Below are positions 1 through 41,344 of a DNA stretch of 41,344 nucleotides, piece by piece. This DNA comes from a virus. The position numbers and the translations under genes are program-made. The stretch spans positions 1 to 41,344 of IMG/VR virus record IMGVR_UViG_3300042981_000127; one strand, 5' to 3'. A model generated the notes under the pieces. The model was given only the letters and a program-made list of their open reading frames with translations. It was not told the DNA's origin and searched no databases. How positions within the stretch are numbered: position 1 is the stretch's first letter; every line of letters begins with the position of its first letter.

Positions 1-76
1 AGCATGGCGGGCGACTTCTCCGCCGCGCTGCGCTCCCGTCCTCTGGACGTGGAGCTCCGCCGGCTCGTCAAGCCCA
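1..76. repeat. Terminal direct repeat, left copy
   Basis: Bases 1 to 76 are identical to bases 41269 to 41344, the last bases of the window. This is what a circular or circularly permuted phage genome gives when an assembler leaves a k-mer overlap at the ends. The repeat lies inside a small gene that reads through the join, so it is coding sequence and not a separate element. A true short physical terminal repeat cannot be excluded from sequence alone. Confidence 0.95.
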
Positions 77-117
77 TGGTTCGGGCCCTGAAAACTCGGA
101 GGTCTGCGAAGATATGA
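1..117 (+). CDS. Small basic protein spanning the join (3' part)
   Basis: This is the 3' part of a 66-aa gene that starts with GTG at 41185 and continues across the circular join into base 1 in the same frame, ending at the TGA at 115-117. The protein is rich in Arg, starts MSGRSRRATLARP and ends TRRSAKI. Its start overlaps the stop of the 201-aa gene ending at 41188 (GTGA), and its stop overlaps the helicase start at 114 (ATGA). Such overlaps on both sides indicate translational coupling in one operon. The family is not recognised; the basic composition would suit nucleic acid binding, but that is a guess. Confidence 0.75.
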   Translation, partial: SMAGDFSAALRSRPLDVELRRLVKPMVRALKTRRSAKI

Positions 118-1706
118 GTCGGATCAGTGAGCTCCGTCGGCGCGATTGGCGGGACGGCTCGGACGACGCAGTAACGGAGCTCACTGAGGCCCTGAAAACT
201 CCGTGCGGCCAGCAGCATCTCCGGCCGATTCAGGCCGTGGCGATTCGGGAGGCCCTCCGGGTGGGGGGCTTGCTCTTGAACGCCCGGGTGGGCGCCGGCA
301 AGACGCTGGTTGCGGCGCTGTTGGCCACCCTGTACGAAGACGTGCGGCCGCTGATGATCGTCCCGGGTGGCTTCGACGGCAAGACGGACCGGGAGCTGGA
401 GGTCTACCGAGAACACTGGCATCTGAGCCACCAGATCCAGATCATCACCTACTCGGACCTCGCCCGCGACGTGGACGAGCGAATCTTTCGCGCCTACCAG
501 CCGGGCGCGCTGATTTGTGACGAGGTGGACAAGCTCCGGCGCGTCTCGGGCGCCTCCGGCTCCGGAACGGCCAAGCGCGTAGCGTCATATATGGCCACTT
601 TCCCCGAGACCATGGTGTTCGCCATGTCCGGGACGCTTTTCAAGGAAGGCCTGCGAGACTTTGGTCACATAGCCAACTGGGCCCTGAAAGGCTCGGCGCC
701 CGTCCCGCGGCTTCCAGTCGAGATCGATTGCTGGCACCGCGGCCTAAAGGGCGATCAGGGCATGTGGCCGAAGATGCGCCAGGCGCTCGGGATCGACGCG
801 GGCGTGGACATCCGGAAGGCCTTCCGGGAGCGGCTGTTCGAGACCGAGGGCGTGATTATATCGGTCGACCAATTCAACGACGTCCCGCTGACCCTGGAGA
901 CGATCGCGCTGGATACGGGCCTGGAGGACGTGCTCCAAACCCTCTACACGACCGGAGAGACGCCCGACGGTCTGGACATCCTGGAGGACGGCGGAGACGA
1001 GGCGGACGCTGGAGCGGGCACCACGTGGGCCGCGGAGCGCCAGATCGCGCTAGGCTTCTACTATAAGCCGGTCCCTCCCCCGCCGGTGCCCTGGCTCCTG
1101 GCTCGGAAGGCGTACGCCAAGCTGGTCCGGCGCATGTTGGCCCGTGGGCTGTTTAACACGGAATTACAGGTCCGCCGCTGGGCCGAGAGAGAAGAGAACG
1201 CGACTTGGCTGAAGTGGAAGGCCATTCATCCGACGTTCGAGCCGCGGTTCGTGCCCGTCTGGCTCGACACGCGCGCGCTGGAGCACTGCAAGCGCTGGGG
1301 CCGCGACGGCGGGATCGTCTGGACGGATCACCGGGCGTTCGCGCAACGGCTCGCCGCGGAGACGGGGTGGCGCCTGTTTGGGCCTGGTGGTGTGGATCCC
1401 ACCGGGCTCCCGATCGAGCTCTGCACCGACCGCACGATCATCGCCTCGCGCCAGGCCAACGGCACGGGCCGGAACCTCCAGCGGTGGCATAGAGGGCTGA
1501 TCACGGCCATGCCGGGGAACGGGCGGGACGCGGAACAGCTCTTTGGGCGTCAGCACCGCGAGGGTCAGACGCGCCCGGTCGAGATGTCGATCCTTTTCGG
1601 GTGCCGAGCCCACATGAACGACCTGCGCAAGGTTGTCAGCCTCTCCGAACAAGAGGCTGAAGAGATGGGACGTACGAACAAGATCTTGACCGCCACGTGG
1701 CGATGA
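114..1706 (+). CDS. SNF2/DEAD-like superfamily 2 helicase
   Basis: A 530-aa superfamily 2 ATPase, probably a DNA translocase or helicase in phage replication or recombination. Walker A (NARVGAGKT) lies at residues 56-64, the Walker B/DEXD-type box (CDEVDK) at 135-140 with DEVD at 136-139, and motif III (MSGT) near 171-174. The C-terminal half has the motif V/VI region typical of this class, including GTGRNLQ and EQLFGRQHREGQ. The length and layout match phage SNF2-like helicases. The start overlaps the previous stop as ATGA, with GGAGG about 11 nt upstream. It is followed at once by the phosphoribosyltransferase gene (another ATGA overlap). The substrate cannot be told from the sequence. Confidence 0.88.
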   Translation: MSRISELRRRDWRDGSDDAVTELTEALKTPCGQQHLRPIQAVAIREALRVGGLLLNARVGAGKTLVAALLATLYEDVRPLMIVPGGFDGKTDRELEVYREHWHLSHQIQIITYSDLARDVDERIFRAYQPGALICDEVDKLRRVSGASGSGTAKRVASYMATFPETMVFAMSGTLFKEGLRDFGHIANWALKGSAPVPRLPVEIDCWHRGLKGDQGMWPKMRQALGIDAGVDIRKAFRERLFETEGVIISVDQFNDVPLTLETIALDTGLEDVLQTLYTTGETPDGLDILEDGGDEADAGAGTTWAAERQIALGFYYKPVPPPPVPWLLARKAYAKLVRRMLARGLFNTELQVRRWAEREENATWLKWKAIHPTFEPRFVPVWLDTRALEHCKRWGRDGGIVWTDHRAFAQRLAAETGWRLFGPGGVDPTGLPIELCTDRTIIASRQANGTGRNLQRWHRGLITAMPGNGRDAEQLFGRQHREGQTRPVEMSILFGCRAHMNDLRKVVSLSEQEAEEMGRTNKILTATWR

Positions 1707-2236
1707 TGCAGGATAACCCCATGACAAAAACGCACTCGTTCCCCAGTGAAGCGAAAAACCCCATGATGAAAACGTACTCCCTCTATCTAAACAGCGTCTA
1801 TAAGACAGAGCGCTTTCAGAAAACGGTCCGGGCCATGGTGATCCGCCTGGCGTCCGTCGGGGACGACTTCGACGCGATCGTTTTTCGGGGCTCCAGCGGC
1901 GCCGCTCTCGGCTATGTGCTGGGGTATCTACTTGAAAAACCAATCATCAACTGCCGAAAGGCGGGCGAGAACTCCCATTCACAAAACAAGGTGGAGGGTT
2001 GCTACGGGGCCGCGCGAATTGCCGTTGTGGATGACTTCGTGTGCTCGGGAAAAACGATCCGGGTCATCCTGGAAGACGTGGGTACGGCGTACGAACAACT
2101 CGGGTTTAAGATCCCGGTTTTCGCCCACCTGTTCCTCTACGCCGCGCGTTGCGGCGACAGCGCCGAAAGCGTACGCGCCGAGATCGGCCCCGAAGCGCTG
2201 CACACCAAGATCCACCTACACTTCGATTCATACTAA
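1703..2236 (+). CDS. Type I phosphoribosyltransferase-like protein
   Basis: A 177-aa protein with the PRPP-binding signature of type I phosphoribosyltransferases: hydrophobic strand, two acidic residues and a Gly-Lys-Thr loop (VVDDFVCSGKT, residues 108-118). An upstream loop, FRGSSGAA, lies near residue 61. These enzymes transfer phosphoribose between PRPP and a base, or act as regulators. No flag for a particular base (orotate, adenine, xanthine) is visible. The first 22 residues contain an imperfect repeat of NPMTKT/NPMMKT, so the true start could be ATG 1721, which has AGGA in front, instead of ATG 1703, which overlaps the helicase stop. It could serve nucleotide salvage or counter host depletion of nucleotides; both are inference. 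Confidence 0.75.
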   Translation: MMQDNPMTKTHSFPSEAKNPMMKTYSLYLNSVYKTERFQKTVRAMVIRLASVGDDFDAIVFRGSSGAALGYVLGYLLEKPIINCRKAGENSHSQNKVEGCYGAARIAVVDDFVCSGKTIRVILEDVGTAYEQLGFKIPVFAHLFLYAARCGDSAESVRAEIGPEALHTKIHLHFDSY

Positions 2237-2262
2237 CGGGCGGAAGCCCGAAAGGAGCCAAT

Positions 2263-2820
2263 ATGGCACTGAACTTGGACACGGAAGAAGCCGTAGACTA
2301 CGGCGCAGGCAACACCCCACTCTTGAACGTCTCGAACGACTTTCTGGGGGAATTCGATCTGGCCCTGCTTGGGTACGTCGAGCTGGTGTCGGAGGCCGAG
2401 CGGGAGCTCCGCCGGCGGGAGCTGGCAATCGAGCTTGGCGTCAAGGCCGACGCAATCACGGACGACCAACTTCCCCGCGTGGCTTACAACGGCGCGTGTG
2501 ATATCGCGACGGTCCAGATCCTGGCGAGCGACAATGACGCGGTCAAGCCTGGCTCGGCGTGGGCGCTGTGGTTCGATCAGGACGCGACCGGAAAGGCGGT
2601 GAAGTTCGCGGCGGGTCGGATTCGCCAATTCATGGCCGCGTGCATGGGGGAAGATCCGAAGTCGAATCAGTTCAAGGCCAACAATGCGAGACAGGCGCTG
2701 CTCTCCACCGACCTCTCCAGCGGGGAAGCACGCGTCCACTTGTCGCGCCGGGAGCGTCAGGGGAAGGGCGAATACGCCGGACAGACGTTCGGGAACGATC
2801 GTTACTCTCCCCTGGAATGA
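2263..2820 (+). CDS. Unknown protein, possible ssDNA-binding type
   Basis: A 185-aa protein preceded by a strong AAAGGAG site 5 nt before ATG 2263. It has an N-terminal half with helices rich in Glu and Arg, a central region (YNGACDIATVQIL, then SAWALWFDQDATGK), and a basic C-terminus with a pattern like KGEYAGQTFGNDR. The operon position among helicase, methyltransferase and polymerase genes and the short C-terminal strand pattern would suit a small replication accessory protein such as an OB-fold single-strand-binding protein. I cannot see enough to assign a family, so the function is left open. Confidence 0.6.
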   Translation: MALNLDTEEAVDYGAGNTPLLNVSNDFLGEFDLALLGYVELVSEAERELRRRELAIELGVKADAITDDQLPRVAYNGACDIATVQILASDNDAVKPGSAWALWFDQDATGKAVKFAAGRIRQFMAACMGEDPKSNQFKANNARQALLSTDLSSGEARVHLSRRERQGKGEYAGQTFGNDRYSPLE

Positions 2821-2903
2821 AAAACCAGGCGCTCCCCGGGGCGGCGCACCGATGGCTACGCGTCTACCACCACCGCCCCGGCTGGAGCCAAAAGGATTCC
2901 GTC

Positions 2904-3080
2904 ATGAAGCCCGACAAGCTCACACAACCCCGCGCCTACAAGGCCTGGGTCCGGAAGCAGGTAGCCACTTGGGATCCGGCAGACGACCGAGGCGGCCCGA
3001 CCGTTTACGTCCCGCGCTTCAATGGGATCCGGGCGGCCGATATCGAAAACGAGGACGACAATGCACCAAAAGATTCTTGA
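2904..3080 (+). CDS. Small hypothetical protein
   Basis: A 58-aa protein beginning MKPDKLTQPRAYK. ATG 2904 is preceded by AAAGGA at a normal distance. An alternative start at ATG 2817 overlaps the previous stop as ATGA and would add 29 residues, but that extension translates the ribosome-binding region and looks non-coding. The C-terminus overlaps the next gene by 20 bp. It resembles no family I recognise. Confidence 0.55.
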   Translation: MKPDKLTQPRAYKAWVRKQVATWDPADDRGGPTVYVPRFNGIRAADIENEDDNAPKDS

Positions 3081-3351
3081 GGTCCTAGAAAGCTTCCGGA
3101 TTCGGGCAACAGATCAGGCCCTCCAAGGCCGTATGTGTTACACCCAGGAAGCTTTCCGACTAGCCTACAACGAGCTCCAGGTGGCGTGCTTGGACGCTGA
3201 CCGAGAGACGGAGCCGCAGAATCTGATCGCGTTCGTGCCGCCGGCGTGCGTCGCCCTGGTCCACGAAGCCCTCCACTTCAACCCGCACCAAGAGGACGGC
3301 TGGGAATCTCTCGGCCATGCTGCGCTGGCTATCCAGTCGGGTCTGTCATGA
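3061..3351 (+). CDS. Small hypothetical protein
   Basis: A 96-aa protein beginning MHQKILEVLESF. It is mainly helical by composition, with no signal peptide or membrane segment. It starts inside the end of the previous gene, and its TGA overlaps the ATG of the methyltransferase (ATGA at 3348-3351), so it is part of the same translationally coupled operon. The family is not recognised. Confidence 0.65.
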   Translation: MHQKILEVLESFRIRATDQALQGRMCYTQEAFRLAYNELQVACLDADRETEPQNLIAFVPPACVALVHEALHFNPHQEDGWESLGHAALAIQSGLS

Positions 3352-3854
3352 ACCGTCAGACGCCCATGAAGCCCGAAGATGACATCCGGGAGACGCCTCC
3401 AGAGCTGTTCGCGGCCCTCCACGCGCGCTTCCACTTCACGCTAGATGCGTGTGCCACCCCGCAAAACGCCAAGCTCCCGCGCTTCAATTCCGAGGCGGAG
3501 CCGGACAAGTTCGCATGGCGCGGGGAGCGCGTGTTCTTCAATCCTCCGTTTTCCCAGTGTCGGGAGTGGGTGGTCAAAGGATGGATCGGCGAGGCAGAGC
3601 TGGCCGTGGGCCTTGTCCCGGCCACGCGCACGGAACAGCCGTGGTGGCACGAGCTGATTGAGCCGTACCGCGACCGTCGCGATACGGAGAACCTCCGCAC
3701 CGAATTCCTCAAAGGCCGAATCAAGTTCCTCGAAAACGGCGGGCCGATCTACCGCAAGAACAAGGACGGCACGCTTTGGATCAACCCGAAAACCGGGGAG
3801 CCGCAGATCAGCTCCCCGAAGTTCGGGTGTGTCCTGCTGATCTGGGGGCGGTGA
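3348..3854 (+). CDS. dam: Phage N6-adenine DNA methyltransferase (Dam-like)
   Basis: A 168-aa protein with the layout of phage N-6-adenine methyltransferases: an N-terminal TPPELFAAL segment, then FTLDACATPQNA (residues 30-41) and the catalytic NPPF motif (VFFNPPFS, 62-69). The second half contains ALVP-like strands ending in GCVLLIWGR. These enzymes transfer a methyl group from S-adenosylmethionine to adenine, often to hide phage DNA from host restriction. The target site cannot be deduced. The start overlaps the upstream stop (ATGA), and the stop overlaps the next micro-gene (TGATG). Confidence 0.85.
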   Translation: MNRQTPMKPEDDIRETPPELFAALHARFHFTLDACATPQNAKLPRFNSEAEPDKFAWRGERVFFNPPFSQCREWVVKGWIGEAELAVGLVPATRTEQPWWHELIEPYRDRRDTENLRTEFLKGRIKFLENGGPIYRKNKDGTLWINPKTGEPQISSPKFGCVLLIWGR

Positions 3855-3952
3855 TGGTGAACCCGCAAGCACTCAGCGCGGCAATCGCGTTTTTCTCCCT
3901 AGTGGCTCTCGTCCTCCTGATTGTGGTGCCCGATGATCCCAACAGCCCTTGA
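3854..3952 (+). CDS. 32-aa single-pass membrane peptide
   Basis: A very short gene starting at ATG 3854, which shares its A with the methyltransferase stop. The product starts MVNPQALSAAIAFF and contains one long hydrophobic helix of about 20 residues, then an acidic tail (DDPNSP). It overlaps the 5' end of the polymerase gene by 20 bp, so translation is probably coupled on both sides. A tiny membrane peptide squeezed in front of a replication gene may anchor something at the membrane or act as a host-takeover peptide. The role is unknown. Confidence 0.5.
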   Translation: MVNPQALSAAIAFFSLVALVLLIVVPDDPNSP

Positions 3953-5885
3953 CTTTGAGACGATCTGCTTTGCGCCCGGCATGATGGCCCCGCCGGTCGT
4001 GTGCGCGTCGACCTACCATCCCCAGGACGGGCTCCGTCTCTGGGCAACGGACCAACTGGAAGAATTGCTGGACCGGCTCCTGGAACAGGGGGAGCCAATT
4101 CTGGGGCACGGGTTTGCCTACGACGCTTGTTGCTGGCTCGAATGGTTCCCCAAACAGAAAGCGAGGCTGTGGCAAGCCTATGAAAAAGACCTTATCAAAG
4201 ACTCGATTGATACAGAGCGAATCATTGAGATTGGAACCGGGATTCGCGGGAAGCTCGCGTTGGATGAGCTTGCCCGACGATACGGAATTGAGGTTCGAAA
4301 GTCTTGTGTACGGACAGACTTCGGCCGGTACTACGGGAGGCCGATCTCCGAATACACGGCGGAGCACGTTCGCTATATGGGCGGTGACGCCGCGGAGCTC
4401 TGGAGCCTCTACAAGCGCCAGCGCTCCCGAGGGCTCGTCTCCGACAAGGATCTAGGGGAGCTCGTCCGGTCGAGCCTCTGGCTTCGACTCTGCTCGAACT
4501 ACGGGATCCGCACCGACCCGACTCGCGTGCACGCGCTGGAGCAATCAACCCAGGAACTGGTGAACGAGCTCACCGAGGCCGCGCAGGAGTGGGGGGGCAT
4601 GCAAACGACGCGCACGGCCAAGCAGATCCGCGAGAACGCTTGGTTTTCGCGGAACATGAAGCAGATCAAGGCCCTCGTGGCGGCCGCGTACGGGGAGCGC
4701 GGGGTCCCGAGGACGGACGGGTGGGGCGACGCAAAGCGCGACGGCACGCTGGAGGCCAAGATCCTGAAAGACGCGCTTTTCGGAATCTCGACCTCCAGGG
4801 AGGTCTTGGAGGAATCGGGCGATCCGCGCCTGGAGATGATCGCGGAGCTGGCGGAGCTCTTGGCCGTCCGGAACAAGGACGTCAAGATGCTCATGGCTGG
4901 ATGTGACGCGCCAATCCACACGCGATTCGGTTATGCGGCCACGACGCGCACGACCAGCTCTGGACCGAACCTCCAAAACTTCCGCCGCAAAGCCGGGATC
5001 CGGGAGTGTTTGCTACCGCGGCCCGGCTGCTGTTTCATCGAAACGGACTACCCTAGCTTGGAGCTCTTCACGCTGGCGCAGGTCTGCTCGTGGAAGCTGG
5101 GCCGGCGCGACCTCGTGGACAACATGAACCACGGCCGGGATTACCACGCGGTGATCGGAGCCAGCATTCTCGGAACGACATACGAGGACGTGATCAAGCG
5201 TATGAAGACGGATCCCGACGTCAAAGCCGCGCGAGATTGTGGGAAGTATGGGAACTATGGTCTCTGTGGCTACATGACCGATCCCGAGACGTTCGCATTC
5301 TACGTCAACCACGGCTCCCGGACCGAGGACAACCCCAAAGGGCTCCAGTGGTCGACCGATAAGGCGGCCGACGTCATGAAGCTGTGGCGAAAGAACGCAA
5401 AGGATCCTGTGGCGTTTCTCCGCTACATTGATACACTCAAGAATGGCCTGGGGCTTTATGACGTTCAGATTCCTGGCACAACTATTGTTCGCCGTGGTTG
5501 CACTCGAACTGCGGCAGCGAACACACACTTTCAAGGCCTCGGCGCGGTCGTGGCTCGCCGCGCGGGCTGGAAGATCGCGAAGGCCCAGTACATTACCGGC
5601 GAGATGCCCAGCCGGACGGTGCTGTTTATCCACGACGCATTCGTGGCGGAGTGCCGGCTCGAAGTTCGAAGCCAAGTAGCCGAGGTCCAGGAGCGCTGCA
5701 TGGCCGAGGCGCTAACCGAGGTCTGCCCCGACATGCACATCACGCCGATCCTGGACGCAACCCGCGCCCGCAAAGTCCCCGGGCGCGACTGCATGATCAT
5801 CGACTCGGCCGCCATGGATCACTACTCGAAAAACGCCAAACACAAGCGCGACGAGGCCGGAGACCTGGTCGTGTGCGCATGCTGA
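3933..5885 (+). CDS. Family A DNA polymerase with 3'-5' exonuclease
   Basis: A 650-aa replicative polymerase. Exonuclease residues are visible: D7 and E9 (LDFET), D64 (GHGFAYD) and the Y148-x3-D152 pair. The polymerase part has motif A (D372 and E377), motif B (R434, K438, Y442) and motif C (H567-D568). The Tyr at the position of E. coli Pol I F762 is as in T7 polymerase. Three departures from the family are notable: motif A reads DYPSLELF, motif B ends GY where YG is usual, and motif C reads HDA where HDE is usual. The catalytic Asp residues are kept, so it should be active. ATG 3933 lies inside the micro-gene in front. The 5' nuclease domain of Pol I is absent, as in other phages. Confidence 0.93.
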   Translation: MIPTALDFETICFAPGMMAPPVVCASTYHPQDGLRLWATDQLEELLDRLLEQGEPILGHGFAYDACCWLEWFPKQKARLWQAYEKDLIKDSIDTERIIEIGTGIRGKLALDELARRYGIEVRKSCVRTDFGRYYGRPISEYTAEHVRYMGGDAAELWSLYKRQRSRGLVSDKDLGELVRSSLWLRLCSNYGIRTDPTRVHALEQSTQELVNELTEAAQEWGGMQTTRTAKQIRENAWFSRNMKQIKALVAAAYGERGVPRTDGWGDAKRDGTLEAKILKDALFGISTSREVLEESGDPRLEMIAELAELLAVRNKDVKMLMAGCDAPIHTRFGYAATTRTTSSGPNLQNFRRKAGIRECLLPRPGCCFIETDYPSLELFTLAQVCSWKLGRRDLVDNMNHGRDYHAVIGASILGTTYEDVIKRMKTDPDVKAARDCGKYGNYGLCGYMTDPETFAFYVNHGSRTEDNPKGLQWSTDKAADVMKLWRKNAKDPVAFLRYIDTLKNGLGLYDVQIPGTTIVRRGCTRTAAANTHFQGLGAVVARRAGWKIAKAQYITGEMPSRTVLFIHDAFVAECRLEVRSQVAEVQERCMAEALTEVCPDMHITPILDATRARKVPGRDCMIIDSAAMDHYSKNAKHKRDEAGDLVVCAC

Positions 5886-5898
5886 AGGAGAAGACCGC

Positions 5899-6381
5899 AT
5901 GTACCTACCAGAAGACGACGAAGTCCGAAAAGACGGCCCGATGTTTCGCGGACTAGCCGGCTACTTCCCTGCCGCCTTGTTCGAGGTCGCGGCGCACAGC
6001 CTAGACAGCGATCGGAAGCACAACCCTGGAGCGACCGAGGGCCCGACGTGGGCGCGCGGCAAGAGCTCCGATCACGAGGACTGCATCATCCGGCACGTTA
6101 TCGACGCGGGACCGCGGCGCGGGGCACTAGGATTCCCCGAATGGCTCCTGAAGCTGTTCCCGGGTAGCTCCGCGCGGGACGCCCGCCGCTACCACCTTCG
6201 GTGTCTGGCTTGGCGCGCGCTAGCCCTTCTCCAAGAGGACTGCGAAGCTACAGGATCGGCAGCGGGCGTCAGCGCCCGATTCCAGGCGCCGGCGGACGAG
6301 CCGACCGTGATCCTCCAGCGCGAGCCGGATGTGGAGATCGACCGCTTCGCCGCGCTGAAGGGAGGCCCCGATGCTGGCTAA
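5899..6381 (+). CDS. DUF5664-like dATP/dGTP diphosphohydrolase
   Basis: A 160-aa protein with the helical pattern of the DUF5664 family (dATP/dGTP diphosphohydrolase N-terminal type): FPAALFEVAAHSL, a W-containing loop, then DHEDCIIRHVIDAG and a final YHLRCLAWRALALLQ helix. The paired Glu/Asp and His residues of these helices would bind the metal and the nucleotide. Members in 2-aminoadenine phages remove competing dNTPs, but no PurZ-like gene is seen here, so pool adjustment or host interference is more likely. GAAGGAG stands 8 nt before the ATG, and the gene overlaps the next by 11 bp. Confidence 0.65.
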   Translation: MYLPEDDEVRKDGPMFRGLAGYFPAALFEVAAHSLDSDRKHNPGATEGPTWARGKSSDHEDCIIRHVIDAGPRRGALGFPEWLLKLFPGSSARDARRYHLRCLAWRALALLQEDCEATGSAAGVSARFQAPADEPTVILQREPDVEIDRFAALKGGPDAG

Positions 6382-6856
6382 GGCGTGGCGGTGGTTCAAG
6401 GGGACGAAACACCCGTGGGTCTGGCGCCGCGTGCTGCAGCGGCCCGACTCGCCGCCATATATGATCCGCTACCAGCTCCTCGTTACGCGCTGGCTCGTGA
6501 TCTACATCAACAAGATCCTGACGCCCGACTGGGATGCCCGCCTGCACACACACCCGTGGCGCCGCGCCTACTCGCTGAAGCTCCGCGGCGGGTATTGGGA
6601 GCGCATTCCGGCCGCGCACGCCAACCGATGCACCGGGGAGCTCGGGCTGGGGCGATGTCAGGACAAGGGGACGATCTTAATCCACCACCCGCGCCGCTGG
6701 AGCCGAATCCCCGAAAAGCACAGGATCGTCCAGCTCGACGGGCAACAGCCGTGCACCACGCTGTTTGTTGGCCTGGGGAATCCTCGGCCGTGGGGCTTCG
6801 AGAATGACGACGGCTCCGTGACGGACGGTCCGAGCTCCGCAGCGAGGCGCCCATGA
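6371..6856 (+). CDS. Cupin-fold protein
   Basis: A 161-aa protein with a cupin-like pattern: LHTHPWRRAYSLKLRGGY in the middle (metal-ligand His residues in HTHPW) and, later, HRIVQLDG and a final strand before NPRPWGF. Proteins with this layout occur in many phages and are annotated only as cupin. The N-terminus is rich in Trp and Arg. The start has GGAGG upstream; the end overlaps the resolvase start (ATGA). The substrate is unknown. Confidence 0.7.
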   Translation: MLAKAWRWFKGTKHPWVWRRVLQRPDSPPYMIRYQLLVTRWLVIYINKILTPDWDARLHTHPWRRAYSLKLRGGYWERIPAAHANRCTGELGLGRCQDKGTILIHHPRRWSRIPEKHRIVQLDGQQPCTTLFVGLGNPRPWGFENDDGSVTDGPSSAARRP

Positions 6857-7362
6857 TGCTCATGGCGTGTGACCAGAGTGTTCGGGGGTTTGCCTACGCG
6901 GCGGCCCCAACATTCTGGGGCGGCGATTGGGCCAAGGTCGTCACGGGCCGGTTCGATGGCGGTCAGGTTCCGAAGGGAGATGCGGCGGGTGCGCTGTACC
7001 GACTCCACCGGCTGTTTCGCCTCGTAGACGGCGCGATCTGCGAGGTGAACCCGAACGTGGTTGGCTTCGAGAGCTACGGCTTTTCGGCCAAGCCCGACAC
7101 GAACGTGGTGGAGCTCGTTGGAGCGCTGAAGCTCCGCCTGCTGGACTATGGGAAAGACGTCCTGACCGTGAACCAGAGCTCCGCCCGAAAGCTCTTGCTC
7201 GGCAAGGTTCCCCGCAGCGGGGATGGGGCGAAAAAGGCGGTCAAGCGGACACTGGTGGCCGCCGGCGCTCCCGAGGGCCTGTCGTTAGACGTGACAGATG
7301 CGATGTGCATTCTCAATTCGATGATGGCGGATCACGGAGGGCTCTGTTTTGCAAACGCTTGA
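6853..7362 (+). CDS. RuvC-like Holliday junction resolvase
   Basis: A 169-aa RNase H-fold nuclease. Catalytic acids fit the RuvC pattern: D7 in the first strand (MACDQSVRG), E73 (VGFESYGF), and D146 and D149 near the end (LDVTDAMCIL). The basic segment GDGAKKAVKR before the last acids is also typical. It would cut branched DNA formed in replication and recombination before packaging. An alternative start at ATG 6856 is one codon shorter. The gene overlaps the following one by 14 bp. Confidence 0.82.
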   Translation: MMLMACDQSVRGFAYAAAPTFWGGDWAKVVTGRFDGGQVPKGDAAGALYRLHRLFRLVDGAICEVNPNVVGFESYGFSAKPDTNVVELVGALKLRLLDYGKDVLTVNQSSARKLLLGKVPRSGDGAKKAVKRTLVAAGAPEGLSLDVTDAMCILNSMMADHGGLCFANA

Positions 7363-8242
7363 AGACATTGTCCGTCAGCTCCAGGCGCGACCCTCTGTCG
7401 TTAGCACGCCGATCGACGTGCCGGTGGAGGACGCGCCAAGCCCGGCCGGCTCGTTCATCCGGCTGATTGTGCCCGACACCCACGGGGAGCACATCGACTG
7501 GCTGGCCGCGAACGCTATGGTCCGAGACGTCGAAAAGCTTTCCCCCGAAATCCGGGAGGTGGTGTGGCTTGGAGACCATCTGGACTGTGGAGGTACATTC
7601 AACGCCCACCAGAGGATTTACACCCACGAGCTTACCGAGAGCTACGCGGCGGACGTGGCTGCGGCGGGCCGCCTGATTCGGATGATCCGGGAGCGCACCC
7701 CATGCGCGGCCCACCACTACCTGGAGGGGAACCACGAGGCGCACGTGGAACGCTTCCTGGCTCGGAGTTTTTCGAGTTTCAAAGACGCCGAATTCCTGCT
7801 CGATCTGATCGGGCCGCGCAATGTCCTGAAGCTGGACGAGCTGGATATTCACTATTACAGGGCCAGCCAGCTTCACATGGGGTTGACGGTTCCCGGGACG
7901 ATCAAGCTCGGGCGCGTCTTCTTCACACACGGATTCGCCCACTCGAAAAACGCGGCCGCCACCCACCTGGAGCGCGTGGGAGATAACGTGGTGCACGGAC
8001 ATACGCACCGGGCACAGAGCACCGTCAACAGAACGGCCACGAGCTCCGCACAGGGCGCGTGGTGCCCTGGCACGTTGGCCAAGCTCCAGCCGCTATACCG
8101 GCACACGAGCCCCACGAGCTGGAGCCACGGCTACGCCTTCGAATTCGTGGAGGCTGACGGCCGGTTTACTCACCTGAATATTCCTGTTTTCGCTGATGGT
8201 AGATCCGGCTTGCTCCCTTTGCTCCGTGTGTTAGGCTACTAA
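7349..8242 (+). CDS. Calcineurin-like metallophosphoesterase
   Basis: A 297-aa metallophosphoesterase with the full set of metal-binding motifs: D43-x-H45 (PDTHGE), G75-D-x-x-D79, G127-N-H129-E and H216-G-H-x-H220, with H194 also present. The start is TTG at 7349, chosen because GGAGG stands 8 nt in front and the reading frame continues without another good start. It overlaps the RuvC-like gene. Phage members of this class act as nucleic acid or nucleotide phosphatases, DNA end-processing nucleases (Mre11/SbcD-like) or cyclic nucleotide phosphodiesterases; the sequence does not decide between them. It is the last long gene of the + strand operon. Confidence 0.85.
   Translation: MQTLEDIVRQLQARPSVVSTPIDVPVEDAPSPAGSFIRLIVPDTHGEHIDWLAANAMVRDVEKLSPEIREVVWLGDHLDCGGTFNAHQRIYTHELTESYAADVAAAGRLIRMIRERTPCAAHHYLEGNHEAHVERFLARSFSSFKDAEFLLDLIGPRNVLKLDELDIHYYRASQLHMGLTVPGTIKLGRVFFTHGFAHSKNAAATHLERVGDNVVHGHTHRAQSTVNRTATSSAQGAWCPGTLAKLQPLYRHTSPTSWSHGYAFEFVEADGRFTHLNIPVFADGRSGLLPLLRVLGY
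8210..8237 (+). promoter_or_regulatory. Promoter with TAGGCT -10 box
   Basis: TTGCTC at 8210-8215 and TAGGCT at 8232-8237 are 16 nt apart. The -10 context GTGTTAGGCT is shared with two other sites (8399-8427 and 18813-18840). It lies in the 3' end of the phosphoesterase gene, and the first ATG is 4 nt after the -10 box. The -35 box is weaker than in the other copies. Confidence 0.45.
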
Positions 8243-8373
8243 TGCACTCGGAGGACCTGAATTCCCCTAAGTTAGTCGACGCTGGGTCTACAACAGAGCC
8301 TGGCCGGCGGCCGCCGGTCTGGGGCAGCGTCAAGAGACCCTCTCGCCCGGTGCGTCAAGCCGGGCGGCACTAA
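8242..8373 (+). CDS. Possible 43-aa leaderless ORF
   Basis: A short frame from ATG 8242 (overlapping the phosphoesterase stop as TAATG) to TAA 8371-8373. The product begins MHSEDLNSPK and is Arg/Pro-rich at its C-terminus. No Shine-Dalgarno is present, but the ATG is 4 nt beyond a TAGGCT promoter box. The same DNA can form GC-rich hairpins (around 8305-8320 and 8345-8370) followed by a T stretch at 8391-8397, so a small RNA is an equally good reading. Confidence 0.3.
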   Translation: MHSEDLNSPKLVDAGSTTEPGRRPPVWGSVKRPSRPVRQAGRH

Positions 8374-8398
8374 CGGACCTGTGCGCGTCAGTTTTTCC

Positions 8399-8427
8399 TC
8401 GACCGTTTTTCAGGGACGTGTTAGGCT
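8399..8427 (+). promoter_or_regulatory. Repeated promoter motif in front of 84-aa gene
   Basis: TCGACC at 8399-8404, a 17-nt spacer and TAGGCT at 8422-8427. Compared with 18813-18840, the blocks GACCGTTTTTC and GACGTGTTAGGCTC are nearly identical. The downstream ATG (8434) begins 6 nt after the -10 box, about where transcription should start, so the mRNA would have almost no leader. Confidence 0.7.
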
Positions 8428-8433
8428 CTGATC

Positions 8434-8688
8434 ATGAATAAGCCCGACGCCGCAACTCTCGCCCGCGAAACCCTCTATATCTGCCAGCCCGATGGCTACA
8501 CGGCCTTTCGGTGCACCACTGTCCCAACCCAGGACGAGTTGAAGCTGATCGGCTTCGTTCGCGTGGTGTTTAAGCCCGTGAAGCTCCGCCCGCCCGTGTG
8601 TCCGGTGAACGGGGCGGAGCTTGGGGACGAGCCCTACTATACGCGCCTCCCCCACCGTCCGGACGGGACGCGGCTGAAGTTCGGCTAA
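8434..8688 (+). CDS. 84-aa protein from a probably leaderless mRNA
   Basis: Starts MNKPDAATLARETLYI. It holds two Cys residues near the N-terminal third (ICQPDGYTAFRC) and a third in PPVCPVNG, which could form a small metal site, but no family is recognised. It has its own promoter and no Shine-Dalgarno. It ends exactly next to the end of the terminase gene, which comes from the other strand (8688/8689). It is a moron-like unit at the point where early and late transcription meet. Confidence 0.6.
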   Translation: MNKPDAATLARETLYICQPDGYTAFRCTTVPTQDELKLIGFVRVVFKPVKLRPPVCPVNGAELGDEPYYTRLPHRPDGTRLKFG

Positions 8689-10170
8689 TCACCGTCGGCC
8701 GCGGTTCAGGGCATCTCGTTTGCGCTGGGCCGCGGCTTGTTTTTCGCGCTCTTGCTGGCTGGCGATTCGCTCTTCTGTCACTGGGATGTAGGTCTCGATT
8801 ATGCCGTAACCGAAGGCATCGGCGCAGTGGTCCGCCTGGCGTCCGTCGTGGTCGTCCCGGTCCTCGTTCCAGACCAGGTAACCCAGCTCTTCACCGAGGC
8901 AAGCCGCGTCTTCATACACGAAGATATGGCCAATCGCGAATAGATCATTAATCGTGTGGATCCGCGCGCGCTTAACGCCCATTCCCGACTTCTGCGCCGG
9001 CATCATAGGCACGCCGAAAGAGCCGGCAAAGCTCTCCACCACCTGGAGCGATGCTCCGCCGCCGGAGTCGCCCACGATCGTCCCGACGCTGTAGAGGGTC
9101 TGGAGCTCCCGGATCTTCTCCGCCAGCTTGTCGAGCGGCCAGTGTTGGCGCTTGCAGGCATAGACGACGTGAACCCGCTCGCCTTTCAGAACCTTGATCG
9201 AGCCGTCCTCTTGCGGGTAATGTTCCTCAAACGGCACAAGCCTAAGGATCACGATCGCGGTGTGGTCGTGCCACCCGAAGTCAACGGCCATGACGCAGCG
9301 GCCACCCCACGGCGCGGAGCTCTGCGGAAGAATAATCTTCCCGAAGCTGGAGTAGCAACGGAGCTCGGACGGGAGGCACCATTGGGCCAAGACCTCACGG
9401 CGGAACCGGCTGTCCTCCCGGCTGATATAGAGCTTGTTCTCCAGGTCTTCTTCGATCGAAGCCTCGGCCCTGGACATGGTCCGGCCCTTGTAGATGGCCG
9501 GAGCCTGAAAGATCGGGTTGTCGAAGATCAGCCCAAAGTGGCGGGAGGCGCCGTACATAGGGGAACCGTCGGGCCCGTTTTGGGTGGTGCACTGCCACCA
9601 GAAGTCCGGCTCCGACTCGGCATCGTTGCCCGGCACGGGACCAGGAGTGCCGGAGAGACTGACGCCCGAGCCTGGCTCGCCGCGGTGCTTGCGCAACGCT
9701 TCCCACGCGCAAGATATAACCGCCTCTTTTAGAATTGAGGTCCGGGGGACGCCGCATTCGTCAAAATAGGCGGCCAAGAGGTCCTCCCCGCGGAGCTTCT
9801 GGATCTCGGCTACGTTGCTCATTCCCATGAGGCGCACGGCCCCGCCGGTCGGGAACGCTATGGTATCGCCCACGTGGCGGAACTGGAGCCCGCAGTCCCG
9901 CTGGAGCTGGCGCAAGATGGGGAGTAGAATCTCCCCCGCGCGCGTGATCGTCGGGGCAACGTAGGCCTGCATGGTGCCGGGCCGGGCGTTCTCGATCATC
10001 CGAGTCGCCACGGCCTCGGTCTTTCCGTGCCGGCGGCCCGCCAAGTAGGTAATCAGCGCGGCCCGGTCGCGGATGTAACTACGCTGGATCTGGCTCGCTC
10101 GCATCAGCAAGCGCGGGTTGGTCCCCCCCTGCTGGCGCGAGATCGAGCCGCTGAACGCTGAGTGCAGCAT
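8689..10170 (-). CDS. terL: Large terminase subunit
   Basis: A 493-aa packaging motor. The ATPase part has Walker A (AGRRHGKT, residues 44-51) and Walker B (YFDE, acids D137 and E138), followed by the SLSGTPG coupling motif near 171-177. The nuclease part has D297 (MAVDFGW), D368 (VGDSGG) and D451 (HCADAFGY), the RNase H-like metal site. It translocates DNA into proheads and cuts concatemers. The start at 10170 overlaps the small subunit gene by 92 bp; a later Met (residue 23) is a possible start. It is the last gene of the late operon. The C-terminal tail is rich in Glu, Lys and Arg. Confidence 0.95.
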   Translation of the reverse strand: MLHSAFSGSISRQQGGTNPRLLMRASQIQRSYIRDRAALITYLAGRRHGKTEAVATRMIENARPGTMQAYVAPTITRAGEILLPILRQLQRDCGLQFRHVGDTIAFPTGGAVRLMGMSNVAEIQKLRGEDLLAAYFDECGVPRTSILKEAVISCAWEALRKHRGEPGSGVSLSGTPGPVPGNDAESEPDFWWQCTTQNGPDGSPMYGASRHFGLIFDNPIFQAPAIYKGRTMSRAEASIEEDLENKLYISREDSRFRREVLAQWCLPSELRCYSSFGKIILPQSSAPWGGRCVMAVDFGWHDHTAIVILRLVPFEEHYPQEDGSIKVLKGERVHVVYACKRQHWPLDKLAEKIRELQTLYSVGTIVGDSGGGASLQVVESFAGSFGVPMMPAQKSGMGVKRARIHTINDLFAIGHIFVYEDAACLGEELGYLVWNEDRDDHDGRQADHCADAFGYGIIETYIPVTEERIASQQEREKQAAAQRKRDALNRGRR

Positions 10171-10711
10171 GCGACCATCCGTTCGCGACGAGGGCCTCCA
10201 GGATCTCCGGTGGGAGCTCGTTGGGGCGGGAAAAGAGATCCATGTAGACGATCGGCGCGTCCTCCGCGCCTGGGTCGACTTTCCAGACGTCGGCCTCGAT
10301 CATGCGCTGGATCTCGCTCTGCGCTGACACGTTAGCCGGGATGACCTTTTCCTTGACCTCCACCAGGCGCGGCTCCGCGCCAGGAACGTCCGGGTCAGGT
10401 CGGAGGACCCGTTCTACCACAGTCCCTCCGGTGGCCGCCTTTTCGAGCCGCCGGAAGTTCCGCGCCTCGGCCGCGGCGATCAGCTCCCGAATGCGAACGG
10501 ACGTGTCCACCCAAAGCGGATCGGCTCCAGGGAGCGATCCACGCTTCACGATATAGCGGAGCTCGGACGGGTGAATGGCAACGGCCTTGGCCGCCGCGTT
10601 CAGACTCAGGGGAGTCTTTTTGACGGCGGCCACGATCCGTTTCGCCAGCTCTGGAGTGAGATCGCCCGCGTTCGTCCGAAGCCCGCCGTTTGCGCGCTTC
10701 TGGATGGCCAC
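10079..10711 (-). CDS. terS: Small terminase subunit
   Basis: A 210-aa protein with an N-terminal helix-turn-helix region (LSLNAAAKAVAIHPSELRYI), a central helical part for oligomer formation and an acidic Pro-rich tail. This architecture, and a position directly upstream of and overlapping the large subunit gene, fit the DNA-recognition subunit of terminase. The start is GTG 10711, directly after the stop of the GroES-like gene. There is no direct family motif, so the call rests on order and layout. Confidence 0.7.
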   Translation of the reverse strand: MAIQKRANGGLRTNAGDLTPELAKRIVAAVKKTPLSLNAAAKAVAIHPSELRYIVKRGSLPGADPLWVDTSVRIRELIAAAEARNFRRLEKAATGGTVVERVLRPDPDVPGAEPRLVEVKEKVIPANVSAQSEIQRMIEADVWKVDPGAEDAPIVYMDLFSRPNELPPEILEALVANGWSHAALSVQRLDLAPAGGDQPALADASEPDPA

Positions 10712-11416
10712 TTAGGCCTCCGGGGTGAGGCCGAACTGGATGTCTTCGAACGGCACTAGCCGGAAGAACTGACCGAAGCGCCGGAAGCGACATGAAGCCA
10801 GCGGGTTGAAGCCCACCAGCTCCCCGCGCTTCTGGCTTGGCTGCCAAAGCCGGGGGTTCAGCTTCACTCGGCCGTGCCGGTCCGTCTCCCAGTGTCCACC
10901 CCCGGTGTGCATGACCCGCTCCAGACATACACGCACGATCCCGTCCGTGCCACTGTCGACCGGAAAGCCATCCGACAAGTATTGCTCAGGCATCGGCAGC
11001 CCGCCGTGCATGTGCCGCTCGAAGGCGTCACGATCCTGGCGCGTCAGCACGTAATCGTTGATCGCCTCGATCGACTCCGTGGGCTTGCCGAAGTCTCGCA
11101 CCACGCCCGCCAGGCCGGCGAACTTGATCATGAGGCCGATCTCCTGGTCCAGGACGATCACCTTGGACGTGCCCCAGAGCGGCAAGCACACGATGTCACC
11201 CACCGAGACGCCTTTCAGGTCCGGGCATGCCTCCGAGCCGGGGCCAATCGAGATGACCTCGCACACGGCCGTTGCGCTCTTGTCTTGGAGGTTCATGCCA
11301 TCGGAGCTGGTCAGCGCAGAGTCGGGCGCAAAGATCACGTCCGAGGCCCACTTTCGATCCAGGTCCTCCCGTGGGCGGAGATAGACCATGTCCTCGTATG
11401 CGCACACCTGGCCCAT
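10712..11416 (-). CDS. Tandem GroES-like (Cpn10) co-chaperonin
   Basis: A 234-aa protein that reads as two Cpn10 domains. Domain 1 (about 9-106): a first strand MVYLRPRED, a GIVLP-like segment (DVIFAPDSAL), VCEVISIGPG, then VSVGDIVCLPLWG and EIGLMI in the same order as GroES. Domain 2 (about 119-231): NDYVLTRQD, GGLPMPE, GIVRVCLE, KRGELVGFNPLAS, and FFRLVPFEDI, like the final strand of GroES. Co-chaperonins cap GroEL during folding; T4 Gp31 does this for its capsid protein. The gene starts at the scaffold stop (TAATG) with GGGAGG in front and lies next to head genes, which suits capsid folding with host GroEL. No GroEL gene is present. Confidence 0.7.
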   Translation of the reverse strand: MGQVCAYEDMVYLRPREDLDRKWASDVIFAPDSALTSSDGMNLQDKSATAVCEVISIGPGSEACPDLKGVSVGDIVCLPLWGTSKVIVLDQEIGLMIKFAGLAGVVRDFGKPTESIEAINDYVLTRQDRDAFERHMHGGLPMPEQYLSDGFPVDSGTDGIVRVCLERVMHTGGGHWETDRHGRVKLNPRLWQPSQKRGELVGFNPLASCRFRRFGQFFRLVPFEDIQFGLTPEA

Positions 11417-12504
11417 TAACGGCCTCCCTTCCGGCGCATCCGGCGTTCGCCCGAGCGCGTTGCTTCCTTGGCCTCTTTCAGCACCCTGGCGAATTCCGCG
11501 GCCTCGGCGGCCTCCCGCTCCGCAGCCGTCTGTGGCTTGGCGGGCTTTCGCACGGGCGCCAGCTCTTCCCGCTTGCCGGCCTTCCCCGTCTTGCCGGTCT
11601 TCCCCGCGGGGAGCTTGCCTCCGAACGCCGCTGCAATCTTGGCATGCTTGGCCTTGACTTGCGCGTATGCCTGTTTGACCGTCAGGCCATAGCCTGTGCC
11701 GTCGTAGCTAGCGGCTACCAGCTGGTAGATCTCTTCGGCCGCGCCATCGATCTTGGCCAACGGCGTGGTTTTCAAAAGCCCGCCAACGCGGGCGAGCTCG
11801 GCCGTCTTTTGCGCCTCGGCCTGTGCCTTGATCTGGTCTTCCTTGGCGCTGTTCTCGCGATCCTGGATCTCCTTTCGGAGCTTCACGATCTCGACTTGCT
11901 CGGGGGAGAGGCCCTTGGCCGCGCGGGCGACGGTGGCCACGACATTCTCGAAAGTGTCCTCGCACATCAGCTCGATCGCCGCGCGCAGGTTCATCGGGTT
12001 ACCGTCCTTGTAGGCCCGGAAGCCCGCAACGATCGGCCCGTACGTCTGTTCTGCGGCCGCCTGAAGCCGCTCGGCTTGGGTTTTGGCCGCGGCGCCTTCC
12101 TTAGATAGCTTGGTGGCGTCCGCTAGGCCCTTGCGCATCGCGGTGAACTGGCGCGCGTTGATCTTGAAGATCTTCGGGTCGACTCCTAGACGCTTGCACG
12201 CGGCTTTGATGTCTCCCGCCTCGAACAGCTTTTTGGCTGCGGCCTCGTCCTCGGTGAGCTCTTCTCCCTCGTCCTCGTCTTCCTCCAGCTCGTCTTCCTC
12301 GTCCTCGGGCTCTTCCTCGTCGCTCTCGTCCTCGTCGGGCTCCGTGGGGTCTTCCTCGTCCTCGTCTTCCGGGTCGGTGGACGTATCACCTTCCGGAGCG
12401 GCCCCATTGTCGTCCGAATCCTCGTCGACCTCGGGGGCTTCGAGCTCTGCAACCAGCGCGGCAAACTCCGCGGCTTCGGCTGCCTCGTCTACTTTCAATA
12501 CCAT
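11416..12504 (-). CDS. Capsid scaffolding protein
   Basis: A 362-aa protein with an extremely acidic N-terminal third (long runs of Asp and Glu between about residues 24 and 82), a helical middle with coiled-coil character and a basic C-terminus ending RRMRRKGGR. Acidic-to-basic polarity of this kind is characteristic of phage scaffolding proteins, which guide prohead assembly with the basic C-terminal helix binding the capsid protein. ATG 12504 has AAGGAG in front. It lies directly downstream of the portal gene, as in many podoviruses, but about 18 kb from the capsid gene. Confidence 0.82.
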   Translation of the reverse strand: MVLKVDEAAEAAEFAALVAELEAPEVDEDSDDNGAAPEGDTSTDPEDEDEEDPTEPDEDESDEEEPEDEEDELEEDEDEGEELTEDEAAAKKLFEAGDIKAACKRLGVDPKIFKINARQFTAMRKGLADATKLSKEGAAAKTQAERLQAAAEQTYGPIVAGFRAYKDGNPMNLRAAIELMCEDTFENVVATVARAAKGLSPEQVEIVKLRKEIQDRENSAKEDQIKAQAEAQKTAELARVGGLLKTTPLAKIDGAAEEIYQLVAASYDGTGYGLTVKQAYAQVKAKHAKIAAAFGGKLPAGKTGKTGKAGKREELAPVRKPAKPQTAAEREAAEAAEFARVLKEAKEATRSGERRMRRKGGR

Positions 12505-12515
12505 GTGTTTTCTCC

Positions 12516-12545
12516 TTGCACTCAATGGGGAAAAGCACCAAGCTC
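12516..12545 (+). promoter_or_regulatory. Possible promoter of the + strand micro-genes
   Basis: TTGCAC at 12516-12521, an 18-nt spacer and AAGCTC at 12540-12545, with ATG 5 nt later. The -10 box is poor on its own; the case rests on having the same order and distance to the ATG as the copies at 8422 and 18835. It overlaps the ribosome-binding site of the oppositely directed scaffold gene. Confidence 0.3.
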
Positions 12546-12550
12546 GGGGT

Positions 12551-12655
12551 ATGGCGACTTTCCTAGTGTGTTTGGTGTTGGGGCCGCTGGCCTTATCGTT
12601 AGGTTTAACCCTCGCCGCAGCCTTCCTCGCCGGCGTGATTCGGGGGCTCAAGTGA
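12551..12655 (+). CDS. 34-aa membrane peptide, antisense to the late operon
   Basis: Starts MATFLVCLVLGPLAL and is almost entirely one hydrophobic helix with a basic end (GVIRGLK). It sits in the gap between scaffold start and portal stop, on the opposite strand. There is no Shine-Dalgarno; the ATG is 5 nt after a weak -10 box. Its stop overlaps the GTG of the next small gene (GTGA). It could be a small membrane toxin-like or holin-like peptide; the role is unknown. Confidence 0.4.
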   Translation: MATFLVCLVLGPLALSLGLTLAAAFLAGVIRGLK

Positions 12656-12807
12656 TTGAGCGCTACGACCTGGACCTAGGTATCGAGGATTTGGATCTCG
12701 AATCGACGATTGCGCTGGTGGCGCTCACCGACTTGTGGACGGCTCGCCGCCGGCTCCGAGAACGGTGGATGGCTAGACGGGCGCTACAGGCGGTGCGCCT
12801 GAAGTAG
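12652..12807 (+). CDS. 51-aa helical protein, antisense to the late operon
   Basis: GTG 12652 overlaps the stop of the membrane peptide in front. The product starts MIERYDLDLGIEDL (acidic half) and ends with a strongly basic helix (RRRLRERWMARR). It overlaps the 3' end of the portal gene on the other strand by 35 bp. No family is recognised. It forms a two-gene unit with the preceding membrane peptide. Confidence 0.4.
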   Translation: MIERYDLDLGIEDLDLESTIALVALTDLWTARRRLRERWMARRALQAVRLK

Positions 12808-14686
12808 GCACGGCCGCGGCGGCCAGCGCAGCGTCAGGGCTCGGCCCCGCGCCGGCGCCCAACGCGCCCTGGCTGGCCGCGCTCCCCGCGCCCGAGCTCT
12901 CGATAAACGCCTGGACCTCGTCCAGAAACCTCGTGAAGAAGCCAAGTCGCTCGTCCGGAAGACCTTTCGTGCGGGCGATCAACATGGCCTGTGCAACCAT
13001 TCGCGCCGCGCTCTGCAGATCCATCCACTGGACGGGGCCCTGATACTCCACCGAATCAGCGTGCATCCACTTATCGATCTGACGCTCCAGCCAGTTGTCC
13101 TGCGCCACGGCCAGCGACGATCGCGCCTTCGCGTCGAAGTCTTGCTGGAAGCTCAAGAGCTCCGCGCCGGTAATTAGCCCAGCGTCGAAGGCTTGATCCA
13201 TGCGCTCCAGACGAGCCTTCGGAGACTGCTTGTCCTCCGAGACGGGGGCGATCGAGACAGTGTAGCGATCAAGATCCAGATCCAGATCCGCCAGCTTGAC
13301 TTCCTCGACATAATCGCCTTTCGCGTAAACGCGCGCATATTCCGGATCTTTCTCCAGCTGGTCTTGGAGACACCACACGATCACGCGCGCGGAGCTCGTG
13401 GTGCGACAGTCGATCAGCCGGCGTTCATTGTCGGCAAACCTCTCGGTGAAGAGTGCGGCCACCATGTTCTCGTGTTTACCGGAGGTCGTCCCCACGGCGC
13501 GCTTGGCGCTGGTGTGCTGGTCCGACACACCGCTGATATCGTGCGCGCCCTGCTCGTGGAAAAGCAGAAGCTCCACCGATTGCTCGTTATACTTCGGCGG
13601 CATGACCACCTGAAAGGCGCTGGCCATGTCGGCCGTGCCGGTGATCTCCACGAACTGCCAGCCTCGGACCTTGTCCGTGTCGCCCGGCCCCGTCGCGCCT
13701 TTCTTGTGCAGTACGAGGCCTTGCGGGCTGTTGTGCTCCGCATAGTCCACGTCTGCGATGATCTGATTTATGCGGACGCACTGGTTGTAGATGCTCCGCG
13801 TCAGCGACACACCCCAATGACCGTAGAGGCTCCGCTCCCAATCCCACACCACCATCGGCGGGGAGCGTCTGTCATATTTCTTGTTGTCCCGGAGAATCGT
13901 CCCGTCTTTGAGGACGAACATTTCTCGGCCAAAGTGTTTTTTGCCGAGGGCCGAGCGCCAGCCCTGCGCCACGCGCACGCCGCGTTCCGGGGTGAGGTCC
14001 CCCTCCAAATCGCGGATCCCGTCGGGCATCTTCTGCTCGTTCTTCAAGATCTCGTCCTCGAAGTCGGGAAAGCGCGTGATCAGCTCTTCGGCGTTGTACC
14101 AGGCTGTTCGCACCGTGCCGATCACCCGGCCCCAGCGGCCCGAGCGCTCCACCCCCAGCGTCAAGGTGTCGTCCAACTCCGCGATCAACCCGTCCGGCCC
14201 CGCGAAAAAGAACACCGCGAACGAGCCTGTGGCCGCCATGGCCAGCGTGGCCCCGTGCCGAAAGAGCTCGTGGAGGTTCGCGAACGAACCCTGGGGCTGC
14301 TCGTATTCGGCGCACACCAGCCGGTCGAGCCGAACGGCCTTGGTGCGCGTGGTCCAGTCGCCGCCGCTGCTCATGAACTGCGGGAGCGGGCTGTCCTGCG
14401 CGGTAATCTTGGAGACCGCGGTGGAGACGATCGACCGACACGTGTTCCGCACCACGGGCGTCTCCAGCTCTTCGAAAACCTCGTCGTTATCGTGCTCATA
14501 TCCCGACTCGTCGAACGAGAGCAGATTAAGTCCCTCGAACAACGAGGCGAAAAGCAGCGCCTCCCCGCGCCGCGAGCTGTTCAGCTGGATCGCGCGCTCG
14601 CACTCCGAGAGCAGAGCTTGTGCCGCGTCTTCGCCACTCAGCCTGTACCACTGTTCCGCGCACAGGCGCGCGCTCCGCTGGACCAT
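12773..14686 (-). CDS. Portal protein
   Basis: A 637-aa protein of the size and composition of podovirus head-tail connectors. It has a helical N-terminal part, a long beta-rich middle (including YDRRSPPMVVWDWERSLYG), a putative crown/clip region and a Gln/Ala-rich C-terminus with low complexity (GAGSAASQGALGAG). The portal forms the dodecameric DNA entry ring. The assignment rests on length, the general pattern and its position beside scaffold and terminase genes. It starts 3 bases after the 111-aa gene ends. Confidence 0.8.
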   Translation of the reverse strand: MVQRSARLCAEQWYRLSGEDAAQALLSECERAIQLNSSRRGEALLFASLFEGLNLLSFDESGYEHDNDEVFEELETPVVRNTCRSIVSTAVSKITAQDSPLPQFMSSGGDWTTRTKAVRLDRLVCAEYEQPQGSFANLHELFRHGATLAMAATGSFAVFFFAGPDGLIAELDDTLTLGVERSGRWGRVIGTVRTAWYNAEELITRFPDFEDEILKNEQKMPDGIRDLEGDLTPERGVRVAQGWRSALGKKHFGREMFVLKDGTILRDNKKYDRRSPPMVVWDWERSLYGHWGVSLTRSIYNQCVRINQIIADVDYAEHNSPQGLVLHKKGATGPGDTDKVRGWQFVEITGTADMASAFQVVMPPKYNEQSVELLLFHEQGAHDISGVSDQHTSAKRAVGTTSGKHENMVAALFTERFADNERRLIDCRTTSSARVIVWCLQDQLEKDPEYARVYAKGDYVEEVKLADLDLDLDRYTVSIAPVSEDKQSPKARLERMDQAFDAGLITGAELLSFQQDFDAKARSSLAVAQDNWLERQIDKWMHADSVEYQGPVQWMDLQSAARMVAQAMLIARTKGLPDERLGFFTRFLDEVQAFIESSGAGSAASQGALGAGAGPSPDAALAAAAVPTSGAPPVAPV

Positions 14687-14689
14687 GGG

Positions 14690-15025
14690 TTACGCCTCCG
14701 GGTGCCAGGAAACGGTCACGGATGTAACGGTGGTTGTGCTGTCAATCGAAACGATCGTGAAAGGGAGCTCCCCGACGAACGCCGCATCAAACGTGATGCT
14801 GTTCGCGTTTCCGAGAATGTCCTCCCACGCGAACACGTCGGCAGCGGCCGCGTGGACGAAAACGGAGCTGGGCAGGTGGTTGATGTCCGGGGCGGGCGCG
14901 CCGGCGGGGTTGGTCGCCAGCGTGGGTTCTGACTGGTCGCACAACGGGATATCGTTCGTGAAGTCGGTAAACGTCCGAGAGATGCTCGGCGGGTGGAGAT
15001 CGGTGCGTGGAGTGCGGAATGCCAT
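14690..15025 (-). CDS. Small structural protein candidate
   Basis: A 111-aa beta-rich protein starting MAFRTPRTDLHPPS, with a C-terminal Thr/Val-rich strand region (VSIDSTTTVTSVTVSW). GAGG precedes the ATG. It lies between the large ejection protein and the portal. Its size and composition would suit a head decoration or fibre protein, but no family is recognised. Confidence 0.6.
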   Translation of the reverse strand: MAFRTPRTDLHPPSISRTFTDFTNDIPLCDQSEPTLATNPAGAPAPDINHLPSSVFVHAAAADVFAWEDILGNANSITFDAAFVGELPFTIVSIDSTTTVTSVTVSWHPEA

Positions 15026-15041
15026 ACGTTGCTATACCTCT

Positions 15042-15070
15042 ATGGTAACAGGGTTGGGGTGGTTATGCAA
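15042..15070 (-). promoter_or_regulatory. Possible internal late promoter
   Basis: On the - strand TTGCAT (15065-15070) and TACCAT (15042-15047) are 17 nt apart. It overlaps the stop region of the 1,245-aa gene and would give an extra start for the 111-aa gene, portal and scaffold. It is only a consensus match. Confidence 0.3.
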
Positions 15071-18000
15071 GGCCGGCCAGGCCGGAGAACTTGGTGGTGG
15101 CCGACGCGGGTGCGGCAAGGACCGACTCCCCACCGAGGCTCTGTTGCGGAACCTTCTGGCCGGCCGCGTAGGCCTGCGCCATGGTCGAAGTCATGCCCGG
15201 CGAGAACGACGGTCCGGCCACGCCGGGAAGGTCGAAAAGATTGTCGAGGCCTCGAAGAGTCTCGAACGGAATCTTTTGACCTGCCTGGCCAACCTGTTTC
15301 AAGACCTCGGCTCGAAGGCTGCCGTAGATGTCCGGGTGGACCTCCCGCAGCGCGCGGATCTGCGTGGGCGTGGCGTCTCCCGTCGCGACGTCGTAGACGA
15401 CGCTCCCCGGGTTGAATACGCCGTCCCACATGGCGGCCCACTTCATGACCGCGAGGCTGTCCGGCGGGATCCCGTCCGGGCGCGCCATGCTGATCCCGAC
15501 GCTTGGAGGCGCGTTGGCCAGTAGGTATTGCACGCCGATCTGCACGCGGGCGACCACCTTGGCATATAGGTCCTCGTGGCCTCCGTCAGCGATCGGACCG
15601 AACGTGTCGACCATGCCGCCAACGAAAGCCTGCGGATCCTCGTTGACCTGCTTCAGGTCCTCGATCTTGTTCTGGAATGCCTGGCCTATATCCTTGGCGC
15701 CTTCCTTGAACCGTTCGGCCAGCGGCGGGAGCTTCGGTGGTCGACTCTCTTTCGAAACCAGCCCGAGCGCGGCTCGCTCCTGGATCACCCGATTGTTGTC
15801 TGCAATCTCGGCCAGTGAGTCAGTCACGGGCGTTGCTGCAAACGCTTCGGTCCCACCGAAAGAGACCGCCAAAGCAACCGCGAGCGTGGGCAGGGCAAGT
15901 TTCAGCGCCTGTAATCGCCTGCGCATGTGGGCGGCCTCAGTTGTGATCTGTTCCGGAGTCATCGTGGGCTGATGCTTCCGAAGTAGCGGCTCAAAGCCAC
16001 CGGCCTCCGTCGCACTAGCCTCTATACGAGAGATCCCATCCTGCATCAACACCCTCACCTCTTCCTGTGATAGCCGGTCGATCACTTCTCCGGGTGGGGC
16101 AATCCCTCGGGACATTCCCACCCACGCTTCCTCTTTTTCGCTCGTTACCGACGCCTTCAGTCTCTCCCGAAGGTGCGGGCCAGGCAGCCGGCGCAGTTCC
16201 TTCTGCAGGGAGCCCTCTTGGCCCTGCGCCCTAAACCACCCGGCCATCTCGGCGTTGATTCCCGCCTCGCCGCCGTCGATCATTAAGGTTCGGCCCGTGG
16301 GTAGGTGCACCATGGTGTTTCCCGCGTTGCGACCGCTATCCCAGTTGCCCAGCACGATATCTGCTGGGATGCTGCGTGCGTAGTCTACCTGCACATCTTT
16401 GGGTAGTTTGCTCCAGTCGGGAATGCGGTCTAGGTCCACCCAATCAGGGCCCATATCCAACGACACCGACGCAATCTGCCCCCCTCCCAGCGGCATGGCT
16501 CGAATATTCAACGCATCGCGCCCTAAAGCCCGATACATGGCCTGATTCCCCGCCTCGATCGCCGCCTGCGCGGGTTTGTCACTCACTTTCACCCAATACG
16601 TCTGGCCGTCCGAACCCCGGAACTTCCCTCCCGGGGTGTTCCCCAGCTGCGGGCCGATGCGCTCAAACAGGGGGTTTACAGGCTCGTCTGGACCTGGTAT
16701 CCTTCCCGCATGGCGACGAAACACGGAGATGGGCTCGGGCTGCCCAGGGACCCACCCCTTGGCGCTTTCTTTTACTTTTGCTGCGGGCGCGACTGTTCCG
16801 GCTGCGTCTGCGGACGCGAGCGGCTGATCTACTACCGGTGTTGTCGGTCCACCTACTGCACGTGTGGTGACCGGTTCGAGGCCACTTGCAACATCGCCGG
16901 GTTTATGCATGAAGCTCGCCTGCGCGCGAGCCTGGCTGCTGGGGGCGCCGGAGACGGGCGGGAGTCCGGACTTGGGGGGGATATCGGGGGTGCGCCCACC
17001 GCGCCCGAGGCCCTGCCGGCGAGCTCGAATGATGGCGCCGGCGCCCTCCCGCGTATACTCCGGTAGCGGGGGCGCAACGGGCGGCTCGAACAGCGGCCGG
17101 CCCGTCGCCTTCTCCACCAGCCGGCGGCCGCCCTTCAACGGGCCGCCCACGCCGGGGATTTCTTCGGCCGCCTCAAACAGGATCTCCGCCGTGCCGCGCG
17201 CGCTGTCCTTGGCCGCCTCTTTCGCGATCACGGCGCTCCCGCGCTTCTCCGCCTCCCGCAGCGTGATCAGCTCGTCCCGCAGCGTGCGCATATCGGCGAG
17301 CCCTTGCTGTAGCCGCATGATCGGAGTGGTGCCGACGCTCTGAGCCCCCAGTTCAGTTTTTAGCAACGACATGGCTTCGACCTTGTCGATCCAGGAGCTC
17401 ATGGCGTTCATCGTCAGCTCGAAGTCTCGCGGCTTCATCGCTAGCGCGTGAGCCACCACGTCGCCGCGCACCTTAAACACCGGAACTTCCTGCAGCCCTC
17501 GTCTCATGCGGCCCGCCGCGCCCGGGAGCCGCTCCAGAAACTCATGTTGCCACACCGCGCCCGAGCGGATAATCCCCTCGTCGCCACTCCAGAGCGCGTT
17601 TTCGCCCGCCTGCTTTTCCGCCGCGAACTTTCCCCACGTGGTTAAGTCCTCTAGGTCTGACCGCAACGGCTCCACCACCGCGTCAATGTCGTCAACCACG
17701 CGCTCTGCGTTGATATCCCGTCTAGCGGCCGCTCCGTAGCGTGTGCGGAGCCGATCTAGTGTGCGTTTGGTGCGGTCTGATGCGATAAACAGATCGGACG
17801 GATCTTCAACCGTATAACTGCGGGTGATCTCGTCCACGTGGGCGCGTAACTGGCGAGCGGCGCCTTTTTGCCCGCCCGCCTCCAGCCGGTTCGCTAGATC
17901 ATCTACCGCTCGGATATGTTGATCTGCGAAGTCTAGCACCGCGTCCGGGTCGGCATCGTTCATCTTGCCGGCCAGATCGCTCTTTTTCAGGCTGATGTTG

Positions 18001-18800
18001 TGAACCTCGTCGAACGCCGGCGCGGTGCCCGCGGCCGCGTCCTCGATCGCGTCACCTCCGAAGCGCTCGACCTGCGCGTGGATCTCATCCCGGTTCCGGG
18101 CGTAGCTGCGGACCTCGTCTTCCGTCAGCGGCGGTCGCCTGTCTGGGCCCGAGCCCGCGGCGCCCACCGACCGGCGCGCCTCGGACGTCCGCCGCCCCTG
18201 GGCCAGCGCGTTGCCCGGGTCCTCGGCCGCATCCAGAGTGGAGCGCGGGACGCTGTCCAGGCTACCCCTGACCCGCCGCGCCGCGCCGCGCGCGAGCCGC
18301 CCCGCTGCACTCACCCCGAGGGCCAGCGGGAGGCCCATGACGACGTTCCCCAGCTCGATCCCTCGGCTCTCTTCCCGCGCGTGCTCCGCCTCGATCGCCG
18401 CGCTCTGCGCCACTTCCTCGGCCACCACCCCGCCGATCTGCGCCGCCCGCGCGCTCGCACCCAACCCGCGCATGACGAGCCCCGCAGCGCCGCCACCCAG
18501 CGCCCCGGGCGCGGCCGCGCCGGCGATCTCCGAGAGCGCGGCAAGCGTTGGACTTTGTTCCTGGAACGCCTGGATCTGTCGCTTGTCCTCGGTGGAGTCG
18601 AAGCCGGCGAGCCCGAAAGTCGCGACGTTCGCCGCCGTCTTGCCTGCGGCCGCGGCCTGGTCTGCGATTCCACCGTACCGCTGGAGCATGGCGTAGTGCT
18701 CCGCCGACACGAGCCCGAATTGATCGGTGGCCCGCTGAACTTCAGCGTCTGGAACATTGTTAAACACTTCCCCCGTCTTAGGGTCTACCATCACAGGCAT
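15063..18800 (-). CDS. Large ejection protein with kinase-like domain
   Basis: A 1,245-aa putative internal virion protein. Residues about 85-170 are Ala/Gly-rich with hydrophobic helices, and about 220-560 is mostly helical. Residues about 700-860 resemble a HipA/PI4K-like kinase: a Gly-rich start (NTPGGKFRGSDG), K738 in YWVKV, E749 in the next helix, GNWDSGRNAGN with D821 and N825/N828, and D842 in LMIDGGEAG. Residues 961-990 form a helix like a signal peptide (three Arg, a hydrophobic stretch, EAFAATP). The C-terminal region (GSVVYDVATGDATPTQIRAL) resembles a segment often seen at the end of podovirus ejection proteins. AAGGA precedes the ATG. Such proteins enter the host with the DNA, so a kinase domain could modify a host target from the first moment; that is inference. 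Confidence 0.75.
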   Translation of the reverse strand: MPVMVDPKTGEVFNNVPDAEVQRATDQFGLVSAEHYAMLQRYGGIADQAAAAGKTAANVATFGLAGFDSTEDKRQIQAFQEQSPTLAALSEIAGAAAPGALGGGAAGLVMRGLGASARAAQIGGVVAEEVAQSAAIEAEHAREESRGIELGNVVMGLPLALGVSAAGRLARGAARRVRGSLDSVPRSTLDAAEDPGNALAQGRRTSEARRSVGAAGSGPDRRPPLTEDEVRSYARNRDEIHAQVERFGGDAIEDAAAGTAPAFDEVHNISLKKSDLAGKMNDADPDAVLDFADQHIRAVDDLANRLEAGGQKGAARQLRAHVDEITRSYTVEDPSDLFIASDRTKRTLDRLRTRYGAAARRDINAERVVDDIDAVVEPLRSDLEDLTTWGKFAAEKQAGENALWSGDEGIIRSGAVWQHEFLERLPGAAGRMRRGLQEVPVFKVRGDVVAHALAMKPRDFELTMNAMSSWIDKVEAMSLLKTELGAQSVGTTPIMRLQQGLADMRTLRDELITLREAEKRGSAVIAKEAAKDSARGTAEILFEAAEEIPGVGGPLKGGRRLVEKATGRPLFEPPVAPPLPEYTREGAGAIIRARRQGLGRGGRTPDIPPKSGLPPVSGAPSSQARAQASFMHKPGDVASGLEPVTTRAVGGPTTPVVDQPLASADAAGTVAPAAKVKESAKGWVPGQPEPISVFRRHAGRIPGPDEPVNPLFERIGPQLGNTPGGKFRGSDGQTYWVKVSDKPAQAAIEAGNQAMYRALGRDALNIRAMPLGGGQIASVSLDMGPDWVDLDRIPDWSKLPKDVQVDYARSIPADIVLGNWDSGRNAGNTMVHLPTGRTLMIDGGEAGINAEMAGWFRAQGQEGSLQKELRRLPGPHLRERLKASVTSEKEEAWVGMSRGIAPPGEVIDRLSQEEVRVLMQDGISRIEASATEAGGFEPLLRKHQPTMTPEQITTEAAHMRRRLQALKLALPTLAVALAVSFGGTEAFAATPVTDSLAEIADNNRVIQERAALGLVSKESRPPKLPPLAERFKEGAKDIGQAFQNKIEDLKQVNEDPQAFVGGMVDTFGPIADGGHEDLYAKVVARVQIGVQYLLANAPPSVGISMARPDGIPPDSLAVMKWAAMWDGVFNPGSVVYDVATGDATPTQIRALREVHPDIYGSLRAEVLKQVGQAGQKIPFETLRGLDNLFDLPGVAGPSFSPGMTSTMAQAYAAGQKVPQQSLGGESVLAAPASATTKFSGLAGLA

Positions 18801-18812
18801 GTCGTTTTTTCC

Positions 18813-18840
18813 TTGACCGTTTTTCGAGACGTGTTAGGCT
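18813..18840 (+). promoter_or_regulatory. Repeated promoter motif in front of 73-aa gene
   Basis: TTGACC at 18813-18818, a 16-nt spacer and TAGGCT at 18835-18840, preceded by a T-rich stretch. It is the best copy of the motif also seen at 8399-8427. ATG 18847 lies 6 nt after the -10 box. The -35 box overlaps the complement of the ribosome-binding site of the - strand ejection gene, so the two units are packed back to back. Confidence 0.75.
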
Positions 18841-18846
18841 CTTTTC

Positions 18847-19068
18847 ATGCTGCTATTCATTGACGACGGGGATTCACTGACGGGCTATGACAATTCGCTG
18901 TTTCTTGGGCGGGTTGAGCGCAAAGAGCGGGGGATGGCCAGCGTTCGCACCGAACTGTTGCGAGAGTACAATCTCCCGACCACACGCGCCCCAGAGGATT
19001 GGCCGAACGTTCACGGAGACCTAGAAGGCCGCGTCCAACGGTTCAACGATCGAGAGCTCCGAGGCTGA
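18847..19068 (+). CDS. 73-aa protein from a probably leaderless mRNA
   Basis: Starts MLLFIDDGDSLTGYDN and continues charged and helical (RVERKERGMASVRTELL). It has no Shine-Dalgarno and its own promoter. It fills the gap between two late genes of the opposite strand: 46 bp from one start and 1 bp from the other gene's end. Acidic N-terminus, basic C-terminus, no known family. The setting is that of a moron gene expressed independently of the late operon. Confidence 0.6.
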   Translation: MLLFIDDGDSLTGYDNSLFLGRVERKERGMASVRTELLREYNLPTTRAPEDWPNVHGDLEGRVQRFNDRELRG

Positions 19069-19069
19069 C

Positions 19070-20608
19070 TCACTTTTTCCAGCCCTCCGGGACGGTTGTC
19101 TCCCTCCGTTGCTGCGTCTCGTCCGTCGACTTGAGGCGGGCACGGAGGGCGGTTTCGGCCGCGTTCAGGCGCGCGGCGAGCTGGGCCCGCGTGAGCGTGT
19201 TCAACCCGAGCTGATCGCGGAACGCTGGACGCTCTTCGGAGCCGATCACACCGCCCGACTGGAGCCGGCCGTAGGCCTCCACCGCGGCCTCGCCGGCGGC
19301 CATGATCGAGTCGTCCGAGAACGGGTTGATCCGCTCCAGCGCAGCGGGGGGAAACGCCCCGCCTCCGACGCGCCACTTCCCATCCGGGCCACGGATCAGC
19401 CCGGCCTTGCCGCCAAAGTTCGCGATCGCGTCGAACGTCCCCTGGGCCTTGGCCTGGTCTGGGGTGCGTTCCCCGCCGGCGGGGCCGGCGCCCGTGGCCT
19501 GGGTCTGAGAGAACGTCTTAACGATCTTGTTCGTCTCGGTGCGCTCCAAGCTCTGACGCTTCTCCTGTTCCCACTGTGCGATCTGCGCGTCCAGAGCGGC
19601 CGTTGTCTTGGCCACGCCCGCGCGCATCAAGTCGGACTGGTCTTTCAGGGCCAACCCTTCGAGCCGCTGTTTGGCGTAGCTGGCTTGACGTTGCCGCAGC
19701 TCCAGAGCCGCCGCGCGCAAGTCGCCCTTTTGCTCCCGGAGAAACTGCATGGTCGTGCTGTTGCGCCGGACCTGATCGTTCGCGTTGTCCTCGATCATCT
19801 TCATGATCGTGGGCAGGTATGGGTTTTGCTGCGTGAGCCCTCGGCCCTGCATCCACGCGCCAGCCATGGCCGCCACAGCCGCGGCGATCCCGAAGGCCGC
19901 GCCCCGGTCGCCCGAGAAAAGTTCGGTCCGGTCCGGGCGCCACTCCGCGCCGGCCTTCATCTTGGCGTCCACCTGGGCTGTCACGTGATCATTCAGCGCG
20001 ATCTGCGCCGCCGTCTTTTCAAGGCCTTCGGCCGCCGTCGCTAGAACCTGCTTCGAGCGTGCCGCGGCCTGGTCCGCCTCCAGCGTGGCGAATTGCGCGG
20101 CCGCATCGCGCTCCCCCTGCTTGGCCTTCACCACGGCCGAGATGTTCTCGCCCTGGCGCGCCTGTGCCTCGGCGGACAAGCCGGTGGACCCGGTCTCGGA
20201 CGTGCGGGAGCTCGTGGTGCCTTCCTTGACGTCTGCGAACCCTGGCTGGGGAGCTGGAGCCGCGCCACCTCCAGCGGCCGCGTTCTGTTCGGCAAAGCCT
20301 GGCGTGGGGGTGGGGGGCATCGGCGCGTCCAGCGCAGCCGCCATCCCCTCGGGGGACTGGAGCGGCGGAGCTCCCGTGGGAGCCTCATGGGGAGCCGCCG
20401 GCGGGGTGGGCTGGGGCGCCGTCGCCTGGAGGAACTCTCCGACCTGCGCGGCGGAGCTGGGCATGCCGTTCATGATCTCGCCCTGTGACGGCGCGGCTGC
20501 GGGCGGAGCGAGCGTCCCCCATGGATCCGGCCACACCGTTCCCGTATCGTCGATGAACTCTCCACCGCCGGCCCCGTACAGGTCCGGCTTTGCAACCCAT
20601 TGCGCCAT
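19070..20608 (-). CDS. Internal virion (ejection) protein candidate
   Basis: A 512-aa protein. The first 130 residues are Pro/Ala-rich and low in order, and one hydrophobic segment (AAFGIAAAVAAMAGAWM) lies in the middle, followed by long Gln/Arg/Glu-rich helices. This pattern, with its place beside two other large helical proteins after the nozzle candidate, matches podovirus ejection proteins that form the trans-envelope conduit. No enzymatic motif is seen. The call rests on context and composition. Confidence 0.55.
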   Translation of the reverse strand: MAQWVAKPDLYGAGGGEFIDDTGTVWPDPWGTLAPPAAAPSQGEIMNGMPSSAAQVGEFLQATAPQPTPPAAPHEAPTGAPPLQSPEGMAAALDAPMPPTPTPGFAEQNAAAGGGAAPAPQPGFADVKEGTTSSRTSETGSTGLSAEAQARQGENISAVVKAKQGERDAAAQFATLEADQAAARSKQVLATAAEGLEKTAAQIALNDHVTAQVDAKMKAGAEWRPDRTELFSGDRGAAFGIAAAVAAMAGAWMQGRGLTQQNPYLPTIMKMIEDNANDQVRRNSTTMQFLREQKGDLRAAALELRQRQASYAKQRLEGLALKDQSDLMRAGVAKTTAALDAQIAQWEQEKRQSLERTETNKIVKTFSQTQATGAGPAGGERTPDQAKAQGTFDAIANFGGKAGLIRGPDGKWRVGGGAFPPAALERINPFSDDSIMAAGEAAVEAYGRLQSGGVIGSEERPAFRDQLGLNTLTRAQLAARLNAAETALRARLKSTDETQQRRETTVPEGWKK

Positions 20609-20617
20609 GTTCGATCC

Positions 20618-22075
20618 TTAGCTGGCCGCTTGCTGAGCCGCGGCCGTGCCGCCCGCCGCCGCAGCGGCTCCCGGAGGCCCAGCGAACGCTCCAGCGGCCA
20701 CCGTCGCGCCAGCGCCCACAAGCGGAATGATGTAATCCCACGCGCTCTTTTTCGAAGCGTTCGCCGCAACCTTGATCTGTGCCGCGGCAGCTTGATCGAT
20801 CCCGTAGACCTTGACCCATCGGTCAAACTCGGCCTCTTGCTGTTGGACCGAAAGCTGGCCCCAGTTGAAGTTCATGGCCGCCGCGTCCCGCGCTAGCTGG
20901 CCGATCAGCTCTTGGTTTCGCTGGTCCAGCTCCAGCTGGGTCCCGGTTAGCTGGGCCACGTTGTTTAACAGATTGGAGGCCGCCTGCTGGTTGGCCTGCG
21001 CCACCTGAATGTCCTGACCGCGCGCGCCAAGCGCCCCCTGTGCGAACCCGGACGCTGCGGCGCTGGCCGCGTTGATTCGCTGGGTCTCGTTCGTCTGCCG
21101 GTTCGTCTCGGTCGCCTGGATCTGGTTGACGATGTTTCCGGCCGCCTGCTGGCGCGCCAAGGTCTCGGCCGTGGCCGCCTGGGTCGCCTGGGCCTGGAGC
21201 TCGGGCGCGGCCATTTGAGCGTTGCGGAAGGCTCCCGCAACGGCGCCCGGGCCCCCCGCGGCGGAACGAGCCAGCGCCAGCTGAGAACGGAGCGTCTGCG
21301 AGCCGATCCGCGCCGCGGTGTTCGGCCCGTTGAGCATCTGATCGAGCAGAGCGCGCGCCTCGGCCACGCTCTGGTCCAGGCGCGTCTGATCGACAGGCTG
21401 GAGCGCGGCATCCACGGCTTGGCGGGAGAGCCCCAGGGCTGCGTCAACGGTGCCCTGCTGGCGGTTCGCTATTCCTCGGTCGATCTGCGGTGCGGGGCCG
21501 AGGGCTGCTTTCGCCTGCTCTGCGCCCTGTTCGACTTTCGACGGGTTGACAACCCGCTGGGTTGGCCCCAGATCGATGTTCGTGAGAATCTCGGGAGTCG
21601 GGCGGTTGGACGTGACGGTCATGCGGGGCCGCGTGGACAGCGCTCCAGTAAGCGCCGTGTCGAAGCCGCCCTGGCCCACGCCCGCCGTGGCCGCCGCACG
21701 TAGATTCGCCGCTGGATCGATCGTGACGACCTGTCGCCCTGAATCAAATTGTCCGGTGGGCGTCGGCACTCGGAAGCTCTCCCCGGCGGCCTGACGGCGC
21801 TGGATGTCCGCTTGAAGGTCTGTGGATCCGGCGTTTGTCGCGTTCGTGATCCCGCCGGCCGTCGCGGCCGTCCCGCCCTTCTGGCTGGCGATGCTCCCGG
21901 CGTGCCACGCGGAATAGGCCGCTTGGTCGACGATCCGGAAGCCTCCGGGCGAATTCGGGTCGGCCACTGTCCCGGGAGGGAGCTGGGGGGCGGATGGCGC
22001 CGGCGCTGGCCGGGTGTTCCCGCGGGCGCGCGTGCTGGCGCCGGTGTTTACGGTTTGGGTCTGTCGGCCTGCCAT
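20618..22075 (-). CDS. Internal virion (ejection) protein candidate
   Basis: A 485-aa Ala/Gln-rich, mostly helical protein with a disordered Pro-rich N-terminus and a hydrophobic C-terminal segment (IIPLVGAGATVAAGAFAG) that could insert into a membrane. It is encoded just downstream of the tail nozzle candidate and upstream of the other two ejection proteins, the order of internal core proteins in T7-like phages. The function is inferred from layout only. Confidence 0.55.
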   Translation of the reverse strand: MAGRQTQTVNTGASTRARGNTRPAPAPSAPQLPPGTVADPNSPGGFRIVDQAAYSAWHAGSIASQKGGTAATAGGITNATNAGSTDLQADIQRRQAAGESFRVPTPTGQFDSGRQVVTIDPAANLRAAATAGVGQGGFDTALTGALSTRPRMTVTSNRPTPEILTNIDLGPTQRVVNPSKVEQGAEQAKAALGPAPQIDRGIANRQQGTVDAALGLSRQAVDAALQPVDQTRLDQSVAEARALLDQMLNGPNTAARIGSQTLRSQLALARSAAGGPGAVAGAFRNAQMAAPELQAQATQAATAETLARQQAAGNIVNQIQATETNRQTNETQRINAASAAASGFAQGALGARGQDIQVAQANQQAASNLLNNVAQLTGTQLELDQRNQELIGQLARDAAAMNFNWGQLSVQQQEAEFDRWVKVYGIDQAAAAQIKVAANASKKSAWDYIIPLVGAGATVAAGAFAGPPGAAAAAGGTAAAQQAAS

Positions 22076-22135
22076 TACACAAGTCCAAGGAATTCCAGCA
22101 CGGTTTTCGTGGGCATATTGTCAAGATAACACATC

Positions 22136-25100
22136 TTACCTCTGGTTGCGAGCCGGTTGGCGGGTGATGAACTCGTTTGCCTCCACCTCAAGACTTAACA
22201 TATGCAAGCGGCTCCCGCCAGTGTTGGATCCATTCGTGAGGTCGAAGCGCAGGGCGAACCGATCGACCTCGCGCCGGCGCGGGCAAAACACGGACGTGAT
22301 TGGGTCTCCCGAGACGACAGCCGACCCGCTGACCGGATTGACCTTGTTGGCCGCCGTCAGCGCGTCTGTCCCCATGCTCGTCCACGTCTTGCCGTCGTCG
22401 TAGCTGATGAACGCCTCCAGGGTCGAGTCCCCGAGATAGGTCCCCTGGAGGACGACCTTGCACACCGTCCCCTGGCCGGAGGCGGGGAACAGACGGAAGC
22501 TACCCGTTCGAAGGCTAAGCGTGGGCATGGCGCCGGCGCCCGTGCCTGGGCCGGCTTCCTCCAGGTATACGAGCCCGCCCGCGGCGTACGCGATCCTGCC
22601 GTTGTACTCCACGAGGGAGGTTGTCACGCCGATGTTATCGAAGCTCCAAGCGTCGTGGATCAGGTCGTAAACCAGGAGCCCGCCGTCCGTAGGATCGTCG
22701 TCGTCATCCACGACCGCGAAAACCGCTCGCTGGCTTTCGGTGCAGACCGCGGCCGCGCGGATGACCGGGAAGCTTGCCAGGGTGTCCTGAACGCGCTCCC
22801 CGACGAATTCCACAGCGCCCTGGGGCGTCACCCTGTATATCTTGTTCGAGGCCAGCTGGAAGAAGATCCCGGCCGCCGTGTCCACCACCGAGCGCCAGTC
22901 GATGCATCCGCCGTCGCTGTAGATCGCGCGCGGGGTGAAGAATTCGCCCGTGCCGTTGCGCTGCGGCCCGGCGCCGGGGATCTCGTACACCGCGCTGGCC
23001 GTGAAAGCCAGGTAGGTGTCCCCGAAGCCCGAAACGGCCGTCACGCGCTCGGGTAGCCGCGCTTGGTAGGCGAATTCGGTCGAAAAGTCGGCACCCTCGA
23101 TCGGCTCGCCGGGGAATGGGAGCTGGCTGAATACCACGAGGTAGGGATCCGGGAGGCCTCCTAGGATCAATCGGTCGCGCCCGGCCGCAATGAACTTGCA
23201 CGGCGGCAGCGCCACGTTAATGGTAGGCTTCTGGCTCTGGAAGTAGGCGACCGGGCGGATCTCCAGATCGGCATCCGAGGTCGTGTCCTGAATGTCGACC
23301 GGATCGCAGTAGCCGTCGGCTCCCGTCAGCTGGGCAACCTGGCCGACTCGGTAAAACACGGAGTCATTTGGCACGATCCGGTAGAGTACGCTTTGAACCA
23401 GCGAGCCGGTCCCCTGAAAGTCGATGTTGCGCACGCTGCGCGCGGAACGGATCTCCAAGGTGACGTCGTCATTCGAACCTGTCAGCGTCACGTCCGTGAC
23501 GAAACTCGGCTCCGAGCGGTGCACGCGGCCGAGTGCGTCCGTCCACTCATAGATCGCAACATACTTGTAGGCCCCCAGCTGAGTGAGGCTCCCGCTCGTG
23601 CCCTGGGTGATAGAGCTGATCTGCGGGGTGTTCAAGAAACCCGACTCGACGAACCAAACGCCGTCGTAGTACCCCACGAATCCGCCCGCGGTATAGAGCG
23701 CCCCTTGCATCTCGGCCGTTTGCTTGCGCGCCGGTGAGCCACCCTTGAAGCTGATCAGCTGTGGAGTGCCGGGCTGGGTGTTCGAGAGCCCGAGGCCCGA
23801 CTCATCCGAGACCGAGGCCACACCCCAGAAGTCCCCCGCGCCGTCCGTCGCCACGCTGGGGCGGCCGTGGTAGTTCGTGAGGATCGTTTGCGTCATGAAG
23901 TCGGCCACGTTGTAGTTGAACCGGCTCTCCAGCAAAAAGCCCAACTGGGTCCCCAGGATCGTGGTGCCGAACAGCTCCCCTGTGCCTCCGAGCGTGCCGG
24001 TGTGGATCGTGCCGAACCCGAAAGCCTCGTCGAGTGTGTTCCGTTCGACCGTGAACAGCTTCGAATACATGCGCGTTTGCTCGAACACGCCGCTGGCCGC
24101 CAGCTCGTGATCGTCTATATCCCGAAGCGAGTAAACGCTATCGCTCCCTGTGACACCAACCTGGGATTGCACCACGACTCGGTTCGTCCCGACGATTGCG
24201 ATCGCGGGTGCCCCAATCGGGTTGCTGTGAGATGTCGAGGCCCCGATCACGTTCGTTGGCCCTGCGTCGGACGTGCCGTCGTCGGCGTCAAGCGTGCGCA
24301 GAACGACGTTGTTCGTGCTGGAGTTACGCGCGGCGAACACGACCACCGCGCCGTCCGTGGCAATGGCACAGTCCCCCGAAAAAGCCGTGTCCGTGTTCGC
24401 CCACACGGCGGACCCGCTGGTGGAGTAGCGCCGAACCTGGGTGGCGCCCGAGATGGGGAACGCGATCAGATAGTCGGTCGAGCCTGGGATCGAGCATGCG
24501 TCCCACCCCGTCGTTCCCGTCACGGCACCCCCACCGAGCCCGGCCAGGTCGGTCAAGGTCGTCCAGTCGGAAACGCCGGTCGTGTCGAACGTCGCGGCCT
24601 GAATGTCGTCCGCCGTGTTGCGTGCTAGAAGCACGAAGCTATCGCCCGCGGCCACCACCCGCAGTGATCGGACGGATGCGAACTGGGTCGTCCGGACCAC
24701 CACGCCGTTCCGAAGCACGAACGCGCGGCCCAGGGTGTTGCCCACGTCGCACATGCACACGCACACATAGCCGTTAGTGTACGCCACGTCGTGAGAATCG
24801 GCATAGAAGCCGGCCGGCGCCTGCCAAACCACCGTAACATCCGTCATGACGGGGAGGGCGGGGTAGTTGACCGAATCGTCGAACAGACCTTTCCACGTGG
24901 CCGGCTCGCTCTCGCCTAGGTAAGTGTAGACATCTTTGGGGTAGCTCGGGGTGAAGCTTACCGAGGACGGCGCACCAAAGCAGATCAGCCGATCGTCATA
25001 GGTCGTCAGGTCGAAAGCGTGCATGTCACCGCCGCCCGAGATGTACACGTCATTGTCCAACGCAACGTACTGTGGTCGGACCTCCACGCGGCCGTCACGA

Positions 25101-25207
25101 GTGAGCCGCGCGTTCTGCATGAGGCGAAAGCTTCCGTCAGGAAGCACGATTCGGTCGGTCCCCTCATCCTGACCGGCATTGAATGGGACGTCGAAAACCG
25201 TAGCCAT
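22136..25207 (-). CDS. Tail nozzle-like structural protein
   Basis: A 1,023-aa beta-rich protein starting MATVFDVPFNAGQDEGTD. Near the N-terminus it has the LPDGSFRLMQNARLTRDG segment common in podovirus tail tube/nozzle proteins that resemble beta-propellers (T7 gp12 role). Repeats of short strands with Gly/Asp turns fill the rest, and there is no membrane segment or signal. It lies after the fibre and holin-like genes and before the ejection proteins. It probably forms the tip of the tail tube; the specific role is inferred. Confidence 0.65.
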   Translation of the reverse strand: MATVFDVPFNAGQDEGTDRIVLPDGSFRLMQNARLTRDGRVEVRPQYVALDNDVYISGGGDMHAFDLTTYDDRLICFGAPSSVSFTPSYPKDVYTYLGESEPATWKGLFDDSVNYPALPVMTDVTVVWQAPAGFYADSHDVAYTNGYVCVCMCDVGNTLGRAFVLRNGVVVRTTQFASVRSLRVVAAGDSFVLLARNTADDIQAATFDTTGVSDWTTLTDLAGLGGGAVTGTTGWDACSIPGSTDYLIAFPISGATQVRRYSTSGSAVWANTDTAFSGDCAIATDGAVVVFAARNSSTNNVVLRTLDADDGTSDAGPTNVIGASTSHSNPIGAPAIAIVGTNRVVVQSQVGVTGSDSVYSLRDIDDHELAASGVFEQTRMYSKLFTVERNTLDEAFGFGTIHTGTLGGTGELFGTTILGTQLGFLLESRFNYNVADFMTQTILTNYHGRPSVATDGAGDFWGVASVSDESGLGLSNTQPGTPQLISFKGGSPARKQTAEMQGALYTAGGFVGYYDGVWFVESGFLNTPQISSITQGTSGSLTQLGAYKYVAIYEWTDALGRVHRSEPSFVTDVTLTGSNDDVTLEIRSARSVRNIDFQGTGSLVQSVLYRIVPNDSVFYRVGQVAQLTGADGYCDPVDIQDTTSDADLEIRPVAYFQSQKPTINVALPPCKFIAAGRDRLILGGLPDPYLVVFSQLPFPGEPIEGADFSTEFAYQARLPERVTAVSGFGDTYLAFTASAVYEIPGAGPQRNGTGEFFTPRAIYSDGGCIDWRSVVDTAAGIFFQLASNKIYRVTPQGAVEFVGERVQDTLASFPVIRAAAVCTESQRAVFAVVDDDDDPTDGGLLVYDLIHDAWSFDNIGVTTSLVEYNGRIAYAAGGLVYLEEAGPGTGAGAMPTLSLRTGSFRLFPASGQGTVCKVVLQGTYLGDSTLEAFISYDDGKTWTSMGTDALTAANKVNPVSGSAVVSGDPITSVFCPRRREVDRFALRFDLTNGSNTGGSRLHMLSLEVEANEFITRQPARNQR

Positions 25208-25210
25208 GGC

Positions 25211-25381
25211 TTATTCTCCGTTCTGGGCCACCCGCGCTACGTGGAGTTCAGCCTCAATCCGGTCCACCTTGGCGGACAACAGACCGACTTGGACGCGGAG
25301 CTCCACGCCTCCGGCAATGGCCGTGACGAGGGCCGCGATCGCGGCAATGGTCTTGGCGTCTAGGTTCTTTGCGGTGTTCAT
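25211..25381 (-). CDS. Holin-like small membrane protein
   Basis: A 56-aa protein with one hydrophobic helix (TIAAIAALVTAIAGG) and an amphipathic C-terminal helix (LLSAKVDRIEAELHVARV). The size and layout resemble small phage holin or XhlA-type membrane proteins. It lies between the fibre and nozzle genes, 3 bp before the nozzle start. An alternative is a membrane anchor for a tail component. Confidence 0.45.
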   Translation of the reverse strand: MNTAKNLDAKTIAAIAALVTAIAGGVELRVQVGLLSAKVDRIEAELHVARVAQNGE

Positions 25382-25407
25382 TTCAATTTCCCGGAATTGT
25401 GGTGTGA

Positions 25408-27546
25408 TTAGGAGATCCCGCCAAACGTCGGCACGGGCCCGCGATAGAACGTCACTTTGAGACATCCGGCGCGCCCCGCCGACCCTGCAACGCCGGCGCC
25501 GGCGCCGCCCGATATCTGCGCTGCACCGCCCCCGCCCGATCCTGGACAGGACGTACCCTGTCCAGCCTCGGCGTCCGTCGTGCCGAAAACGTATCCGCCT
25601 CGGCCGCCGCCTCCGTACATAGATGGCCCGCCATGGCCGCCCGTGCCGATCGTGTTGATCGTGGCGGCGCCAAACAGCGCCAGCCCGAAGTGGCCGTGCG
25701 CCCCCGCGTACGCCTCGGAGACGAACCCCGATACAGTTCCCGGGTCGCCGCCAACAGACGCACGGAACGTGTTCGCTGTGGTTGGCCCGCCCGTGTCGCC
25801 CTCGCCGCCCTTGCCTCCACCCGCCGAGATACTGACGACGCCAGAGCCATAGGCAAAGGTCGTGGCCCCACCGTCCCCACCATCGCCGCCCGAGCTCGAC
25901 CCGGCAGAACCGCCGGCTCCTACGGTGCCCGTCATGTTTCCGGACAGGATCTCGCCGCGATACCTGAATCCGGCGCCGCTGCCGCCGCCTCCACCAGCGC
26001 AGACTTCGCCGGCTGTGTCCGCGTCCACGCCACCCCCGCCGCCGCCCCCGGCAACGCCTTCCGCCTCGTACCACGTCGCGCCGGCCGGCGGAGTAATCGA
26101 GTAGCTGCCGTCCGCGGTGCTGGCTCGCACGACGGACAGAATGCACGCATCCAGCTGCACGTCATTGTTTCCGTCGTCCGTAAACATCGGCACGGTATCG
26201 GGAGAACCAGGATCGAACACCCAGAACATGCCTCTATTCGTCGGCACGCTGGGGATGTTCGATGGGATGGCCTGTCCCTGGATGACGAGATACCCTTCAA
26301 TTGGGCTGCTTCCGATGCGCACGATGCCAGCGCCAGTAACAAGCACCTCGGTGTCCGCGTCTATCGTCATTGTGCCGGAGGTAAAGACACTCCAGCCGCC
26401 AACGGACGTGATGCCGCTGGCGCCACCGAAAAACATCGCTACGCCTTCACTGGTTGTGACCGATAGGTCTCCGACGTCGATACTTAGTGCATCTCCCGTG
26501 AATAAGTGGTCTCCCGTCCAAGCGTAATCCGCGGTCAAATCCAGGTCGAAGGAGACGTTGATGTACCCACTGCCCGCGGTGTTGTCCTCGACATTGGCCG
26601 TCGTCTTAATGCCATTGTCGAAGCTGATGAACGGCGTCTGGATCGATCCAACGTCGTTTTCGGAATAGAAGCTGCCGAGGAACGAGGCCCGTAGCTCGCT
26701 CTCATCATTGGCGCTGTCGTCGAAAGCCGTCCAAGAGATCGCGCTACCGACGGAGCTCAGGAAATTCCAGTTTGCGCGTGCCGTCTGGGTAGAGCCGTTG
26801 ACGCGCAACCCGGGCGAGCCAGTGGCCCCCGTCGCGCCAGTCGCGCCTGTTGCACCGGTGGATCCGGTTACCCCCGTCGCGCCCGTCGCGCCCGTCGCGC
26901 CCTGGACACCCTGCGGCCCTTGAGATCCCTGCGGCCCTTGAGCACCGTCTTCGCCCGTCGCGCCAGTCGCGCCTGTCGCTCCGGTGGCTCCGGCGGCTCC
27001 GGTGGCGCCCTGCGCTCCCTGAGGCCCATCTTCTCCCTGCGCGCCCTGGGGCCCTTGGGCGCCGTCGTCACCCTGCGGCCCCTGCGGCCCGGTCGCGCCG
27101 GTGTCGCCTTGAGGTCCCTGGGGGCCGGTTGCTCCGGTGGGGCCTGTGGCGCCTTGAGGTCCCTGGGGGCCGGTTTCGGCCCACCCGCCCTCTCCGTCCG
27201 ACACCAGGACGATCACAGCCGTGATTCCGGCTGCGTAGCTAACCGAGGTCTCCCCGTTGATCGTGCCCGTCGTGGCGCGCAGGCGGAGCGCACCCAGCGA
27301 GCTCTTAACGAACAGCGTAACGTGGCGCCCGAAGTTTGAGGAATCGGCCGTTGGGATGACAACCTCTTGGCCGGCGCTACGCGGGGCCAACCGGGTGAAC
27401 GTATCGGCCGCAACCTGCAAACGGCGATCGGTGCGAAGCGGGTATTGCTCCAGCGGCGCGATCGCGTCAATAACCTGAGAGACCCGATCAAAACCTTGGC
27501 TCGGGTCTCCGAACGCGCCAGGCGGCTGGAAGCGTCGGACGGACAT
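25408..27546 (-). CDS. Tail fibre with collagen-like repeats
   Basis: A 712-aa receptor-binding protein candidate. Residues 1-120 form the probable tail-attachment part. Residues 126-245 are 40 uninterrupted Gly-X-Y triplets, many GPQ and GAT, a collagen-like trimeric stalk. Residues beyond about 250 are beta-rich and end in a Gly-rich tip (runs of six or more Gly near 540 and 560) closing with PVPTFGGIS. The start overlaps the stop of the adaptor gene (TAATG). The Gly-rich C-terminal half may be the adhesin tip; the receptor is unknown. Confidence 0.85.
26812..27171 (-). repeat. Collagen-like Gly-X-Y coding repeat
   Basis: Forty consecutive codon triplets coding Gly-X-Y inside the fibre gene. 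Common triplets are GPQ, GAT and GAQ. The DNA is therefore a degenerate 9-bp repeat and a likely place for length changes between related phages. Confidence 0.9.
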
Positions 27547-28346
27547 TACCGCCCCCAGCGCGGCCGCGAGGCGCCGCGGTAGGCGCCAGACCGGGTCCAC
27601 GTGCGAGGGCCGGCCGCGGTCGGGCGCTGGGTCGAGATGTTGTAGGCGGGCGAGCCAACCACGTTGACGTTCAACCGGTTATCCGTGATATAGTCCAGCT
27701 TTTTGGCCGTGTCCTTGTCCCGCGCCCCGACGATCTGGCCCATGGCGTCGTACATGTGCCACATTCGCCAGTCTTCGGTGTGGTAGATGAAAAAGTCGGA
27801 CGTGGAGCTGACGGGGATTGCCTCGGTCATGGTCCACAGCTTGTAGCTACCGCCGTTCGGGACGGGCGTGATTGCGATCGAGCCCTTGGACTGCGAGGCG
27901 AGCGCCCCGAACTGCGGCCCGGTCAACCAGCACCACGCCTCGGGACGGCCGGGAGTGGTCGTGGCGTGATCTCGGAGCTGGAGGATTGTGATCTCAGGGA
28001 GCGTGCGCCACCGTCCGCCCGGGCTCTTCACGTCCACCATCTTGATCTGGCTGATGTTCGAGACGCCCACGGCCGCGCCGTCTGCGCCCACGTCGATCAC
28101 CGCGTAGGTTTCGCCGGCTTCAACGGCCGTTGTCGGGAGCGCAGTAGTGGCGCCCGGCCGGCAAAACTGGGTGTACCCGTAGCCGGACACGAGCTCTCGC
28201 AGGCGCCGGTATGAGCTGTTAAACACCGGCAGCAGATTGGCGCTCGGGTGGCGACCAACGGACGTGGCGAGGCCTTCGACGTCCGCCAGGTAGCGGAATT
28301 CGCCCTCAAAGCCGGTCGTTGACGTGCCGAGAACCTGGGTAAACAT
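27546..28346 (-). CDS. Head-tail adaptor candidate
   Basis: A 266-aa protein with the features of podovirus gp11-like adaptors: an N-terminal helical region, a beta-rich middle with AWCWLTGP and [16 protein letters not shown], then helices ([15 protein letters not shown]). The end is Arg/Gly/Ser-rich. ATG 28346 shares a base with the endolysin stop (TAATG). It would connect portal and nozzle; the call comes from pattern and order and could be wrong. Confidence 0.5.
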
Positions 28347-28729
28347 TAGGGGACGTTCCTCTGAATGTGGGGCCGATCCCACGAGATATCGAACAGGTCG
28401 ATCCCGTGCGCATGGGCAACGCCCGCGACATAGGCGTGGAGGATCTCCAGCCGGCGGGCATCCCAGTCCACGGGATATGGGGAGACATCAACCGCATCGG
28501 CGGGAATACGGTTATGCTTCGAGCGCGGCCACGGGGTTTTCGACGCTCCGTCGGCCACGGCCTTGTCCTGCTCGGCCCGCCCCCGGTAGCCACACAAGAC
28601 CGTGATGTCATGGATCCCGGCGTACGCCAGATCGCCCTGGTCCACGCCGGCCGCGACGGCCTCAATCAGTCGCCGAAGGTCGGGGTGGCACGTCGCCAGC
28701 TTCAGCTTGGAAACCTTCCCGAGCGGCAT
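28346..28729 (-). CDS. M15-family peptidase endolysin
   Basis: A 127-aa L-Ala-D-Glu/D-Ala-type peptidase of the M15 (VanY-like) class that cuts peptidoglycan crosslinks. The zinc site is visible as SKH (H72) followed by ADAVDVSPY (D81) and a last His in SWDRPH (H121). There is a two-residue longer spacing between H72 and D81 than in SxHxxGxAxD enzymes. It has no signal peptide, so a holin or spanin partner is needed; a lipoprotein gene lies just upstream. GGGAGG precedes the ATG. The short length shows a catalytic domain only. Confidence 0.82.
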   Translation of the reverse strand: MPLGKVSKLKLATCHPDLRRLIEAVAAGVDQGDLAYAGIHDITVLCGYRGRAEQDKAVADGASKTPWPRSKHNRIPADAVDVSPYPVDWDARRLEILHAYVAGVAHAHGIDLFDISWDRPHIQRNVP

Positions 28730-28732
28730 GGC

Positions 28733-28939
28733 TCACCTCCCGAGCAAGCCGAGGATGGCACGCTGGAGTGCGGCGATGTGCGCGTCCTCCAAGTTGGGCA
28801 GTGCCTCCGAGACGTCGGCCGCGAACTGCGGGTCTAGGTCTTCGAGCCCGGTCAGCGGCACGTCCAGGTCCTCCGGCCCCTCCACCGGCTCACCTTCTAG
28901 CTCACCCCCCATCGGGAGCGGAGGGAGCGGAGCGGCCAT
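28733..28939 (-). CDS. Small acidic protein
   Basis: A 68-aa acidic protein starting MAAPLPPLPMGGELEG. Pro-rich at the start, helical at the end (EDAHIAALQRAILGLLG). The ATG follows the lipoprotein stop directly and the stop is 3 bp before the endolysin start. Its place in the lysis cassette suggests a partner of the endolysin or a structural accessory; unknown. Confidence 0.6.
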   Translation of the reverse strand: MAAPLPPLPMGGELEGEPVEGPEDLDVPLTGLEDLDPQFAADVSEALPNLEDAHIAALQRAILGLLGR

Positions 28940-29290
28940 TTAGTTGGCCTCCAGGACGGGCAGCTCAGACACCTGGGGCCGCGGTCGGCACTCGGCCAGC
29001 TCGTCCCCGATCGCATCCACCTCGGCCGGGATAGCCCCGAGCAGAAACAGCGTGCGGCCGAGGTCGGCGCGGCCCGCCACGACATCCCGGACGAGCTCCG
29101 CCGTGTCGCACACCTCGCCCACGTAGGGTTCCAGCACCGCAACGTAGCACTCGAACACGTCCACGGCCCGCTGAGCCTTCGGGTCGAGCTTGCCGAAAGA
29201 GGCGCAGCCCTGAAAGCCGAGAGCCGCGAGCACGGCGAGAACGAGAGCCACGAATGCGGCCTGAACCTGCCTGTTCTTGAGAATGTTCAT
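28940..29290 (-). CDS. Putative lipoprotein (lysis cassette)
   Basis: A 116-aa protein with an N-terminal signal (MNILKNRQVQ then a hydrophobic core) and lipobox GFQGC, Cys about residue 29, so it should be lipid-anchored in the outer membrane. The mature part has a mixed helical region and a Pro-rich end. In podovirus lysis cassettes a lipoprotein next to the endolysin often acts as an outer-membrane spanin, but no inner-membrane partner is found beside it. AAGG precedes the ATG. Confidence 0.6.
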   Translation of the reverse strand: MNILKNRQVQAAFVALVLAVLAALGFQGCASFGKLDPKAQRAVDVFECYVAVLEPYVGEVCDTAELVRDVVAGRADLGRTLFLLGAIPAEVDAIGDELAECRPRPQVSELPVLEAN

Positions 29291-29367
29291 GAAAACCTTG
29301 GGCCGCCCTACTTCACAATCCGCGGGACGGCGCGCGGGTGTTCTCGGCCTGACGGCCTCAAACTGGG

Positions 29368-29514
29368 TTACTCAAACTCGTCGGGATCGACGTCGCAAAA
29401 CTCGTGGAAAGACTCTTCGTCTTCGCCTTCGAACGCTAGCCAAAAGCCGTCGCCCTCGACCTCCACGTCTGCCTCGTCAACCTCGAAAAGCTCGTCTTCG
29501 ATCAGAACGTACAT
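29368..29514 (-). CDS. 48-aa extremely acidic protein
   Basis: A short gene from ATG (29514) to TAA (29368) in the gap between two late genes. The product starts MYVLIEDELFEVDEAD and has 21 Asp/Glu in 48 residues and no Lys or Arg. No Shine-Dalgarno is visible. Very acidic small phage proteins can mimic DNA and block restriction or nucleoid proteins; this is only an analogy. It could also be a small scaffold or chaperone. Confidence 0.5.
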   Translation of the reverse strand: MYVLIEDELFEVDEADVEVEGDGFWLAFEGEDEESFHEFCDVDPDEFE

Positions 29515-29574
29515 GCTGATTGCTTTTCGTTTCGGGCCGCTAGCCCGAATGCGTACCCGCGCGCCCGCCGGAGA

Positions 29575-30144
29575 TTACGTGGTCGCGATGTACGCCAGCC
29601 CGGTGGCTGGGAACACCCGAACCAGGATGTCCCACCGGCAATCCACGTCCGTGATGCCGACACAGGTCAGAATAACCTCCCCTCCGGACACGGAAAGGAC
29701 GGCCGTGGGCGTGCCACCAAGGCCCGAGACGAGCGGGTCAGCCGAAGCCGAATCCGTCACGACGATCGGCGTCGCGCCGCCGTCCACGCAAGCCACACCC
29801 TCCACATAGCCCTGGCCGTCTACATCTGCGATCTTGCAGAGCGTCTCGATCCGTCGATTGGTCGCGTCGGGGAACGTGACACCCTGATCGTTCAGGTTGA
29901 CGGCCGTGGAAGCCGCCGTGTTCGTGTCGGTCGTGCCCTGCCCGCGCAGGGTGACGTAGCCGTCCAACGCCAGCTCTAGCGCCTGACGCGCGATCTCGCC
30001 AGCGGTGAGGCCAATATCTTCCTCGTCGGAGGTGGGCGCCAGGCCCGAACCGTCGAGCCCGATGCGGAGCAAGGCGGGCCGGTCGAACTGTTCCAGCCGG
30101 GCGCAGTACGCTGGGAATGCACTTGAGATTACGATTGCAGACAT
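29575..30144 (-). CDS. Structural protein candidate
   Basis: A 189-aa beta-rich protein starting MSAIVISSAFPAYC, rich in Gly, Thr, Val and Asp. It is preceded by AAGGAA. It follows the capsid and 113-aa genes, so a head, decoration or tail structural role is likely. No family is recognised. No hydrophobic segment is seen. Confidence 0.6.
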   Translation of the reverse strand: MSAIVISSAFPAYCARLEQFDRPALLRIGLDGSGLAPTSDEEDIGLTAGEIARQALELALDGYVTLRGQGTTDTNTAASTAVNLNDQGVTFPDATNRRIETLCKIADVDGQGYVEGVACVDGGATPIVVTDSASADPLVSGLGGTPTAVLSVSGGEVILTCVGITDVDCRWDILVRVFPATGLAYIATT

Positions 30145-30154
30145 GTTGAATTCC

Positions 30155-30496
30155 TTATGGGGCCGCGAGGGCCAGAACGACGTGGCACAGGTCCACACCA
30201 CTGAGGGACGCCGCGCCAAGGTCGATCGCCATGGTGCCCGCGTCAGCGTCGAAGGCCGTTACTTCGGCCGCCGCGGTGCCTGCCTGCCCAATGACGGCAG
30301 GAGCGCCCACGACGAAACCTAGGGTGGCCGGGGGAAAAGTTAGGTCATACGTGCCGTCTTCATTGTCTTCTACATCGGTTTCGGGGGAAGATGCGCTGGC
30401 GACTCGACCCGAGGCCCCGATCGTGATAAACACGAACGAGATATCCCCGAAGAACGTTGGGCCGAACACGTTGCGCGCGGTGTCTGGTAGAGCCAT
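30155..30496 (-). CDS. Possible capsid decoration protein
   Basis: A 113-aa beta-rich protein starting MALPDTARNVFGPTFF, with Gly/Ala/Val-rich strands and very few Lys or Arg. It is the first gene after the capsid gene, with AGGAG in front, separated from it by a strong hairpin. Small beta-rich proteins in this position are often decoration or head-completion proteins. The assignment is by position. Confidence 0.5.
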   Translation of the reverse strand: MALPDTARNVFGPTFFGDISFVFITIGASGRVASASSPETDVEDNEDGTYDLTFPPATLGFVVGAPAVIGQAGTAAAEVTAFDADAGTMAIDLGAASLSGVDLCHVVLALAAP

Positions 30497-30518
30497 TGGA
30501 TCTCCTGAAGAAGAAGCC

Positions 30519-30578
30519 GAGGACGCGGGGCGTTATGAGCGTGCGAGTGCCGGGTTTGGATACCGGACCCGCGTCCTC
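30519..30578 (-). other. Large hairpin after the capsid gene
   Basis: Perfect 11-bp arms (GAGGACGCGGG at 30519-30529 and its complement at 30568-30578) enclose a 38-nt loop with a further CCGG pair. No T run follows on the - strand, so it is more like an RNA stabiliser or processing site than a terminator. It would give the capsid mRNA its own 3' end and lower expression of the next genes. Confidence 0.6.
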
Positions 30579-30584
30579 TGCGGA

Positions 30585-31871
30585 TTACACAGTGGCCGAA
30601 AGGCGGCAATGCTTGTAGGGAGCGGACATCTTGGCCGCGACGTAGGAGACCGGGCGGAGCTCCAGATCGTTGCTGTTCGCCATGCGGCTGACGATCGAGC
30701 CGTCCTCGTCCACCATCTCAGCGACGGTACCCGACGGGGTGTGCCACGCAATGTCGTTCTGCGAGAGCAGGAAGATCACGCCGCGCGGGACCTGAGGCTC
30801 GCTGATCAGCTTCAGCTTGCCGTTGGCGGTCTGCAGTTCGATGAACTGGTATCCGTCCTCGGCCGTCTGCGCCGGGGAGCGCGAAAGGTGCGTGGTGAGC
30901 TCTTCCTCACACTTGCCCCAATCGAGCGGGTTCAGGTAGGCGCAGTCCAGCTCCGAATCCTCGGCCATGTAACCGAGCTGTTCCCGGTGCTCATTAACCG
31001 TCCGCTTGACCCGCGCGCTGATCGACTTGCCCGTGAGGGACGAATCCGGCGGGTTGAAGCCCGACAGAATCGAGTCGATGCTCCGATCCACGTTGTGGAG
31101 CGTGGACGTCACCGGCGCCGGCGGGAGATACGCCTGGAGGGGCGTGATCATGTCGATTGCGCCGCCCGTCTTCGGCAGGAATTCGCCCTGGCGGAAGTAG
31201 AAGTAATTCGTCGCGGCCCAGTTTGAGGGAGCCCCGACCGTGCCGCCTGGAGTCGCGCTGACGCTGACGGTGCCCGCGCGCAGGTCGCGCGAGACGACGT
31301 AGCCAACACCCGAGCCGGGAACTAGGACGTCCGAGGCGCTGTTGCCCGACGCGGTGGACGGGACGATCTGATCGCCCGGAACGAAGTTCGAGGCTTCCTG
31401 CGCGGTGAGCCCCGAGATCACGCCGGCGGAGTGCGCGCGAACAGCGCCCACCAGCGAATAGCCCGGGTTCGCGAACCAGAGGCGGACCATGTTGGCCCCG
31501 CGCTGCTTCAGCGCCAGGTCAACATCAAACTGCATGGCCTTGGCCGCGGCGTCCTTGTCCTTTCGGGACAGCGCGATATCCCGGTGGGGAACGCGGATCG
31601 AGCCTTCGTAGGTGCCATAGGGCACAAGCCAGCGAAGCTTCCGAGAGCTCTTCTGGTTGGCGGAGATGCCCTGCGCGGTAGCGAGGTCTCCGGATTCGCC
31701 GCGGTGCCCGTAGAGCACGAACGGCTGTGCAACAGCCTCACCACCGGTGTTTTCGTATCGGACACGCTTTAGCCACGGCGAGCCCTTGATCGAGGCCGCG
31801 TGGATTCGGTCCAGCTTCATGTACCAGCGGTTTAGCCAGTTGATTGCGAATGAGGTAGGCGTAGCAGCCAT
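30585..31871 (-). CDS. Major capsid protein
   Basis: A 428-aa protein starting MAATPTSFAINW. The mixed alpha/beta pattern, size and high expression context (first large late gene, long leader, stable hairpin behind) fit the major head protein. Segments such as IRVPHRDIALSRKDKDAAAK, a helix-rich middle and the C-terminal strand YVAAKMSAPY resemble podovirus capsid proteins with an HK97-like fold. It has no cleaved pro-domain that I can see. ATG 31871 is chosen because the upstream frame is non-coding. An unusual feature is the distance from portal and scaffold genes (about 16 to 18 kb). Confidence 0.75.
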   Translation of the reverse strand: MAATPTSFAINWLNRWYMKLDRIHAASIKGSPWLKRVRYENTGGEAVAQPFVLYGHRGESGDLATAQGISANQKSSRKLRWLVPYGTYEGSIRVPHRDIALSRKDKDAAAKAMQFDVDLALKQRGANMVRLWFANPGYSLVGAVRAHSAGVISGLTAQEASNFVPGDQIVPSTASGNSASDVLVPGSGVGYVVSRDLRAGTVSVSATPGGTVGAPSNWAATNYFYFRQGEFLPKTGGAIDMITPLQAYLPPAPVTSTLHNVDRSIDSILSGFNPPDSSLTGKSISARVKRTVNEHREQLGYMAEDSELDCAYLNPLDWGKCEEELTTHLSRSPAQTAEDGYQFIELQTANGKLKLISEPQVPRGVIFLLSQNDIAWHTPSGTVAEMVDEDGSIVSRMANSNDLELRPVSYVAAKMSAPYKHCRLSATV

Positions 31872-32023
31872 GAAAACCTGAAAGAATCTTGGAGGGAACA
31901 CGGAACAGCCGTGCACTGTCTCGGTTTCCGGGCGGCCGGAAAGGGTACCGAAACCCCAAGATCGTCTTTTCAGGGTGGCTGTAGGCGGGCCACAGAGCGA
32001 TCAAGCACTCTACACTATCTATG
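31872..32023 (-). promoter_or_regulatory. Capsid leader with hairpin
   Basis: A 152-bp gap on the - strand before the capsid gene. It holds a perfect 7-bp hairpin (TTTCCGG/CCGGAAA, 31925-31942) and, upstream, CTAGAC and TAGAGT 17 nt apart on the - strand, a weak promoter match. A structured leader before the capsid gene may stabilise its mRNA. Only a weak AGG is visible as ribosome-binding site. Confidence 0.45.
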
Positions 32024-32206
32024 TTAGCGGTCTAGGTCGTCCTCGTCAACAGTTTTTTCGTCCACTCGCTCTACCTCGCCGAGCGCAGCGTCAACGATCC
32101 AGAACTCCCCGCGCGGCCCGGGATCGTCGTTCTCCGGCGGGCGCGGGAGGGAGCGGTAGGGCTTCCACTCCCTCCGTTCAGCGTAGCGTTTGAGTCGTCG
32201 GCCCAC
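32024..32206 (-). CDS. 60-aa charged protein
   Basis: Starts with GTG at 32206, preceded by GGAGGA. The product has a basic N-terminus (GRRLKRYAERREWK) and an acidic C-terminus (EVERVDEKTVDEDDLDR). No family is recognised. It is in the late operon upstream of the capsid leader. Confidence 0.6.
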   Translation of the reverse strand: MGRRLKRYAERREWKPYRSLPRPPENDDPGPRGEFWIVDAALGEVERVDEKTVDEDDLDR

Positions 32207-32222
32207 GGTCCTCCGATGCTTC

Positions 32223-32268
32223 CCCCGGGCCGGCGCCGCAGTGAACCGGCCCGGGGATTCGTTTTTTC
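32223..32268 (+). terminator. Rho-independent terminator on + strand
   Basis: An 11-bp perfect GC stem (CCCCGGGCCGG at 32223-32233, complement at 32246-32256) with a 12-nt loop, followed by ATTCGTTTTTTC. The T run is only on the + strand side, so it stops transcripts moving rightwards, opposite to the late operon. Confidence 0.8.
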
Positions 32269-32494
32269 AGAACCCAACCTCGAAGCCCTGCGCGTGGAGG
32301 GCCAAGCGGGTCTCATTCACGCGCCACTCGTCGCGCCGCTCCAGCCTGGAGCCCTTGGCGAGGGCGCCGGCGTGGGCGAGCGCGGTCTCCAGGCAGCAAC
32401 GGACGGCGGCGATCCCGAGGGATTCACAGTCTAGCGCCTGGTCCAGCGCGTTGTTCATGGCGGCCCGGTTCTGGTTGGCTTGGCTCTTGAGCAT
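32267..32494 (-). CDS. 75-aa helical protein
   Basis: Starts MLKSQANQNRAAMNNAL. Ala/Leu-rich helices with two adjacent Cys residues (AVRCCLETAL). The ATG is 5 nt downstream of a promoter-like -10 box and has no Shine-Dalgarno, so the mRNA may be leaderless. No family is recognised. Confidence 0.55.
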   Translation of the reverse strand: MLKSQANQNRAAMNNALDQALDCESLGIAAVRCCLETALAHAGALAKGSRLERRDEWRVNETRLALHAQGFEVGF

Positions 32495-32499
32495 GACTA

Positions 32500-32529
32500 A
32501 GAGTACGGCCAGACCTCGAACCTGGTCAA
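32500..32529 (-). promoter_or_regulatory. Promoter in front of 75-aa gene
   Basis: On the - strand TTGACC (32524-32529), an 18-nt spacer and TACTCT (32500-32505). The ATG follows after 5 nt. A run of six T lies just upstream of the -35 box, as in the 18813 promoter. Confidence 0.6.
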
Positions 32530-32540
32530 GAAAAAATCGA

Positions 32541-32825
32541 TCAGCGGATCCCAATTGTCGGGGCCACGCTCACATCCACCCCATAGCCCTCGAAGGGCGG
32601 GTGGATCGGGATGGCCACGCGGCGCGTGGGTGCGTCGCCGCCAGGCCCCAGCTCTCGGAGCTCTTCCCAGCCGGGGGCGCGCGGCTGCGGGGGGATCCAT
32701 GAGAGCGGAGGAACGGCGGCCCAGCGCTCTTCGGCACGCTGCATCGCCCTTTCGTGCCAGTAGCACTGAAAGGCGTTCATGAGCAGCAAGCCGGCAATCA
32801 CGGCGCAGAGGATCGGGACTAGCAT
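32541..32825 (-). CDS. 94-aa single-pass membrane protein
   Basis: Starts MLVPILCAVIAGLLL; one N-terminal membrane helix, then a charged helix (HERAMQRAEERW) and a Pro-rich outer part. The form resembles an inner-membrane spanin or a small envelope protein, but that is uncertain. The ATG is placed 6 nt after a good promoter, with no Shine-Dalgarno. A start 7 codons upstream (ATG 32846) would overlap the promoter. It is the first gene of the late operon. Confidence 0.55.
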   Translation of the reverse strand: MLVPILCAVIAGLLLMNAFQCYWHERAMQRAEERWAAVPPLSWIPPQPRAPGWEELRELGPGGDAPTRRVAIPIHPPFEGYGVDVSVAPTIGIR

Positions 32826-32831
32826 GGGGCG

Positions 32832-32860
32832 AACATAACGCGGCATGTTGGACGTGTCAA
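32832..32860 (-). promoter_or_regulatory. Late operon promoter
   Basis: On the - strand a consensus TTGACA (32855-32860), a 17-nt spacer and TATGTT (32832-32837). ATG 32825 follows after 6 nt. It faces the divergent regulator gene at 32983, 120 bp away, with a palindrome between them. Confidence 0.7.
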
Positions 32861-32945
32861 TCTGAGATCGGCGTGACGCGCTTGCCTCGGCGCATTGCGC
32901 AATCCGGTTAAGCCAATCGTGTATATTCGGAACTTTGAGCGGGGG

Positions 32946-32962
32946 TTGTGCCGTCGGCACAA
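32946..32962. promoter_or_regulatory. Perfect palindrome, likely operator
   Basis: TTGTGCCGTCGGCACAA: 7-bp arms around GTC. It lies 20 bp in front of the winged-helix regulator gene and between that gene and the late promoter. The regulator encoded next to it is the natural candidate to bind here. No T run follows, so a terminator role is unlikely. Confidence 0.65.
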
Positions 32963-32982
32963 GGCGTGCTTAAGAGGTGGAC

Positions 32983-33402
32983 ATGATGTTCGACACCACA
33001 TATGATCGCCCTGCCCACACCGCTGTCACGTTCGAGGCGCGCACAACGCGCGTGCGCCGGCGCAAAGCCAAGAGCTCGAAGGCCCGCCCGTGCCGAGCCG
33101 CCAAGCGTACCTCGCGGTCACGCACACCGAAGCCGAACTGGCGCAGCGCATCCACCCCCAAGACGATCACGCTCCAGGCGCGCATTCGCTGGTTGCTCGA
33201 TCATGCGGAGGAAGGGTTCACGGTACGAGAGCTTGCGGGTGAGCTCGGGATGTCCCGCCAGCTCTGCCTGTACCACGTCAAAAAGATGGCGGCCACGAGT
33301 CAGCTGGTCATGATCCTGGAGCCCTGCCTGGAGTCGGGCGGTCTACGCTTCAGGGTGTGGAACGAGCTCCGCATGATCGTCAACTACAGGATCGCCGCAT
33401 GA
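32983..33402 (+). CDS. Winged helix-turn-helix regulator
   Basis: A 139-aa protein with a long Arg/Lys/Ser-rich N-terminal arm (about residues 20-58) and a C-terminal winged helix: TLQARIRWLLDHAEEG, FTVRELAGELGMSRQLCLYH (turn and recognition helix) and a wing ending GLRFRVWNELR. It is transcribed away from the late operon, with AAGAGG before ATG 32983 and a TATATT -10-like box near 32922. It probably controls the early-late switch and its own gene through the palindrome in front; this is inference from the layout. Confidence 0.7.
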   Translation: MMFDTTYDRPAHTAVTFEARTTRVRRRKAKSSKARPCRAAKRTSRSRTPKPNWRSASTPKTITLQARIRWLLDHAEEGFTVRELAGELGMSRQLCLYHVKKMAATSQLVMILEPCLESGGLRFRVWNELRMIVNYRIAA

Positions 33403-33470
33403 TGCCCAAAGCGTTCCTCGTCACGGATCTCCAGCGAGAGCTGGGGGAGGTCACGAGCTCGATCCGTTAG
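33399..33470 (+). CDS. Possible 23-aa peptide
   Basis: A frame from ATG 33399, overlapping the regulator stop (ATGA), to TAG 33468-33470; product starts MMPKAFLVTDLQREL. Only the coupling overlap supports it. It ends 9 bp before the duplicated tRNA 3' segment. Confidence 0.25.
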   Translation: MMPKAFLVTDLQRELGEVTSSIR

Positions 33471-33478
33471 TGGCCTCG

Positions 33479-33532
33479 GCCGCACGGGAGAGCTCGGGAG
33501 ATAGTTGGATGCGGGAGAGGGAGTCGAACCCC
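33479..33532 (-). repeat. 54-bp direct repeat: tRNA 3'-end fragment
   Basis: An exact copy of 33931-33984. On the - strand it contains the T loop (TTCGACT), the 3' T stem, the 3' acceptor strand (TCCCGCA), U73 and CCA, plus 27 bp beyond the tRNA end. The rest of a tRNA is missing here: no TGCGGGA partner is found upstream. It is a truncated duplicate of the tRNA at 33958-34044 and frames the 105-aa gene. Confidence 0.9.
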
Positions 33533-33565
33533 AGCCGGATACAACGCTGGGTCGAGAGAGCGAAC

Positions 33566-33883
33566 CTATAGGGACTCGTCCTCGAGCAATTCTAGGGCGA
33601 TGGGAGTCTTCAGGAGTTCCACTTCCAACCTGTCGCCGCTTGCTGCTGCGGCAACCTCGAAGAAGTCCAGCCCGAGCGAGAACCATATGCCGGAAGAATG
33701 CGCACACCCCGGAGCGTAGCCGACCACTTCGATCGTTCGCTCTTCTCGCTGTACTGCCGTCACGAACCACGAGCGTCTGCTCTCGCAGAGGCGGATGATC
33801 GCAACGACAGATCCCGTCGTTCCACGCGTTTCGAGCCGTGTTGGTCGCGCGATCGACATTAGCGTTTCTATGGCATTCGTCAT
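33566..33883 (-). CDS. 105-aa protein between tRNA repeats
   Basis: Starts MTNAIETLMSIARPTR. Beta-rich, with a VVAIIRLCESRRSWFV strand region and an acidic end (LELLEDESL). No Shine-Dalgarno is visible. It lies between the intact tRNA and its truncated 3' copy on the same strand, as cargo of a small duplicated or inserted segment would. No family is recognised. Confidence 0.55.
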   Translation of the reverse strand: MTNAIETLMSIARPTRLETRGTTGSVVAIIRLCESRRSWFVTAVQREERTIEVVGYAPGCAHSSGIWFSLGLDFFEVAAAASGDRLEVELLKTPIALELLEDESL

Positions 33884-33930
33884 GATGCGACTCTGGCCCT
33901 GACAAGCTTCTCAACTCAATAGCCGCTTGC

Positions 33931-33984
33931 GCCGCACGGGAGAGCTCGGGAGATAGTTGGATGCGGGAGAGGGAGTCGAACCCC
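33931..33984 (-). repeat. 54-bp direct repeat, copy inside the tRNA
   Basis: The second copy of the 33479-33532 repeat, beginning 452 bp from it. It includes the tRNA T arm and 3' end and continues 27 bp beyond the CCA. Identity stops inside the 5' strand of the T stem. Confidence 0.9.
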
Positions 33985-34044
33985 CCAAGACCTGTGGTCG
34001 GCGGGGTATGAGCCCGCTGTGCTTCCCGGAGCACGTATCCCGCA
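33958..34044 (-). tRNA. tRNA with CAT anticodon and long variable arm
   Basis: On the - strand an 87-nt cloverleaf: acceptor TGCGGGA/TCCCGCA (7 bp), D stem GTGC/GCAC, anticodon stem GCGGG/CCCGC with loop CTCATAC (CAT), a 15-nt variable region with its own GACC/GGTC stem, T stem with one G-T pair, T loop TTCGACT, and CCA encoded at the 3' end. The long variable arm belongs to Leu, Ser, Tyr or Sec tRNAs, while CAT would read Met or, if modified, Ile. One extra base sits between acceptor and D stem. It may be an altered Tyr-like tRNA. Charging identity is uncertain. Confidence 0.65.
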
Positions 34045-34104
34045 ATGATCGGGTTTTTCACGAGGTTCGCCCGAGACCTCGACCTCTGGACCTGGATAAG
34101 AAGA

Positions 34105-34154
34105 ACCAATGGGCCGCAGCCCTCACTTTACCAATGGGCCGCAGCCCTCACTTT
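34105..34154. repeat. 25-bp tandem repeat, two exact copies
   Basis: Units 34105-34129 and 34130-34154. Each contains GGGCCGCAGCCC, able to form a small hairpin. They lie directly downstream of the - strand promoter at 34156-34183, so the repeats would be in the first transcribed bases of the tRNA transcript. Confidence 0.95.
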
Positions 34155-34155
34155 C

Positions 34156-34183
34156 AGGATAGCTCGGACGCTGCCAGAGTCAA
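34156..34183 (-). promoter_or_regulatory. Promoter of the tRNA unit
   Basis: On the - strand TTGACT (34178-34183), a 16-nt spacer and TATCCT (34156-34161). It would transcribe the tandem repeat, the tRNA and the 105-aa gene. The sequence around the -10 box (GCTATCCTGAAAG) is repeated in front of the 64-aa gene at 34726. Confidence 0.6.
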
Positions 34184-34207
34184 CCGGTTTTTCGAGCTGT
34201 TGGATCC

Positions 34208-34480
34208 TCAGCCACGCTTCGCCTCCGCGATAAGTTCCAGCTCGGCAGCGCTCGGGTCGGGCACCGCTTCGAGGGCTGCAGCGCAGCGGGCCAGCAGCGC
34301 GCGCAAGCGGATCACCTCGTCTCTGGCAATGTCAGAGGCCTCGCATTCCTTCCGGTACGCGGCGCCCGCATTCTCGCGGTCAAGGTCTGCGAGACGCATG
34401 GCTTCCTGGCCTTCGACGCGCTCGCGCTTGTCCTGCACGACGCGCGTGTGGAGTCCCTCGTTGCCGGTTCGGCGGGTCAT
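34208..34480 (-). CDS. 90-aa coiled-coil protein
   Basis: Starts MTRRTGNEGLHTRVVQ and is a nearly continuous charged helix (coiled-coil type), with two Cys. No Shine-Dalgarno is evident. It is downstream of the operator-like site at 34510. No family is recognised. It may be a small regulator or host-takeover protein. Confidence 0.5.
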   Translation of the reverse strand: MTRRTGNEGLHTRVVQDKRERVEGQEAMRLADLDRENAGAAYRKECEASDIARDEVIRLRALLARCAAALEAVPDPSAAELELIAEAKRG

Positions 34481-34509
34481 CTAGTACCCACAATCAGCAC
34501 TGCAATACA

Positions 34510-34523
34510 ATATGTGACCATAC
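34510..34523. promoter_or_regulatory. Operator-like site, copy 1
   Basis: ATATGTGACCATAC, an inverted repeat with one mismatch. The reverse complement of this site matches the second copy (34920-34933) in 13 of 14 positions. It is upstream of the 90-aa gene and overlaps a weak - strand promoter (TTGAAG at 34535-34540). Confidence 0.5.
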
Positions 34524-34531
34524 ATGACACC

Positions 34532-34726
34532 TCACTTCAATACTGAACCTGCCGGCCGATACCGGAGGTCTAACCCTCGAACAACATAACCGCCCCGTAG
34601 TAATTCGTCAAGCTCCAGGCGGCGGAGACTCCGGTATTCGGGCGAGCCATGTACGAGCGTCTCATAGCGAGAAACGGAACCTCGGGTTTTGATCCATGCC
34701 AACAGCTTTCGTGCGTTCTCGGTCAT
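34532..34726 (-). CDS. 64-aa helical protein, possible small regulator
   Basis: Starts MTENARKLLAWIKTRG and has a helix-turn-helix-like region (VSRYETLVHGSPEYRSLRRL) followed by a two-strand wing-like end (GYVVRGLDLRYRP). GAAAGG precedes the ATG. It sits between two copies of the operator-like site, which suits a small repressor. Family not recognised. Confidence 0.5.
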   Translation of the reverse strand: MTENARKLLAWIKTRGSVSRYETLVHGSPEYRSLRRLELDELLRGGYVVRGLDLRYRPAGSVLK

Positions 34727-34890
34727 CCTTTCAGGATAGCACCGATCGGCCGCGACATAAGGACGGGGGAGGACCGGAGCGCAGCGAAGGCTCCGTCCCC
34801 CTCTGTCGATCCCTATAGGGACGGGTACGGGGAACTATGGCGGAATCATTAGGTTAGGCCGAGCGACCCGTCCCCGTGCGGGGACGGGAG

Positions 34891-34919
34891 TTGATCATAA
34901 TAGTTTCAAGCTGTTAGGT
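34891..34919 (+). promoter_or_regulatory. Promoter next to operator copy 2
   Basis: TTGATC (34891-34896), a 17-nt spacer and TTAGGT (34914-34919). The operator-like site begins at the next base, so a bound repressor would block initiation. Confidence 0.45.
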
Positions 34920-34933
34920 ATATGGTCACATAT
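34920..34933. promoter_or_regulatory. Operator-like site, copy 2
   Basis: ATATGGTCACATAT: arms ATATG and CATAT around GTCA. It matches the complement of the site at 34510-34523 and sits at the expected start point of the 34891 promoter. Confidence 0.55.
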
Positions 34934-34994
34934 GGCCGTTCCCTCACGTTGGTGGGGACGGGACGGGGGACGGGAGATTGTTTTTTCTCTGTCG

Positions 34995-35023
34995 TTGACT
35001 CGTAGTTTCGAGGCCAGTATCTT
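34995..35023 (+). promoter_or_regulatory. Main early promoter
   Basis: TTGACT (34995-35000), a 17-nt spacer and TATCTT (35018-35023), with an A/T-rich tract just upstream (34977-34988). It is the best-placed start for the long + strand operon beginning at 35060. Confidence 0.7.
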
Positions 35024-35059
35024 GATTATGAGAACCTCGGTCCTAGAAAGTGAGTTACT

Positions 35060-35314
35060 GTGAGTTTGGAATCTTCAATGAAGCTGAGGGATGAACCTTT
35101 GACTGCGCCGCGCCTGACGCCCCTGATCCGACAGTTGCTCTCCGACATCCGAAACCGTCACGTGGATGCGGCACTCGGGATGCTCGGCCTTTTGGTCCAG
35201 GCCGCGCCCGGCCCATACGGCCGCTCGGATCTGCGTTTGGCACACTTTCACCTAGAAAGTGGCAATTACACCGAGGCCGCCCGACGTGTGCGGGATGCAT
35301 TCCCTAATGTCTGA
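35060..35314 (+). CDS. 84-aa helical protein, first early gene
   Basis: GTG start at 35060; an ATG at 35078 is also possible. The product is helical and has a TPR-like pair of helices (LRLAHFHLESGNYTEAARRV). No clear Shine-Dalgarno is seen. It overlaps the start of the prim-pol gene by 8 bp. As the first gene of the early operon it could be a host-takeover or regulatory protein. Family unknown. Confidence 0.55.
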   Translation: MSLESSMKLRDEPLTAPRLTPLIRQLLSDIRNRHVDAALGMLGLLVQAAPGPYGRSDLRLAHFHLESGNYTEAARRVRDAFPNV

Positions 35315-37232
35315 GGCGGCCAAAGATTACGCTCGCGTGTTTCGCGTCTGGCCCATGCGAGCCGACAAGACGCCCCTAGCGCCGGGTTTCGGGGCTGACC
35401 GCCCCCACGCGCAGTGGGACCCGAGGCTCATCAAAGACGATCTGCCTGTGGGTATCCTCTGTGGGCCGCTCAATCCGGCGCTAGGGGACACGGGCTTTCA
35501 TATCCTCGGTCTCGACCTCGACAAGGCCATGACGCGCGAAAAGCTGGAGGACGCACTCGGTGTGAAGCTTCCTGAGACGTTGACCTCGAAAGGCTGGCGC
35601 CACGCCTACTACTTCATCCCTAGCGATCACCCGCTGTACCAGCGCAATAAGGCGATTGTGTGTGAGGGCGGGGCGCTCGACATTCGGCCCTGTGCTGGGG
35701 GGTATCTTATCGAAAAAGGCGACTGGGACCGAGGGTTTGACCCACAGCTTATTGCCGAATTCCCGTTCGAAGCCACGACCAAGCTGGCACAGTTCATCGG
35801 GGAGAAGAGGGCAGCTAAGCCGCTGGAGGTGGAGATCGCCCCGGTACAGCTTAGCGATCACGATCGGGAGATTGCCCGCGACCTCGCCAGCCTGTGGAGA
35901 CACAACACGACGGGCGATCGTGCGTTCGGCGGGCTCGGCGGCTGGCTCGCCCGGCGCGGTGTGGCGCGGGATAGAGCCGAGGCGATCGCCGGCCTAATTG
36001 CAGAACTCACCCATTCAACGCACCCCGATCCATTGGAGCGTGTGGTGCAGGCCTACGACGGGGATTGTCCGCTCGGCCGTGTGGCATTCCAGAAGGCGCT
36101 GGAGGAAAGCGCGGATTCGGGCGCGGTGTTGCTAACGCTAGACGAGATCGAGGACAAGCTCCAGGCTTCGGTTCAAGGGTTCGTCCCCCAGGCTGCTTTG
36201 GCTGTTGACAATGAACAGCCTGGGCAAACAATCAAGCACGGATTGCGCATGTTGACCGGCGCCGCGCTGCGTCGCGAGATTCCCCCAACGCGCTGGCTCT
36301 GCCGAGACCTCCAGCTTGCCCCAGGACGGCCCCCGGTCGTGGCAGCAACGGCCAACGCCGGCAAGTCTTGGAGCCTCCAGTGCATGGCAATGAGTGTGTG
36401 CCTGGGGCGCCCAATCTTCGGCCAGTTCGAAGTTCAGACGCCAGGATCGGTGCTGCACGTGTGCACGGACGCTGGAGAGAACGCGACCATCCGAAAGTAT
36501 CAACAGATCGCGCGCGCCATGCAGGTGGAGATTCCCAACAACCTGACAGTAGCGCCGGATCGTATCGTAGGATGCGTGGACGATAGAGGGAGGTTCAATC
36601 CTAAAGGCTTCAGAGGCCTGGCTGCGGCGGCTGAAGAGGGGGACTGTCGGTTGATTATCCTAGATTCGATGTTCGCAATCTGCGCCGGCATCGACATGAT
36701 GGCCCCTGAGGCCGGCAACGCGCTATACAGGACGAAAGACGACGCGAGGGTGTGGCTCTGGACCATGCACATCCCGAAAGCTGGCGGGGACTACTTCGGC
36801 TCGGCAGCCATCGGGGCGGCGATGGGAACGCGGTGGAACATCGACCTTTCCGACCCGGAAGACAAGACTTCACCGCGCGTGTGGACGAACGGCAAGCGCT
36901 CGGAGGACTATGACGGAGACGGATTAACCCAGTTTTACACGGAATGGGAACAGGTCCGAGACTCTGACGGGTCTCTCGTAATGGGGCAGATTCTGGTCTG
37001 CGAACCGCCCGGCTCAGCCATGAAGGGAAAGAAGATGTCTCCGGAAGAGGTTCGTGCGCGCATCCGGCAAGGGGTGGTTGACTATCTCATGAAGAATGGG
37101 CCGTCTTCTCTGTCTCTCATGCGCGGTGAACTGCCGGGCAAGAATGCGACGATCGGGGAAGTTTGTAAACAACTGTGCGAGGAAGGGACGTTGACCTACG
37201 ACGGCCGGCGCTATCACGTGAAAAAGCGATAG
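35307..37232 (+). CDS. Bifunctional primase-polymerase with RecA-like helicase
   Basis: A 641-aa replication protein. The N-terminal part is an archaeo-eukaryotic type prim-pol: D70 and D72 (LGLDLDK), H99 (SKGWRHAYY) and D125 (ALDIRPCAGG). The C-terminal part is a RepA/RecA-like ATPase: Walker A ATANAGKSW (about 347-355), Walker B LIILDS (D453) and a sensor-like segment LWTMHIPK. It would prime and unwind the phage origin. ATG 35307 is chosen because the GTG 35259 extension translates the upstream gene region. The 3' end is inside a strong terminator. It shares the operon with the polymerase, nuclease and helicase genes after the join. Confidence 0.9.
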   Translation: MSEAAKDYARVFRVWPMRADKTPLAPGFGADRPHAQWDPRLIKDDLPVGILCGPLNPALGDTGFHILGLDLDKAMTREKLEDALGVKLPETLTSKGWRHAYYFIPSDHPLYQRNKAIVCEGGALDIRPCAGGYLIEKGDWDRGFDPQLIAEFPFEATTKLAQFIGEKRAAKPLEVEIAPVQLSDHDREIARDLASLWRHNTTGDRAFGGLGGWLARRGVARDRAEAIAGLIAELTHSTHPDPLERVVQAYDGDCPLGRVAFQKALEESADSGAVLLTLDEIEDKLQASVQGFVPQAALAVDNEQPGQTIKHGLRMLTGAALRREIPPTRWLCRDLQLAPGRPPVVAATANAGKSWSLQCMAMSVCLGRPIFGQFEVQTPGSVLHVCTDAGENATIRKYQQIARAMQVEIPNNLTVAPDRIVGCVDDRGRFNPKGFRGLAAAAEEGDCRLIILDSMFAICAGIDMMAPEAGNALYRTKDDARVWLWTMHIPKAGGDYFGSAAIGAAMGTRWNIDLSDPEDKTSPRVWTNGKRSEDYDGDGLTQFYTEWEQVRDSDGSLVMGQILVCEPPGSAMKGKKMSPEEVRARIRQGVVDYLMKNGPSSLSLMRGELPGKNATIGEVCKQLCEEGTLTYDGRRYHVKKR

Positions 37233-37247
37233 CGCCGATCTTTTTTC
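37207..37247 (+). terminator. Rho-independent terminator/attenuator
   Basis: Perfect 9-bp arms GGCGCTATC (37207-37215) and GATAGCGCC (37228-37236), then GATCTTTTTTCG. It overlaps the last codons of the prim-pol gene. Genes behind it need read-through or a new promoter; GTGACA and TTGACG boxes soon follow. Confidence 0.85.
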
Positions 37248-37305
37248 GTGACAAGGCGGTTGACGGCGTGGTGATTCTGATCCAGGTTGAGGGCAGGAGG
37301 TCACA

Positions 37306-37551
37306 ATGGGCATTCGAAAACTGGAACTGATCGCCGCCCTGCAGAAGATTCCGGGCGACCCGATCGTCACGATCTGGGATGACGATTTCGCGGAGGACGT
37401 GGACATTCGCCGCGTGATGCTGACGCCCGGGGACGTCGAGCCCGGGGACGTCGAGCCGTGGGCCGTCGAGCCCACGGCCATCATCATCACGCCCACGAGG
37501 CTCGCGCCGCGGACCCTGAACGTCCTAGCCTCCCTCTGGGAGGAGGGCTGA
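37306..37551 (+). CDS. 81-aa protein with GDVEP repeats
   Basis: Starts MGIRKLELIAAL with AGGAGG 9 nt in front. A short acidic repeat (GDVEPGDVEPWAVEP) near residues 42-56 is coded by three 15-bp near-repeats. The rest is alpha/beta (IIITPTRLAPRT). No family is recognised. Confidence 0.65.
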   Translation: MGIRKLELIAALQKIPGDPIVTIWDDDFAEDVDIRRVMLTPGDVEPGDVEPWAVEPTAIIITPTRLAPRTLNVLASLWEEG

Positions 37552-37552
37552 C

Positions 37553-37818
37553 ATGTTTGGCCTCATGTACAAGCGCGGCCCGACCATAATGCAGCGGATC
37601 CGGCGCGCGCTTCAGGGCCGCGTCATCGCGGGCCGCCACGCCATCGCCGCGAGGTCTTGGGCGACCAGTTCTCGCTGGATGACAACCAATACCTCAACAA
37701 CATCATCAACACCATGATCGCCATGCGCGAGGTCGTGGAGTCGCGCCACCAGCTCGCCGGCACGGGCCACGACGGTCCGCCCGTGTTCGAATACACCTAC
37801 GCGCTCCGGCGCCAATGA
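37553..37818 (+). pseudogene. Frameshifted gene or programmed -1 frameshift
   Basis: The frame from ATG 37553 gives MFGLMYKRGPTIMQ and a basic helix up to about residue 34, then degenerates to a Ser/Thr run and stops at 37717. The -1 frame from about 37650 to TGA 37816 gives a protein-like sequence: EVLGDQFSLDDNQYLNN, then MIAMREVVESRHQLAG and FEYTYALRRQ. No start fits the second frame alone. Joined, the product is about 88 aa. Either the sequence has one missing or extra base, or the gene is expressed by frameshifting. The stop overlaps an ATG (ATGA) and the next gene has its own GGAG. Confidence 0.5.
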
Positions 37819-37830
37819 AAGGAGAGGCCC

Positions 37831-38118
37831 ATGACTCCACCAATAACCAAACTCGAAGACAAGCTGTTCCGGAAGTGGATAGACGCTCCCGGCCTCGCGC
37901 CAAAGGAACTCAAGGCCTATACACGGGTGGTGGAGCGCAACCGGCGTCAGCGCGCGCGGCGGGCATCCCCCGAGGCCAAGGCCGAGGAAGTCTTGGCAAA
38001 CCGCAAGAGCCGGACCTTGAAGAAGCTCCGCCGTCTGGGCTTGAACGGCTGCGTCAAGCGCTGTTTCTGCAATCTATGCACCCAGGCGCGGGCTCTCGGC
38101 ATTCCGGAGCTCACGTGA
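37831..38118 (+). CDS. 95-aa basic protein with Cys cluster
   Basis: Starts MTPPITKLEDKLFRKW, preceded by AAAGGAG. The middle is a very basic helix (ERNRRQRARRA). Near the end four Cys stand as C-x3-C-x-C-x2-C (GCVKRCFCNLC), a possible zinc site. It overlaps the exonuclease start (GTGA). It may bind nucleic acid; the family is not recognised. Confidence 0.65.
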   Translation: MTPPITKLEDKLFRKWIDAPGLAPKELKAYTRVVERNRRQRARRASPEAKAEEVLANRKSRTLKKLRRLGLNGCVKRCFCNLCTQARALGIPELT

Positions 38119-38648
38119 AAAACCTCGTTTTCTGCGATTGTGAGACCTCTGGGTTGAACGAGAGCCGGGACGTTATTCTGGAGATTGCTCTGGTTGCCGT
38201 ACGGCTCCCGACGTTCGACGAGGTGGCACACACGGCGTGCGTGGTGCGGCCCCCGCAGTGGGAAACTGTCAAGCGGAACATGCACGAAAAGGTCTTGGCT
38301 ATGCACACCGCTTCCGGGCTGATCGCGGAGATCGACGCGCTGTCCCGGCCGAACCTCGGTGAGGTCGAGATGCACATGCGCGGTTGGATGAACGAGCACG
38401 CGCTAGCCACGCTAGAATTCAAAACCCCCCTGGCTGGCGCCAATCCCGACTTCGATCGTCGCTTCCTGAAAGCCGCGCTCCCGAGGCTCTTGGAGAAGTT
38501 CCACTATCGGAACTTCGATGTTCGGTCGATCACCCAGCTCCAAGATTGGGTGTTCGGGCTCCAGCACGTGGAGTCCCCCCACCGGGCTCTCCCGGATGCC
38601 CGCAAAGCAATCCGCGATATGCGCGCGTTTCTTGGACTGGAGGCTTGA
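38115..38648 (+). CDS. Oligoribonuclease-like DEDDh exonuclease
   Basis: A 177-aa DEDD exonuclease. Exo I is FCDCET (D8, E10), followed by a GANPDFDRRFL segment (exo II type), FHYRNFDVRSI as in Orn, and HRALPDARKAI, the Orn-type exo III with His and Asp. Orn removes 2- to 5-nt RNAs and linear dinucleotides. In a phage it could recycle nucleotides or remove signalling dinucleotides. GTG 38115 is the start; its TGA overlap with the upstream gene supports it. Longer frames upstream are shadows. Confidence 0.75.
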   Translation: MKNLVFCDCETSGLNESRDVILEIALVAVRLPTFDEVAHTACVVRPPQWETVKRNMHEKVLAMHTASGLIAEIDALSRPNLGEVEMHMRGWMNEHALATLEFKTPLAGANPDFDRRFLKAALPRLLEKFHYRNFDVRSITQLQDWVFGLQHVESPHRALPDARKAIRDMRAFLGLEA

Positions 38649-38668
38649 CAACCCGAAAAAGAGGCGCC

Positions 38669-39190
38669 ATGCTCCGAATCATGAAAAACCTAGTTCTGCT
38701 CTGCTACGTCGCGATCGTGTTCGTGCTGACGCTTCTTTTCGGTTCGGGCTGCGGGTGGCCGCCTCCACCGGACTACTACTCGATCGGCTCGGAATTCTCG
38801 GAGCCGCAAAAGGAGACGATCCGGGCCGCGTTCGATGATTGGTGCCGAGAGGTGGACTACTGCCCCACCGAGGCGCTGTGGGCCGACCGTGGGCGGGTGA
38901 TCCTGGTGGACGACCTCCCCGAGGACGACTATACGCGGGATCATTGCCCCGAGGGTATGCGGTGCACCACGAGCGGCATGAACAGCCAAGGTGATGCGAT
39001 CCTGATCGCGAAAAACCGGCCCATGGCGGACGACCTGGCGCAATTCTGGTTCGTTGTGGCTCACGAGGTCGGCCACTACTGCATCCAAGAGCACACCGCT
39101 ACCGGCCTCATGATTGCCACCGGCGGACAAGACGACACGCCCGAGATTGACGCTCTGGCTGTCCGCCGGTGGCATGAGGGCTGCCCGTGA
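38669..39190 (+). CDS. Lipoprotein with metzincin-like metalloprotease site
   Basis: A 173-aa protein with a signal and lipobox GSGC (C28) and, near the C-terminus, HEVGHYCIQEH (H132, E133, H136, H142). The spacing matches the metzincin zinc signature HExxHxxGxxH except that Ile stands where Gly is usual; a TGLMIA segment follows as a possible Met-turn (M148). It has four further Cys and a variable acidic middle. It would be exported and anchored in the envelope. GAGG is near the ATG. Metalloproteases of this type in an early phage operon are unusual; possible roles are superinfection exclusion or cutting envelope proteins. Confidence 0.7.
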   Translation: MLRIMKNLVLLCYVAIVFVLTLLFGSGCGWPPPPDYYSIGSEFSEPQKETIRAAFDDWCREVDYCPTEALWADRGRVILVDDLPEDDYTRDHCPEGMRCTTSGMNSQGDAILIAKNRPMADDLAQFWFVVAHEVGHYCIQEHTATGLMIATGGQDDTPEIDALAVRRWHEGCP

Positions 39191-40080
39191 CCCGAATCTG
39201 TAGAGGATCGATGATCAGAGTCAGCGCGAAACAGCTGAACATGTTCGGAACGAAAGTTAGGAAGCCTGGATCACTCGACGGGTGTCCGAGGAAGTGGGCA
39301 GGCTACTACCTGGATGGGGTCAGGCCGGAGTGGCTCGACCCTAATCTAGTTTTCGGGATCAAGTTCCACGCCGTGTGCGCGGCCATGGTGAAGACCAACC
39401 GCATGCCCGAACCCCATCAGCTTCAGCCTGGCGTCATTCTCACGGCCGAGGACTGCAAGCCGGACGGCATTCTCGGCAAGATGGCTCGCGCCGGGATCAT
39501 CTATCTCCCGCGCACTACCGTTCCCGAGACGGGCGAGGCGATCCGTGCGTGGGAGACAGAGCGAGAGTGGGTCTTCAATTGGACGACCTCCACCGGGCTT
39601 GAGGTGGAGGTGGACCTCCGGCCCGACGTGTGCGCCGATTCGACGCTGGTCGACTTAGTGGACTGGAAAAGCACGTCAAACAAGCGCTATGCGCTGACCT
39701 CGATCATTGACGACGTCCAAGCAAACCTGTACGCCTTCGGACTGATGCGCCGATTCGAGCGGAGCTCTTGCGCGGGGCGGTGGGTGTATGTCGAAAAAAA
39801 GCACCCGCACAAGTCATGGCCTGTAGATGGGATCTTTCCCCTCGGCCGAACTGAGGCGTGGTTGCACGAAAACGTTGACGCCACGATCGAGCTGATCCAT
39901 ATGATGAGGGAGACCCGACCGGCGGCGCTGGATCTGCCGGGCGATATTGAGGCGTGTGAAGGCATCGGCAAACGCTGTGACTTCGAGCAACATTCGGGAC
40001 GGTGCCTTGGCACGCTCGGCCCGAGAGAGCCGCGCCTCATCTCGCTGGAAGAGATCAACCGGTACCGCAATGCCAAGTAA
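39187..40080 (+). CDS. RecB/Cas4-like PD-(D/E)XK nuclease with Fe-S cysteines
   Basis: A 297-aa nuclease. Conserved positions fit RecB-family exonucleases: H61 (GIKFHAV), D143 (VEVDLRPDV), D159-x-K161 (LVDWKST) and Q178-x3-Y182 (DVQANLYAFG). C33 (GCPRKW) together with C257, C264 and C273 can hold a 4Fe-4S cluster as in Cas4/AddB. It probably processes DNA ends in recombination. GTG 39187 overlaps the previous stop; ATG 39211 with AGAGGA in front is an alternative that removes 8 residues. Confidence 0.8.
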   Translation: MTRICRGSMIRVSAKQLNMFGTKVRKPGSLDGCPRKWAGYYLDGVRPEWLDPNLVFGIKFHAVCAAMVKTNRMPEPHQLQPGVILTAEDCKPDGILGKMARAGIIYLPRTTVPETGEAIRAWETEREWVFNWTTSTGLEVEVDLRPDVCADSTLVDLVDWKSTSNKRYALTSIIDDVQANLYAFGLMRRFERSSCAGRWVYVEKKHPHKSWPVDGIFPLGRTEAWLHENVDATIELIHMMRETRPAALDLPGDIEACEGIGKRCDFEQHSGRCLGTLGPREPRLISLEEINRYRNAK

Positions 40081-40126
40081 CACTAGAGAATACACGGCGG
40101 CCTACCGCCAACAAGGAAGGCACAGC

Positions 40127-40522
40127 ATGAAAAACTTAAACGCTTGGAGGTTCAGTGACGCCGCGGCCCGAGTCGACTTTACCCGGATTGTCGACGAGGC
40201 CGAAAACTTGGACCCGTCCGTGAGCGTGCTCCGCGTCAAGGTGGGCGGCGTGACGCTGACACTCGCCTATGGCGAGGTGATTCACGATGCGGTGGAATGC
40301 GCGCGCCCCGGCCTGGCCAAGGACCGATTCATGTGCGCCACGTGCGTCCCGGTCGAAGGCTTCGCGGTGGAGACGTGCGACGGCCAGCGAGTTTTCAAGG
40401 CCTCGGGCCTGGCCGCTGTCGTCCACTCCGCAGATGAGCTCGATGGTGGGTGGTTCGTGATCTTCGGTGACCACGTGGGGGTTCTCGTCGATCGGATCGA
40501 AGTCGAAGTGGAGCTGTTCTAG
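40127..40522 (+). CDS. 131-aa hypothetical protein
   Basis: Starts MKNLNAWRFSDAAARVD, with AAGGAAGG in front. Mixed alpha/beta, with three Cys in the middle (ECARPG, MCATCVPVEG) and a hydrophobic-acidic end (IEVEVELF). No family is recognised. It is in the operon between the nuclease and the Pro/Ala-rich protein. Confidence 0.65.
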   Translation: MKNLNAWRFSDAAARVDFTRIVDEAENLDPSVSVLRVKVGGVTLTLAYGEVIHDAVECARPGLAKDRFMCATCVPVEGFAVETCDGQRVFKASGLAAVVHSADELDGGWFVIFGDHVGVLVDRIEVEVELF

Positions 40523-40582
40523 CCGTGGACGACGCGGCCCGAGAGTTGTTTGATCGATTCAACCCAATACAGGAGAAAGAAC

Positions 40583-41188
40583 ATGGGCAATCCCTTGCGA
40601 GCAGCATACAAGAACGGCGGCACCCCGCCGCCGGCTGCCTCTCAACCGGCTGTTGCTACTGCTTCAGCCCCAACTGCCGAAAAAACCACCCAGGCCACGC
40701 TTCCCGTTCAGACGACGCAAATCCCGCCCGGTGCGGGTGGATCACGCAACCTGAGTTCCCTCCGAGCCAAGCTGGCGGGCGGCGGGAACACGGGCGTCAA
40801 TCCGCCGGAGGCCGCTGCGGCTCTGACGGACGACGCAACCAAGCCTCGGACGGTGGAGACGCCGGACGGGGGAGCGCAGCCGGCCCCGGGCTGGGTGGAG
40901 GGGAGGGGCGGGAACGTGGTGCGCGCGCCCGATGCCTCTGCACTTGGTGTCGCTGGCTCTACGCAGCCCTCCGGCGAGCTGACGCGCGGGCAGAAAGCGG
41001 CGCTGACACGGGCGAAAAACAAGGCCGCCGCACAGGCCGCGGCGGGTGGGGCGCAGCCGTCTACCGCTGTCCCTGCGGCTGCGGCGGAGCCTTCGGCGGG
41101 TGTGCCGCTGAGTGACCGCGTCTACCTGCGAGGATACGCAACCGAGGCCCTGATCGCGGAGATTCTCCGCAGGGTGACAGAGGCGTGA
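40583..41188 (+). CDS. Pro/Ala-rich protein of unknown function
   Basis: A 201-aa protein starting MGNPLRAAYKNGG, with AGGAG 7 nt before ATG 40583. It has a disordered Pro/Ala/Thr/Gly-rich middle and a short helical C-terminus (YATEALIAEILRRV). Such proteins are often linkers or adaptors for replication complexes. The family is not recognised. Its TGA overlaps the GTG of the join-spanning gene. Confidence 0.6.
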   Translation: MGNPLRAAYKNGGTPPPAASQPAVATASAPTAEKTTQATLPVQTTQIPPGAGGSRNLSSLRAKLAGGGNTGVNPPEAAAALTDDATKPRTVETPDGGAQPAPGWVEGRGGNVVRAPDASALGVAGSTQPSGELTRGQKAALTRAKNKAAAQAAAGGAQPSTAVPAAAAEPSAGVPLSDRVYLRGYATEALIAEILRRVTEA

Positions 41189-41344
41189 GCGGCCGCAGCC
41201 GACGCGCCACGCTCGCTCGGCCCACGTTGGGGCGCCTCGTGCGCAAGATGCTCCGCCGGGAGGCTCGGAGCATGGCGGGCGACTTCTCCGCCGCGCTGCG
41301 CTCCCGTCCTCTGGACGTGGAGCTCCGCCGGCTCGTCAAGCCCA
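41185..41344 (+). CDS. Small basic protein spanning the join (5' part)
   Basis: The 5' part of the 66-aa gene that ends at base 117. Bases 41269 to 41344 repeat bases 1 to 76, so the unique part is 41185-41268 (28 codons). The start GTG overlaps the stop of the upstream gene. Confidence 0.75.
   Translation, partial: MSGRSRRATLARPTLGRLVRKMLRREARSMAGDFSAALRSRPLDVELRRLVKP
41269..41344. repeat. Terminal direct repeat, right copy
   Basis: Identical to bases 1-76. See the left copy. Removing one copy gives a 41,268-bp circle with an uninterrupted gene across the join. Confidence 0.95.

Follow-up and report, generated by a model that had tools for sequence, protein, structure and literature searches.

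Virion-delivered ADP-ribosyltransferases and RNA polymerases are already known. T7 gp0.7 is a phage kinase of host proteins, which is made after infection and belongs to a different kinase type. Among the open-licence papers searched, none was found to describe a protein kinase delivered with the virion, or a HipA- or PI4K-type kinase as part of a virion, MuF, or ejection protein. Alt of phage T4 is a virion-borne, injected ADP-ribosyltransferase that acts on host proteins (PMC5512222). A kinase family described by Iyer et al. (2017) has lost the C-lobe, has a conserved His-Asp pair (with an insert), and occurs chiefly in Verrucomicrobia-Chlamydia and Bacteroidetes phages (PMC5512222).

Here, we examined P0001, a protein encoded in the window, meaning the whole 41,344-nt stretch of viral DNA analysed (IMG/VR record IMGVR_UViG_3300042981_000127). 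Our main reading, to which we assign a probability of roughly 70%, is that P0001 carries a virion-delivered kinase cargo that would phosphorylate a host target early in infection; its presence in the virion, ejection, phosphotransfer, host-protein substrate, and timing are all predicted.

Conservation of the kinase-like domain

A preliminary description had placed a kinase-like domain in the open reading frame at 15063-18800. This frame (minus strand, 1245 aa, ATG start) and every residue named in it were found where they had been put, with residues 700-860 corresponding to DNA 16703-16221. The features are collected in Table 1.

Table 1. Positions in the window of P0001, its parts, and neighbouring late genes
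Feature	Position	Strand	Basis
P0001, large late-cluster protein with kinase cargo, probable internal/ejection protein	15063..18800	-	ORF; podovirus-contig homologues
N-terminal scaffold, residues 1-599	17004..18800	-	L001 85% identical; L007 ~40% over first ~175 aa
Cassette, residues 600-989 (linker, kinase, hydrophobic segment)	15834..17003	-	BLASTP blocks, junction alignment
Kinase-like core, residues 712-872	16185..16667	-	Family-profile match; tblastn and blastp matches centre here
Segment modelled with AlphaFold2, residues 690-960	15921..16733	-	Foldseek top matches are kinases
Glycine-rich loop LGNTPGGKF, residues 719-727	16620..16646	-	G720 and G724 100% conserved in family
K738, predicted ATP-binding lysine	16587..16589	-	Column 100% conserved; aligns with HipA lysine (profile-profile)
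E749, predicted salt-bridge partner of K738	16554..16556	-	Column 98% conserved
D821 in GNWD (818-821), predicted catalytic aspartate	16338..16340	-	100% conserved; aligns with HipA GN-x-D loop
N828, predicted Mg-binding asparagine	16317..16319	-	Alignment; 100% Asn in family
D842 in IDGG, predicted Mg-binding aspartate (DFG equivalent)	16275..16277	-	100% conserved
Membrane-span-like hydrophobic segment, residues 963-981	15858..15914	-	Hydropathy maximum of whole protein
C-terminal scaffold, residues 990-1245 and stop	15063..15833	-	L001 95% identical
Portal-like protein adjoining P0001	12773..14686	-	94% to L001; 27% (E 1.5e-62) to L007
Terminase large subunit, same late cluster	8689..10170	-	phrog_2, E 5.2e-20
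Tail-tube/stopper-like protein, 1023 aa, upstream in cluster	22136..25207	-	Position and N-terminal pattern (inferred)
Two more probable internal virion proteins, 485 and 512 aa	19070..22075	-	Between tail and portal genes; L001 87-89% identical

Single-sequence searches of P0001 against Pfam, PHROGs, NCBIfam, and PDB gave no significant match and no name for the kinase domain. The best Pfam kinase match of the window sequence alone was PI3_PI4_kinase, at an E-value of 0.1-0.18 only. Weak matches to Hao_C and netrin were taken as chance. A family profile was built from 54 phage relatives without the window. Against it, residues 712-872 scored 59.0 bits (E 3.8e-17 among 397 window ORFs), compared to 4.3 bits for the best of 1000 shuffled versions of the domain, and chance was therefore rejected as the origin of the kinase signature. 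The P0001 domain is homologous to this phage kinase family. The family has no Pfam family of its own, no paper describing it was found among those searched, and neither its 5-sequence nor its 54-sequence profile had a significant sequence match among PDB kinases.

The ordered kinase signature seen in the first reading of the sequence held up. At about 22% overall identity, all 54 relatives share the residues aligned with K738, D821, D842, and the loop Asn, and the E749 column is 98% conserved. Loss of these positions in homologues had been named as a possible refutation, but they are kept. Two loop asparagines had been proposed, and it is N828 that is the conserved one; N825 does not fall on a conserved Asn. 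The loop Asn is at D+7 in P0001, at D+8 in most relatives, and at D+6 in two rumen MAG sequences.

The P0001 copy is divergent from its relatives (18-26% identity), and its motifs after IDGG are partly altered compared to the family. Its alignment is poor past residue 872, in the C-lobe. The divergence, the loop that is one residue shorter, and the poorly matching C-lobe would fit a pseudokinase, which keeps the kinase fold for a binding or structural task in the ejection protein (for example, in nucleotide sensing or as a scaffold) without phosphotransfer. However, this divergent copy retains all of the K, E, D, N, and D positions, as do the homologues of two distant podovirus contigs, L007 and L137. 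Their joint retention is unexpected for a structural role, and the protein of a sibling phage, L001, does without the domain. A pseudokinase is thus quite unlikely, and we favor a domain that would carry out phosphotransfer.

Predicted fold and relation to HipA

The AlphaFold2 model of P0001 residues 690-960 had a pLDDT of 69.6 overall, with 84-91 in most N-lobe blocks and about 50-67 beyond residue 872, where the model is weak. In a Foldseek search of PDB, Helicobacter pylori CtkA came first (E 2.7e-4). The 50 matches listed were kinases or kinase-fold phosphotransferases, save one ribosomal complex entry, with modest E-values and TM-scores of 0.3-0.47. The model of a relative had a pLDDT of 92.7 and C-terminal helices predicted with high confidence; CtkA was again its best match (E 6.1e-8, TM 0.60), and LepB, E. 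coli HipA, and Shewanella HipA with AMPPNP were among the others. The absence of a kinase match in a fold comparison had been named as a possible refutation of the kinase assignment, and kinases were matched with both models. Another nucleotide-binding fold was rejected because the top fold matches are kinases. The models of both the window protein and the relative have the bilobal kinase fold of the HipA/CtkA/PI3K-PI4K-like class, and the elements of this class (Gly-rich loop, Lys, Glu, catalytic Asp, Asn, and Mg-binding Asp) are all present in P0001 in order.

Profile comparison also returned a kinase: the phage family matched HipA with an E-value of 4.2e-7 and a probability of 92.7, compared to no better than 0.02 for 30 column shuffles and 0.34 for the reversed profile. 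The homology is centred on the ATP-binding K and E, with the GN-x-D loop of P0001 in register. HipA_C was matched below cut-off by 22 of the 54 relatives (best E 1.1e-3, short of the curated cut-off), HipA_2 by five, and the next family by two. The HipA_C profile (PF07804) did not match P0001. The HipA motifs D-x-H-x-x-N and SPAYD are absent from the phage family, which has NWD-V-V-G-x-x-x-D-N and R-x-D-x-G-G instead, and we therefore rejected membership of the HipA family proper. The preliminary label "HipA/PI4K-like" should be read as a HipA/CtkA-like fold, not as HipA family membership.

The fold matches of P0001 and its relative also included VPS34, PI3K, LepB, and aminoglycoside and N-acetylhexosamine kinases. 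These matches, the hydrophobic segment C-terminal of the domain, and the rank of PI3_PI4_kinase as top Pfam kinase match are consistent with a lipid or small-molecule kinase (PI4K-, aminoglycoside-, or sugar-kinase-like) that is injected and alters a membrane lipid or metabolite. However, the closest solved relatives are CtkA and HipA, the latter a Ser/Thr protein kinase (PMC7180214), and the relatives of the domain adjoin ADP-ribosyltransferases, which are protein-modifying in T4 Alt (PMC5512222). Such a substrate is unlikely, and a host protein is our preferred target.

Probable carrier protein and proposed exchangeable cassette

The P0001 gene sits in a late cluster beside portal-like and terminase genes and is flanked on either side by genes of late structural type. 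It lies between tail and portal genes, both of which are in part predicted calls. The adjoining protein is probably the portal, judging from size, position, and synteny. Neither this protein nor the tail-tube-like one matched a Pfam or PHROG profile, and no relatives of either were found among 50,697 phage records. Alignment scans with the terminus, portal, and terminase of the window and L001 returned the L001 contig alone; with L007 added, the same scans reached L135, L137, and L138.

Both termini of P0001 are homologous to proteins of the podovirus contigs L001, L007, and L137, and the N-terminus also to one of L135. The C-terminal similarity to L007 and L137 is weak but in register. In L001, L007, and L137, a protein of this type is encoded next to the portal. 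Because of the gene position and these homologues, P0001 is probably a podovirus internal or ejection protein, as had been proposed. Profile searches did not add to this proposal, as P0001 had no Pfam or PHROG match to known ejection-protein profiles (T7 gp15/16 and P22 gp7/16/20).

BLASTP of P0001 with its L001 counterpart gave homologous blocks at residues 1-600 and 990-1245. L001 lacks the kinase cassette and has 49 aa there instead, as seen in the junction alignment, so that presence and absence of the module between the siblings are exact. Most flanking late proteins of L001 are 81-95% identical to those of the window (portal, 94%). The kinase module is dispensable in the L001 lineage. 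In distant podoviruses (portal ~27%), the L007 and L137 homologues carry the kinase and an ADP-ribosyltransferase-like domain, and the L135 homologue carries the latter alone. A profile-profile comparison detected this second domain with an E-value of 5.7e-6 (probability 85.5), compared to 0.1 at best for shuffles; it was not found with Pfam PF03496 and not convincingly with plain hmmsearch. The absence of the cassette in L001 and the distant pairing or replacement suggest that ejection proteins can serve as carriers of exchangeable cargo in short-tailed phages.

The same kinase domain is repeatedly fused to head proteins and ADP-ribosyltransferases. Several family members are joined to MuF or minor-capsid (min_cap2) domains, and in L009, L039, L079, and L082 the kinase is flanked by a MuF/minor-head domain on one side and an ADP-ribosyltransferase domain on the other. 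The domain is frequent in phage contigs, with 118 loci confirmed in one narrow scan, and is present in isolated phages that infect Pseudomonas putida, such as Jeremy and Dolphis, or P. syringae. Contrary to the earlier view that a virion-borne kinase of this fold is rare, the fold class is not rare among phages, nor is it among head-associated proteins. With PADLOC, a few relatives matched PDC-M03A weakly, and nothing more was found.

As the product of a late-cluster gene, P0001 would be made during virion assembly, and over-expressed HipA-type kinases inhibit growth (PMC7180214). The kinase could therefore act undelivered in the producing cell, in assembly or lysis timing or as a toxin-like late protein. 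The fusion of its relatives to head-bound MuF/minor-capsid domains and to ADP-ribosyltransferase domains of the injected kind argues against this reading, which we consider very unlikely.

Proposed delivery and comparison with known systems

We propose that residues ~700-960 of P0001 form a bilobal kinase with a full predicted catalytic set (K738, E749, D821, N828, and D842), carried as a swappable cargo module mid-way in a podovirus internal (ejection) protein. The conserved N- and C-terminal parts would provide packaging and ejection, and at infection P0001 would be ejected along with the DNA. Like the virion-borne T4 Alt, the kinase would then modify the host as takeover begins, by phosphorylating a target that is most likely a protein. 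In related podoviruses, the kinase is paired with or replaced by the ADP-ribosyltransferase-like domain. Such delivery would place phosphorylation of a bacterial target ahead of the reading of any phage gene. A broader version, with somewhat better than even chances, is that virion-delivered HipA/CtkA-fold kinases form an uncatalogued and widespread class, swap as cassettes with ADP-ribosyltransferases in the ejection proteins of short-tailed phages and the minor-head proteins of other phages, and would endow the infecting particle with instant protein phosphorylation ahead of phage transcription. Delivery can be tested at once because the family occurs in many phage contigs, including those of isolated P. 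putida and P. syringae phages.

CtkA (PDB 3AKJ/3AKK/3AKL) is the best fold match of both the P0001 domain and the family and is similar in size, at about 280 aa, but it is not a phage protein, is 9-15% identical, and has no sequence-level match to the phage family. The HipA Ser/Thr kinase of the HipBA toxin-antitoxin system (PF07804) resembles the family at the profile level around K/E. In contrast to HipA, the P0001 kinase is cargo of a large late protein. As to an antitoxin partner like HipB, the genes beside it are of late structural type. Compared by description with the kinases of Iyer et al. (2017), the family here has predicted C-terminal helices and an NWD motif without His, and was therefore excluded from that C-lobe-less polyvalent family. 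Polyvalent or MuF-type effectors (Iyer et al. 2017, PMC5512222; Iyer et al. 2022, PMC9503650) likewise carry an enzymatic effector domain in a large protein encoded in a late cluster. Their effector-head fusion (MuF, min_cap2) is shared by the relatives, whereas the P0001 carrier is ejection-like and not MuF. T4 Alt is an ADP-ribosyltransferase, while the cargo of P0001 is a predicted kinase. Virion-borne polyvalent effectors are a kind already known, and the P0001 kinase would be a variant of them.

Recognition and predicted fold of the kinase-like domain

The kinase-like domain of P0001 was named by no single-sequence search (Pfam, PHROGs, NCBIfam, PDB). A tblastn search of 50,697 phage records returned five matches (best E 7e-4), all inside P0001 residues 702-872 and none to the rest of the protein. 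The matched phages carry the domain inside proteins of ~1,200 to 3,300 aa, one of which is annotated as an ADP-ribosyltransferase. A scan with a five-sequence alignment confirmed 118 relatives in IMG/VR and, therefore, the preliminary description was wrong to call such a domain rare. Eighty of these relatives were retrieved, and a family profile was built from 54 non-redundant relatives with the window left out. This profile scored the window ORF at 59.0 bits (E 3.8e-17), compared to a maximum of 4.3 bits in 1000 shuffles of the domain.

The residues proposed earlier were numbered exactly: LGNTPGGKF at 719-727, K738, E749, GNWD at 818-821, N825, N828, and D842. Overall identity between the window domain and its relatives is only 18-26%. 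The predicted catalytic positions are kept in these homologues, with the columns of G720, G724, K738, N819, D821, the loop Asn, and D842 conserved in 100% and that of E749 in 98%. Counted from the catalytic Asp, the Asn stands at +8 in most relatives, at +7 in the window, and at +6 in two sequences from rumen MAGs, so the shorter loop of the window is inside the family range. All three kinase-bearing ejection-type proteins (P0001 and its counterparts on podovirus contigs L007 and L137) retain the K, E, NWD, N, and D positions.

Pfam HipA_C was matched below the cut-off by 22 of the 54 relatives (best E 1.1e-3), HipA_2 by five, and every other family by two at most. Profile-profile comparison of the phage family with HipA sequences gathered from bacterial genomes gave an E of 4.2e-7 (probability 92.7) and aligned the K and E of the phage family with a Lys and a Glu of HipA. 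The best of 30 column-shuffled HipA profiles reached 0.02 and the reversed profile 0.34. With the window as master sequence, E was 2.8e-6; the window sequence alone put its GNWD opposite the GN-x-D loop of HipA, in an alignment that was not significant. AlphaFold2 modeled window residues 690-960 with a pLDDT of 69.6, most N-lobe blocks at 84-91, and a poor C-lobe. Foldseek against PDB ranked H. pylori CtkA first for this model (E 2.7e-4, probability 1.00), followed by VPS34/PI3K, LepB, RIO, and aminoglycoside kinases. The model of a relative, L071 (pLDDT 92.7), matched CtkA (E 6.1e-8, TM 0.60), followed by kinases that include LepB and structures of HipA. Because of the Pfam HipA matches, the HipA profile comparison, and these two models, the domain is predicted to have a kinase fold nearest to CtkA and HipA, and the kinase-like reading first proposed from the sequence is supported. 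The phage family is not HipA proper: the HipA motifs D-x-H-x-x-N and SPAYD are not kept, and the phage family has NWD-V-V-G-x-x-x-D-N and R-x-D-x-G-G instead.

Gene neighborhood and the kinase cassette

The P0001 gene sits within the minus-strand late cluster of the window, a virus record of 41,344 bases, and synteny and homologues suggest that P0001 is an ejection-type protein. Elsewhere in the window, the 3' end of a tRNA-Met and the next ~35 bases recur ~440 bases downstream on the minus strand, resembling an attachment-site or tRNA-end duplication.

Features of the window: the P0001 gene, its neighbors, and repeats near the tRNA
Feature	Coordinates	Strand	Location	Basis
Tail fibre		-	late cluster	PHROG matches
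Tail-tube-like protein (1023 aa)		-	late cluster	name inferred
Two proteins (485 and 512 aa)		-	late cluster, between tail-tube-like protein and P0001	
P0001 (1245 aa)	15063-18800	-	late cluster	
Portal-like protein		-	late cluster, after P0001	name inferred
Acidic scaffold-like protein		-	late cluster, after portal-like protein	name inferred
Small-terminase-like protein		-	late cluster	phrog_4102, E 0.0027
Large terminase		-	late cluster	phrog_2, E 5e-20
Endolysin-like gene			upstream	phrog_465
tRNA-Met 3'-end repeat	33958-34044; ~33482-33533	-		
23-base unit (aagtgagggctgcggcccattgg), tandem duplicate	34110-34170		immediately upstream of tRNA	

The sibling contig L001 (IMGVR_UViG_3300042981_000128) is 81-95% identical to the window across most shared late proteins. 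In its version of P0001, 49 aa replace residues 600-989, so the kinase is removable as a single cassette together with its linkers and the hydrophobic segment that follows it. This segment may be part of the ejection apparatus. L007 (IMGVR_UViG_3300032144_000025) is more distant (portal 27% identical, E 1.5e-62); its P0001 homologue is ~40% identical at the N-terminus and weakly similar, in register, at the C-terminus. Its kinase holds the same mid-protein position and is 32% identical to the window domain, for which no closer relative was found. An ADP-ribosyltransferase-like domain follows it. L137 has an L007-like layout with the kinase present, and the P0001-type protein of another podovirus contig, L135, has the ADP-ribosyltransferase-like domain and no kinase. 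This second domain was missed by Pfam and plain HMM search. Profile-profile comparison with the ADP-ribosyltransferases of other family members gave an E of 5.7e-6 (shuffles no better than 0.1), with R, S-T, and E-x-E aligned. Immediately before the ejection-protein gene of L007, an ORF (L007:2461-3435) appears glucosaminidase/muramidase-like by eye and could plausibly help DNA entry.

Fusions in the wider family

The full-length domain scan covered 36 relatives. An ADP-ribosyltransferase exoenzyme domain was found in 13, MuF in four, and phage minor capsid protein 2 in two, while a head-maturation-protease PHROG was matched by eight and a portal PHROG by one. The kinase lies between a head domain and an ADP-ribosyltransferase in four loci (L009, L039, L079, L082). 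Cellular copies occur in actinomycete, Pseudomonas, and methanotroph genomes (L089-L100) and may stem from prophages or secreted effectors. Two adjacent ORFs each carry a kinase copy in some phages (L038, L051, L052, L054), and a NUDIX domain is fused directly N-terminal of the kinase domain in L061:3-1031. PDC-M03A, a candidate defence family in PADLOC, is weakly matched by a few relatives in the family alignment (best E 3.8e-5) and may represent a kinase related to this one.

Proposed action and relation to known systems

The best-supported reading is that the kinase-bearing protein would be delivered together with the phage DNA and would immediately phosphorylate a target in the host. The late-cluster position and the head-protein fusions in relatives speak for delivery, and the predicted enzymatic action is supported by catalytic residues that are conserved although this member is divergent. 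HipA phosphorylates Ser/Thr residues of proteins (PMC7180214), and the T4 Alt ADP-ribosyltransferase acts on host RNA polymerase (PMC5512222, PMC9503650). The CtkA/HipA fold and the association with ADP-ribosyltransferases of the T4 Alt kind point to a host protein as the likely target.

Pfam has no family dedicated to this domain, and its carrier in the window is unusual. No paper describing this HipA/CtkA-fold family in virion proteins was found among the open-licence papers searched. Virion-delivered polyvalent and MuF-fused effectors are an established kind, and the polyvalent-protein kinase family described among them has lost the C-lobe and kept a His-Asp pair, in contrast to the phage family here (PMC5512222, PMC9503650). 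The kinase domain is thus best regarded as a new form of an established kind.
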